Assembly: GCA_010094045.1 (NCBI GenBank)
Contig: ML986721.1
Location: forward strand, 8,742-72,741
Direction: 5' to 3'
From: Lojkania enalia
Lineage: Eukaryota; Ascomycota; Dothideomycetes; Pleosporales
Length of the DNA: 64,000 nt
The notes under the pieces are model-generated. The model was not told the origin of the DNA, did not search any database, and saw nothing but the letters and a program-made list of their open reading frames with translations. The position numbers were made by a program, and so were the translations under genes. How positions within the stretch are numbered: the first letter of the stretch is position 1; every line of letters begins with the position of its first letter. Positions 1-64,000 of this stretch are shown piece by piece.

Positions 1-710
1 ACGAGCTGATTCTTATATAGTAGATGCATCTTTCTCTTGACTAGTAGCCTTTGATAGAACTGCTTGGTGACGTCTAAGGCTAATCTCTTGGTCGATATAC
101 TCCTATTTCAAGTGGACAGCCTTTAGCCTTACTTCTAACCAATCACCTATTTACTTGTAAGTATATATACATGTGATAAATAACTGTGATAACTTACTAG
201 ACTTATGATCGTTGAAGCGCTTCTCTGCTATAGCTTTAATAGCTTCATCTAACATCTTTTTTTTTTCTTCTTCCCCTAGCGCTATATATTCAGTACTTTT
301 CTGTAGCTGCCTCTTCTTAGCACTCTTAGCAGAGCGATCAGCAGCATAGGCACTTTTAATAGCCTTTTCCTTAGCAGTAAGCGATATAGCCTTATCTCTC
401 TATTGGATAGCGCGCTTAGTATTACTAAGTATACCCTTAAAGGGTACTGCAAGGTTGGTTGGACGGCCTTTTTAAGAACCAGCTTAACCGCATAGCGAAA
501 GGACGTATTTAATTTTATAATCTTCTAACTACCAGCCCTATATTTATTAGTAAACTATGATAAAAGACTGGTATAATTACTTACCTGTGTTAACTTCGCC
601 CACTCATCTTAGTCGAAGCTAACTGGTAGCTCTAGTAGCTTTAGTGGTAGCAAGCTATCTGGACTATCAAGAAAATTGTCGTTAATAGGCTCTACTTTAA
701 TAGTTGACAT
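1..710 (-). pseudogene. RIP-killed multi-exon gene, unknown Lys-rich helical protein (3' end outside window)
   Basis: On the minus strand an ATG at 710 opens a reading frame that survives two clean introns. Exon 1 is 710-585, intron 584-538 (GTAAGT...TTTACTAAT...TAG), exon 2 537-198, intron 197-147 (GTAAGT...TAG), and exon 3 runs from 146 past base 1. Codon phase is kept across both junctions, and the only breaks are TAG/TAA codons, as expected when RIP turns CAG/CAA or TGG into stops. The protein begins MSTIKVEPINDNF, has an acidic N-terminus, then KGRPTNLAVPFKG (AT-hook-like KGRP core), then a long Lys/Ala/Glu-rich helical stretch (AKEKAIKSAYAADRSAKSA; GEEEKKKMLDEAIKAIAEKR) and a probable coiled coil (EYIDQEISLRRHQAV). 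I do not recognise the family. It is divergent from the histone-like gene at 1179, 468 bp apart. The intact introns show that a genomic copy was mutated, not a retrocopy. Confidence 0.6.
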
Positions 711-1178
711 TTTATAGGAACTGTAATAAAAGTATATAATAAATCAAAGATTTAGAGTTACGCTAATAAGAGTATAGTAGGAAGAAGAGTTGTAGTGGGG
801 TGTTAGGCTCGACGCGACAAGCGCACGTACCACCTACTAGTATAGATTAGATAGAAATAATAACAAAATATATACACATCTAAATAAATATAAAATATTG
901 GTCGGTTTAGTATAAAAAACTATCACTGAAAAGCGCACTGCTGGTTCTATAAGATAGTAAGTTATTATAGTTTTTTATCACAGTATTCTTATAATGTACA
1001 CCTAAACACCTTATTAGCTTTACTTTATAATCCTAATTCGGTACTAGCTCTTAGCACGTATGTATCTTAGCATCTATATTTACATTTTGGGTATCTATCA
1101 ACGAACCTCAACTTAGCTTTATACTACCAACCTTAATTATCAACGTCAACCACTCTACTCTACTACTATTAACATGTA
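711..1178. promoter_or_regulatory. Intergenic region between two divergent pseudogenes
   Basis: The stretch separates the start codons of the two RIP-mutated genes and would hold both promoters. It is AT-rich except for a GC-richer patch around 796-838 (GTGGGGTGTTAGGCTCGACG and a following CGCACGTACCACC). No further coding potential is visible. The promoter role is inferred from position only. Confidence 0.3.
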
Positions 1179-1791
1179 ATATCTCGCACTCGAGGAACAG
1201 CACGATCTAAAATCGTTCCGATAGGTGGTAAGTCTCCCTAAAAGCAGCTCGCTGCTAAATTAGCTCGTAAGGTACCTGTACTAGTAAAGCCTGCGCTAGT
1301 AAAGCGTCGCTATCGCCCTAGGAGTAAGTTATTATAGGTTTTTATTACAGTTATATACTAATAGGATATAGCTATCGTACTTCGACAGATTAAACAATAT
1401 TAGAAAAGTACTAAACTCCTCCTTCGAAAGCTCCCTTTTTCGCGGCTAATCTGTAAAATTACTACTGTAGTTCGGGAGGATACCTATAGTAGTAAGATGC
1501 GTTGGCAACGGAGCGTAATTAAGGCTCTCCAAGAGTTTGCTAAGGCTTTTCTTATTAGGTTCTTTAAAGGTATGTTATTTTTTATATAATTTATACTATA
1601 TAATACTAACTATACTAGACTATAATGTAAACGCAATTTACGTAAAGCGGGTTACTATCTAAAATAAAGATATATATTTGGCAAAGCGATACTATAAGAA
1701 GTTTAGTCTTCTATTAGATTAGAGTTATAATCCCTAGGTAGTCTTAGGCTTAGAAAAGGCTACTTTAAATAAAACTAGTTCTCTACTGTAA
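1179..1791 (+). pseudogene. RIP-mutated histone H3 variant, CENP-A/CenH3-like
   Basis: A three-exon histone H3-type gene can be read through. Exon 1 is 1179-1323, intron 1324-1371 (GTAAGT...TACTAAT...TAG), exon 2 1372-1569, intron 1570-1618 (GTATGT...TACTAAC...TAG), exon 3 from 1619. The start codon appears as ATA at 1179 (ATG with G to A). The tail reads SRTRGTARSK then GGKSP-stop-KQLAAK, matching the H3 tail ARTKQTARK...GGKAPRKQLA. The core has TIVLRQIKQY-stop-KSTKLL, LLRKLPFSRLI, KMRWQRSVIKALQEFAKAF, NAIYVKRVTI-stop-NKDI and LAKR. The longer loop 1 and the RWQ motif are CenH3 traits; canonical H3 has DLRFQ. Stops are TAA/TAG at expected Arg/Gln sites. The frame stops at 1720 (TAG, possibly from CAG), or at 1789 if that and one more TAG at 1735 were once sense. 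The copy cannot encode a full protein. Alternative: a divergent non-centromeric H3 variant. Confidence 0.85.
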
Positions 1792-1904
1792 TAATTTACA
1801 GTAATAAATATTTGATATATAATATATGATAAATATATAATATATAATATATAATAAATATGTAATATATAATTATTTCCTATAATTATAGAGGAACCCT
1901 ATAG
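1792..1904. other. TA-rich low-complexity spacer
   Basis: The stretch is almost pure A/T with reiterated ATATAATATATAATAAATATG-type words. No gene or element boundary is visible. It separates the histone-like gene from the telomere-like minisatellite. Confidence 0.6.
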
Positions 1905-2070
1905 GGTACCCCTACCTTAACCTTATACCCCAGCGCCAAGAACCCTACCCTAACCTTAACCTCAATGCTAAGAACCCCTACCTAACCTATACCCCAGCGC
2001 TAAGAACCCTACCTTAACCCTAACCCCAGCGCCAAGAACCCCGAACCCAACCTCAACCTAGGTAAGGTAC
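1905..2070. repeat. 32-bp minisatellite with telomere-like CCCTAA words
   Basis: About four to five degenerate copies of a 32-bp unit can be aligned by eye. Each starts AAGAACCC, contains TACCCTAACC or a variant such as CCTTAACCCTAACC, and ends CCCAGCGCC or CTCAATGCT. The CCCTAA/CCTAACC core resembles the fungal telomere repeat TTAGGG read on the other strand, but units are spaced at 32 bp, so it is a subtelomere-type satellite and not a telomere tract. Confidence 0.75.
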
Positions 2071-2088
2071 CATATACCCTATTTACCA

Positions 2089-2338
2089 GCCTATATACAG
2101 CTATTCCAGCGTATTAAAAATAGAGAGTACTTTAAAAGTAGTAAAAAGTTATTATAGTACTATTCTTAGTTAAAATTTAATTTTAATCGATAGTTAAGAT
2201 TATAAAAATAATTTATAATTCTTTATAGGTTAATTATATATTACTATATTAAGCTATTATATATTAATCTAGGTAGGCTATTAAAAGTTTAGTAAGGTAA
2301 TAGCTCGCTTATATTAATAGCTCGCTTATAAACTATAT
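2089..2338 (-). mobile_element. Truncated end of the 1.83-kb Fot1-like family
   Basis: This stretch is nearly colinear with 8130-8369, the right end of the nested element that starts at 2612, and with the reverse complement of the 52550 end of the copy on the right. It ends in the terminal repeat (GCTCGCTTATAAACTATAT) followed by TA. Its other end breaks abruptly at about 2089, next to sequence resembling 56235-56300, so only the transposase-5' side remains. Confidence 0.7.
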
Positions 2339-2477
2339 TAGCTATTATATTAATAGTAAATTAATACGTTATAATACTATATACTATAAAAGGTTTAGAG
2401 ACTTAGTAGAATTTACAATTTGCTTATATTTATAACTCGTTTATAAACTATATTATATAATATACTTAAGAAGTACT

Positions 2478-2608
2478 AATATTTAATAAAACAACTTTAA
2501 GAACTATTATAATATCTACCTAAATATAGAGAATATAACTATAAAATTAAACTATAACTAGAAAAAGAACTCGAATATAGACTAATATATAGTTTAATAC
2601 TAAGGGAA
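2478..2608 (+). mobile_element. Fragment of gypsy-type pol (just before RT), RIP-mutated
   Basis: About 130 bp match 60386-60525 of the gypsy element almost base for base (ATACTAATATTTAATAAAAC, AAATTAAACTATAACTAG, CTAATACTAAGGG). In the complete element this part lies just upstream of the reverse transcriptase core. The fragment stops where the Fot1-like element at 2612 begins, so it is a remnant of an older insertion used as the target. Confidence 0.75.
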
Positions 2609-3002
2609 GTAATATAGTTTATAAGCAAGCTATTATTCTACTAAGATTTAAACGATTTAATTATAATAATTATTAACTATATATATATATACTATAAGAA
2701 ATAATAGTCTATTAGATTATTTAATACCTATACTATTAATTTAGCACGTTTAAGTATTATAGCTAGGCTATTTATAGCGTCTATAGCTCTATTAAAGCTG
2801 GCTACTTTCTTATAACTAAGTACTCTAATTATAAATTTCCTTATTAATCTACCTCTTAATATTATTTTAATTAATTATATCCTTACCTACAACTTTTATT
2901 AAAATCTCCTACTTCTATAATTACTTTCTTTTCTATTATTTTTACTTTATTACTACCTTATTTACTTACTTAAGGTTTTTAATTCGATTAACTATTAGTA
3001 TA

Positions 3003-4851
3003 ACGTAAAGCACCACCGAGCCGGCTATACTACTAAGCCGGCCACTTTTTCTTAGCACTACCAACACTATATATAAGACCTTGATTTACTCGCTATCTAT
3101 AAGAGAACCTATATACGAGATACTTAAACTAGATTTAGAAGAAGCTTCTATATCTTTTTAGTACGTACGAGTGTTATGCCCGGTCTTTCTATAGTTCCTA
3201 TAGTACCATTAACCAGGTTAAGCTAGTTCTTTACTACTACTACCACGAGCCTTTTTAGATCGCTGAGGAGCTGTAGATACCTTAGCAGCTCTATACGAAG
3301 CTCTCTTACTATACTCTATTATACTACTATACTAGATTTACTTCCGTTTACGGATTTTATACTTTATTATAACCTCTAATTACTCTTTAAACTCTATAAT
3401 CTAGTAGTTTATAAGAGCGTTTTAATATAGTATTAATTTAGCTCCTTTTATTAGCTGTAAGAAGCCTTCTTTAGCTTCTTTTAGTAATCGTACGAAGGAC
3501 CTTCGTACGAGAGTTAATTGTAACCCGAATTCTTGTGTATTACTTAGTATTTTTAACTACTATAGTATTTCTAGTAGGGGTACTTCTAGTAGTATATATA
3601 ACCGGACTTTAAGGCGTTTAAAAATAACCTACGCGTTAATAGGAACTAGTTTAAATATTTTAAAGGCCTTTTTATAGTTCTCGTACGTAAATATATTAAA
3701 AAACGCGTCTCTAAAGGCTGGTAGAAAGCCTTCCTTATTAATATAGTAGATGCGTTAGTATACTAAGTCTTATACGCGCTAAGAGTACTTTAGCTTTAAT
3801 AGTAAGAAGTATACTATATTAAGTAGCTGTAGGATATATAATAAATATACTAGTATATAGAGGGTGAGGATCTTTCGTACGAGGTAATAATCCTTAAAAT
3901 CCTGGTTTAGATGGCTCTTATAGCTATTAAGAATAAGTAGCCTATATAACTCTACCTAACGCGTCTTTATATACGCGTTAAAGTACTTTAACTACTTAAG
4001 ACTAAGCTTATTATTTATCTATCTATTCTTAGAAACTGAGAGCTTCTAGTTGTACGGTATATCTATCTCCTTATACTATACTAAAATATAGACGCGTCCT
4101 TTATAGATAATAAATAGTAGAGTTGCGTACCTAGTAGTATAGATATTCTAGATTACTATAACCTACTCCCAATTACCTAGCTAAATAAGCGTAGGTCTTA
4201 TATAGCGTTCTAAACCTATAATAACTTTTATAAAGCTAATTATATCTATCTAGAAGCCTATCTTATTAAAGTTATAGATATTATTTTTATAGATACTATA
4301 TTTAGCTACTATCTCTTATATAAGCTTAAACCACGCGTTAATAACCTCTAGATCTTCTTATAATATCCTTTAACGGTTCTTTACTCGATTGAAAACTATT
4401 TTAAGCTTATTTATACGCGATATAAATCGTTTAGACTAGTTCTTACTTATAGATATTCTACCCTACGCATATAATAGTTTATCTACTATATCTACTACCT
4501 TATAAAGCCGTAGTATAAATCCTCGCAAATTAAGGTTAAGGATATATCGTACGATTATCTACTCTTCAGTTGCTATAAGCTTTATACAATTTAGTTAAGT
4601 TTAAGGTTAAAAGGTAATTCTATAAAGCTGGTTAGAGAGCCGCTAGTATTATACATTAAAAGCTGCTATAGCACGTCGCACGCTTTAAAATTGGTCTAAA
4701 ATATAGGCCTAAAGGGCAAGTTCAATTCTACCTTCTTAATTAGATAGATTAGCTTCGTGTTGTTGAGACATAGCGTTACATACGGAAAAGTTGCTATACT
4801 AAGAAAAAGTGGCCGGCTTGGTAGTATAGCCGGCTCGGTGGTGCTTTACGT
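3003..4851 (-). mobile_element. Nested Fot1/pogo-like transposon, 1849 bp, ~53-bp TIRs
   Basis: Terminal inverted repeats of about 53 bp, with a single mismatch seen, start ACGTAAAGCACCACCGAG and include GAGCCGGCTATACTAC and GCCGGCCACTTTTTCTTAG. TA lies outside both ends (3001-3002 and 4852-4853). The transposase is on the minus strand: the C-terminal zinc-knuckle-like sequence (GHN..TC type, Cys lost) is near 3170-3215 and the N-terminal CENP-B-type HTH part near 4500-4620. Size and TIRs fit Fot1/Pot2-type elements of ascomycetes. Stops are abundant, but the TIRs are GC-rich and well kept, so it is less eroded than its host element. Confidence 0.85.
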
Positions 4852-4936
4852 TAATTAAATATGTTATTATTATAATACTCTTTTAAATCTAATTAAACGC
4901 TATAATAATTAATATAGGTAATAAGTTTTAATATTA

Positions 4937-7008
4937 ACGTATTTTATAAGCAAGTTACCTACCTAAGTAAGTTGCCTACTTTTACTAAGAAGTTATACTC
5001 TACCTACTTATAATATAATATAGTAACTACCTTAACTTTAATTAATCTATTAAAAAGGTTAGATATTACTAGCTATCTTAGCTATTAATTAAGATTAAAT
5101 TTAGAGTATACGAAGTACTATAGCTACCTATAGTATCCCTCAAATAATGCTTAGAAACTAATATACTAGTAAACCTTTATAATACGATTATAAGCCTAAT
5201 TTAAAGAAGCTTATAAAGCTAGAAGAATTAACTATAATATAGTATATATTAGACCTATTATTTTGTAAATACCCTCCTATAATTAATAGTATATAAGATA
5301 TAGCTAACTATTTACTTAGAGCTTACTCTATAAATTAGATTAGTAAAAACTAGCTAATAAACTTTATTAATCGTATTCTTAAACTTAAAATATACTTCTC
5401 TTAAAAATACAACTATTAAAGAGCTCTCTATAAAGATTCTAAAGTTATTAGTAGCTAGTTTAACCTAGTATATAATACTAAAGTAAAATATAGTATTACT
5501 AATAATAATATCTATAATTTTAATAAGACGGGCTTTTAGATAGGTATTATATCTACTAGTAAAGTAGTTACTAGTACTAAGCTATTAGCTAGTTAACTAA
5601 AATTACTATAGTTAGATAATTATAAATAGATAATAGTTATTTAGGCTATTAGCGCTTACGGTAATACTATTCTACTATTTATTATCTTTACTAGTAAGTA
5701 GTACTTCTCTATATAGTATTAGGGTAATAATATACTATTTAGAGGAGTAATTACGCTAAGTAATAGTAGATAGACAAATAATAAGCTTATAATTAAATAG
5801 CTAGAGCGTTTTAATTAGTATATAAGATAGTATATAGTAGGCGTTTATCGTCTACTAGTTATTAATAGCTATAAGAGCTATAAGTCTACTAAGTTTTAGC
5901 TGCTCTATAAAGAGAAGGATATTATTCTATTATATATGCCGGCATATTTATTATATCTACTATAGCCTCTAGATATAGGCTACTTCTTACTATTAAAGAA
6001 AGTATATAGGCGTAAGATTAATAAGCTTATATAAGCTGGTATCTACTATATTATAAAGCTTAACTTTCTACTAACCTTTCGTACAGCATATTGTAATAGG
6101 CTAGTATAATAGATTATAGCGTAGCAACAATAGATAGAGTAGTAGAGCTAAAATGTTCGTATATTCAGTTCTCTTAGAAAAGAGATAGCTGTTAAAAGAG
6201 AGACGAATTGCTACTATCCCTGCAGGGTACGATTCGGCTATTTTAACCCTAGGTTAGATAACTCTATATTATTAACCTGTAACTTAAAGCTATAAAATAT
6301 TATATATATTAGTATTCTATTACTAAAGCTAATATATACGTAAGCTTTTAAGGTACTAGTCTAGTACTATATAATTCTAATATAATACTATTAAAGTTTA
6401 ATATTAAGCTTTATACTCTATTACTACTACTAGCAGCTAGTTACCTCTAGGAGTTAAAAATACCAACTAATACTATTAAACTAGGGTCTTAAATAATGCT
6501 AATTTAAGACCGTATGATTAGGTATTAGAATAGCTTACCTACTACAATTAATAATTCTCTTAATTTACTGATTAAAGGTACTACGCAGATAGCTTATTTA
6601 TATATACTATTTTAGTATTAGGTTAGTTAGTTTTAGAAAGTAAATAAGGCTCTATTATAGCGTAAAAAGCGATTAAAAAAGGTTCTATAGAAGTAAGGTA
6701 GTCTTACTAAAGCTGAAGCTGCTGAGATAACTACTTAAAAGGAGGTAGATAAGTAGTTAGAGGATGAAGTACGCGTAGGTAGGAAGTATAGAAGAGTAGG
6801 TATACTATACTAGAAGTACTATAACCGCTGCAGCGAGTTTAGATATAATACTAGAACTTATATAGTAGTAGATAAATAGTATATCTATCCCCTATTAAAT
6901 TATTATAATAATATTTATAGGTATTATTATAATATACGCCTCTAAATATAGAGATAGTTAATAAGGTAAGCAACTTACTTAGGTGGGCGACTCGCTTATA
7001 AAATACGT
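4937..7008 (+). mobile_element. Nested Fot1/pogo-like transposon, 2072 bp
   Basis: Inverted ends (ACGTATTTTATAAGCAAG at 4937 and its near complement ending at 7008) are flanked by TA (4935-4936, 7009-7010). The transposase is on the plus strand: HTH/CENP-B-type region about 5190-5400, DDE-type core about 5500-6000 (an N-F-N-K-T-G-F-type word near 5515, compare NMDETGF in intact relatives), and a zinc-knuckle-like C-terminus at about 6815-6865 with Cys positions turned to Tyr/Arg. Many TAG/TAA stops are consistent with RIP. It sits 85 bp from the other nested element, inside the same host transposon. Confidence 0.82.
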
Positions 7009-8369
7009 TACTAAATCCTACTATAAATTATTATTAATTAAGCTTCTAGTTTATATATATTACTAGGTATTTTAGCCTTCTAAGGGGTAGTTTCTAGTAT
7101 AGATAGTATTAACATATATAGCTTAATATTAAGCTTTAATAGTACCGCCTCTAGATTATATAGTACTATTCTAGCGTCTTAAAAGCTTATACAGATATTA
7201 GCTTCTATAATTAATCGATTATAGGCTGTTTTAAAGACTAGAAGAAAGGTAGTCTTATTAATATAGTTAATATAATCGCGTACTAAAGCTGAAATCTTAG
7301 TACTATATATACGCTTTAAAAGTAAGAAGCAGCCTATATTAAGTAGCTATAGTAGGTATAATAAATGTAGCGGTATACAGAGATAGATAATCTTCTTCTC
7401 CTTATAGATCTCTTAAAACTCAAGCGAAACGTAGCTATTATAGCTGTTAATAACTAGTAATTAATAGGTACCTATTATACAGCTCTTTATATACTAATTA
7501 AAGTACTTAAACTAGATAATACTAATCTTATTATTTATCTAGCTATTATTACTAGTTATAATCGCTTAATCGCCTAGTATATTATTACTCTTATATTAAT
7601 AAGATAGGTAGTAGACGCCCTTAAAGATAATAAGTAGTAGAATCGCCTAGCTAATTATATTAATTACTAAGATTATTATAGTCTATTTATAATTGCTCGA
7701 CTAGATAGCTTTTATATAATAATTTTGTAACCCTATAACAACTAGTTAAACTAATATTTAGCCTATAATAAAGCCTATCTTATTAAAATTATAGGTATTC
7801 TTATCTTAAATTCTATACTTCTCTTTTATACCCTATAGAAGTTAGAACTATCCGCCTATAATTATTAGATCTTCGTATAGAGCTTACTACTAATTATAAG
7901 AACGGTTTAATTAGGTTCTAAAGCGTTTAATATACTATACGAAGTTTTAAGGCTAGTAGATACTAACCTAGCTAGCGCTGTACTTAGCTAATAGTCTATT
8001 TACTATAGCTTATATACTGTTAATTATAGGCGGAAATTCTTGTAAATCCTAATTAAGAATATAGCTAATAAGTACCTCCTCTTTAGTCTTTATAAGCTTC
8101 TTTAAATTCGGCTTATAATCATATCGCGTAGCTATTCTAGCGTATTAAAGGTAGAGAGTACTTTAAGAGTAGTAAAAAGTTGTTGCAGCGCTATTCTTAG
8201 TTAAAATTTAACCTTAATTAATAGCTAAGATTGTAAGAATAATTTGTAATTCTTTATAGGTTAATTATACGTTACTATATTAAACTATTATATGTTAATT
8301 TAGGTAGGCCGTCGAAAGTTTAGTAAGGTAACAGTTTACTTATACTAATAGCTCGCTTATAAACTATAT

Positions 8370-9336
8370 TAACCTCTTTTAACCTATTTATTAGTATTAA
8401 ATTGTTTAAGAATAATATAACTTAGTAAACTACTACTTAGAGAAATAGCTATTATAGTTATTAGTAATAGTAACTAGAGAGGCGCTTCTTAATAGTACTA
8501 GCGGATTTAGATAGGTATAGGTAGATTTTTAACTAAGTATACGTACTCTCTTAGGTTATATAATTTCTCTTTATTTTTTATATTAAGTATAGTGTTAGAA
8601 AATAGGTAAGGAGGTCTTATAGTTGGCTTCTAAAATAGGGTAGATGTAAGAAAGTAGAATATATATAGCTGGCGCTTCGTAATAGCCCATACCTATAGGG
8701 TGCATAGCTATTATAGAATTCACACACACACACGTGAGGGGGCGAATCTATAAGAGGTGTGTTGGTTAACAGGAGGCATATACTAGTTAAAGCTGAGTTA
8801 GATCGCAAGATTTTAAAAAGATGCATACTAATACCTCACGGCGGCAATTTGGGCTCCAGTTTGACTCGAATATCTAAAATAACAATTGGAAGACCTTCCT
8901 GGATTACTAGGAGAGGCTCTTCTTAACTAGAATTTAAGTGCAAATATTTCCATGTCGAATCTAGACAACTATACAGCAAATAATAATAAGAACCTTTTAT
9001 GATGTTTGGCCGCCAAAAAATCAATGCAGAAATTCGCTTTTCAAACATCTCAAGTGGCAAAACCAAGGTGTTAAAGGACTTGTGAGAAGATCTCTGACCT
9101 TTAATTTCTTTCTACACTAATCAAATACATTCAACGCATGATCAACGGCAACACCTTAGAATTTACTTTGTATAAATCGTTATATGGCATCTCATCGCAT
9201 AGCAAAACGGTTGTATGTCTCTAGTGTACACCTAACTTTTTGGATAGGTCTTCTCAAAACTGTATGTGTATATCGATCGAGTGCTATCTCAATTCGTCAT
9301 ATTAGAATGCTTTAATGCAAAACTTTATAGCATGTG
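8370..9336. other. Edge of the RIP block into ordinary DNA, no gene seen
   Basis: Up to about 8640 the sequence is TA-rich like the transposons. Composition then becomes mixed, with a short (CA)n run at about 8720-8734. Short frames on both strands have no domain signature. I see no gene here. Confidence 0.5.
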
Positions 9337-9530
9337 ATGGGGATTTTGGCAAGTCTACCGAGTTGTATCGGATACCGTCGTACAATATCACGCCGGATAT
9401 TAGCTGATATACCCCTTTTTCTATGTACATAAATATGGCCCGTTGGCCATCCTCAATCAATCAGTTCAATTCCTCATTTCCCTCCCTGAGACAAGACTCG
9501 CCTCTCACCACATAGCATATGTTACTACGT
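9337..9530 (+). mobile_element. LTR-like fragment
   Basis: The stretch begins TGATGGGGATTTTGGCAAG and shares its first ~60 bp with both arms of the fold-back element at 14569. It carries a TATA-like word (CATAAATATGG, about 9428) and a pyrimidine-rich downstream part, as in fungal LTR promoters. No second LTR or internal region is visible, so it is either a solo LTR or a fragment. The right boundary is a guess. Confidence 0.4.
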
Positions 9531-10080
9531 CTAAACACCCACTAGACAATTACCATAGGATAGCATCAACCAAAAAACCTTATTTCGGATCCACATATCT
9601 AAGCCAACCTCCCGAGAAGACCTAGAATGAGAGAACTACGGAAATGCCCTGGAGCCTTGAGATGCTATTCAAGTATCTTTTGATACTTCTATGTTTGCCT
9701 TGGTACCGAAAACTCACTCTCAGTGAATTCATGCTTCAGTGTTTTTTTCTTTTCAAAAGACTCTGCTGCTGTCCTCCATGTGGAATTTCGGGCCGTCAAT
9801 TTGTTCGAATGTCTCAAGGATTTCGAGTTAAGGTGCGCTTAGAGCCCGAAATTATACTGAGCAAGTTGCATGTAAATCCCTCAATACTCCTAATCTAGAA
9901 ATCTACGATATCTTCCGGATTGAATCAACAACCTAACGGGAAATTTCAATAGAGTAATGGACCCATGAATGACTTGATGGCGAATATCCTATTAGAACAT
10001 GTAATGTTATATGTATCGCACGATCCTTATTGTGGATTAGCCCTGATATCATGTGACCCCTAGGACAGACAGTATAAATA
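9531..10080. other. No recognisable gene
   Basis: Frames of 60-90 codons occur on both strands (for example about 9644-9898 plus) but show no domain, intron pattern or codon bias. A coding role is not supported. Confidence 0.4.
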
Positions 10081-10214
10081 GCCTTGATCCTCCATAGATA
10101 TAAGTCAACGCAGTCTTTCCTCCTCATCTCTCCCAATACTTCACAGAAAATGTAAATTATCGGGGCAGATGAGGAGGAGGACTGCGTTGATTCATATCTA
10201 TGGAGGATCAAGGC
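10081..10214. repeat. Long hairpin, ~48-bp arms
   Basis: The left arm 10081-10129 (GCCTTGATCCTCCATAGATA...) is the near-perfect inverse of the right arm 10167-10214 (...TATCTATGGAGGATCAAGGC). The loop is 37 bp. It may be a miniature inverted-repeat element or a foldback. No target duplication was identified with certainty. Confidence 0.8.
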
Positions 10215-13200
10215 TAGTCCTTAATAGGGATCCTGCCATGCATAGAGCCTTGCAGAAAATATCGAAACACTGGCAGAATGTCTACGATATCCATTCTGGA
10301 ATAGCATTGCATATTGGAGCATGACAAGATTCTGCTATCAGAAGTATGGGTTTTAACGGATATGGCGACTGGTTTAAGCTAGAATTATCTAACTGATTCC
10401 GACACTTTTATTCCGAAAAAGGCCGGCAAGAAGACTACAGCGACAAATTTGGCCTGCGAATAGGTTAAAAAGGCTTTAATACATCTCCACATTTAGGAAA
10501 TTTTTAGTCTTGGCGCACTTCCCTTAGCTGAAATGAACTTATACATCAAAGACTTTAGTTTATATGGAGGCCATCAAAGGTGTCAAGGTATCAGGTTATG
10601 GGATACCTCCCTACTTTAAAATCGAATTTTCGCTACAATGATATGATCGTCCCACAGAACCCTGACGAATTAATTATCGACCATGCGATAGTGGCAAGAG
10701 ATATGAAAAGAGATGACTAGAATAGCGCTATCTGCGTTGAAGGCTTGCAAAAAATCCTTACGCCCTTGGGGTCATTCGGGCTGTTTTGATTGTTTAAGAC
10801 GAGAATATGCCAATGCATATACCGATATCTTCGATACATACGGAATCCAACACGTGTTGGCGGTAGGTTGTTTCCTGGGAATCTTGATGTTATTATCAAC
10901 TGAACCAGACGCGCCAGGAATACAGTGCAAAATACTAAAGGTATTAGTTGGCATGTCATAAGATCCCAAACTTTGACGACAAGTAACGTATACACCCTAG
11001 CTCTAGAAATACTAATTTCAGAGTTTAGAATAAGGAATGAAACGTAATAAATTGCAAAGATTCAAGTCGTGTGGCAATAAAAACTCGCCGCCGGGTCGGA
11101 CCTTCTAACTCTAAATGATTAGCTGGGGCGCTGCGGAAGGACACGCCTCCGGTCTTCGAGCATCAAAAAGCAGCTAGCCAGTAATTAATGTGGTCTCCTC
11201 GCTGTCATAGAATTTGATCCAGATCTTCTAGACCTGGGTTCTATGAAAGCTCTCATAAAACCTGTCACTATTTATGATGATACTATGCCTTCGTTGACAA
11301 AGAAGGTATTGGAAATTGTCGTGGAGTCCCTCGTTCCCAGAAAAGAGATTCGAGGATCTAAACACATTTTAAGCACCAAGCTTCATAACCCTTCATGCTA
11401 GTCGATTTGAGAGTGATTATAGCATCCTCTAGTAAAATATGGCGCCAGTTCGAAAAGAATGAAGATGGGAATGTTAATGGAATCGCTTAACCGGGAAATC
11501 TCTACGACTAAAACTAAAGTCATAAGCGCTCTATGTGAAGCAATCGACCGCGGAACTACACAATTAAGACACTATTTCTTTCCCGAGAAATCCTTGTTTA
11601 TGGTTTAAACAACGAACAGGCAATATGGGATGGCTATGAGGCCTTCCTGCCGGCAAAAATTTCAGTAATCACTATTAAACCGACTGTGGAATGAGGTGTT
11701 CGCATTAGAAATGCCCGAGAATCTATCCATATCCGGTTTTTTCGAATCAAGGAGGTATTTCCAGAAATCGCTCATAGCGTCAAAACACAAACTGCTTGTC
11801 ACCTATATATTCTAGTCTATCTTCTTGATTTTCAAGCTCGAGTTTACACTATCCTTGACTATCTCTGGGGTATTCTGACCAAAAAAAAAAAAAAAAAGAA
11901 ATGTAGAGCACGGAGCTGGTATTTGATTGATTACTCTAATTGGGCCTCTGACATGGAAGACTTTCGGTGTTAATGAATGGAACTGTCAAAAGCGTGCATA
12001 TCCACAAAACAAGCCTGAGATATTTGTCGGTTGTCAAAGCCATTTATGCCACAATATATAAGTCTCAAAACTCAGATACAGAATAAGCAAGGGCCAGCCA
12101 AGCAACAGCCGTTTTGGAAGTATGGGGAGACCAGCAAAGCCCCTAAGCTACATGAATGATGGTGAGAGGTCTCCTAAACCCAAGACAAAGGCTACAGATC
12201 TTTTTTTTCTTCGAGAAATATAACTATAATGAACAAGATCCACTATTCTAATGAAGGTTGTGCCCCCCTGTTATTTAAATTTAACCAAAAAAGCCTCGAA
12301 AATTTAACAGAAAGTACTGAGCCACCTGAGGCTTAACAGCCAAAGTAAATATATTAGAAAGTTGTTGAATCAAATTGTCGAATCGCATTGATTCCTAAAA
12401 GACAGAACTATGGGAAATACATGGAAAACCTCGAAGGCCCTTGGCCTTATCAAACTCACCCTCGAAACTTATACCAACGACCGGCGTTAAACAACGAATC
12501 CGAATGTCGCACTGAATAGACTATAGTCCTTCCTCCCCGAGATTTAATTCTACAGCTGCACTAAATATATTTAAGTATAAAAACCAAAGGCTGTATATTG
12601 TGTGTTCATGCGGCTCAATCGCCGTTATTAAAAGGTCCCGAAAGATTGTATTCTCTAACCAACTGAGGTCAAGGAAAAACAGCGTATTTACCGACATAGA
12701 TATGAAAGATTGAAAACTGGACTATTAGTGCACTCATTTTCTTAAGGAGGATTAAATGGCGTTCTATGGACTTCGCCTCTATATATTACGGCAGCAAAGA
12801 GCTTCCAGATTATGATCATAAATTTAAGACCAAGTTTCGGAGGTAACTCAAGAATGAAATTTGTCATCCCAAGAAACAAAAGAGGCCTTTAATAGAGTAC
12901 TAATGGCTCAATGGGAAAGACGAGCATCTACTTAATATCCGAGCTTGTGTGGTTACTGAAGAGGGTGTAGCTTTTCCGCATAGTTAAAGTCTATGGAACA
13001 AAGTCTCCGAACGCTATTAATGAGCCACATGTAATTAAATGATATGAAAGGAACAGTCCATGTATCCACAAGCAATTACCGGTGTATTAGGAAATGTGTC
13101 TGCCATTATTGTTTTCGGGCAAACTGACATCGTGTTGCAGTTCATGTTTTGCAGAGGTTCAGCGCAAGACAGGCATTGTAATGAAGCTTTGAAGAGAGGA

Positions 13201-14568
13201 ACTGAATCTTTGAATATCGAACATTTATGTCTTTGAGAAATCTAAAATTGAGGAGTTTTGTGAGGCATAGGAAGACCTGATTAAATAAAATGAACAATTA
13301 GGGAATATATGGCATTTTATCTGACCCCAGAAGACACTCAATGACATATCGTATGTCGAAAAATATCTCTAGTGCCCGTACATGTGTGGTTTTCTTTTTT
13401 TTTTCTCATCATCTGCTGCCGGGACATCAATAAAATATGCACAAATATCGGAGCATGCAGACCTTATACATATGGAGAACAACATAAGTGCGACTGACTC
13501 CAGTATCTGCGTCCTCTCTCGCCACTTATCTAAATTTCTCTGCATTATGCGGCATGTTGCAAAGAATCTAAAGCTTAGACGAGATGATTCCATAGACGTC
13601 CGCGAGCAGATGACAACTTCCTAATGAGAAGCATATAAAATTTTCCCGGTCTCTGAAAATCATTGGTATTCTGGCAAAAGGGCTGATTTCTCTTGAGAAT
13701 AGGGCGTCTAGAAAAGAAACGAATGGAGACAAAAAGTTCACAAACAAAAGTCCCATGAGGATGAATGCACATAGCCACTCGAATATTAGATTGCCGCTGA
13801 AAAGAAGTTTCAACTACGAGAATGGATATATTAGCTATTTTCCTACGCATACAAAATAAGAAAAGTCTCTTAACGGATGAAGGAGGCCTATAACCTAATC
13901 AGAATGGGATTTATGCAGAAGACGGGGGGGAAATACGACTATATCAAGATTGCCAAATCGAGCTTATATGGATTTTCCTTTTCCCATCACTCGATTTTTA
14001 ATATCCTCTTCCTGGATCTTTCTAGCATCATAGACAATTACGACCACCGTAGCCACGCATAGTTTTCAAAAGTTGATCAAGATTTTTCAACTAAAAGATT
14101 GTTTCGCAACAAATATGTGGAAGGCTAAGAAAAGTCCAAAAGCAAATCGAGGGAAGCAACATGGCCTCTTAAAATACTATTAAATGTGTAAACGTGGAGA
14201 CATTAGATCAATGTCGTACTTTAAAAATTTTCGTGGCAGACGAACATGCAACTATCAAGGTGGATTGAGAATGATTGATTGAAATAGTGGCCTAAAAGAC
14301 GCCTGTCAAGCAAAGGCCTAAAATTTTAAATAAATAACATATAAGACAACATAGCTACCAAAGCAATATTAGCAAGTACCATAAAGAGCTTCTGTGGCGC
14401 CGTCGACCTCTGAAAGTCATTAAAACGAGTTAATATGCTACATTCGAGGCCATATTAAGATCAAGGGTTCAACAAGACTCTTCCAAAAATATCATGGGTA
14501 AGACTTGGAGCATGTCAGACGGAAAATCATGTCTTAACTTTTCTGTCTCCTAAAAAACATATTGAAGA
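10215..14568. other. Gene-poor stretch
   Basis: Composition is moderately AT-rich without the TA saturation of the flanking repeat blocks. Only short frames occur (for example 10713-10961 plus, 13382-13624 plus), and several overlap on opposite strands, so none is convincing. A poly-A run lies at about 11881-11896. I find no RNA gene or conserved protein. Confidence 0.45.
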
Positions 14569-14663
14569 TGTTATGGGGATTTTGGCTAGTCTGCCGAGCT
14601 GTATCAGATATCGACGTACTATATCTGATAGAGCTCGGCAGACTAGCCAAAATCCCCATAACA
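14569..14663. mobile_element. 95-bp fold-back element, TG...CA ends, 5-bp target repeat
   Basis: Perfect 32-bp outer arms (TGTTATGGGGATTTTGGCTA... and its complement) extend with one mismatch to about 43 bp, around a 9-bp centre. GAAGA occurs directly outside both ends, which suggests a 5-bp target duplication. TG...CA termini and 5-bp duplications are typical of LTRs, and one arm matches the LTR-like start at 9337. It therefore looks like two LTR starts joined head to head. Confidence 0.75.
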
Positions 14664-17395
14664 GAAGAAATTTAACGAAGTGATTTGTAGAACCATTAGA
14701 TTTCTAAAGGTTACAAAAGCCAGTTCACGTACAGCGATCAGAAGTAGACATAATTCCTTTATTAAATATCGGGTTCAAATCATCAACAGGAATATTCAGT
14801 GCGAAGTCCACGTAAAGTAAACTTCGTATTGATCTCATAACCTCCAGGATACATGGTAGCAACTGTGAATAGAGAGTGTCTGTGGTGCTATTCGACGGCT
14901 AAAAAGAGTAGCGAGTTCCTATACGGTGTCCGGAAGTGAAGCGGTATTTACGCATAAATCCAAAGCGACAAGGCTCAAAACATGGTGGTCATTAACGATA
15001 TGTCTATGGAGACGGAAAATTTCCTCGTGGCGCCGAAAAATCTCTAAAGACGACCCTAGTGATTTACTGATGTAAAGTACGGCACAAGGCCAACTTTCAA
15101 ATATAGCTGTTAAAAGATGCTACAATCTTCACGCATGGAGGAGCTTCCGCGCTTCCCGATTTTTAAGATACGACTTCAAATACATAACGAATGCCCTAAA
15201 CTATGATTCAAAAATCACTATGTGATTCCGGGATGTGAATTTGGGAGACACTAAGATTTTACAACCTTACATTGTATGGGGTAGGTGTGTGGAAACAACG
15301 GGAATGCTACCGGTCACGAACTAATGTCCTCTAAAAGAAAGAGATGGATTGACGAATGGAGTACTCCTTAACGCTTTTCGGCTATTAGATATCTTTTAAT
15401 TAGCAAAATGCAGTGTCCTAAAGATGGAACTAAAGCGCCCAAAAACTTAACTGGTGAGGACGGATCAGCGAATTAAAACGTCATGTCTTCTTCGGTGATG
15501 ACAAAGGTCGCTGGAAGAACAGAATTGACGCTTAAGCTTCTTCATGGTATCTAAATAATAGCTGCGCACACATACACCAAGGGTTCCAATGACGCGTATT
15601 AATTTGGAAAAATCCATTTCAGAACCAGAATGAATCGTACATTAAAAAAAACCGCAAGTTTTGATCCCACCTACCGATGAAAGTGAGCTAGCAAGAAGCC
15701 TTGCAAAGATATGTCCTCTGGAAAACGACACTACAAAACTCGATGGAGAACTTCTGCCGCGCCAAAAGACTAATAAAATTCGTGTTCCACTGTCACTATG
15801 GGCTATTCTACAAAGAAAGTATTCGAAGGCTTCCATAGGCGTTTGAAGGTGGACACCAGAGTCCAAAAAGAGATCTGCGAGGAAGAGATGTTAAGACGGG
15901 TGCAAATATAAAAGTTAAAGCGCTAAAAGTACATAGCAATTGAAAGAGGGAATACAAGGGGTACGGCTTCATCTCCTAAATCTGTTTCGAAATTCCGTTG
16001 TTCATTGTAAGAAAAACCGCCGTCTTCCAGAGCCATGGAGTATTCAAAGACGATCAGTCATTATACAAGAGCCCAGTACTATACCATTTCTATGCAGTAC
16101 TCGAATTAAACAAAGCAAGACTAAATAACCACTTATTATAGAAGCCAGCAGAAGGCGAGCCCACAAATAAAAACTACATGTTACACATGGCAGTAAAAAT
16201 AACGAGAGTACCTCAGTAGCGCTGATGCTGAACGAGTTCCATCGAACTTCACGGATTTTTCCGGAAGGCTACTTTTAAAGGATGCCGGCCTTTCTAAAAC
16301 CATTCCCATCAAATATTTATGCGGCACTTAAGTACCCAATACCCACACAAAAGCCACAACCTCTATTCTAGAAATCGATAACTTAAAAAGTCGGGCAATG
16401 CTAAAATAAAAGAGCACCCTACATACAAACCCAGCAGGCACAAATCCGATGTAGACTTCAAAGACGGATACAGCATCGACATTTCCAACCAACCTACAAG
16501 GTTACTCAATACCATTTCATGCAGAAATCCGTGTAAACAAGGCTAAATGGTAAAAACTAATGAAGACGCGGTACATGCGTTATTTGAACACACCAAAGTC
16601 TCCACAAAAGGACAAGACCAACATGGAGCGAAAGAAGGACTAATAAGGCATAGATGGCTGGCGATGGCCCCCAAGAAAAAGACACCACCTCTAGTCCATG
16701 CAGTCAGTATTCCACTGCCATCCACCTCCGAATCCTCCAAGTCTCAAACCAAAAAGCGAAGTACGGCCTTCAAGTATCGTCCGCCCAGTACTTGATTCTA
16801 CAAGATATAAAAGCTCCCAATGCCAATGAAGTATGTCCAAGATCTCGTGCATCGAACTAAAATTTCGTTCTAACCAGTGTATGGTTCAAAATACCCGGCT
16901 ACCAAACGGACAATGGAGATTCAGACATAACCAATTAATCGAAAAGGGAGCATATTATCATTGTGGTGGATCTTTGATATTCGGAAAGCGGGCCTGGCAT
17001 ACAGTGTTGAAGGGTTTTGACACAACGCATCGAGACTAGAGATGTGGTGGGGAGGGTGGATTGTGATGATGGTAAGCAGCATAAAATAGCTATGATTACA
17101 ATCTTCGTGAGAAGATGGTAATCCTATTTGAGGGCATTATTGCTACATCCATTCTCATTCCCTCCGTACTAGATTCTAAAGGAGACTGGATATACGCGTG
17201 CCCTGACCTCCTCCGTGTTCCGGGTAGAGATATTACAGCATGTCTTGTTCCTGCTTTAGTTTACCCAGGCGACTAGACGCGTCACGTTTAAAGCCTGAGA
17301 GCCTCACAACCCAATGCTTAACGGTTATCCCTGCAGACCTTGTTCCAGCCGCAATGCCAAGACGGCATCCCCAGCTACTCGTACGGAGACAGCTG
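14664..17395. other. Gene-poor stretch downstream of USB1
   Basis: Several short plus-strand frames (about 15661-15846, 16547-16795, 16833-17039) carry no convincing domain. One includes the trypsin-like word HCGGSLI, but no other peptidase motif is near. From about 17060 the composition shifts toward the GC-richer gene island. Confidence 0.4.
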
Positions 17396-18482
17396 TCATC
17401 CTAGGCCAAGTATGCCACCTCCCTTCCTTGGACTAATTTTTTTGGGTGCTAGCTCAATATTGTGTATCGTGTTCCCGACTTTCGCTTTGACGGCGTCGAA
17501 GGGGACTTGGGGTCGCTTGATGTAGTCGCCCACGCTGATGTCGCGCACTAGGGCCAGCCATTCAGGCGCTGGCTCAACGAGATTCCAAGCAATGCTGACG
17601 TGAAATCTGTCCGTGAATTCTGCACTGTCTATGCTGGCTTCCTGTCCTGAGTTAATAGCTCTCGCACGCTTTTGCTTCTTGTTTGCAGGACCGTTGGAGG
17701 TGTTACCCTCCATCGGCCCATCGCCCTTCCCACCTACATATAAACCGGGGTGTCCACATTTTTCCACAGCTTGATTACAGGCTCGGAGTAGTCTGTTCAG
17801 CTCATCGTTGGGCGGCTTGGATATGCCGAGGACGAGGAACCAGCGATTGCGCTCGTAGTTGGGCACCCATTTCAGGGCATCGAAGAGGATCTCGAACGGC
17901 TTGACCGCTGCCCTTCTTAAGCAAGAGGCCAATGTTTCGAGAAAGTCTTCCCTATCCTCTGTCCGTATCTGGAGTGTCCGCGACAGCGAAATGTGAAGAG
18001 GAAGCGGCGTGGCGAGCGGCGACAGAAGGGAGGGCCTGATGTCAGGTACGGCAATGGGCCTTGAGCGGCTCTGACTCGCACCTTCTATGGAGTGTTGAAT
18101 ATGTTCGGTGAGTCTGCGCAGGGCTTCGGATTCTGTAGGCGAGGGAATCCCTCCGGCACGTTAGCCAATTGCTCTTGACAGCCTCTCCATTGCACTTGGG
18201 CACATACATACACTCTAGGTAGACATGGCTGGGCCAATTGCCTTCGATGTGCGGGACTGCGCGCTTGCGACCGCCGTGGAGACTCGGGTCGTCGCTGGTG
18301 CTGAGCCGAGCACTGGTCGAGTACAGGTCCAAGAAAGCCGATGGCAACGGCGGGAGCTGGCCAGCTTCATCCCGTTTGCGCTTCGAGGTGCCGCTCGGCT
18401 CGGGGGTAGCGCAGGCTGGACCGTTCTGGGTAGGCTTCTCGTCGCCGTCAGAGTCAGAGTCTGGGTACTGAACCAGGCTCAT
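17396..18482 (-). CDS. USB1: U6 snRNA phosphodiesterase Usb1
   Basis: Usb1 is a 2H phosphoesterase that trims the oligo(U) tail of U6 snRNA in the nucleus and leaves a terminal phosphate. Exon 1 is 18482-18212, intron 18211-18151 (61 bp, GTATGT donor, CTAAC branch site, AG), exon 2 18150-17396, giving 341 residues. The start MSLVQYPDSDSDGDE opens an acidic, low-complexity N-terminus with a basic KRKRDE motif, as is usual in the family. The splice joins WPSHVYLE to W-IPSPTESEALRR. Both catalytic HxS motifs are present: LHISLS at about residues 142-147 and FHVSIAW at about 273-279. Length and motif spacing fit fungal Usb1. It is divergent from PAL1. The product is likely functional and housekeeping. 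Confidence 0.92.
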
Positions 18483-18933
18483 GGTCCTGGCGCCGTGGTG
18501 GTGCCGGGGGGGGAGGGGGTCAGTGTTGGCAGTACGGGCGGCTGTGACGTGCGTGCCTGGCGGCGGGTGGTGACTTCTGGAGCTTGGGCCCCAAAACGGC
18601 GGCCCCGCCTGCTTTCCTCGCCCATCCGGCGTACGGCGATGACGTATTTCCGAGATGCGACAGTCATTGGCCGATTGCGTTGCGTGCGCGATGCGTGGAA
18701 ACAGGCAGGAGCGAATCCAGCATTCCGCCTTTATCAGTGACACGCGTTCGTACCTGCCAAGTCACCACACTTCATTTTAGCTACTTCGTCACCTGCTCTC
18801 CACACACACACACACCACCTCCACACTCCTCCATCTTCATCGTCACTGGCCATCTGCCACTCAATACCATACACACGTTCCCCGTGAAATTGCCCCAGAA
18901 GATTCGTGTCTACACGGCTATAGCATAACCGCC
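18483..18933. promoter_or_regulatory. Bidirectional promoter region between USB1 and PAL1
   Basis: The 451 bp lie between the divergent start codons. The PAL1 side has a pyrimidine-rich tract with a (CA)n run (about 18801-18815, CTCCACACACACACACACC) and CCTCCACACTCCTCC, as often seen just upstream of fungal transcription or translation starts. The USB1 side is GC-rich. No specific factor site was assigned. Confidence 0.45.
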
Positions 18934-20200
18934 ATGAATAGTGACACGAAATGGGTAAGTGCTGCTCTCCGCCCTGACAAAGACCATGTTTGACGCTTCA
19001 GGCACAACATGCCCTCATCGACCCTCTCGTCGAGCCGGTCCCAAGTGAAGAGACTGGCTTGAACACCCATTTTGGGTCGACTTTTGCTCCTCGCCAGAAC
19101 GTCACACCGCCGACTTCCGCACGCAGCAAGGAGTCTCCCGTCCCCATCCGGCTTCAGCATACGAGCAGCACCGTCGAGACCAACCCGTACCGCCGATCCA
19201 GAGCCTCTTCTGCATCGAAGACATCCTCCACTCAATTTGGTGTTGGTCAAAAGAGCCCAAGATCTCCACGGTATGATTATCCTTCTCCCCCAAATTCAGC
19301 CAGTCCCCGTCGCGACCACTTTTCCAACTATCGCTCGGAGGTCTTCGGATCCTTGAATGAGGGACGCCCTCGGCGGTCCAGCCAGCCCAATTCCTCGAGT
19401 GCGCCTTTAGAGAACAATGGAGGAATAAGGCGTAATAGCTCACTCCGTGAGCGATTCCCTGGTGACATGTCACACAGGCCCCTTGACACTATCCGCAAGG
19501 ATACTAAGACCGCTCATCGTGCTCACCATCTCAGAAAAAGGAACTTCAACGGCGCCGATACAATTGACCGTCTCGATAAGTCCATGGGTGTCAGCTACCA
19601 TCACGAAGGTCCCTATGACGCGGCCAACATGAGCCGCAACATGAGCTGGAAGCACAGTCCCATTGCTGCTGTCCAAGGCTCGAATGAGGAGGCTTTGAGG
19701 GCTACCCCGCGAGAAAATATATTGGATGCTATTGAGAGGCACCGCCCTCTCGAAGGTACGGCCAATATACCTCCTGGGATCCCGGATCGATTCGGCAGGG
19801 TGTTGGATTACGAGGAAGGCGCAGACCTGCAGCGAGAACCAGGGGGTGACTATAGGCGATGGCCTGGCGTTGTAAGTAGATTCGTCGCCCTTGTGCAGTT
19901 AACTATCTGCTGACTCGCGATCAGGAGTACCTACCCGGCGACCTTAAAGGCAAAGGTGAACCCTCCTACACCATTGAGAAGGCATTGAAAGATCACAAAC
20001 ACTATGGCGAATCTGGCATTGAGATGTCCTCCCGTCGACGCAACCAAAGTCTCAGCGCAGCCGATGCGCCTCCCTCAATCCCCGTCAGAGATGCAGATGG
20101 CACCGCTGGGGTTGGAAGGAGCAATACAACAGGCAAGAGTGTGGGCAATAGTATCAGGAGGCGGTTGGGTAGCCTTAGACGCCGAAAGGCTGATGCCTAA
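18934..20200 (+). CDS. PAL1: Pal1-family cell-morphology protein
   Basis: Pal1 acts at sites of polarised growth and in endocytosis. Exon 1 is 18934-18954 (MNSDTKW), intron 18955-19001 (GTAAGT...TTCAG), exon 2 19002-19871, intron 19872-19924 (GTAAGT...TCAG), exon 3 19925-20200, giving 388 residues. The first half is a Ser/Pro/Arg-rich disordered region (SPRSPRYDYPSPP). The conserved Pal1 block follows: MSWKHSPIAAVQGSNEEALR, ATPRENILDAIERHRPLEG, IPPGIPDRFGRVLDYEEG, RRWPGV joined by splicing to EYLPGDLKGKGEPSY. The C-terminus is strongly basic (RRRLGSLRRRKADA). The tiny first exon is supported by the splice sites and by a matching MNSDTKW-AQ start that I recall for this family. The gene is likely intact. 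Confidence 0.9.
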
Positions 20201-20877
20201 GCTACACCATGTGTCGTTAGAGGTTGTGGGTCGAGAGTGGTAACTCGAGACCACTAAAGTACACACGAAAAAGCGCATATATATTTTGAGAAGTCGTTTT
20301 CAGTGAAGCGAGTTTTCAATGTACGAGTATATATATCTACGGACGCGGAATTTTCTTTTCGTCAATAGTGTCAAGGGACAGAATCTCGCGAGGACTGCGT
20401 ATCAGGAATAGACTGTACACATGGATGACTTTGGGCCACCAGATATTGTAGTCTTTAGTATCATAATGTGTTATGACCTCAGTTGTACAAATGTCCTCTT
20501 ACTCCTTCGTTTCCATAACATTATGATGCCGGAATATTCAATAGACTCTTATGTAGTAACAAAACGCAAAGCACGAATGATTGCGAAACCAGCACAAACG
20601 CGCTTCAGCCCTTGCGAACCGGTTTTTTGAAAATCCTGAGACATGTAGATCACATGTGCCTGTTGTGGCTGAAAGACTGGATTTAGATAGAGGGTTTATT
20701 GGTTCCGTCATGATCATCGGGAGTGGGAGCCATGATCCCGGCCAAAGAACGGGTCTTGCGTTGCGGGATCTGGGCATGACGTTTTGAGGTTCTTGGTTGT
20801 CACTACCACATACCTGCTAGAGATTTTGCAAGAGAATCATCATCTGTTTGGTACAGAGTCTTCAAAGTAGTGGTGCT
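20201..20877. other. PAL1 3' region and hydrolase upstream region
   Basis: No gene is visible. It should contain the PAL1 3' UTR and the hydrolase promoter. Short frames at 20421-20630 and 20581-20787 overlap each other and lack any signature. Confidence 0.4.
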
Positions 20878-22146
20878 ATGGCAGCCGCACCGGGCGAACG
20901 CTCTAGCCAGATGAATCATCTGACTCCAAATCGGGCTATCTCCAAAGATGAAGGAGATGAGGACTTCGAAGGCATGGTCCAGCTCCCGCCGCCGTATTCC
21001 TATTGTCTGTGGACAAAAGTATTTGGCACGAGAAAAGGGAGGGAGCCGGTGGTGGTTCTGCTGACAGGTGGCGGGGCGCCGTGTAAAGTGTACGCTAGGT
21101 TGGCAGAAGAGTTGGGTGGGTGGAGGTGTGTGGTGGTGTATGATCGTGCGGGGTATGGGGAGAGTGGGGTGCCTTGGGAACGTGAAGATGGGGATGGGGG
21201 GTATGGAGAGCAGTGGAAGAGAGTGTTTGTGGGATGGGAGTTTTGGAGAGGGAGAGAGGGGATGAAAAGGGAGGAGATGGAGAAAAAGAAGATCATGGCG
21301 ACGGATTCGGCAGAAGAGTTGGCCGCGCTGCTGCATGTGCTGCGGGTTCGTGGTCCGTATGTACTACTCGGACATTCGTATGGCGCAATTATTGCAAGGG
21401 AATTTGTGGAGTTGATGAACAGTTCACTAACTAAGGGCGAGGGAGATAATAAGTGGTATGACCGCGGTCAGTGTTTTGAGCCGGGGAAAAAGGGAGATAG
21501 GGATGGAGTTGTGGGTCTCGCGCTCATCGAGCCGGCGTCAGAGCTTCTGTATCATACGTATACACCCTCTATCCCACCACCAGCTTTCGACTCGCTGCTT
21601 AGGGATGTCGATGTTGAGAAGGTGTTGCATCTCCGCGAGGAAAGTGGTCTTACGGATGAAGAGTGGGATGCTATGATGGAGGCGATATCTCGCACGTTGC
21701 CTAACGCTCGATATGAAGATTGCCGCAGCTCGGGTAGAATATTGGCGGGAAAGAAACAAATGATGGCGCATGTACTAGATCCGTGGCCTGTAGCGGTGTT
21801 AAGGTGTAATTGGTATAGGGATTGGAAGAAGTTATTTGTAGCAGGGGTAGTGAAAGGGAATGGGAGCGTAGAGGAGAGGGAGGAGGCACAGAAGTTCTTG
21901 TGGGACGTAGAGGTTTTCGATGATGAGGTAAGGGCTGGTTTGGTGAGGTTGACGGGGGAGGATGAGTGTTTGGATGGTGGGGAGGGGGACGGAGAGGAGC
22001 CAGTTGGGAAGGGGGGGAGAAGAGTGAAGAGGAGGTATAGGTATTTTGATGACTGTGGACGTGATGTCCCGTTGAGGAGGCCAGATGTTGTGAGAGAGGA
22101 AGTTGGGTGGGTGATGGAATTGTTGAGGGAGAGAGGGCTTGAGTAG
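20878..22146 (+). CDS. Alpha/beta-hydrolase fold protein, catalytic His apparently replaced
   Basis: A single exon of 422 codons starts at the first ATG (MAAAPGERSS). The alpha/beta-hydrolase layout is clear: strand and oxyanion region VVVLLTGGGAP, VVVYDRAGYGESG, and nucleophile elbow YVLLGHSYGA with Ser at about residue 167. The C-terminal region is FDDCGRDVPLRRPDVV. Relatives usually have Cys-Gly-His-Asp here, and this copy has Arg (CGT at 22060-22062), so the catalytic His may be missing. A large charged insertion (REGMKREEMEKKK) sits before the elbow. The substrate is unknown. The coding strand is unusually rich in G runs. It could be an active esterase using another His, or an inactive homologue. 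No intron is needed to keep the frame. Confidence 0.8.
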   Translation: MAAAPGERSSQMNHLTPNRAISKDEGDEDFEGMVQLPPPYSYCLWTKVFGTRKGREPVVVLLTGGGAPCKVYARLAEELGGWRCVVVYDRAGYGESGVPWEREDGDGGYGEQWKRVFVGWEFWRGREGMKREEMEKKKIMATDSAEELAALLHVLRVRGPYVLLGHSYGAIIAREFVELMNSSLTKGEGDNKWYDRGQCFEPGKKGDRDGVVGLALIEPASELLYHTYTPSIPPPAFDSLLRDVDVEKVLHLREESGLTDEEWDAMMEAISRTLPNARYEDCRSSGRILAGKKQMMAHVLDPWPVAVLRCNWYRDWKKLFVAGVVKGNGSVEEREEAQKFLWDVEVFDDEVRAGLVRLTGEDECLDGGEGDGEEPVGKGGRRVKRRYRYFDDCGRDVPLRRPDVVREEVGWVMELLRERGLE

Positions 22147-24699
22147 GGATTCAAAGTAATGGCTGGCGATGGTTGGAAGTGAATTCTAAATGGGAAATGT
22201 AAAATCGCCACCACTAGCTTGCATACTGATATTAGTATGAGCAAGAGAAGCTCTACCACTATAGTGATAAATATAGTTTATGTTTCGGACCTTAATGTGT
22301 ACAGTGGCCTTTGACATGTTTCTCGCTGTGAAGCTGATACCGTCGTAGTGGTAGGTTTTAATATGCTAGTGCCATAAAGCTGGGGCCAATAATGAGACGA
22401 AACATGTATGAGTATTTAAGTGTAGTAGCTGCTTCGTAATGAGGGCTCATCGTAAACGTAGTGATGAAGTAGTTGCATTTCAAAATGCTCCCGATGCTGG
22501 AAGCAGGTCTACAGAACTCTTGGGGTCAATCCAGCCAGACACCAAGCTAATTCCAATGTCCGAATTTCCAAATCGTTCACCTTAACCATGCTCGAAATTC
22601 TCAAAGCCTAGATTGATCATAACCGTAGGAGCTCGATAATGAGAGTATGCCTTGTAGTCCAATGCGACCATTTTCCATTTCCGAATCTTGGTCGCTAGCT
22701 TGGATCGTCTCCAGCATGGCATGGGGCTGCGAGTGTGGGCGGTTGCATCAACTATCGTAACGCTTCAAGGCAACTAACTTCGGCAATGAGGTCCACGATC
22801 TCCTGAGATGCGCCTGGAAATGCTTCAGAGAATGTAAGTCTTGGTGCTGACCGGTAAGACCGGAATCGCGGCTCCTCGTGGAAGTAGAAGTGATAACCCC
22901 TGCCCAAATCATTGGATGATAGATCGTCAAACTGGTTGGGCTTCGTATATAGTCTGCCATAATGTCTTCTGCAAAGTTAGGCGGACATGTGCGACATTCG
23001 AGCGCTCTGACGATGCCTACTGCGTATGCATGTCTCAATGTGTTGGAATGGCGGCCGGTCAAATGTGGTGGTGAACAGTTCGCGGGAGTCCGCTAGGTTC
23101 TTCTAGAGATCATCGAGCTAAGTCAAGAATAGGCTCAACAAGGCTATCGTGATGAAGCGGTGTGTAGAATGAGTTGGCAAGTTCTGATGAGCGCATGCTG
23201 TTTCTTGTCGCTAGTAATGATACAAAGTGATGTCTGGAATCTCTAAAATTGCATTGGATGTGGTGTTGTTACTAACGCCCGACTTCGAAGTGAATAATGC
23301 TCATTGGAAAGAAGAGAAAAAGAGAGCGATGATGGTGTGTGACGATTGGCAGCAAACACTGATTTGCTTCGCGACTGCTTAGAGAACATCAGCCTCAGCC
23401 TTGCCCCTGAACAGAATGCGAGGGGTCAAAACCGGCTTTCAAGCTCGATACTCATACCAGAAGCTCATATTCTGTCGTTAGAATGAAAGGACTATCACGG
23501 AAAGAAGATTTTCGCATGCTCGGACACCCTTGCTTTGATTCAAACGCCACTGTTGCACGGCCCGTTAGTTGCTGCATCTTGTCATCTGATACCGCGATGC
23601 CTAGCGTGATTAGAATGAAGTGGTGCCTCCAATTATATGCTGGGGCCATTGGCGCACTCCTTCGCTCTGTCCTTTGCAGCTATCGTTGGCCTCAAAACCA
23701 GGGTGAAAGCCGCCGTTGCCTAACCGTTCACTTCGCTGCCTCCTAGCTAAGATCAGCTAGTTGGACCAAATGATTATCGAGACATACACGATGGTTGACG
23801 TGGAAAGATGACAGAGCCTTCAGATGACAATGAATTGACGAGAAAGTAGCGCCTTGGTTCTTGCTTCTGTCCGGCTGTTCGCTTCCACATTTAGCAGGCT
23901 GTCTGCCAACCTTTCCATTAGCACTGGGGCCTGGATCACAGCACTCAACTTCTCCCTCAAAATATGAAACTATCGTAATGTTTCTAGCTCTTGTGGAATC
24001 CGCGGCTCATCGCACCGTTTGATTGACACCTTGCAGTGCTGGTGGTGTGGGTTTCAGCTATTACAGTCTGAACAATATGGCGCGGCAATATCCCTGGGTA
24101 ACGGCGCAGCCCTATGGGGCTACGTCACAATATGAGAGCACATAAAGAATGATATGCATCTTGGGGCGTGATTGCATGTTGTTGGCTTCTCAAATCAGAA
24201 GACGCGCTGCATCAATTGTCCCCCATGATGCATTCAATCATGGAGAATGAACTTTGAAACCGGTGAAAGGATGTCAGGCTGTTCGAAATAGCGCCTTCGA
24301 TACATCAACGATGTGGTCGTAGACACGGTCACAAGCGGTGTAATGGTGCAGCTCAGGATTGCATCTCCATATGGTGGAGCGGCCAGCGCATCAAACATCC
24401 GCGCGCAAAGGCAACTGGATTTTCCTTGCCAATTTGGTCCTCCTCCTGCACTATTGGGAAGATGAATTTTCAATTGAGGGGTGGCTGGAAATGGTGATGG
24501 CCCAAAGCTCGCAAAGATCGTCCCATAAATGATTGATACGAGACCGATCCCAATGAATTAAAAGGTAAAGTCTGGCACTGCGAGCCAGAGAGATAGAAAA
24601 CCATCTTATATGTAGCCCCATTATCTCCTGCTGTGGTATTGCTGCACCAAGCTCCTTTAATCCGATTAATAACCCGTTTCTAAGAAGATCCCGTGATCC
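22147..24699. other. Region with possible minus-strand coding remnants, no confident gene
   Basis: Between about 23100 and 22420 the minus strand reads as protein-like sequence with scattered stops (for example FYFHEEPRFRSYRSAP, FPGASQEIVDLIAEVS). I cannot place the family. Short minus-strand frames at 23452-23649 and 24234-24473 are equally unassigned. Degraded genes are possible, but no intact model is supported. Confidence 0.3.
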
Positions 24700-25696
24700 A
24701 TGGCTCTTCCTCTCGCTGAGGCCGCCAGTCAGAAAGCTGAACACGACAGCCCGGCTTGCACCACCAAGGAATTCGCAACGGGATTACTTGGACATGACAA
24801 ACTCTTCAAAGACAACTCAACCTATCCAGAATCTTGTATATGTGAGAAATTTGGAGAAGAGAGGGCACTTGTTATATCCTATCTCGAACGGGAGATCTTG
24901 GGGGTTAGAGCTGAACTGCGCGAAATCTTAGGAGCTCTCGAAGCCTGCGATGAAAGAACCAACAAAGAATATGTCAGCCTCAAAGAGAACGAAGCTACGA
25001 CGAAATTATCAGCCTTAGAAGACCTCCTACATCGCCATTGTATGTTTCTCATCTTCCGCATCGTCATTTCTAAGTAGTACTAGGGCGAGTAGTGAGGGAC
25101 GCGCGCTGGATGGCGCAATCACCGCAGCCGTCTATGTTCTTCATGAACCACTATCGAGCCCTTCTTCGATGCCCTCGCGCAACTAGACGAGCTCCAAACG
25201 GACAAGACCGCAGCCGGTACGGCTCTAAAGATGATAGCGTCCCGCCTTCGGTGACGGCGATAGACAGTGAGAATTTGGGCCAGCTAGAACGTATTCTAGC
25301 GTACAAGGTGGGGAGGCAAGTCTCGGATTACGTGTGGAATCCTTTGAAGAGGGTCTGGATCGGTTTGAATACTGGTGAATGGGACTATAGCCTTCCCCCG
25401 GATATTGATGGCAGAACTGTCTCGCTGTTTGCCAAGACCATCGCCTGCATGTTGGCGTTATCGTGTCTCGCTGTCGCAATCGCAACTTTAATCATCATCG
25501 GCCCTCAAGGTGATCGGATGGTCGTCATGCCATGCTTCGGCATAGTGTTCATTGCTTTGGTACTATTTCTCGGCCCGGAGTCGCTTCCTATGTGCCAACT
25601 CATTGTCAGGTGGGTATTGAGTGGGCAATTATCTAGAGGACAACCGCTGATGATCTTAGCTACTACCAAACGATGGTCTTCTCACTAAGGGATTAA
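24700..25696 (+). pseudogene. DUF6594-like membrane protein gene, probably frameshifted
   Basis: Exon 1 starts at 24700 (MALPLAEAAS) and carries the N-terminal helical part typical of this fungal family (CEKFGEERALVISYLEREI, LEDLLHRH), ending at a GTATGT donor at 25040. Downstream, DEPFF-type sequence (EPFFDALAQLDELQTDK, about 25157-25207) lies in one frame, whereas ENLGQLERILAYKVG and the membrane segments (FAKTIACMLALSCLAVAIAT, VVMPCFGIVFIALVLFLG) lie in another from about 25250. I found no splice solution that joins the three parts. A last intron (25610-25659, GTGGGT...TTAG) would give the C-terminus LIVSYYQTMVFSLRD with a stop at 25694-25696. It is most likely a decayed paralogue of the genes at 38020 and 46889. 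A sequencing error or unseen intron is possible. Confidence 0.55.
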
Positions 25697-28600
25697 GGAA
25701 TGCATTATGGCTAAATGAGAAGTCGAAAAAAGCTTTTTGAAAAGGTACTGGAGTGGGACCGTATTAATGTTTGACGCCCAATGAGCGGTGAAGGTCCTGG
25801 ACGCTTGTCACGTGCATAGCTTCAACGACTGGTCAAGTTAGTAAAGCTAAACCATAAGTAGTGTTTCAATCTTTTCACAATTCTTCTATTCTTACCCTTC
25901 TTTCGTTTCGCAGTCCTACTTCCGTCAGGATTCCCTACCTCTGCCTCGGTCACCTTTTACCTACCTGCCTGGAACAATGGCAACATTATCTAACAGCAGA
26001 CGCACTCGCACGATGGCATTGATGAGCTATTCCCGGCGTTATCTTCGTCAACTCGTAGCTTGCGTATTTTCTCGAGGACTCCAACCTACGCGGATGGATC
26101 TCCAGTACCACAACAACTCTTCTCTGCATGTCGTAAGGCAGTGTCTCACACAAAGATAAGAGACCGTTGAGACTTTGGGACGTTGCCCGGTCTCATATCT
26201 CATCACGTGATCGTCAATCTCGTTGTAGCTCGCTGCCTTTCAAGAAACCCTAGGTTCTACCGTCCTAGAGATTGTCTTCCCGCCAGGAATCTTTCCACAA
26301 GTCTTAATTGGCCTCCCACCCCAGTATACACTCTGTGATCTCTAATTACTCTTCTCGTCAGCCTAGCTGGATTGTTCTTGCCGTAAACGACCCGGCGGGG
26401 GCATGGCTAAGTGTCGTCACAACTATCCGCGGACTCCGCAACGGTCGACGGATGAAGGTATGTCTCTTATAGTCAGCTCTTGGGCAGTATCGGACCCTAA
26501 AAGATGATCAGTCGCAGAGCCGACCCCGACAACACAACAGCCAGGGAAAGAAAATGAGGGTGGGAACGCGATGTCTGCGCCAGGGTCGGTCATCAGCTCC
26601 ACAAGCGCCAATGCTCCAGGGAAATCTAGCCGGAAGGGCCGTCAGAAAGAGCGTCGGCACAATAATTGGCAGGGAATGTCCTGCCAGGTGATGTAGCTCC
26701 GCGGTCGGTAGCTTTGAAGCCCCATAGATACCATTAGGTGTTGAGGCTCTGAGTCTTGGCATATTTCGAATCGCGGTCGTGCGGTGCGGTCGGACCTTCA
26801 ATCGTCAACTTCCGCCCGTTGCAGGCAGCGGCTGGTCCATTCGTTTGTCAGACTTCGAGTAGCGAAGTGAAAGAAAGGTTATTTGCCATAAATTACCTAC
26901 GAATTTAGTCCAATATCTGTCCCCTCTGTGTTTATCGAGGTTGTTTTTCGATATAGGTGGATCTTATACCTTATAACCATTCACATCTGCGAAGACCACA
27001 ACCCCCCAAACGCCCGCCCACAACTCTGTTCCTGCCATATACATATTAGAATCCTGATTCTCTGGTTAAGAGACTGCAGCTCTCGCCATTCCTTCTCCTG
27101 AGCTAGATTTAGGGCCCAAAGCGAGCGGTGGTTGGTTTGTGACCTAGATTGCCCTCAATGCTTGATATCACGGGCTGGACTAGGATACTGGCGCTCTGGA
27201 TGTCTTTCTTTGCTTCCGTGTGATTCATAGTTAGCTTATGAAGCGGACCGTAAAACTATAGGGGATTTCAACGTGGCATCGTGCGAATTACCCATGGTTT
27301 ACGGCGTCTTCCTGAAGGAAGATATAAACTAGGAATTTTTGGCACCCACATCCAGGATGCGAAGCCAGAGAATATAGTTTTGTCTATTTCTAAACAATTA
27401 AAAGCGGACTTTGCGTTATCCCACGACTTTGCTATGTCTGTATATGCCTTCACAATCTGAGTCTCCACCTTCAAACGCTTGTTCTTTTTTATTACAATTG
27501 ATCTCCTCTCCAATAAGGGTGACAGACCTTTGGAAGTGGAGAGCATAGGAAACTTTTACTAATCTATGTAGCAAATAGTTCGTATAATGATTTAGTATGT
27601 CAAGGAAAGAGCGCCTTCGCATAGGAGCTCGCAGAGGCCCTAAAGAAGCTTTCAAAAATGATGTCTTGTGGTGATCACTAGGCCGTCATTGCTGACAATG
27701 TGATATAAAAATGAGCGAGTTCACGAGCGAAAAAGCGACTACTGCACGTTTATGCAGGGTCCGACTTTTGTCACACCAAATAAAGCAAGCTTATTATATT
27801 GACAAAAGTCACGAGTTATATATTGTTATACTGTTTTATTCGCCAAAGATTGACCCTACAAAGCATTTATCCAGGTCTGCCGTTACGTCCAAAGGAAAGC
27901 ACTTCCAGATCTGTCCAAGGGACAAAGGACTTCTTAGTCTACTGCACAAGCCATGCTCAAGCTATATAGCCCCCGGCGCAAGAATTGCCCATATGCAAGC
28001 GTCTTCACTACGCCATAGTCTCAAGTCTTCCGAATCTCTCCTCCGCCATTCAAGCGCGCCCGGCATGGTAGGCAACAAATCCACAGGTTGATAGTGTTCT
28101 ACCGCCACGTTTTGTATCCAACTCAAGCATGCTAAAGCCTAGGCTGACACAGCCGGAATCGGGAAGATCCTGCCATTATGTGCAGGCAGAGTGTTCCCCA
28201 TTCTAAAGTGCCGTAGACCAGTCGGGGAATTTACACCGTTCGTGATGCAGATCCATGTTCCCGATCTTGCATTCGCGCTTCCTTCTCCAAAGAGAAGGAA
28301 CTATTGTATCATTTGGCATAGGGCGCTCGCAGGGGACAGGTCGGAGGACGCCGATGCGGGGACGGGGTCAGCCAGCAGGATTCGGTTACCGCTCTGACGG
28401 GTGTTTCGCAGTGACCTATTGATGCAAGTCTACCTTTTGTCAAAGTAGCGTATGTGCGATGTATTGGAGCAGAACTACGGTCATTTAGAGTCGATCAATG
28501 GCGTTCGTTGTGGCGTCTCGGAGGCTCGATGATAGCATCGTCAGTCGATACTGTTGGCTACGAAGGGTGTCTAACGTCGTTGTATAGATGTTAGTAACCA

Positions 28601-31600
28601 GGTAATCTAGCATCCTGAATTTCGTTGAGATAAAGAAGATACGTGACGATTGCAACCTATAGAATGGTTGCTCACCGACAGGAACTAACGTACTTGTCCC
28701 GAGCTGTTCCAAGGCTCCTTGACGCATTCCGGGCATAAACAAAGGACAGATAACAACTGCATTACGGTGAAGGCTCTGGAGCTCGTGACGTGAGATTTCG
28801 GTGTGGACGGGATGGAGTAGCATGTTCAGTAACCCGTCTAGGTCGAAAATGAGGCTCTGCTTGTTTGCCTTAGGATATCGTGCTCGCTATTCTGATCGAG
28901 GGTCTTGGCAGAATGGAGGACTATCACGGATCATATCGCGCTCCCCTTGCGATACCGGTAAAATGCGAGCTGTATAATGCGACATAAAGTTGGTGGCGGT
29001 CTCAGAAGACGAAAATTCGACGAGGTTGGTGGAGGAGACGGAGCGATTCTGCATAAATCCACACTAGGCTGACACTTTCGGAAAGTAATCCCGAAACTGG
29101 GGTTCCATAAGTTCCCTTACCAGCTTGGATATGGAAGATTTAGCGCTTTTTTAAGGCTCGATTGCCATCTACATCGCCAATGACTATAGTGATACTGGAG
29201 CATGCAAGGCCGCCAGCCTTGCAGCCGAATCCCACGAGAATCAAGTCCTTAGCCAAATATAGTGCAACGATCTAGAGACAAGGGAAGACATATATATAAT
29301 CATTGCCTTCTCTAAGCCAACATCTTCTGAAGGTTCAGTGGAGCCAAACGCGACATCAGACCTGTTGCAGCCTGGTTCATACATGGGCTCACGATAGGCG
29401 AATAGCGCGTTGACCTGCATTCATACAGCAACAGGGATCTCCCAAAGCAAATGAATTTTGGGAAATCAGGAGGCTGGGGCGCACCGGCAAGGTCATACAT
29501 CAGCCTTGTAGCTCACCGCTGCAGCCACACAGCGCGAATGTTCGCTTTCTGCTAAATAGTTAGAGCTATTCCGAGCTATTCCAAGCTAGGAAAAGCTATA
29601 CGTTTTAAATTTTCTTCATTGGAAGTACAACAAGGGTTTAAGATCTTCAGTGTCGATATAGAAGCAAGTAGGCTAATCATCTTCGACCGGGCCCATCGGA
29701 AAAGGATTAATCGGGTCTTTGAGCCATGGAAGCGGAGACGGAGGTCACAATTATGTTTTAAAATATATCCTACTATTCTTTCACGTTCGTGAATGATGAC
29801 GTGGGCCATACATGTCTGTTAATTAGTCTTAATTTAAAGAGAGCATCAGGCCATGAAAGCCGTAAGCGCCCCTTTTCATTTCTGCAGGCGCAAGAAATGA
29901 TGCAGACACACCGACTATGAAACATGTGTAACCAAGAAAGGGAATATCAACAAGCAGTTAGCGACACGTGTTGCTCTGCATGCTCTCGTAGGGTTTAAGA
30001 AAATATCAAATGAGTTAAATGTTATTCAGTCATCATGTGCTTAGTATCAAAGAAATATATGCAGTATATTCTATGAATGATGAAAACCAGGGCGTATAGT
30101 CGCATACGAAAATCTCAACTATAGCACAGTTCAGGGCATGTATTCGCAATAAGGTATGAACCGGTAGAGGATTGAAAGTATATCCTATTCGCACTCATTA
30201 TTTCTCTAATTCAAACCGAGTATTACCCAACGGATCCCAATAGCTTAGTATATCAAAAACTGCCAACTGTCATATCACCACTTTCATACTATGTTTTGCT
30301 TGACTAGACTAGAATACCACGCTATACACCCCTTATTCTGCTTTGCCTTGAAGTCGCTCAACCCGGTCTCTCCAACCTGTCCGAAGTGAGACTGGTCCTT
30401 AGAAATTCTATCTCGCTTGTCTTCCTTTGCATGATGTCCCAATTGTACTGTCGCGTATACGGCCATAAGTATATAAGGCACGAATGTCAGGGACTAGGTT
30501 GGCCTTGGTCACGTCTCTCCAGTTGCTATTCGTCTCGGAATATTTCTATCGCCGGCAGTGTAGGATGTGGCAATATTCTACCTCCCCTCGAATGGAAGGA
30601 GCCATCATCCTTTGCCGGGTATTCTTGTCATAGACCTCGGTCCAAAGGAGGCCGAGCCGGCGACTGGGCGACCGAATAGGATTGGGTTGTCTCTGAGTTG
30701 TCTGTTGCGCAATGACCTCCTGTCCTAGGAATATTATCGTTGAAGCAGTGTATTCGAATCGTCTGCTAGACAGATAGCAAATGCTAAGGATCGTTATAGA
30801 GCTTTCGTCACGGTCGGTAGTGGGCTCAAAAGCGGCACGGTCGGCGGCTACGATGGGGTCTCGATGAAACGGATGTTAATGCGCTCTATCGTCATCTGAA
30901 TGGTATTAGTTATTGGCCAAACTCTATTGAAGAGCGCAACCATAATTAGGTTGAGAAGGTCTACAATCGATGGCGCGCCTGGTCGAGGATGACATTGTTG
31001 ACATTTTTGGCAGGATCCGTCTGACGAATTCTCGAAGCTTAGCGGGGGCAGAATGGCAGTGAAATAACAGCAGAGGCTCTAAATATGTTCATATCGACAA
31101 TACTAGATGAGCATCGCGAACCCTTCATCAGAACTAGCTAGAGATGAGGAGCTATTTGGGGACGTCCCAGCATCTTCTTTCTAACCCGATTCGAGTCCTG
31201 GGCAAAACGAAGGACTAAACACAGGCCCAGACCTGGGGCCCCCTCCCCCTCCTGGACGGGTACATATTCCCAGTCATCTGATGCGAAAAGATATCAAAAT
31301 TTCATGTCGTCTTAGGAGGCGAATGTCGGGGTGGAGGGAGGCCACGATTCTCTTCGCGTTTCTACGATGCTGGCAATCCTTTGTGCGTCTCCATTCATTT
31401 AGGACCTCGTATTCTTGCTACTTATTTCTGTCAATTATGTCACTTCTTGACGTTGACTGGTCGTGGAAAAAGCCACAATGATCTTCTTGATATTGGGAAG
31501 GGCCGCAGTATTGCGATCCCAGCCTGCTATATCGAAAGCTGGGACTCCATCACAATGATATGCATCGCGAATACAACATGAAATTGTTGGCTACCTTAAA

Positions 31601-33623
31601 AACATCGCTGCCCTCTCGGTTATTTTTTGAACGCACAACGCGTCTTTGCAACGTAAATAATGGGTGAGCCCGCGGCTTTGGGTGTTTGTTGCAGGGAAGA
31701 TACTCCAACTAGGAATGATAGGCGCGCGGTGGAGGCTGGTCTTGCATGAAAGGAACCCTGTCGATGGCTCAACATGAATGACCGGTGAGAAAAAAAGGGG
31801 AGGTTGGGCCACACCTAGCGACAAAAACAACCACCCTGCAGCTGCAAGCTGCAGCCATTAGAGTCAGTAGATGCATTTTACCAGCTTTTTTTAACCGTCA
31901 AATGCGTCAGACGGCTCAAAGATGATTTCCCACTATATTTTGGCAATAGATTGGGGTGTATAGTATATTCAAAGGGCGGCTGTCTTCATCTCCTGCTCTA
32001 AACATATCGGATCTGTCCTTACCCTGTTTATGGGGTGCAACATCTTTCTATTGGTGCTAGTTTTGGTTCAAGAATGAATGCATACCGCAAGAAACACTGA
32101 CTAGGTGCTTACATCTCGCATATTGGAAATCCAGGGTAGACGAAAGTGGCACACCGATGTAAGAAGCATGCATGACCGAAACGGAGAATAGCTTTGTTCC
32201 TTGTTATGTCTGGCTATTAATCTGCGACGGGTGCGGTTTCCCCCTGAACCCTGACAGGTGATACAGCTTACGAGCAGCACGAGTGCCATACTCAGCTCCC
32301 TCTCCCTCTACTCAGGCTTGCGTTACAGTATTGCGGTACCTTGCATCACAAATTGATGTGGAAATCATGGAGGGTTCGGGTTCTTTAGATGTATTGCGTT
32401 TATGTGCACAAAGGCTAGTTATTAGCGAATCCAAGATTGAAGAGTGTTGCCGTCCGACAACCATATGTAGTTCTATCAACAGGTTCAAAATGAGAAAATG
32501 ATTTCTTTATGCTCCATTCCAACTGTAGCAATGTTGAGGTTGATCCCAAGCTTCGAGCTCTCTCTAGGTCATATAGCATGTGACGGTGTCTAGTCATGTG
32601 GTGGGTGCTGGGAGATTAAATCGGCTCGTATTCATGGTCAGATATTACCAGTACATGATGACATACCTTTTATTTCATGTCCCTCAGTTCTGTGAGCGGT
32701 GCTGAAAGCTCCCTAGCGCGGCACCGGTCAAGCGCCTCCGGGAGTAGCCTTATTGGGAGAAAGCCCTGCTGCGTGAGTAGGTTATTCGAACGTCACCTTG
32801 CGCTGATAGGTCCCCTTTATCATTACTCATCCAAACCTGACCTTTTACAGCCTGAACAGCTGACTTGAGAATTTGTAACTATGTAGGAGCTAATTAAAGA
32901 CGACACGGCCCATAGTCCCATTTTTTACGTTCTCCAGAATCTCGCAGATTTTCTAGATCGTTGATTCCTTCATATAAGCGCCTAGATGCTCCTAATAATC
33001 CTTTGCTCGTTGCAACATGTGCATAGCGGAAGATAATTGGGATTAATGACAAAGATCAATAACTGTTCAAATAGAAGCTAACCCCTCGTATTAAGTATGC
33101 GGGATTTACATAAGGCTGGACAATTACCCCACCCATTGCGCACCCAAGCTGACACACTTAGCCCGTGCCTCGTCTCTAGGACCCACTAACTCCACGGATG
33201 CATTCCTTATTGACCATAAGGTATGGCGAGACCCGGTGCAATTTCTGAGAAAATAAATGTATTAGCCAAATAGGTGCAGACTACGAAACTACCCATATCG
33301 CAAAGGCTCTTCTCGAAAGAGAATAGATTACGGTCATGCATCATCGGAATCGCTGCGCTCTTATCACAAGAGTAGGGATAAAGCAGTCATGGGCTTTGGC
33401 CAAGAGGTGGATCGGCCCCTTGTCCATGACACCAATTGTACGCTCTTACAAAAGCAAGGCGAATATGCGATGATCATGATTTAATTTTCGACTTTTATAT
33501 ATTTCTCTCACCAAGGAACTATACGTGGGCAATTGCATCCACTTTGAGTAGGAAAATGAACTATACCTGGGGTCTCTTCCACCGGATTTCCAACCAACAA
33601 CGACGGCGGGGCCTCCAAACTTC
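25697..33623. other. Long stretch without a confident gene
   Basis: The sequence has mixed composition and many stops in all frames. Frames above 90 codons (26508-26801 minus, 27268-27546 minus, 27711-28091 plus, 28485-28823 minus, 30386-30679 plus) show no domain I can name, and most have an opposite-strand overlap. Weak transporter-like wording lies on the minus strand at 30306-30560. No RNA gene or transposon end was recognised. Confidence 0.35.
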
Positions 33624-35566
33624 ATGCACTTTAATGAAGCGGACAGAATGGCATTTCGACAATTTTTCGACGCCAAAGAACGCCTCCTAATTGCCTATGA
33701 GCCGGAACCACGACCCAATGGCCTTTATTCGCTGCTGAAGCAAGGCAAGACTCGAGTATTGGAGCCGGACCGGGGGAATTTCGACGATGGTTTCCGTGGA
33801 GCTTCGCACATCGTGTCCGTCGACTTTGAATATCCTCGAATTGGAGACTCTAAGCTATGAACCAACCACTTGATATCAGTAGTTCTTAGAAAACTTACCT
33901 GGTACATGATGTTGGGCTACGTTTAAGAGCCGCGTGACCTCGATGTTAAATCCGAACTTGAGAACCGATCCGTAGTCCATACTACCAAACCCCTTGGATG
34001 CGCTCTACGATACCAAATATCGAAATAACAAAGTATCTGGTTACCGATAGATCAAATCTGCGTTAATCAGGCGGATATCAAAGAAAAGGTAACCTAAATA
34101 CCAATGATGAGCCCAATATATAGTCACGCAGCGAGCACGGTAATATGGCTTGGTGACGAAGGAGCAAACGAACCATTAATTATCTTCAATACAATGTAGT
34201 AGGGTTCATGGTCGACTTCGGTGGTGCGACGCGGAAATTGGAACCGAAGACTTTGAACGACTAGGGTTACCTCATCACAATTCACGAGAATGGGTCGAGT
34301 TCAAAAAGCTTCTTCAACGACCTTGGTCTCGACGGCTATGGGTTGTACAGGATGCGTTGCTATCTGTAAGCCCCTACATAATGTGTGGAAAGAAGATAGT
34401 TGCGTGGGAAGATTTCATAGTGTGGTGCACGACGAAGCAGCTCTCTGGCTCTCAAGCTTGGCTCAAAAGAGGCTCTGAAAAATCTGCAGTTCCACCGATT
34501 CTGATGTTAACCTGTCAATCTATCGGAACTATAACCAATCTCATGTAACTGAAGTAAATCTTCATAGTAGCTTGGTGCTGACCAGGTATGCATAGAATCA
34601 CAGGCGAAGGACAAAGCATATGGAGTGCTTGGATATTCTGAAGCGAACATTGTTCCTATATATTCTGAGTATATTTCTCTAAGAGATGTGTATTTTGAGG
34701 CGTGTATGACGCAACTGTCAACTGAACTGTTTACTTTGCTATCTTGCGTCGACCACAATACTCCTCTAAAATCCTCTTGAACTCCTTACCGGGCACCCAC
34801 CGAAGGATAGAAGCTTTCGGATACTCGACGAAGTCATTGGCGGTATAATCTGCCAGTGGACCGGATTTCAATAGAGAAGTAGGGAAAGCCTACGCTGTTA
34901 AGTCCTCGCTGATGGCAATAGGCCTCTCATCGTACCTGGGTAGATGTTTGATACTATAGCTTCGCTTGGAGTTACCACTACTCAAACTATTCTAGATATT
35001 GATGCTCTGTACACAAGAACCACAAATGGATGTCCAATGTATAGATGATAAGACCACTCCCCTACTATCGGTCTGGCGAAACCGTGCAGGATGCTTTTTG
35101 GCAGACTCTAGTCACTGGAAAGAATGGTTCCCATACTGCCAAAGCTCCACCAGAATACAATGACATTCTCAGCCTTCTCGCAGATGAGAGCGCTGGCTGG
35201 GTGTTATCCCTTCTAGTCCAATTGTATAGTCCGTGTCGACTTAGGTTACTTGGCGCTTAAGAGCCTTTAATCCTGGAAATTGTAGAAGGCGCCAGAGGAT
35301 CTGAAAAAGACATTATGGGCTGCGTTGTAGCATCGTAGGTTCGCGACGACCGAGCGAGGCTATTTTGGGGTTGTCCCGGGGGGGGGGGGGGGGGCGGGCT
35401 GGGGGTACGGTTTGTCTTCGGGGAAGGGAATGTACCCTTCGTAATTAGAGCAATAGCTAATGGACGTAGTTATGAACTAGTTGGTGAATGCCATGTTCAT
35501 GGAATTATAGATGGGGAAATAATGACCGTGAAAGATGTTGAACTGGATCGAGTGAGGCTTGTGTAA
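33624..35566 (+). pseudogene. Heterokaryon-incompatibility (HET) domain gene, degraded
   Basis: HET-domain proteins trigger cell death after fusion of genetically different hyphae. Motifs appear in family order on the plus strand but in several frames. N-terminal: KTRVLEPDRGNFDDGFRGAS (about 33745-33805). HET core: IWLPIDQICVNQADIKEK (34035-34090), then a stop, MMSPIYSHAARTVIWLGDEG (34105-34165), WVEFKKLLQRPWSRRLWVVQ and CGKKIVAWEDFIVW (34290-34430). Middle region: ETVQDAFWQTLVTGK (35075-35120). C-terminal: VPFVIRAI...YELVGECHVHGIMDGE, ending at TAA 35564-35566. Between core blocks there are stops (TAA replacing likely Gln) and frame changes, and a 17-G run lies inside the C-terminal part. 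The canonical Y-A-L-S-Y-x-W-G motif is lost near 33860-33960. A complete product seems impossible. Confidence 0.75.
35378..35394. repeat. Poly-G run of 17
   Basis: An uninterrupted run of 17 G, followed by C and more G, sits inside the C-terminal coding remnant of the HET gene. Such runs slip in replication and in sequencing, so the length is uncertain. Confidence 0.85.
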
Positions 35567-36602
35567 GTCTAATCATGAGTCTCGACTGAAGAGATTTATG
35601 GATGTTGAGCAAATTAGGACTGCATGTGAACAACGGCTACACTCACTATGCGGACTCTAGCGCAGTCAAACATAATAAGTTAAGCATTCGATAAATAATA
35701 CACAAACTGCTGATTCGTCAGTACAAGTTGTAGCCGACTGAGTGGTCTGTGAGGGCCATAAGGAGAGCGGGGAGTGAGATTATCCCCATGATGTGGCATA
35801 TCATTTCTCGGTTATAACCAGCCAAATGACCTGATATGCCCCGATTCGCTTACTGAAATATCCTTTCTAGCGGTCACATCCCTCACAGGTCTAGAGCAAC
35901 CCCCCCTAGATATCAATATGAAGTAAGAGCTCTCCGAGATGATTGCGATAGCTCTGCCGCCTAGAGCCTAAGCATTCACATCGCAAGAAAAAGTCGTGGA
36001 AGCCAAGGATAGTCGATATGATGGATTGGGTGCCTGCCTGCGGGCGAGTGATGAAGGCCCAGCATCATATCCTACCTTATTCCACTTCCGGCCTTTTTCG
36101 CTGATCATAACGAAGCCCGTGGTTGTGGATGCCTTCTTAGTGCCCTTAGCATATTCAGAGTATCTATCGAGTTAATTATGGAAATGCTGGCAATATTCTG
36201 CCTTGCTGTACTCTATACGCAATCATCCACACCAGAAAGAAAGGCGTGATGACCGGTAAGGTTTCCTATGTGCTCTTCGGGATGCGCGAGGATGGTCTGT
36301 TCGCCTGCCTAACTTCACTTGAGATGGAAGAGCGACCTCGTCACCCCCGGTTTGACAAGGGCATCCTCCTCGGATGTCGGCGTAGGCTGATCTTCTGAAA
36401 ACGCCCCCAACTTCGTAGACCCTACCGTGATGCATGTCTCATGATGTCTAGGGCCACCGGTGAAATCTACGGACAAGAAACTCCTCTATCCACTAATAGC
36501 CATGAATGCTTCATAAAATTACTAAGAGGCTATTACATATCGCCTCTAGTCACGGATGAGGCGGCGTGCGTTGTCAGATAATTTTCATGCCGCCTTGCCT
36601 GC
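35567..36602. other. No confident gene
   Basis: A plus-strand open stretch at about 36195-36400 (KKGVMTGKVSYVLFGMREDG, PRFDKGILLG) reads like protein but has no recognised family and no supported start. The rest shows nothing. Confidence 0.3.
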
Positions 36603-37049
36603 TCATTCTAGGACTCCAGGAAGTGCTTCATTTTGCTCCAACCCGCTCAGATACATAGCTTCATAGATTTCAAGTGGTCTTTGATCCCTCGGAGCATCAA
36701 ATAGTGGTATATCTTCATTTTCTCGATTAATGTATGCTGTTACTGGCAACCAAAGTTTTGCGAGCCTAATGTCGGCGTCACCCATCAGTAATAGGTTGGG
36801 CATCGAATAATACGTTTCATAATGATTGGCTGCCTAATTAATTAACTCGAATGCAAGCCAACCGACTTTCAAGTCCTCGGAAGACCCACGAAATGCAGAA
36901 TTGTTGGTACTACTTGGTGGCACTACAGCATTGGCATTGGCGCCAAACCCCGTGAGCACGCGCATCGAGTCTTTTCTAATAAGAGTTGTGCCACAGAGAC
37001 AGACTTGTCTCGCAGCTCCCAACGGCCATTGGATGAAGGAGTTGCGCAC
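36603..37049 (-). pseudogene. Minus-strand open frame broken by one stop, unknown product
   Basis: Two minus-strand frames (37049-36834 and 36833-36603) are in the same phase and separated by a single TAG at 36834-36836. Joined, they make about 148 codons of protein-like sequence (IQWPLGAARQVCLCGTTLI, SEDLKVGWLAFELIN, stop, AANHYETYYSMPNLLLMG, YEAMYLSGLEQNEALPGVL). I do not recognise it. It could be the 3' exon of a larger degraded gene, since upstream frames are closed. Confidence 0.3.
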
Positions 37050-38019
37050 CTAGATCCGCTTTCATGTCGTTGCCTACACCACTCTTCGAAATCTTGTTTA
37101 CTATAGGTATAGCGAGTTCAGATGCTGTGGGAAGAACGCAAGCAAGCCAATAAAGAAACGCGGGAGGCTGAGAGCAGTGTGGATCATGACAGCCCTTGAA
37201 GCGGCTAGATTAGTTAACCCTCATCGAACCTCCGAACTGCATCATACACACCATCACCAACGCATCAAGCTCCCGGCCGCAGGCTCCTCGCCCGTCTCGA
37301 TACCCAATGCTCGTGTGGTTGGCTCTCCCCAAACCGTCGAATGAGCCGTACATCCACCGATATGTGGTCCTTCCACGACCCGTACGCCCCTATAACGACC
37401 GATTCTCATGCCAACCTTCAATGCTCGCATATGGTACGCAGCCTGACGATAGGGTTACACCATAGTGAAGGAAATACAGGGTGCCGAATAAAATGATGTT
37501 AGTCAAGGGAAATATATGCATCTAGCTGGGATGGAGCCTTGGTTCACGCCGCGTTCTCTGCGCACACTCTCGACCAGCTCTCTGCGAGGCATTGGGCCGG
37601 TGAGATATTTTAGGACGCATTTTGATGAACTCGACGTGTTTCTCAGTACATCTGACGATGCTTCTCGCCAATATGAGTTGTGCTTCGATCTACTCGCCAT
37701 GTCCGCCGTCGAGACCCTAGCGCGTCGCTCCTGAGCGTCTCACGATCTCTGCATCACTACTGGGCTCTGTGCAGGCCTGTGTAGCTATCTCTTCCTGCCT
37801 TGCAGGGCTTCATTGATACCCTGATGGGCTTATCGCGAACAGAGTGTGTGGGTGAGATCATGGCGGCCTGAAGGACTATCTTTGGGAGGATAGAGATGGA
37901 TATAAATCTGCATCGGATGCTGCGAGGACTTATTCTAGCGTTAGAGTGCTCTTTGACTTGTTTGTGTTTACTTTGAGTATACTGTCCAGTTTCTTAGTAA
38001 ATCGTTTCCTCCCTGCCCA
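37050..38019. other. No confident gene; upstream region of the DUF6594-like gene
   Basis: A plus-strand frame at 37516-37734 (RYFRTHFDELDVFLSTSDDA) is overlapped by an opposite frame and has no known domain. The last 100 bp are probably the promoter and 5' UTR of the next gene. Confidence 0.3.
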
Positions 38020-39016
38020 ATGGCGTCTGCATCCCAACCCCTCCGCCCCGCCGAGCTTGAGTTCCTTCGCTCGTTTTTCGCTCACCAGGAGCTTCGCAAC
38101 TTCATCGCTAATGACTCTCATAACCATCCAGAAGCAGATGTCAGACTGCGTTTTCCGAGAGCAAGAAGGCTAAGGTCAGATTGGTTTGAATGGAAAACAT
38201 TGCAGCAGCAGGAAGTTGTGGAGGGGTACAAATCAATGGTCAGCGCTAACACCGTCGACCTAGAAGCTGGACATACTTTTGAAAGCTTTGAAAAGGCCAT
38301 GACTGACCTGGATAAATGGTTGGATAATTGTAGTATGTATATTTTATCATTTATTTCTAGTTAGGTGATTTTGATAGTCTTAGGCCGCGCTCTTGAGCAA
38401 GATAGCTACGTCGCACAGGCCCCGGCTGTTGAGCCTTACTTCATGGACAAGGGGTTCCGTGACAAGATTATGCTCGCCGGTGTATCTCTAGCCCCAAATG
38501 GGTTACCAGTCGAATTCTACGGCTCCAAGGGGGATCCAACAACCGGTCTCACTGCTCTTCGAGGCCACGAGGATAGTTTCTTCCGCCGTCTTATCCTCTA
38601 CAAGCTGGCGATTCCCTTCAACCATCATATCTATTCCCCACTCAAGAATATCACTCACCGGATTCTCTGCCGTCCTGTAAGCCATAGACAGCACGGGCTT
38701 AGCGGTAGAATGCTCTTGGGTATGGTAGCTGCTCTCGAGTCCCTGGTCGGCGTTTGCCTCGTAGCGGTATCTGTCATTATCCTCCACAATGCTGCATCTA
38801 TGCGCAACCAGTTGATTGCAACATCTCTCTTGAGTCTTGCATTCCCTTATATCGTCATTTTTCTCAGCGCAGACGCGTTCCGTCTCTTCACGTTGACTGC
38901 CACGTAAGGCTAAGATTCCCCTTGGCAAGAAATGCGCTAATGAGTCCCACAGGTTTTGGGCTGTTGCCGTCGTGTTTATCTCGGCCAATTATGGTGGGAG
39001 GAGCAATCGAGAATGA
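38020..39016 (+). CDS. DUF6594-like membrane protein (three exons)
   Basis: Exon 1 is 38020-38332, intron 38333-38383 (GTATGT...TTAG), exon 2 38384-38903, intron 38904-38952 (GTAAGG...CACAG), exon 3 38953-39016. Frame is kept throughout, giving 298 residues. The start MASASQPLRPAELEFLRSF leads into a helical soluble part. The splice joins KWLDNC to SRALEQDSYVAQAPAV, which fits the conserved L-x-x-Y-D-x-A-L-x-x-Q region of fungal DUF6594 proteins. Three membrane segments close the protein: AALESLVGVCLVAVSVIIL, LIATSLLSLAFPYIVIFLS and LFTLTATFWAVAVVFIS, the last one made across the second intron. Function is unknown. Paralogues lie at 24700 and 46889. All codons are open, so it may be functional. 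Confidence 0.75.
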
Positions 39017-39512
39017 GTTGTAGACTATGTATTGAGTTGTGTGTCGTTAGGTTAAAATTCGTCCTTCGCTGAGCGCTCATTCGCCGTGGGGATTTTCCGT
39101 TACCTCTCCCACCTTTGTCACGTGAGCTAATCAATGCTACTAGCTAGCTATGAGACTATAGCTTTGACTGGCTGCTGTTATCTAGCATTCGCATTGATAT
39201 TACATCGATATCTACTCTCGATCTTACCGACTACTTTCGTTTCATACCGGGATGAACGACAAGATGACTAAAAAAATGCGGACTATGCCGGTGCGAGGGA
39301 AAAGTAATACGTCGAGTCTTCATGCATCTACCGGTCGTGGCGGTTCCTTTGCCTTCATGAATGACATCCATCGGAACCATTCCATTCGTCTCGAAGAGTG
39401 ACACCAACGCATGCTATCAAGCAAGTGAAATAGGGTTCCTCATTGGAAGTATGGGATCTGCGTGGTCATCGCTATCGGCACATGCATCACGACTCTCGGG
39501 CGCTGGCGAACC
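39017..39512. other. Intergenic, nothing recognised
   Basis: About 500 bp between two plus-strand genes. No coding frame with a signature is visible. It should hold the 3' UTR of one gene and the promoter of the next. Confidence 0.4.
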
Positions 39513-40013
39513 ATGCCGCGCACCGCGGCACTGACTCGACTTTCCCCCCGCACGGCCCAAGGCTGTCTTACGGATGTCCCCGTTTACTCCTCTTCACCCT
39601 TCCAAAATAACACCCAGCCTCCCTTCACGCCCGACAGCCTCCCCCCCGACGACATTATCTGCCATTCTTGTAAAAGCGGCCGAAGAAGCAATATGACTTC
39701 TCCGGACGTACATTATCCCTTTCCCCCCAAACAATGTATAGGACGCTTCAACCACTTCAAAACAACTTATTCCTAACAGTACACAGCATCAAAGGGCTCT
39801 ACGCTCTCTAAAAGGCTAAAGAAACGGACGAAGCCCAAGCAAGAGAACCCCAACCAGGAGAACCCCAACCATGAGAACCCCAACCATGAGAATCCCAACC
39901 ATGAGAACCCCAACCATGAGAACCCCGACCATGAGAACCCCTACCAGGAGAACCCCAAAAGCGCCTCCATCGCGACTGGCACGTTGTCGATGGATTCAGA
40001 GAAAACGAAATAA
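39513..40013 (+). CDS. Small protein with Asn-His-Glu-Asn-Pro repeats (two exons)
   Basis: Exon 1 is 39513-39735 and exon 2 39787-40013. The intron 39736-39786 (51 bp) has a GTATAG donor, a CCTAAC branch site and an ACAG acceptor, and joins the frames exactly to give 149 residues. The N-terminal half is Thr/Pro/Ser-rich with a Cys pair (DDIICHSCKSGRR). After the splice comes a basic stretch (LSKRLKKRTKPK), then about eight pentapeptide units of the type N-P-N-H-E (variants N-Q-E-N-P, D-H-E-N-P, Y-Q-E-N-P) at about 39845-39957, then SASIATGTLSMDSEKTK. No signal peptide or known family is seen. The start is the first ATG in frame. The donor is non-optimal, so the gene model is a hypothesis. The reverse strand is also open over the repeat, but as a shadow. 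Confidence 0.5.
39845..39957 (+). repeat. 15-bp tandem repeat array
   Basis: Seven to eight copies of a 15-bp unit AACCATGAGAACCCC with few substitutions (CAGG for CATG in the first and last units, single changes inside). The unit length keeps the reading frame, so copy number can change without a frameshift. Confidence 0.9.
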
Positions 40014-43000
40014 GAATCAATATCGGGCGGGATTGTTGGTCCTAGAGACATCGTCGGTACTTTGAGAGAGGAGCGCAATTCCATCATGGCCGGCATGTCG
40101 ATGAATACTTAGAAAGAAAAATTAGGATTGAGCTTCTTAGCGGCCGATGTGGGATGGATGTTGGAAAGACGCCTGGCTATGTAGTGGGATAGTTGATGGC
40201 TACGGCATTATCGGCGGCTCGGAGGCTGAAATGATCCGGCATTGAAGAGCGGTTATGTCCCTTTTCTAACGCCGTACATGAAGCCATCTACGCCCTGAAG
40301 CATCGGCATTCGGGCCCTCTATATCTATATGCACCCATATCCTAATAATTTGCATGGATTCCGCGATGCTCTCTCGAATTCTAGGCACCTCCGTGAGATT
40401 GTTGGTTTGTCGATCGAGCATATTTCCACATCGCAGCACCCACCCGCCGTCGCACGACCACGCTTTAGTCACGCCCTCGATCGCCAGATTTAGCATATCT
40501 CGGGCTTCATATATTCAGGTTGATGCATAATCCGGACATTGGCTGTTCTATGATCGGGCTTTGGATTGGTGGGCTGGTGACGGTGGCCGTCTGCGTTAAA
40601 GCGTAACAAGTTCCCATACCAGCACGCTCGTTCTTGATATTATGCTTACCATAGTATAAACCAAACATTTAGCTTAATCCTAACATGTCGCCATCCCTCG
40701 CACCTCGCTTCTTTTCTCTCATTCACCGCATCCGTATTCGATTTGATAAATGATCTCATCACTCAAGGTCGCGATCGAAGCGGTCATATATACTATTTGT
40801 ACAAAGGTTTCCTAGCTTCTTTATGCGTTCTGCGCCCTTGCTGCAATATTAGGGAGGTGGTTCGGTAGTTCTCGCTGAAGAAACTGGCATACCCGTCAAG
40901 CATTTCACCATTGCTCGCAGGTCCAGGATCACATGCATTGCGCCATTGAAGAGACCTTATATACCTAGTACGGTGCAATTATAACCGAATAAACGTCACG
41001 AAAACACCCTAGGATTTAAAAGCCTCATGGTCTCGCTATTTCGCTGCGCCTATTCCCCGCCTTGCTCCTCTTAGACACCCCCATACCCCAAAGCAATACC
41101 ACTGTTCCGTAGGTCGGATGAATAATAGAGAATTACAAGCTTCTCAAGAATAGCCTATAATGGCTCAAAATACCACCTTTACTACCTACATCGATATTTC
41201 CAAACGCTTAGTTTGCTCGATTGCTCTCGTTAACTTGAGCATCCATATTTCAATACTGGGCGCTGAAAACCGTGATATATGTCCCTGCAATGCACACAAT
41301 AGCATCATGCGTCGAGATACCCCAGGATCCGGGATTCGGCTGAGTGCACTAAATAGTGAAATACTGTCGTAGACGGCTGCCCGAAAATTATCCGGAAATA
41401 GTCCGAGTTGCCATTGTTGCAAGGATTTCGTCATGCTGTGAATGGGTGTCGGAACTAGAAAATGAATTAAGATTTTTGAATTAGCTGATAGAGTAGATTT
41501 CGCGTTTTGGGCGGTGTAGAAAGCAGTACGTCCGTTCAATAGAATGACGCAATAGAGTATAAGTTCATTGGTTTCTTAGGGATATTACTATGCTATCCAA
41601 ATGAAAATGCCAATGGGCAACGTGCGAATTTTATAAATATTCATATTGAAGACTAAGCTACAATCTACCCTCGCTCGGAACTCCGCGATCAACTTATAGA
41701 GTAGTGATGAGTCAACCCGGGTCTAGATTCTATCCTGTCGGACAGCTTCGGCGACATGCTTCCTCGGCCTATTTTTCAGGGCTCATTCACAAGAATCAAT
41801 GTCGATAAAAAGACGATCCTACAAATTGCAGCCGCCACTTCATCTGATATTCCCCCAAAGATCCATTACCGCCCAAGCTTTCTATTCGTCATGCACCAAG
41901 TTCCGAGCATTGCCACCCAGATTGCTCCCATGATGCTACGCATTAAGATATATCCTGAGCCCAAATCAATTACTTGATCTAATTTACATGCAAGCTTTTG
42001 CTGGGCATCGGTAGTCCGATCAAATCTCCCAAGTCTCGAGTCCAGGTCTCAGACTCTCCATTCCAAGGCCCAGTACATCGCACACAATAGCCGCGCTTGT
42101 AGCCAGCATAGAAATCCTCCACATGCAAGGTTATAGTGGCATCCTGCAGACTGCAAGCCCTCCGGCGAATCCGGAGCTTGCCAGGGCCCCAACTGTTTGA
42201 TAATATTCTATCCTCGCTACGGTCCCCCACTGAACAGGCGTTCTGTTTGCGCAGATGTGCAAATAAGCTCAAGTCGCAGTACAAATCACCAGTCGGTAGT
42301 TTTCCAGCGCGTAGAATTTATCGCGTGAGCTGGGGTGGCTGCCTTCCTTTCCAACGCACCATTGGAGTCCAAGAGCCACGCAGTGGGGCCGGAAGAGGCA
42401 AGTATGCGTCCTATCACTGCATTAGGAGCGTATCGAGGAATATTGAGGGTGTGGGAGTGTAAGGTTCGGCTATTGGATGTTGCGAGGTAATCTGGCTGAA
42501 CTGGTGGGTGTCGGCGCATATTGGCTGCTAGTAGACGCGTGTGGATGGCGAGGCTTGGATTCGATACGCGGGCGTGTATTACGATTTAACGAAAGAGATG
42601 CGATGGGAACGAAGTTCCACAACGTGTAGCTGTGGTTTTCAAGGCGATTTAGTCAGTATCATGAGCTTGCGAGAGTCTTGGGACTGGATTGCGAAGGGAG
42701 AAATTCATTTGGGTACCTTCGAGACGGCTCCGAGGGTACTTGGGCCAGTTTCTATGGTTTCTAGTGCTACAGTAACTGGCGCTTGATGTAGCCAGAGGCT
42801 TAGGAAGAAGAACTGAGAAAGGTTCGACGCGTCTACGCGCACAAAACAGATGATTTCAGTAAGATTCCGAGCATGACAGCGGAAACATTCTGATGGCAAG
42901 GCTGGGGGGTCCAGCAGAGCCCCCTCCACTGATCCCAAAGTTGCTGCCTGGGGCAACGAAGCGCTTGCGAACTGCCAAGTGGTCCCTCAATCCCGGATCA

Positions 43001-46000
43001 GGACGATACCGATACCAAAAGCCACGCTCGCTGTTGTAGGCCCTGGCAATTTCCACTTTCCCCCTTACTTCGGGGGCCTCAACAATTCGAGTTGGCAAGG
43101 GCGCCTTGAGCTGTGCAGCGAGATGGAGAGCTGCACTATTCAAGCCCTACCAGCCTATGGAATTGACGCTCGCTCTAGCTGGTATGCGCACTTGCTTCCC
43201 CGATGCTAGTTAGTCCGGTAAGATGGCGTTGCTGAGAGCAGGTGTGCGCGCCGCTATCGTTGGAGTGGTTATGGAAATGAGGGTGAGAGCACCAGGCTAT
43301 GCCTCTGACATTATCGAAGAGTATCGGGGAGGAGTTGTCACGCTGACTTTTTAAATTTCCTCTCGCATATTCTCCACTATGCCGGAGTAGGGGAACTCGG
43401 TGCAACTGTAGGCTAAAAAGGGACTCCGGCTTGTCCGCGAAAGTCGGTCGCAGCGAAGGTTCTTTGGTCGGTAATGATAGGCCGTGGTCGCTCCTCCACT
43501 GGCACGGAAGCGCCCGGGCGTGGAAGGAACAGGCTGCCGGCCCAGGATTCGGAAAAGGCTAGAGGTGAGGTGTCTTGCAATGCTGGAGGCTGGAATCTCC
43601 ATTTAAAAATGAGTTAGCCGATGTTCAAGCCGTTGTCCAAGATATTGTATCCGCTGTAAGGACGCCGCTGTATATAATGTGGCCGGACATTAGGGTAACT
43701 CATGCATATCTGCACTGAATAAACCCCGTCTTTGTTTGTTACGCATTCCGTGCTCCTTACTCGCATGCTTCCGTGCCCTATTAATTGGAGTGCAGCCGTC
43801 CTTCAGCATGAGCCCTTGGCTTGGGTAGCCAGTGGCGACTCGATGCTGGCGAAACAACCTGGACAGCTTCCAAAACAAGATCAGGCGAGGACTCTGTGGC
43901 TCGGTCTTCAACCATTAGAGGCCCTACTTGAGAGTTTTCGCAACTAATTATCTAGGCTTAAAATTGATGAAGGATTCCTCATGTTTCTTGGTATTTTTGC
44001 TGTTGAACTGCGCGGTCCTTCCGTGAACATCGCTCGACGATGAACTCTAGCTCTTGCGGCCTTGAGGCAGCACATGATCAACTTAATTTCTTGATGAGAA
44101 GAGACAGCTTCTAAATGTGCATCTAGCCTGGATTTTGGACTCGCATATTCGAAAGGCTGCGCACCAGGCCCAAGTCATAAACATATTAAATGCTATTCTC
44201 TCCCTATTCCAAATTCAAAGTGCCACATGTCAAGAAAGATACGGCAAAAACAAGCGATGCAGCTCCGGGATGATTGCGCTGAGCTCGGGCTTAACTTTCC
44301 GGGCGGAATGGACCGTCTTGTGTAACGACGGCAGAGAAGGCAACCGTATTGACAAATGCAATTAAGCCGAAATGATTACTGACGGTAAATTTCAGGCGTC
44401 AGGACTTGGAAGTAACAGCGAAACCCCTTAGGCTGTTACTAAGCCCGGGAATTTGCCACGTGCACTTGGACAGCCTTGCGTAAATGGAGAAATACTAGTT
44501 CCGTTCCGGCAGTCGATGTCAAGCATATCTGGGGCGACTATTAGTAGATTTTCGAGGTCGGCCTCAGTGCATGGCTTGATATACTATTTTACGACTTACG
44601 ATGTTATCTAGAGCTCATTCGATTCCTTTTTATAGAGTTTAAGGGGCACGAATGAGAGCCGGTGTGTTGCCCATTTCTTCTATCATACTTGTCGAGTTCC
44701 TTTCCAGGCTATATGGCCAATATATATTTCTGTGTTCTTTTGTGGGTTGTTGATTTATGAAGAAGATAAATGAGGTAGAGGAAAAGCTGGGGCGAAATAG
44801 TACCTAGATTGTTGCGGATGCGCAATGCTTTAAGTTTGGAATGACTGGCGATCAACCTAGATTCTCGTGAAAGCGCCGTTGCCAACCGAACGCTCGGACT
44901 TTCACCAGTTCCAAGGTTGAATCGAGTGGTCCGGGCAATTCAGCTTGTGAGAGGGGCACGACGATATTCATATTGTAGTGGATTAAAAAGTTACATGCTG
45001 AGGTGTATTAACTATCCTAATCAGGTTCATCATGTAGCTCAACGATTCAACGACCCCGCAGTCATGCCTTGGTCTGCTAATCAAATACAAAGCACGTGAT
45101 CCCGTTTAGCTCGCACAGCAACGCCGCAACGTGATAATACAAGCTCCATATAGTACTTCGGTCAACATTCAACGCCTTATATTATGCAATATGAAGTCGT
45201 GGGTTCGTTTCAATTGATGGATTTCGCTTCCGAAAATCGATAGGCACAACTCCCCTGAACGAGAAGAGCAAAATTATTCTAGGTGGCAAGATTTGAAATT
45301 GCCTTTATCTCCTATATCCAAGAATCATCAGTTACCGCCTCCAGAAGAGTCAGCGCGGAAGACAAACTAACAACAATGATGTCGATGAAGTTGCATGACG
45401 CATCTGGAGAGGCTTCGTCAAGCAAACTAACAGGAAAGCAGAGATTCTTGGACAAGTTCTAGTTGCCTTCTATTAGAATTGTGATCAAAATAGCCATTGC
45501 GACAGTACTTTGACTTATCACGTAAGGGTGTATTGGTATTGGACGAGAGAGTCGGACGCACACTATCAACTCCGCATTACTGAGCGGGGGCCAGATTCCG
45601 CCTCACACTTCGGGGGAGCAGAGAAGCGGTCAACAAACCTCCATGATCCATCCCGAAGAATGAGGTCGTTCAGGCAAACATCTCGTCGCAGGCGCTTAAC
45701 CAGAAAGTATGGTCTGAGGCCGTTGTGGAACCAAAAGACGGCAGTGCCGGCGGAATAACTCACCAGAGCAGCTGATCCCGCGAGAGCCTAGAAACACCAA
45801 CATATGCAGAACACGTCGGCTACCCTATCGTGCTGCAATTATGAATGGATGATAGGAACCGGTGAGTGAAGCGCCAGTTGACAGAAGACTTCTCTCTTGC
45901 AGCAAAACCGACTATGGATGCTGCTATTGATGCTATTCTCGTGTGGTCGAGCCTTCTGAATGATGCCTGCATGTCAGCGTTCGTATGCGTGGACATCGTC

Positions 46001-46888
46001 ACCTGGTTCAACTTCGTGCTGCTGTTGGATTCGCAAAAGCTTGGAAGTTCGCTTCGGGCGCTGGCTTCTTCGGGCGTGCTGGTCCCACGGCCCCAGAGAA
46101 TCGTGCTGCACATTAATGCGAACGTGACGCAGTAAGGCTGCTACATACCAAATAAGCCCTACGCCGTCATCAGCAACGGCCCGCACGGTATTAGGCGACA
46201 GTCAACCGCAATTCCCGGACCAGGGTTGCTGCGATTGGTAACGATTAACCCAACATTGCTTCCGGGTTGCACCACCCGTTTACACAACTGCTCCTCCTCC
46301 TGCAGCCTTGTCCGATATTCTTGCGGCGTAATAAGTTGAGCAGGATTTCGATGGTCCTTGATGGGTTGCGAGTGGCTACAATTGTCCAGAACTAGATTAA
46401 CCCCAGCGGTTCGGTCTATCTCTCTTATCAGGTCTCCGCGGCGCCTTCGGACAAGGCTGACGACGAAAGATGCAGCTGCTCCGCGAGCTTCATGAATAGA
46501 AGGCCATACAGATCACAGCCGTGGGTTGCTTCGGAACTCCAAGCAATGTGAAGCCTTTGCTGGGGGTAAGACGCGCATCTCCGGGGCACTGGGATCCGAG
46601 ACGCAAACAAGGGCTGAAGTCTTGGGGCTGAAGTCGTTCCTAACGCTCTCTGAATATCAGCTACGTCCAGCATCCAGATCGGAACAATTCCAAACATGGT
46701 ATGGTTGGCGATGTTACCCTAAAGCCTTAAACTTAGGGTATAAATACGCAAAGCACCTTGGATAGTTCAACTTGAATCTCCAGAAAGGTCCCATACTCTT
46801 TGTAAAGCTTGTGTTCAGCGTCTGAGATCTGTGGCTGCTTCTGCATCCGCCTAAAACGTTCTAGCCTTAGCGCCTCCTCTTTTCAATC
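40014..46888. other. Long stretch without a confident gene
   Basis: Several frames near 100 codons exist (41186-41539 minus, 41979-42284 minus, 42136-42462 plus, 42856-43143 minus, 42979-43209 plus, 45866-46135 plus), mostly with opposite-strand overlaps. Protein-like but unassigned minus-strand sequence runs through about 46140-46700, in two frames. Ankyrin-like words (KDGCTPINRARKH near 43790; NGRTAFYTAQN near 41520) are too isolated to call. Confidence 0.35.
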
Positions 46889-47815
46889 ATGCAGAGCAGG
46901 AAGATAAGCTCCTTCTATACACCGTTCTACAAGGACATCACCCGCCATCCTGAGATAGCAAGATTCCGTCGCTTTGGAGACCTCTGGTCAAAAAAACTGT
47001 ATGATGATATCGAAGAAGTGCGAGCGGAGCGGAAAAATCTGGAAGATGCCTTGGCAAAAGTGCGTAGTTCCAATAGTGGGGTTACCGTCTTGGATTGTCC
47101 TCGCAGCGTCGTAAGAAGGGAGCACCCGCACCTAAGTCAAAAGTGGGATAGATATGAGGAATGCTTATTAAAGTATGGTGAGTGGGCGCCCTTGTTCGTA
47201 GTTGGTGTTGATGAAGGCTGACCGGCCTTAGGCCAGAGCCTATGTCTGAGCCAGCAGATAATCAATCTTCCTCATCAAGCTGCGTATGCCAGCAAGCAAC
47301 TGAATGAGTTTGAAATTTTCGAGGATGATGTTTTTGGACCTACTGGAGAGGATGCAGCTCATTACAGAGACCCCTCATATCAGACCGATGCCTGCTCTTG
47401 GAGGAACATACCACAAAACGATGCCTTAACAAACTGGTTCATAAACCACAGCAATATATTCGAAAAGCATGTCTTCAATCGGGCCCGAAGGTTTTTTGGT
47501 CAGAAGAAGCACCAACCAGGCGAAGAAACCAATATTCAACACGACTGGATTATTGGGTTCATGGATTTCGCCACATGCATTATTGCAACATTTCTCCTAA
47601 CAGCGACAATGTTTGTTCTTGTCTCCGTCCCAACCATTAAAGTGCGAATCGCAATTGTTGGAGTTTTCGGCCTCGTATTTTCGTTGTCCGTAAAGGCGAT
47701 TGCCGGCCACCCATCACGTGGAGAGGTCTTTGGTGCTACTGCAGCCTACTTTGCCGTAGCCTCTGTATTCGTCTCTAGTACAACAAGTACAAATAGCTGG
47801 GTGTCGGGAGGTTAA
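46889..47815 (+). CDS. DUF6594-domain membrane protein (two exons)
   Basis: Exon 1 is 46889-47177, intron 47178-47231 (54 bp, GTGAGT...CTTAG), exon 2 47232-47815, giving 290 residues with no internal stop. The N-terminus shows the family hallmark HPEIARFRRFGDLWSKKLY followed by a charged helix (DDIEEVRAERKNLEDAL) and the conserved W-x-x-Y-E-x-x-L-L-x-Y segment at the splice. The C-terminal third has three membrane helices: FATCIIATFLLTATMFVLVS, IAIVGVFGLVFSLSVKAI and GATAAYFAVASVFVSS. This is the clearest and most canonical of the three relatives in the window. Molecular function of the family is not known. The upstream 100 bp contain a pyrimidine-rich stretch (CGCCTCCTCTTTTC) fitting a fungal 5' UTR. 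Confidence 0.85.
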
Positions 47816-50800
47816 TGTGCTTGGGGAGTTGTGGGGCGTTTGGTGTTTCGGGGAAGAAGCGGTCAGTCCAAACTCTATATCTCCCGCGCGCCGGGTGTCG
47901 CCCTAGTCCTTTTATTCCCAATGCAGCGCTGTAGGCAACCATATCAATGCTTCTTTGTGCCAAGCCTTCTATATCTTGTAACACATTTAGGAGAAATGAT
48001 ACGGGCATTTAGTCGCTATTGGCTTTGCAAACAAGCAATCTAACAATGCCGCAGGGGTCGTAGCTACGGCATATGACAGACGCACGAAGAGAGTACCTAT
48101 TGTCCCGCCTCATTTCTCATCTGAGGGCTATTTTTGGCCTGCACAATGCGACTTCATGATTCAGCCAAAGGATCGTCGACGAGACTCAACAGCCGCAACG
48201 CTCTAATTGCGTCTATCCATACGCACACCCTCAGTTGATAGATTTCTGAGGTGATTAGGGGCATCAGTATCGTAGTTAGAGCTCCACAGTACCCTAGCGG
48301 TTGCCAGCACAGGCGCGCCAGCAGATTTTCACCCGCCGAACAGATAGATTAGGCCATTCCATTGCGGCTGCATCAACTATGGCTTGCTTGATTCTACTAG
48401 ATTCTATCGCACATCTGGTAGTGGTCTAGACCTAAACCAGCAGCGCTGCCTCGATCGCAAAGCCTTAATGAACGCCTCGCGCACATCGAATTTTGACTAC
48501 ACGAGTTTCCAAACTGTCTTCGGTGCGTTCCTCGACGGTGCCACGAACACAATTTCGTGCCAGCAGCAGAGCATCGTCCCAACAAATCAAACTCAGAATG
48601 CAGACCGGCATTGTCATCCTGATTCGCACCTCTCCTGCCCCTGTACTGCGTAGGAAGTCGCTTTTTGTAACCCTCGTTACTTTGCTGACCATCTCCAGCC
48701 CCCCTTTCTCAAAATACTATGGGCACCAGTGGCAGGGGCAGCTGTCCAACAACTTCGCAACCCATCCAACTTTCTCAGGCTTCCGGCGGGAGCGGCAGTT
48801 CAACAACTCCGCAACTCATTCTTACCTATGAAGCTTCCGACGGCGAAACCACGGCCAACCAGGGGAGGCAAAATCATAGCCCTATTGCTCAGCTAGATGG
48901 TGAACACCTTTCTGTACCTGGGAGCCGTTTAATGGCCGTTGCTAAGTCAAAAGCAGCAGAAAATATAGACGCAGGGTGTGGATGAAACGTCTGGATCCCC
49001 TTCCTCACATGGTAGCCCGCATCTTGCTCACCCTCGATACGGGTGCTCAACACCGCCACCAAGTTCTCGCTTGACCGAAAATCCTCGAGGCCGAATAATT
49101 CATGTACGACACGTCTTTGTATTGTTCGATTTGCTTGACTGCGTTGACATGGCGGAAGGCGACATGACCAATATCTATCCACTCTAAAATATGGCATGAG
49201 CTCATAAAAGCGGGTTTGACTTTCAGCATCTCATTGTAACACAGGCAGTCTACAAAATTTTGCTTAATATATCACGATTTACTGGAATTACTTCCTCATA
49301 ATGAGGATAATGACATGGAGTTGGCAGTTTCTCTCTTGGTGACTAGGCTTCGTATCAGAAATTGAGACGCAAGCTCATCGTGAAGTAGGTTCGCCAATAC
49401 TAGCTTCTGCGCATATGGAGCCGAACATGGCACATACATATACCTTATATACTTGGACCAGTGAAAACAATTCTTCTCCTAATGACCAAGCTTGTTCTTT
49501 ACCCTTCCCTATCTCGCTGAGAGCATGACGTCTTACCTTTTGTTTAGCAGGCATGTGGTCTTCCATTTTCCTCGTCTCTACAACTATCCTAAGTTGCAGC
49601 GCAAGTAAACCAAACCTCAGCTCATCTTTGCTATTTATATAATTACCTAATGGCGGCTAACTCCATTGACGAACGATGAAAATGCAAACTAGCTATATCA
49701 CCTATACCCATCTGTATCCCTCTTCAAGAAGCCCCCTGTACTATCTCATGGAATCTCGAGAGGCGCAACATCCTACTTCCGGCTTCATCTCGGCACGTAT
49801 CAGAGTCGTGAAAACAAGCCCTGTCTATGTCTGTCTTCCATGTCCGCCCCTGTCCCCAGCCATCACTACTACGATCGAACCCGCGCAAATCGCAGAACGC
49901 CATTTTCTCGCATAGCCAAGGATGATGCGTAGGTAACGGGTGGGGATGTAGGAGCGCGGGGTGATATCGTGAGGTTACTATTGCGGAGTCAACGCGTTTT
50001 GTCATGGTTTGAACTGGCGGGCTCGGTTGCTCCAATCGAGAAGGGTCGCGGCTGTTTAATGCGGCTATTCGAGAAATGGAAGGCCAAACAACAGTTGAGC
50101 AGAGCAGCCTGAACGAGTGTGCAGAGAAGCAGGAATATCGATGCTATGTCTTTGGCAAGACGTCGGTCAGTGAACGCGTTGTTTATGGGAACCGGATCGT
50201 CTAAGTTGCAGAGATCCCGGGTATGCTGAAAGGTATGAATCCATCGGACGCAACGACTTTGCCATGGTGAGATATCTACGAATAAAGATCCTTATCCTAC
50301 GATAGAGGAAATTTCAAGGACAACAATAATTGACAGAAGCAGGAGCATTTGGTCATTAAGATGCTGTCAATCTTGTGGCAGATGTTGATGCGCGCCTTTT
50401 CGGTGGTAGCCAGGCCAACCAGCCCACGTTTTGTCTGGTCGGCCCCTAAAACAGACCCAGTAGCTGGAGGAAAGGGGAGGCTGGCCCAAGGCTCAAACAG
50501 ACGCCTGGAGTGACCGTGCTCTCGACGCACGGAACATCAGTAATTTCCGCCTGCGCCAACATCAGATTAGTCAACGTTCAGTCTTCGAAAAGGTAAAGTC
50601 GTACCCATGTCTGTGAATATAGCACTTGATTCGGATCATCACAGGGCGGTAGTGCGAGCTCTCCGGAAGTACGGCATCGGATGCCTTGCATTACCTGTCA
50701 AATCGTCTCTCACAGGATGTAGGATGCAGGGAGAAAAGTATTTCTAACGAAGACTAACAAAAAAAACTCACGATTTGAAAACTAAAAAACTATTTGAAGA

Positions 50801-51535
50801 TATATCAATAAAACAGGAGCGGACACCAACTACTTGTTCGCCCATCATGTCTTAAGGAGACTACAGTACGATCCCTATCGTTCAGAGTTTAGTGCAGAAT
50901 CACGTTGCTTAACATTTCCATAAATCGATGCAGAATCTGCGTGGAATTTCCAATGAGATCCATAAGTATGGAGTATTAGAAAGAAAGTCGTTTCTGCTAA
51001 GATTCTTGAATTTAAATGTCAGCTCCAAAGTACTAGGACTAAAAGAAAGCCAATACCCCATCTATGCGCTATGGTCGACCTTCAGATTTCTAAACCGACT
51101 TCTACATTACGACTTATGTCAGCAAGAGTCCGTGGGCATGTTTCTAGCCTTAGACTCCTATGAATCTTCTCGCCTAGGAATACCAAGTCGAAATTGTTTA
51201 TTTCTCACAAAATGACTGAAGCCAGCCGAGTATATCAGGAATGTGTTTTACTAGATCCTAGAAATACAAGTTTTTTTCCAAATCATATTCACTGTTACCA
51301 ACCTTGTAATCTACTCGGACGACAGTTGGTCGTCCGAGAGATCGCGCCATGCAAGGGGCCTAATCTAGGTTAGGAGGGACACAAAGTTGGGATGTTAGGC
51401 TTCAGTGAAGAGAGAGAAAAGGATTGCCGTGCTCAGAATACTATAAGTGTATTCAACGCAATAACTACGCAGAGTTCAATCTAGGTAGGAAATTTATCGA
51501 CTTATATAGAAAGGTCTAAGCCCGCCAAGCCCCGC
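47816..51535. other. No confident gene
   Basis: Ser/Gly/Thr-rich plus-strand frames around 48493-48985 (TSGRGSCPTTSQPIQLSQ) and a 95-codon frame at 50928-51215 carry no recognised domain. Many stops interrupt the neighbouring frames. Degraded coding sequence is possible, but I cannot support a model. Confidence 0.35.
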
Positions 51536-51602
51536 TTGTCCTGCCTGTCCTGTCTGTCCTATCTGTCCTGATGGCCAGGGCCAGGACAACCAGGACAACT
51601 TG
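51536..51602. repeat. TGTCCTG tandem words with inverted partner
   Basis: TTGTCCTGCCTGTCCTG with further CTGTCCT copies on the left is mirrored by CCAGGACAACCAGGACAA on the right, giving a short imperfect palindrome over about 67 bp. Confidence 0.6.
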
Positions 51603-52549
51603 ACACGGTCACGTGCAAAGATTGTGCCAAGCCTTATCATCCAACCAGTCATCGGCCCAGTTTCCGTAGCCCAACTGTTCGTCGCCTAATTGGTTACTCC
51701 CAGCGAATATCCTAACCCATTCGCTTTCCAAGTCTACCTGCCCTAGACTTGTCAAGGCTGATGTTGGATCAAGCCCTAGCCACAGAGGCCGTTCCTCTTG
51801 GCTTCTTGTGTTCATAACATTCGCATCTCAAGTGTTACCGTGGGTATCCCGAAACTTATGTGCAATATAGGAGTTTCCAAAAGAATCGACAAGTGGGTTC
51901 TGATATTAAAAGCCAACCAAATATACACTATGTGGTTAGTACCGAAGTTCATTGTTTTCATATTATAAACAAGGCAAATATACTTTAAAGAACGACTTTG
52001 GAAAACCTATAAGCCATTAGAAACCTCAAAAGCTGTGGAACATGAGCGAAATAGACACTAAAAGGAGGACGTGTCTCTGGAAATGGTCTAGAATCATATT
52101 ATTGCTGCGAACGAATGAAGTAGAATATGATTAAGATGACAATCCTTTGGAAGTAGGCACGATTCGAGGTATATTATTCTAAGCTCTTCGCTGCAAATGA
52201 AAAGGTATTCTAAGATCAACATAAAAGATGTCGCGGATCAGGCAACATTAATTGCTGAGGCAAATATTGAAGTATTGAAGGAGGGTAAGTGGCCTGCCTG
52301 GCCAGAGGCTAGTAGTGGCGAGACTATATAGGCCTGAAAACAGACCATATATAATAGAATAGTAGAAACACGTGACAAAAGATAACAGGATTTACAATAC
52401 GTAGTGCAAGGGGAAGAAAAAAAAGATGCGCGCAGGGAGTAGATGCTTAAATTTCCCTAGCCGATATATAACCAAATATAAATTCTTGTGCTATTAATAA
52501 GTAGTAAATATCTAGTCTAGAAATATAAGACTTGGTAAAAAAGGATCTG
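51603..52549. other. Accessory DNA passing into the RIP block
   Basis: A 68-codon minus-strand frame at 51815-51609 (LWLGLDPTSALTSLGQVDLE, NWADDWLDDKAWHNL) is protein-like with a C-terminal look, but it lacks an upstream partner and is left uncalled. From about 52320 AT content rises into the transposon block. Confidence 0.35.
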
Positions 52550-55500
52550 ACGTAGTTTACAAGCGAGCTGTCAGTACAAGCAAGCTGTCACCTACCAAAC
52601 TTTTGACGGCCTACCCAAATCAACGCGTAATAGCTTAATACAGTAATATACAATCAACCTATAAAGAATTACAAATCATCCTTGCAATCTTAGCTATTAA
52701 TTAAGGTTAAGTTTCAACCGAGAATAGTACTGTAACAACTTTTTACTGCTCTTAAAGTACTCTCCGCCTTTAATATACTGGAATAGCTATGTAACGCAAT
52801 TATAAGCCGAATTTAAAGAAGCTTATAAAGACTAAAGAGGAGGTACTTATTAGCTATATCTTTAATTAGAATTTATAAGGATTTCCACTTATAATTAATA
52901 GTATATAGGTTATAGTAAATAGACTATTAGTTAAATATAGTACTAGCTATATTAGTATCTACTAGCTTTAAAACTTTATATATTATACTAAGTATCTTAA
53001 AATATAATTAAACTATTCTTATAATTAGTAGTAAGCCCTATATAAAAATCTAATAATTATAGGCGTATAGTTCTAGCTTTTATAGGGTATAAAGGGGAAG
53101 TATAGAATTTAGAATAAGGATACCTATAATTTTAATAAGATAGGCTTTATTATAGGCTAAATATTAGCTTAGCTAGTTATTATAGGGTTAGAGAATTATT
53201 ATATAAAGGCTATCTAGTCGAGCGATTATAAATAGACTATAATAATCCTAGTAATTAATATAATTAGCTAGATAATTCTATTACTTATTATCTTTAAAAG
53301 TGTTTACTACCTATCTTATTAATATAAGAATAATAGATTATTAAATAATTATAGCTAGTAATAATAGTTAGATAAATAATAAGATTAATATTACCTAGCT
53401 TAAATACTTTAATTAGTATATAAAGAGCTGTACGATAGATACCTATTAATTACTAGTTATTAATAGTTATAATAGCTACGTTTCACTTAAGTTTTAAAAG
53501 ATCTATAAGAAGAAGAAGATTATCTATCTCTATATATCGCTATATTCGTTGTATCTACTATAACTACTTAATATAGGCTACTTTTTACTATTAAAGTATA
53601 TATATAGTACTAAGATCTTAGTTTTAGTATATAATTATATTAACTATATTAATAAAACTACCTTTTTCTAGCCTTTAAAGTAGTTTATAATTAATTAATT
53701 ATAGAGGCTAATATCTATATAAACTTTCGAGGCGCTAGAATTATACTATATAATTTAAAAGCGGTAACGTACAGTATAAGTAAGCTGATTACCCAAGTAA
53801 GCTGATCATAATGCTAAGACCACACTAAAATCGCGACTACTTTTCGCAAAATATTATACTTTCTTGCATTCTATCGTACTATATAGTATAGTAGCCTATT
53901 CTTCTATATCTATAGCATCATTTTTACACGTCCGCGAGTTATGCCTAGCCTTACTGTACTACCTATAGTACCTTTAAGTCGGCTGGTCTCTATTAACGCG
54001 CGCCTTCTTCCTACTCTTCTTTCTATTAGTATAAGCGCTAAAATCTTTTAGAGCAGTTAATTAAGCGCCTTCTTCAATTGTTAGGTTACCTTCCTTTTAT
54101 ATACGCTTTCTTTTATATAATCGACATTGTGTAGCAGCTTTATTAACTATTTAAAGCTTAGTAACCTAAGCGCGTAATAGTACATTTTTATATATTATAT
54201 ACGCAGCACCCTTTATAAACTGTTTAAACGCTTCTACTATTAAAGTAGGCGAGCTATCTAGGTACTTTTAAACTCTTAATTAAACGTACGCAGATTAAGA
54301 CCTAAATTTAATAGAATTACTTAGTATTTTTAACTCCTAAGGAGTATTTTTAACTGTAGAGGGTATTAGTATATATAGTTAAACTTTAAGCTTTAATAGT
54401 ACTATATCTAAGTTAAATAGAACTAGGCTAGCGCCTTAAAAGCTACTTAGAATATTACTCTTTATAATTGCTGTATTAAAAGCTACTTTAAAGTAGGGTA
54501 AGAATTTGATTTTTATAATATAGTTAATATAACCGTATATTAGCTACTTAACTTAGCACCTATACGCAGTCTTTAAAGGTAAGAAATAACCTATATCTAG
54601 TAGCTATAGTAGATATAATAAATATAAAGGTATATAGAGAGTAATAATATTTTTTTCCTTATAGAGCTGCCTAAATTTAAGTAAGTCGTAGCTCTTATAG
54701 CTGTTAAGAATTAATAATTAATATATACTAATAGTACGATCCTTTATATACGCGTTAAAGTACTTTAACTACTTAATACTAATATTATTTATCGTCTAGC
54801 CGTTATTAGTAACCTGTATAGCCTAGGTTAGTAGAATATTATCTTCTTTATACTATATAGAGAGGTGGTAAGTACTTATAAAGATAATAAAAGGTAGTAT
54901 TATCTATCCTATCGCGTTAATACCTTAGATAACTATAGTCTACTCGCGATTATCTGGCTGGAGCTGCTTTAGTCGATTCTGTCTCTTAGAGCTAGTAACT
55001 ACTACTCTTATTAATATCACGCTTATTATAAAGCCTAATTTATTAAAGTTGTATATATCTTCGTTAATAATACTATACTTAGCCTTTATATTCTATATAA
55101 GGTAGAACTAGCCTTCTATAACCTTAGGATCCTTATATTTAGCTCTTAAATAGTCGTACTTTTAATTAAATTTAACCTTAAGCTTAGGCATACGTTTAAT
55201 AAAGTTCTCTACCTAGTTCTTTCTAATCTAGCTAGTAGAGCGTATAGCTAGCAGTAAATTAGCTATATTTTAAACAGCAGCAAGCTGTAGTAGAAATCCT
55301 CTTATATCTAGATCTAGTATATACTAAACAATTACCCACTCTTTAGTCTTACTAAGCTTTATTAAATTAGGCCGGCAATCGCATTATAGAGCTGTTTCTT
55401 ACCTTTATATACTAAATATACTTTGGGAGATATTATAGATTAATATAATGCGACGTATAGTTAGTATTACGTCTTATTAAAGAGCTTAAAGTATAAGCTA

Positions 55501-56233
55501 TATTCTAGCTTCTTTCTAAATTAATTCTGCAGTTGTTAATTATAGTATAATATTATAAAGTATAATTATCGCGATTTTAGTAGAGTCTTAATATTATAAT
55601 CAGCTCGCTTAGGTGATTAGCTTACTTATACTATATGTTACTATTAAAGTTTAATACTAAACTATATATACTAATACTATTTATACTAGAGACTACCCTT
55701 TAGAAGGCTAAAATACCTAGTAATATATATAAACTAGAGGCTTATTAATAATAATTTATAATAGAATTAAGTAAAATTAAAACTTATTACTTATATTAAT
55801 TATTATAGCCTTTAATTAGCTTTAAAAGAGTACTATAATAATAATATATTCGATTATACTAATAGCTAATCGAATTAAGAGCCTTAAGTAAATAAATAAG
55901 ATAGTAATAAAGTAGAAATAATAGAAAAGAAAGCGATTATAGAAGTAGAAGATTCTAATAAAAGCTATAGATAAAGATATAATTAATTAAAATAATGTTA
56001 AAGAGTAGATTAATAAGAAAATTTATAATTAGTATACCTAGCTATAAGAAAGTAACTAGCCTTAATAGAGCTATAGATACTATAAATAGTCTAGCTATAA
56101 TATTTAAACGTACTAAATTAATAGTATATATATTAAATAATCTAATAAACTATTACTTTCTATAGTATATATATATATAGTTAATAGTTATTATAATTAA
56201 ATCGTTCGAATCTTAATAGAGTAATAGCTTACT
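52550..56233 (+). mobile_element. Second copy of the 1.83-kb Fot1-like family, with a nested element, right end truncated
   Basis: The left end is well preserved (ACGTAGTTTACAAGCGAGC) and less RIP-mutated than the other copies. The sequence is colinear, in reverse, with the copy at 2612-8369 once nested elements are removed from both, leaving about 1.81 kb here. Transposase remnants are on the plus strand (HTH region about 52830-52900, DDE-type region about 53090-53600 and 55640-56000). The right end stops at about 56233 inside the terminal repeat and joins telomere-like sequence, so the last ~10-20 bp are missing or too mutated. Confidence 0.8.
53767..55638 (-). mobile_element. Nested Fot1/pogo-like transposon, 1872 bp
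   Basis: Inverted ends of about 60 bp (ACGTACAGTATAAGTAAGC with GATTACCCAAGTAAGCTGAT; complement ending at 55638) are flanked by TA (53765-53766, 55639-55640). The transposase is on the minus strand. The zinc-knuckle-like C-terminus near 53925-53975 matches the corresponding block of the element at 3003 (GAGTTATGCC..GTAC words). Stops are dense. Confidence 0.82.
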
Positions 56234-56392
56234 TATATTTAGGCTGGTAGATAGATATAGGTTGGGTTAGAGTTAGGGTCTTATATAAGTAGGGTAGGGT
56301 TAATATAGATTATAGGCTAATAGGATATATATATAAGCGGGATAGTTTTACTATATATATTACCGTCTATTATTTTAGAGTATCTATTAACG
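56234..56392. repeat. Telomere-like words beside the transposon end
   Basis: GGTTGGGTTAGAGTTAGGG and AGTAGGGTAGGGTTAATAT are degenerate TTAGGG-type words. Read in reverse, 56234-56300 resembles the end of the minisatellite and its flank at about 2040-2088 (CCAACCT, ACCAGCCTA), where the other truncated copy of the same transposon family is also joined. Confidence 0.55.
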
Positions 56393-57416
56393 ATGCTAAC
56401 TACTAGTTAGAAAGAACTTAAAAATAGAACTTCTTTAACTCTTAAAGTTTTGAATTTAAAGCAATTTCGAAGTCTTTATAAGGTAGTAGTTATATATAAT
56501 ATCCCTAAGTCTTATCTATATTAATATATATATAATATCTGTTTACAATGTATTATATAACTAATAACTTTAAAACTTACTTATATAGAAGAAACTGTTC
56601 TTATTTAATATATTCTTAACCTTAAGGTATAAGGCTTCCCGGCCCAGCTATCTATCGTACGTAAAACGGCTAATCTTCTACTTATAAGCTGTAGGATCGA
56701 CCTAACTCCTACTATCGGTGTTAATTAGCTTTCGACCTTTATTAAACGCTGCTTAAAGCTTCGTACGGTATATATATATAAATATAACTATCAGTAAAAG
56801 TAATGCGAAGATTAAGGTCTTATCTAAAGCTGGTTCAACCTTATATAAAATATAATCGCGAAGTATAGTATCTTTAAAAACAATATCTATAATTTTAATA
56901 AGATAGGCTTCTAAATAGGCGTAATTTTAATAGCAAAAGTTGTTACAAAGACTAAAAAAAGATAGTAAGGTTGTATAAAGGTTATATAGCTAGGTAATCG
57001 TAAGTAGGTAATAGTTATTAATAGTATTAACGCGATTAACTAGGTCTTACTAGTACTTATAATATTTAAAGTAAAGTAGTATTAAGAATCTTAGTATAAA
57101 ATTACTATAGACGTCGGTATACTATAAACCTAGGCTATTTATATAAGTGAAAAGGGCTGGACAAATAATAAGATTAGTTTTAAATAGATTTAATACTTTA
57201 ATAGCATAACTGCAGCTTATATAAAGAGTTAATATTACCTCTTAATTATAGACGGCTATAGCAGCTATTATACGGCACGGTTTAAAGACTTTTACAAATA
57301 GAATAGGATTATTATATTCTATATGCTAGCGTACTTATCTTATCTACTATAGCTACTTAATATAGTCTATTTTAGCCTGTTAAAACGCGTATATAGTATA
57401 TAAGTCGAAGGCTAGG
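56393..57416 (+). mobile_element. Fot1/pogo-like transposase remnant, cut by the gypsy element
   Basis: From an ATG at about 56393 (MLTTS-stop-KELKNRTSLTL) the plus strand reads as a Fot1-type transposase with RIP stops: CENP-B-like region with GFPARLSIVRKTANLLL (56633-56690), then a DDE-type core with IYNFNKTGF (about 56885-56915) and a terminal block (YYILYA-VLILSTIAT) near 57300-57350. It ends at the LTR start at 57417. The 3' part would lie beyond the gypsy insertion, outside the window. No TIR was identified. Confidence 0.75.
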
Positions 57417-58124
57417 TGTTACGGACATCTCTATAAGAACCCCCGCACTAGACCTAATTAAGATCTAGAACTCTATATAGCTAGAAGAATAAGACTAATA
57501 TAAGATACGTAATATACTTAATAGCTTAGTTAACTAAATAACTAAGTGTACTTAGTTGCTTAGTTAACTGAGTGACTAAGTAAGAAGAAATAATAAGGGA
57601 ACTAAATTATATTTAACGATCTTACGACTCTAATCTTTATAACTCTTTATAGTTAACTTAAATATCCTTCGCACACTCTACTTATATACTTCTATTATAA
57701 ACTTATAAGAATAATCTCTCGCAGTATATAATTACTCTTAGTTATTATTCTACTCTATACCTAGCTAATTAGAGGCAGTTATACTTTAACTACCCTTATA
57801 AAGCTAGAAGAAGTAAGACTAGTCAGACTACCCTAGTTATAAGGAAAGAGATACCTTTAGTAAGTAACATAGGAAACTTACGCAAGTAGAATGTTAGGAT
57901 TAACTAGTAAAGCTACCTTATTAGAGGTAGGTATAACGACTATATTTATAAGAATGTAAAACGAATTAGCGTAATAATAGAAACAGCTAGTTCTAGTAGA
58001 TAAATAGATAAGAAGCCTAAAGAAGACTTAGGATAGCCTTCTCGAAAGTCTTAAAGGAATATAAGGAATAGTTAATAATAAATAAGGGATAGGACTAGCG
58101 GGAATTATCTAAAAACTTAAACAA

Positions 58125-58905
58125 GTTGAAAGAGTACTATTAATAATATATTACTAACGACGAATTAAACTAGTACTACTTAATAAGTTTAACGGAACCA
58201 GGTCTAAGCTTAAAAGATTCCTAGTAGTAGTAAGGATCTATATTAATGCTAACCTCGATATTATTTAATATAAAAACGAGAAAGTACTATTTATAGGAGT
58301 ATACTTAACAGGTAAACTACTTGACTGGTTCTAGTCCTTTCTAATAGATTTTAAAAACCACGCAGAAGAATACTAGAAGAGCGAAACTAAGGTAATATTT
58401 ATAAGCCTAGTATACTTCTAATAGAAACTTAAACTAGTATTTAGAAATATTAACGAAGTATAAGTAGTAGAAGATAGACTCTACAACCTAGTTTAACTGG
58501 GATCTATTACCTTATATATATCGAGCTTTTAACAGCTCTTAAACAAAGTTATATAGAATAACTATAGTATAATAGTAAAGTTCTATAGAGGATTAAAAAT
58601 AGAAATAAGAAGAGTAATAATATATATAGAGTAACCGCGGGATCTAGCGTCATATTTCCAACTAGTAAAGAGAATCGACGACGAACTATACTAGTTTAAA
58701 AATAAGGAAAGATAAGTATACTACTAAAGAGTACGCTTCTTAGTAAAAGCTATCGACGCAGGCGGACCTATAGATCTAAGCGCTACTAGAGAAAAGAAGC
58801 CTAAGTTATAGGCGACTTAGGAAAAGAAGACTTAAAAGAAAAATATTAAGTATTATAACTGTCAGAAATTAAGATATATAGTAAAGGAATGTCGAAGTAA
58901 AAAGA
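58125..58905 (+). pseudogene. gypsy gag remnant with zinc knuckle
   Basis: The frame reads FNGTRSKLKRFLVVVRIYIN and GVYLTGKLLDWF (retrotransposon gag core, about 58185-58345). Near 58850 the CCHC knuckle is seen as Y-Y-N-C-Q-K-L-R-Y-I-V-K-E-C, with the first Cys and the His changed to Tyr, as expected from G-to-A mutation. Stops interrupt it. Confidence 0.75.
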
Positions 58906-59974
58906 AAGAAAGAAGAAACCGGCCTACGGAAGATAAACCGCAGGAAGTAGGTAAAGAAAAACTAGCCGCAACTATAGAATATAGAACCCTATATTAGTCC
59001 TTCTATAGTAAAGACAAGTGTTAAATATATTAACAACTTAAAGAAGCTATAGGATATTAGCCTTAGAAGAAAATATAACTTACAGTAACACAGGAATATA
59101 TAAAAAGATAGCTAGAAGAAGTTTAGAAAGAATTAAATAAGGACGAAAAAATAAACACCCTATTATAAATAGAAGAAGCTACTACTAGAATACTAATACC
59201 TAAACTAGTATCTAAAGCATATTCTATATACTAATAAGGAATAATCGAGTACGAATAGAGAATACCGGCTCTTATAGCTACTCCATAGGAAGAACTACCT
59301 ATAAAATTCCACGATAAGAACAGACTAGAATAAGATATTATCAGCGTTTACGAAGAATAGTAAAACACCTACCCCAGGAAAATCCGCTTCTTATACTTCT
59401 AAAAATAGATAGAAACTACGAAAGTAATAGAAGAGTACCTTAATATAATAGATTGGGATAAAGTTGCGTATATAGTATAGAAAGCAGTAGCCTTCTTACA
59501 AAATAAGGTACTAGTAAAATACTAGATACTAAAAGTATCACGATATAAATAAGAATGGGATTATTAGATTAGAGAAGATAATAACTCCTATATAAACCAA
59601 TACTACCTAGTATATTTTAAGATAGTATAGATATTATGTATTAAACAATAGTATAAGGCCTACTAAGGAAGAAAGGAAAATATAGGTATATAGTTAAGAT
59701 AACTAAACGAAAATAAAGTACTAGAAAATCTTATAAAGTAAGAAATTATAATAGGATAAAAAGTTACTAAATAAACCTAAAACTATATAGTACTTAAACC
59801 TAGACCTCTACTACCTAAAGTATATACTAGAGGAAGGCTATAGTATAAATACCTAGAACGGAAATGTCCGAAATATATATCTATAAAAGAAGTAATAATC
59901 TACTAGCCTAAGATAACTTAGTTATATAGAAATATAAGAGAATACTACCTTACGATACCTGGATAGTACTACAG

Positions 59975-62900
59975 CTATAAAGTATATATACTTATTAATA
60001 GTAGAGTAACAAAAAATTTTATAGCTAGTAACTATATTATTAGAAAAGGAATACTTATAATATAACTAGAACGACCTTATATAATTTAAACTATAGAAGG
60101 GAAAGATTTCTAGAAGAAAGTTATATATACTATAGAACTAGAAGAGTTCGAAATTCTAGGAACAACCTGATAAGGACAAATATTCTAAATTATAGAGATT
60201 ACTGACTATAATATTATCCTAGGAATCTTATAGTTAAGAGAAGAAAACTCTTAGATAAATTAGTAAACGGGACGAATTATCCTTAAAAACTCTAGTTAAC
60301 TAATTAAGGAATAACTCGCTGTAATAGTAAAAGAAGTAATAAAAGAATTATTCCTAATAGAAAACGTATTATATAGCGTACCTAAAGAATACTAATATTT
60401 AATAAAACAACTCTAAGAACTACTATAATACCTACCTAAATATAGAGAATACAATTATAAAATTAAACTATAACTAGAAAAAGAACCTAGATATAAACTA
60501 ATATACAGCCTAATACTAAGGGAAATAGAGGCTCTAGAATAATATATAGACGAACACCTAAAAAAAGGAATAATTAGAGAATTAAACTTACTTATAGCAT
60601 ACCCTATACTCTTTATAGATAAGAAAGGAATAACTAACCTATAAATATATATTAATTATCGCACCCTTAATAATATTATAATTAAGGATTAATATCTTTT
60701 ACTACTTATTCGTAATTTAAGAAACTAATTAAAAGAAGCTACTATCTTTATAAAATTAGACATCTAGAACGCGTACTATTAAATCCGTATTAAAGAAGGA
60801 GACGAATAGAAAATAGTATTTAGAATAAAAAGGGGACTCTTTAAATATCTAGTTATACTATTTAGACTTACTAATACGCTAGCTACTTTCCAAAAATAAA
60901 TTAATAAGGTACTAAGACTATACCTTAGACGATTCTATATAGTCTATTTAGACAACATTCTCGTATACTTAAAAATAAAGTAAAAATATAAGAAATATAT
61001 TAAACAAGTATTATGCGCATTATAAGTAGTAAAACTATACCTTAAAGTAAGAAAATGTAAATTTTATACTATACAAATAGACTACTTAAAATTTATTATT
61101 AAACTAAAATAACTATAAATAGACTTAAATAAATTAGTAGTAATTAGAGACTAGCTAACCCTAAAGTTAGTTAAAGATGTCTAATTCTTTATAGGATTTT
61201 ACAACTTCTATCGAACCTTTATCAATAATTAGAGTAATATAACTACACCCCTAACTTAACTATTAAAGAAAGATATTACCTTTATATAGGGAAACGAATA
61301 AGAAAAAGCCTTCTAAGAAGTTAAGAAACAATTTTAGTAAGAATTAGTACTGAAACTCTATAACCCAGAAAAGAAAGCTCTTATAGAAACTAACGTATTA
61401 GGAATAAGAATAGCTAGAATCCTTATATAAATCTATAATAGAAAATAATACCTAGTAGTATACTATTTATAAAAACTTATACTAGTAGAGATAAATTATA
61501 ATATATATAACTAAGAACTTCTAACTATTATAACATGTTTTAAAGAATGGCGTGTATACCTATAAGGAGTAAAATAGTAAACCGAAGTCTATTACGATTA
61601 TAAGAACCTTACTACCTTCCTTACTACTAAAACTCTTACCCCTAGACAAGTTAAATAGTTATAAGAACTAGCTATATTCGACTTTAAAATCATCTATATT
61701 AGCGGAAAATAGAACTAAAGAGTAGACGTACTAAATAGACCACCGGGATACGAGTAAGAAAAAGGAACTATAGTTATACTACTAAGAAGATAATAAAACG
61801 GAAATATAATATATAATTACCTACAATTCGCAGTAATAACTATTACTAAAGAAATAAGCTGGATAATACTAATTAGATTAGTAATAGACAGGATACCCAA
61901 AAAACCCTAAGAATAAGAACTAGAATAGATAGATAAACTACTATACGTCTACGGTCGAATTTATATACTAGCTAAAGTTAGAAAAGAATTTATTAGGCAA
62001 TTCTATAAAGCCTCTACCTATAGATACTAAGAAATAGAGAAAACACTAGAACAAATCCTTAGAGGATTCTACTTTCCTAAAATAAGAGAATAGATAAAGA
62101 ATATATTATAGAAATATATAGATTACTAATAGAATAAATCTAATAGATATATATCCTATAAACTATTATAAAACCTAAAAATGCTAACTAAGCTATAAAT
62201 AGAAGTTATTATAGACTTTATTATTAAGCTACTAAAGTTAAAAGACTACCCGAAAGGAAAAGTATATAACTTTATTATAATAATTATAGATAGACTTATA
62301 AAATACACCTACTTTATCCCTTATAATAAAGTGTTATTAGTAGAATAGATTGTAAATATTTTCTTAAAATAGATTGTTGCATAATATAGAGTACCTTAGA
62401 AAATAATTATAGACTAAAATACTAAGTTTACTTTAAAGTTTTAGCAAATAATTATAAACTTACTAGAAATTAAATATAAGATATTTACAGCATTTTACCT
62501 ATAAATAGATAGATAGATAGAATAAATAAACTAAATAGTAGAGTAATACTTATAGTACTACCTTAACTATAGATAAAATAATTAGATAATACTACTACTA
62601 ATAGTATAACTCGCGTATAATAGTACTATATATAGTATAACCGGAGTATTACTATTTATAGTAAACTATAGATATAAATTAAAAACGTATAATACTCTAA
62701 TTAAAGTAGTATTATAAACACCCTAAGTATAAGAATAAGTTAAGATTATTTAGTAAACGTAAGACTTACTAAAGAAAGATCTCTAGTTCTTATAATATAC
62801 TATAAAGAAATACTATAATAAGAAATATAAACAACCACCTTATTTTAAGAAGAGAGAAAAAGTTTAGCTACTACGATAAAATATTTAAAGTAAACAACTA

Positions 62901-63230
62901 AGCAGTAAACTAGACTATATTAAAATTAGACTATATAAAATTAAGAAACAAATATTACCCGTAAACTATTAACTTAAATTACCTATAACTATAAAAATCT
63001 ATCTAACCTTCTATATTATACTTATAGAAAAGGTACCTTAGGACGCTAAACTAGTAGTATATAATATAGACGCGTACGGAGAAGACTAAGAATAGAAAGT
63101 TAAAAAAATAACAAGATATAAAATATAAAATAGTAAATAGTACTATCTAATAAAATAGTTAGAAATAGATAAATACAGGAACTTATAAAATAATACCTAG
63201 AAACTAGAAGAAAACCTTAGCCCTATAGCG
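59975..63230 (+). pseudogene. gypsy pol remnant: protease, RT, RNase H, integrase, chromodomain
   Basis: The protease motif LINSGATKNFIASN (normally D-S-G-A-T) lies at about 59990-60035. RT shows F-x-D-K-K-G, YINYRTLNN, FIKLDI and VYLDNILVYL (second Asp of YLDD turned to Asn) at 60605-60975. RNase H-type text KLYNPEKKALIETNVLG is at about 61350. Integrase has the FIIIIIDRLIKYTYFIPY block at 62275-62320. At the end, KVKKITRYKI, YYYLIKW and NTWKLEENL form a chromodomain at 63090-63225. Stops and lost catalytic residues make it inactive. Confidence 0.8.
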
Positions 63231-63904
63231 TTATAAGTATATTATAAAATCTAAACTTGTAAAGAAAATCTAGAGATAAAGTAATAGGATTAAATAATAT
63301 TAGCTGCGTCGCAGGAGGCAACTCTACTTTAGGAAGAAGACCCGCCTCGCAATCTACTTCTTTCTCTTTCTTAAGCTGCTCCCACGCACGTTTATAACCC
63401 TCTACCTATCTATACTTTACTTGTTCGCGAATCTTCTAAAGATGCTAGATCTTTACGCAAGCCGCCGCTACTTTATTAAGAAGTTGTTCTAACTCTTTCT
63501 AGGCTAGACAAATCTCCTCCTCTAGCTTCGCAACTTCAGCATCCTGCTTTACTACTAAGAAGAATTAGAAACGAACTAGTATTATAGGACTATAATATAT
63601 AAGTAATCTAAGTATTACGATCCGTATTATATAACGAATATATACTAGTATAAAGGTACTCTAAACAATATAACTTCTTAAGTATCTTCTTTTTATCTAT
63701 CTTATAAGTTAATCCCTTATAGGAATACTAGAAATAAAGTATAATTATTTTATCTAAACAGTCTATATAATCGGTATAATAGTATCTACTTAGAGTTAAA
63801 TAATAAAGGGGAGGTATTAGGAATATATATAGTCTCAGCAAAAACAGTATACTAACCCTACTATATACTAGTTTAGAACGGGAAAACTCTCGGGTTAAGA
63901 GCTT

Positions 63905-63919
63905 AGAGGGGGAAGGTAG
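63905..63919 (+). other. Polypurine tract before 3' LTR
   Basis: AGAGGGGGAAGG directly precedes the 3' LTR start, as expected for the plus-strand primer of an LTR retrotransposon. Confidence 0.7.
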
Positions 63920-64000
63920 TATTACGGATATCTCTATAAGAACCCCTATACTAGACCTAATTAAGATTTAGGACTCTATATAGCTAGAAGAATAAGGCTA
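63920..64000 (+). repeat. 3' LTR, first 81 bp
   Basis: The stretch matches the 5' LTR start at 57417-57497 with transitions only (for example TGTTACGGACAT against TATTACGGATAT). The rest lies outside the window. Confidence 0.85.

Follow-up and report, generated by a model that had tools for sequence, protein, structure and literature searches.

A RIP-damaged H3-like histone gene carried by an abundant hAT transposon of Lojkania enalia

Results

The window analysed here, a stretch of 64,000 nucleotides from Lojkania enalia, carries at positions 1179-1722 of its plus strand a real but dead gene of the histone H3 superfamily, confirmed by reading its three exons through their RIP-type stop codons. 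Exon 1 (1179-1323), defined by the spliced read-through, encodes an H3-like tail and has ATA at the position of the start codon. Exon 2 (1372-1569) encodes the start of the histone fold, including a long loop 1 and the tripeptide RWQ, and lies within a stretch matching PF00125 at E=2.6e-11. Exon 3 (1619-1722), recognized by the spliced reading and by alignment with the intact proteins P0041 and P0086, encodes NxNAI...KRVTI followed by RYYKK and closes with the stop codon TAG at 1720-1722. The two plus-strand introns, placed by copy alignment and spliced reading, comprise 48 nt (1324-1371, GTAAGT...ATAG) and 49 nt (1570-1618, GTATGT...CTAG). The stop-tolerant product of the window copy is 148 residues long, followed by the final TAG, and matches PF00125 (E=1e-21) from residue 36 to residue 138, a significant match in the histone fold that extends well beyond the tail. 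The initial annotation had proposed just such a three-exon H3-type histone hidden behind RIP stops, with an H3-like tail, a longer loop 1 and RWQ, and all of these are present; of the extent that it gave (1179-1791) the start stands, whereas the coding part ends at 1722.

PF00125 was found in each of the six histone copies scanned, and a profile built from six copies aligned its residues 1-138 with solved H3 chains (2.4e-36). The window copy has in-frame stops at codons 21, 59 and 129. Across the 11 aligned copies, 17 codons read as a stop in at least one, only codons 59 and 129 do so in all, and stops are confined to RIP-type codons of the spliced ORF; intact relatives have Gln at codon 59 (4/4) and codon 129 (3/4). 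The start codon position reads ATG in four of the 11 copies, and nine are without frameshift. The introns are present in all 11 copies: the intron 1 donor GTRAGT is found in every one and its ATAG acceptor in nine, and the TAG acceptor of intron 2 is kept in ten. The C-terminal end of the protein aligns with the ends of P0041 and P0086. The arginines of H3 positions 63, 69, 83 and 116, which face the DNA minor groove, are retained in the C194 copy. The element histone has Arg at the position of H3 K4 and a disrupted ARKS context of K9; K14, K18, K23 and K27 have counterparts. One copy (C125, L018) shows an in-frame insertion of 15 nt in exon 1 that repeats the adjoining 15 nt. Among the 17 PF00125 matches in the scored candidates, none is an intact element histone. 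By our reading, 11 of them belong to element copies and every one of these has stops; the remaining six are the host H3, two exons of the host CenH3, two genes that we take to be H2A-like and NF-YC-like, and a match at C44:308580.

Alignment of ten loci yielded a sharply bounded unit of about 6.24 kb as the carrier of this dead gene, a hAT transposon with three genes, of which the right-hand third of one copy lies in the window (1-2093; the right end of the C194 copy is 94% identical to it across 2,093 bases). In the C194 copy (6,237 bp), read through stops, these are a hAT transposase and a lysine-rich gene of unassigned function, sharing one strand, and the H3-like histone on the opposite strand. 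Transposase domains were found in the same read-through (PF05699, 1.8e-13; PF14372, 3.4e-6, scoring 27.7 bits where the cut-off is 27). Both ends bear the terminal inverted repeat (TIR) TAGGCTGGTA, perfect over 10 bp in C194; full copies start with TAGGCTGGTAGAT and finish with ATTTACCAGCCTA, an inverted repeat, and by comparison with these ends the right TIR of the window copy is TAGGCTGGTAAATAG on the minus strand (2079-2093). Among six copies with both ends readable, an 8-bp target site duplication (TSD) is exact in four (C194, C63, C20 and C28) and differs by a single base in C227; C209, a copy damaged at its right end, shows no match. The initial annotation had offered two routes for the histone into repetitive DNA, carriage by a repeat unit or capture by a segmental duplication. 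The TIRs, 8-bp TSDs and hAT transposase bear out the former and, because they are present, the unit is not a segmental duplication; its TIRs and TSDs likewise rule out a subtelomeric repeat.

The minus strand of the window copy carries the 5' part of the lysine-rich middle gene (1-710, ATG at 710-708, from the C194 gene model), for which searches of Pfam and PDB gave no matches at E<=1. On the other side of the histone lies a subterminal tandem array (1908-2058), rich in telomere-like CCCTAACC and built of units of about 32 bp; full copies carry a counterpart near their left end, made of TTAGGG-type words that are oppositely oriented. The first 200 bases of C194 contain TTAGGG four times, bases 301-6000 contain it once and the final 220 bases lack it; for CCCTAA the counts in these three stretches are zero, one and two. 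The telomere-like satellite that had been described as a neighbour of the gene is therefore genuine as an array, but is a subterminal part of the hAT element and not a separate neighbour; four consecutive perfect TTAGGG units occur nowhere in the assembly. A hAT transposase binds the ends of its element and moves it by cut and paste, and the inverted subterminal arrays would most likely serve as its binding regions.

The element is abundant. A DNA search of the 58.1-Mb assembly (400 contigs), in which 40 of 207 candidates were scored, lists at least 46 matches, 41 of them covering at least 1,454 of the 2,093 bases; PF05699 has 64 matches across the genome with all families pooled. In the second AT-rich block of the window, a 64-bp fragment (56240-56303, plus strand, 89%) corresponds to the left end of this element or a relative of it. 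Overall, these findings show an abundant hAT DNA transposon that carries, between TIRs and subterminal arrays, a transposase, a second gene and a spliced H3-like histone. One locus (C28, L017) has two right ends with histone in tandem; the aligned histone stretches read alike, and the same 8 bases follow both right ends as flank the left end. The window itself has AT-rich blocks at either end, of 21-35% GC at roughly 1-9 kb and 53-64 kb and near 40% at 9-17 kb, around a 17-52 kb island of about 44-60% GC, the RIP indices of which are sharply unlike those of the AT-rich blocks. Within this gene-rich island are a strong GC skew (0.495) at bases 21001-22000 and a 15-bp tandem repeat at 39830-39958 (8.6 copies, unit GAACCCCAACCATGA), which falls, on both strands, within short ORFs that encode five-residue repeats. 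Rfam gave zero matches within the window.

RIP had been suspected of acting on the histone copy, and the dinucleotide indices agree: TpA/ApT is 1.67 over window positions 1-2093 against 0.76 over 20001-50000, and (CpA+TpG)/(ApC+GpT) is 0.57 against 1.29. Six copies were compared over the whole 2,093-bp right end (C194, C144, C63, C20, C227 and C23), leaving aside C169, which is cut by a contig end, and the more diverged C28, C125 and C209. All 284 variable columns are transitions (169 in CpA, 67 in CpG, 27 in CpT and 21 in CpC context), with no transversions and no indel columns, and it follows that these copies were near-identical before RIP. Within the histone stretch, ten copies compared with C194 show no transversions in seven cases, one each in C169 and C125, and seven in C209; gap columns are limited to C125 (16) and C209 (5). 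All 11 aligned histone copies are RIP-damaged; the host H3 and CenH3 are still readable. The well-preserved copies were thus near-identical when they spread and were later ruined by RIP, the histone included.

The introns of the element histone fall in codons matching H3 T45 and D106. The host H3 (contig C162) has introns, as we read it, in codons R8 and Q120, and the host CenH3 (contig C44) has one before V71 in H3 numbering and one in the tail, so that no position is common to the element histone and either host gene. Since the positions differ, a recent copy of the host H3 that retained its introns was rejected. A motif, TTATYACAG, recurs in the element, with 13 occurrences in C194 against a mean of 0.17 and a maximum of 2 in 300 first-order Markov simulations, and none in window positions 17001-52000. 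Two of the 13 are in histone intron 1 (intron 2 has none), three in introns of the middle gene, for which three were modelled, four in the transposase part, two just upstream of the histone and middle gene, and two elsewhere; in the window, the motif, as TTATYACAG or GTRAGTTATCACAG, is found at 184-197 and 975-983. The six sites of GTRAGTTATCACAG in the whole genome all lie within element copies, and a reversed-pattern control gave none; a stricter double motif, with zero sites in the genome, was uninformative. These introns appear to constitute a family of the transposon's own. Introner-like elements are known in Dothideomycetes (PMC4457414), where the available text does not contain the string TTATCACAG; an origin from host-wide introner-like introns was rejected on the confinement of GTRAGTTATCACAG to element copies (6/6, control 0).

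Intact relatives of the element histone exist elsewhere. Among 120 listed of 5,537 protein matches, the combination of NxNAIH with RYY after KRVTI, also present in the element histone, is found in exactly four: P0041, P0055 (from Paraphoma chrysanthemicola), P0060 (from Massariosphaeria phaeospora) and P0086. These H3-like sequences, which come from other fungi and from environmental DNA, are known here at the protein level. In a tree of 21 rows and 144 columns, some rows being altered by RIP, three element copies cluster with the four relatives (94/94, or 99/96 without P0060). For groupings picked after the first tree, a clade of the element with three CenH3s was rejected (p-AU 0.017), as were one with the host CenH3 alone (p-AU 0.013) and, at a borderline value, one with the host H3 (p-AU 0.041). 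Bit scores of the C194 histone are 139, 138, 128 and 124 against the H3-like relatives and 125, a value near theirs, against the host H3, with the CenH3s below H3.

Discussion

The observations are best explained, at a probability that we would put near 0.7, by an abundant three-gene hAT transposon with an old H3-like cargo gene, silenced by RIP. The element histone probably represents a separate H3-like lineage, neither a recent copy of the host H3 nor one of the host CenH3, and the existence of intact members of this lineage in other sources argues that the gene is old cargo of the element. Two other histories of the gene must be set against this reading, and each finds some purchase in its sequence.

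The locus had initially been taken for a centromeric histone (CENP-A/CenH3) duplicated into repetitive DNA, a suggestion prompted by RWQ and by a longer loop 1, which exceeds that of H3 by five residues, and to which may be added that the C194 histone and the host CenH3 are 57% identical across 94 residues of the core. The host, however, encodes its CenH3 in a gene of its own on contig C44, stop-free in the matched exons, and the groupings with CenH3 that such a duplicate predicts are those rejected by the tree, which instead places the element histone (94/94) within the H3-like group; CenH3 bit scores also fall under those of H3. The element tail aligns with H3 from residue 1, whereas that of the host CenH3 is unlike H3. 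As to the features themselves, loop 1 exceeds that of H3 by five residues in the element and by two, two, none and none in the relatives, and the RxQ site reads RWQ, RFQ, RIQ, RYQ and RFQ across the H3-like group; since both vary within that group, they are not diagnostic of CenH3 here, and RWQ is also found in two other H3-type matches among the 120 listed (P0078 and P0081). The tryptophan codon of RWQ (TGG) and the position-4 arginine codon (CGA) are unreachable by C-to-T or G-to-A changes from Phe and Lys codons, and because RIP-type changes cannot make them, both residues are original. The CenH3 identity has accordingly been abandoned, and we regard a duplicated CenH3 as very improbable.

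A more substantial contender is capture of a passenger, in which a transcript or retrocopy of the host H3 was taken up by the element, drifted without function, gained introns and was lastly subjected to RIP. The absence of host-H3 introns from the element histone would fit such an event, as would the 53% identity of the two proteins over 139 residues, and the comparable case of Pseudocercospora fijiensis has been interpreted in this way in the available text of its report (PMC6710886). Against it, the element histone groups with foreign H3-like proteins and its clade with the host H3 is disfavoured, albeit at the borderline; it is full-length, with termini like those of P0041 and P0086; it has introns of its own; and its stops are accounted for by RIP, with nine of 11 copies free of frameshifts. 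We therefore consider capture possible but unlikely, and favour carriage of an old H3-like gene.

How such a cargo might have served its carrier can be outlined only conditionally. The transposase would bind the element ends and effect cut-and-paste transposition, and an intact H3L protein, as the element histone may be termed, would pair with H4 in place of H3, in keeping with its retained minor-groove arginines. Lacking the normal contexts of K4 and K9, and so unmarkable at K9, H3L could shield new insertions from silencing. That the intact protein joined H4 and worked for the element, for example against silencing, is a tentative notion and rather an unlikely one, weakened by the undisturbed K9 context of P0041 and P0086 and by the loss of all 11 listed histone copies to RIP. 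More doubtful still is the broader proposition that the hAT-H3 "captures" of Dothideomycetes represent one old lineage, with its own spliced anti-silencing H3 variant and private introner-like introns.

From a wider perspective, an apparent puzzle concerning a centromeric histone has become an instance of a known but little-studied phenomenon, the presence of histone genes on transposons, and evidence has been added that the histone may long have belonged to the functioning parts of the element, as opposed to being an accident of recent capture. If this is true, the element would be an unusual transposon encoding a component of the nucleosome.

Several known systems bear comparison. CenH3 (CENP-A/Cse4) shares RWQ and a long loop 1 with the element histone, and differs from it in tail, C-terminus and tree position. 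Fungal DNA transposons encoding TET/JBP dioxygenases, hAT7 among them, also carry cargo acting on chromatin or DNA marks, and counter-silencing has been discussed for them in the text available (PMC12730594); there, however, the cargo is an enzyme and not a histone, and the TSD of hAT7 is 7 bp. The R25 repeat of Stagonospora nodorum (Hane and Oliver 2010) is, like our element, RIP-degraded, with similarity to H3 and weak similarity to DNA transposons, and may be another H3-hAT case, although the portion of the report available reclassifies it and presumes an origin in an endogenous gene region (PMC3017866).

Closer still are two published hAT families with H3-like genes. That described by Dhillon et al. 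(2019) in Pseudocercospora fijiensis and in five more Mycosphaerellaceae resembles the present element, as far as the available text extends, in its hundreds of hAT copies with H3-like sequence, 8-bp TSD, TIR of 18-20 bp, CpA-type RIP in the copies and intact host H3 (PMC6710886). It differs in its length of about 9.5 kb with one or two H3-like copies per element, against 6.24 kb and one histone here; in the dimerisation domain, which was not found there, while PF05699 is present here; and in the inferred capture of an intron-less host H3 transcript, against two introns proper to the element histone (PMC6710886). An insertion of 16 residues in the P. fijiensis protein corresponds to 48 nt and so equals intron 1 of the present histone in length, which is offered as a lead only (PMC6710886). 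The same report, in the part available, regards the case of Pyrenophora tritici-repentis as independent (PMC6710886). The latter, H3L-hAT, is an element of about 5.6 kb present in tens of copies (Manning et al. 2013), and by its published description, as available, shares with ours the TIRs, transposase, a central ORF of unassigned function and an H3-like gene distinct from both H3 and CenH3, and hence the three-gene layout (PMC3538342). Its 26 H3L copies are nearly all intact and represented by ESTs, whereas all 11 aligned here are stopped by RIP (PMC3538342). Histone introns at positions foreign to the host genes, an intron motif confined to the element and telomere-like arrays are features of the present element that do not appear in the available text of either report (PMC3538342, PMC6710886). 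With hAT elements bearing H3-like genes already in print in these sources, the element described here is a further case, the details of which bear on the open question of capture versus old cargo; it argues for, without proving, an H3-like lineage that is old and possesses introns of its own. The intact copies published for P. tritici-repentis provide a route by which the old-cargo idea can be tested (PMC3538342).
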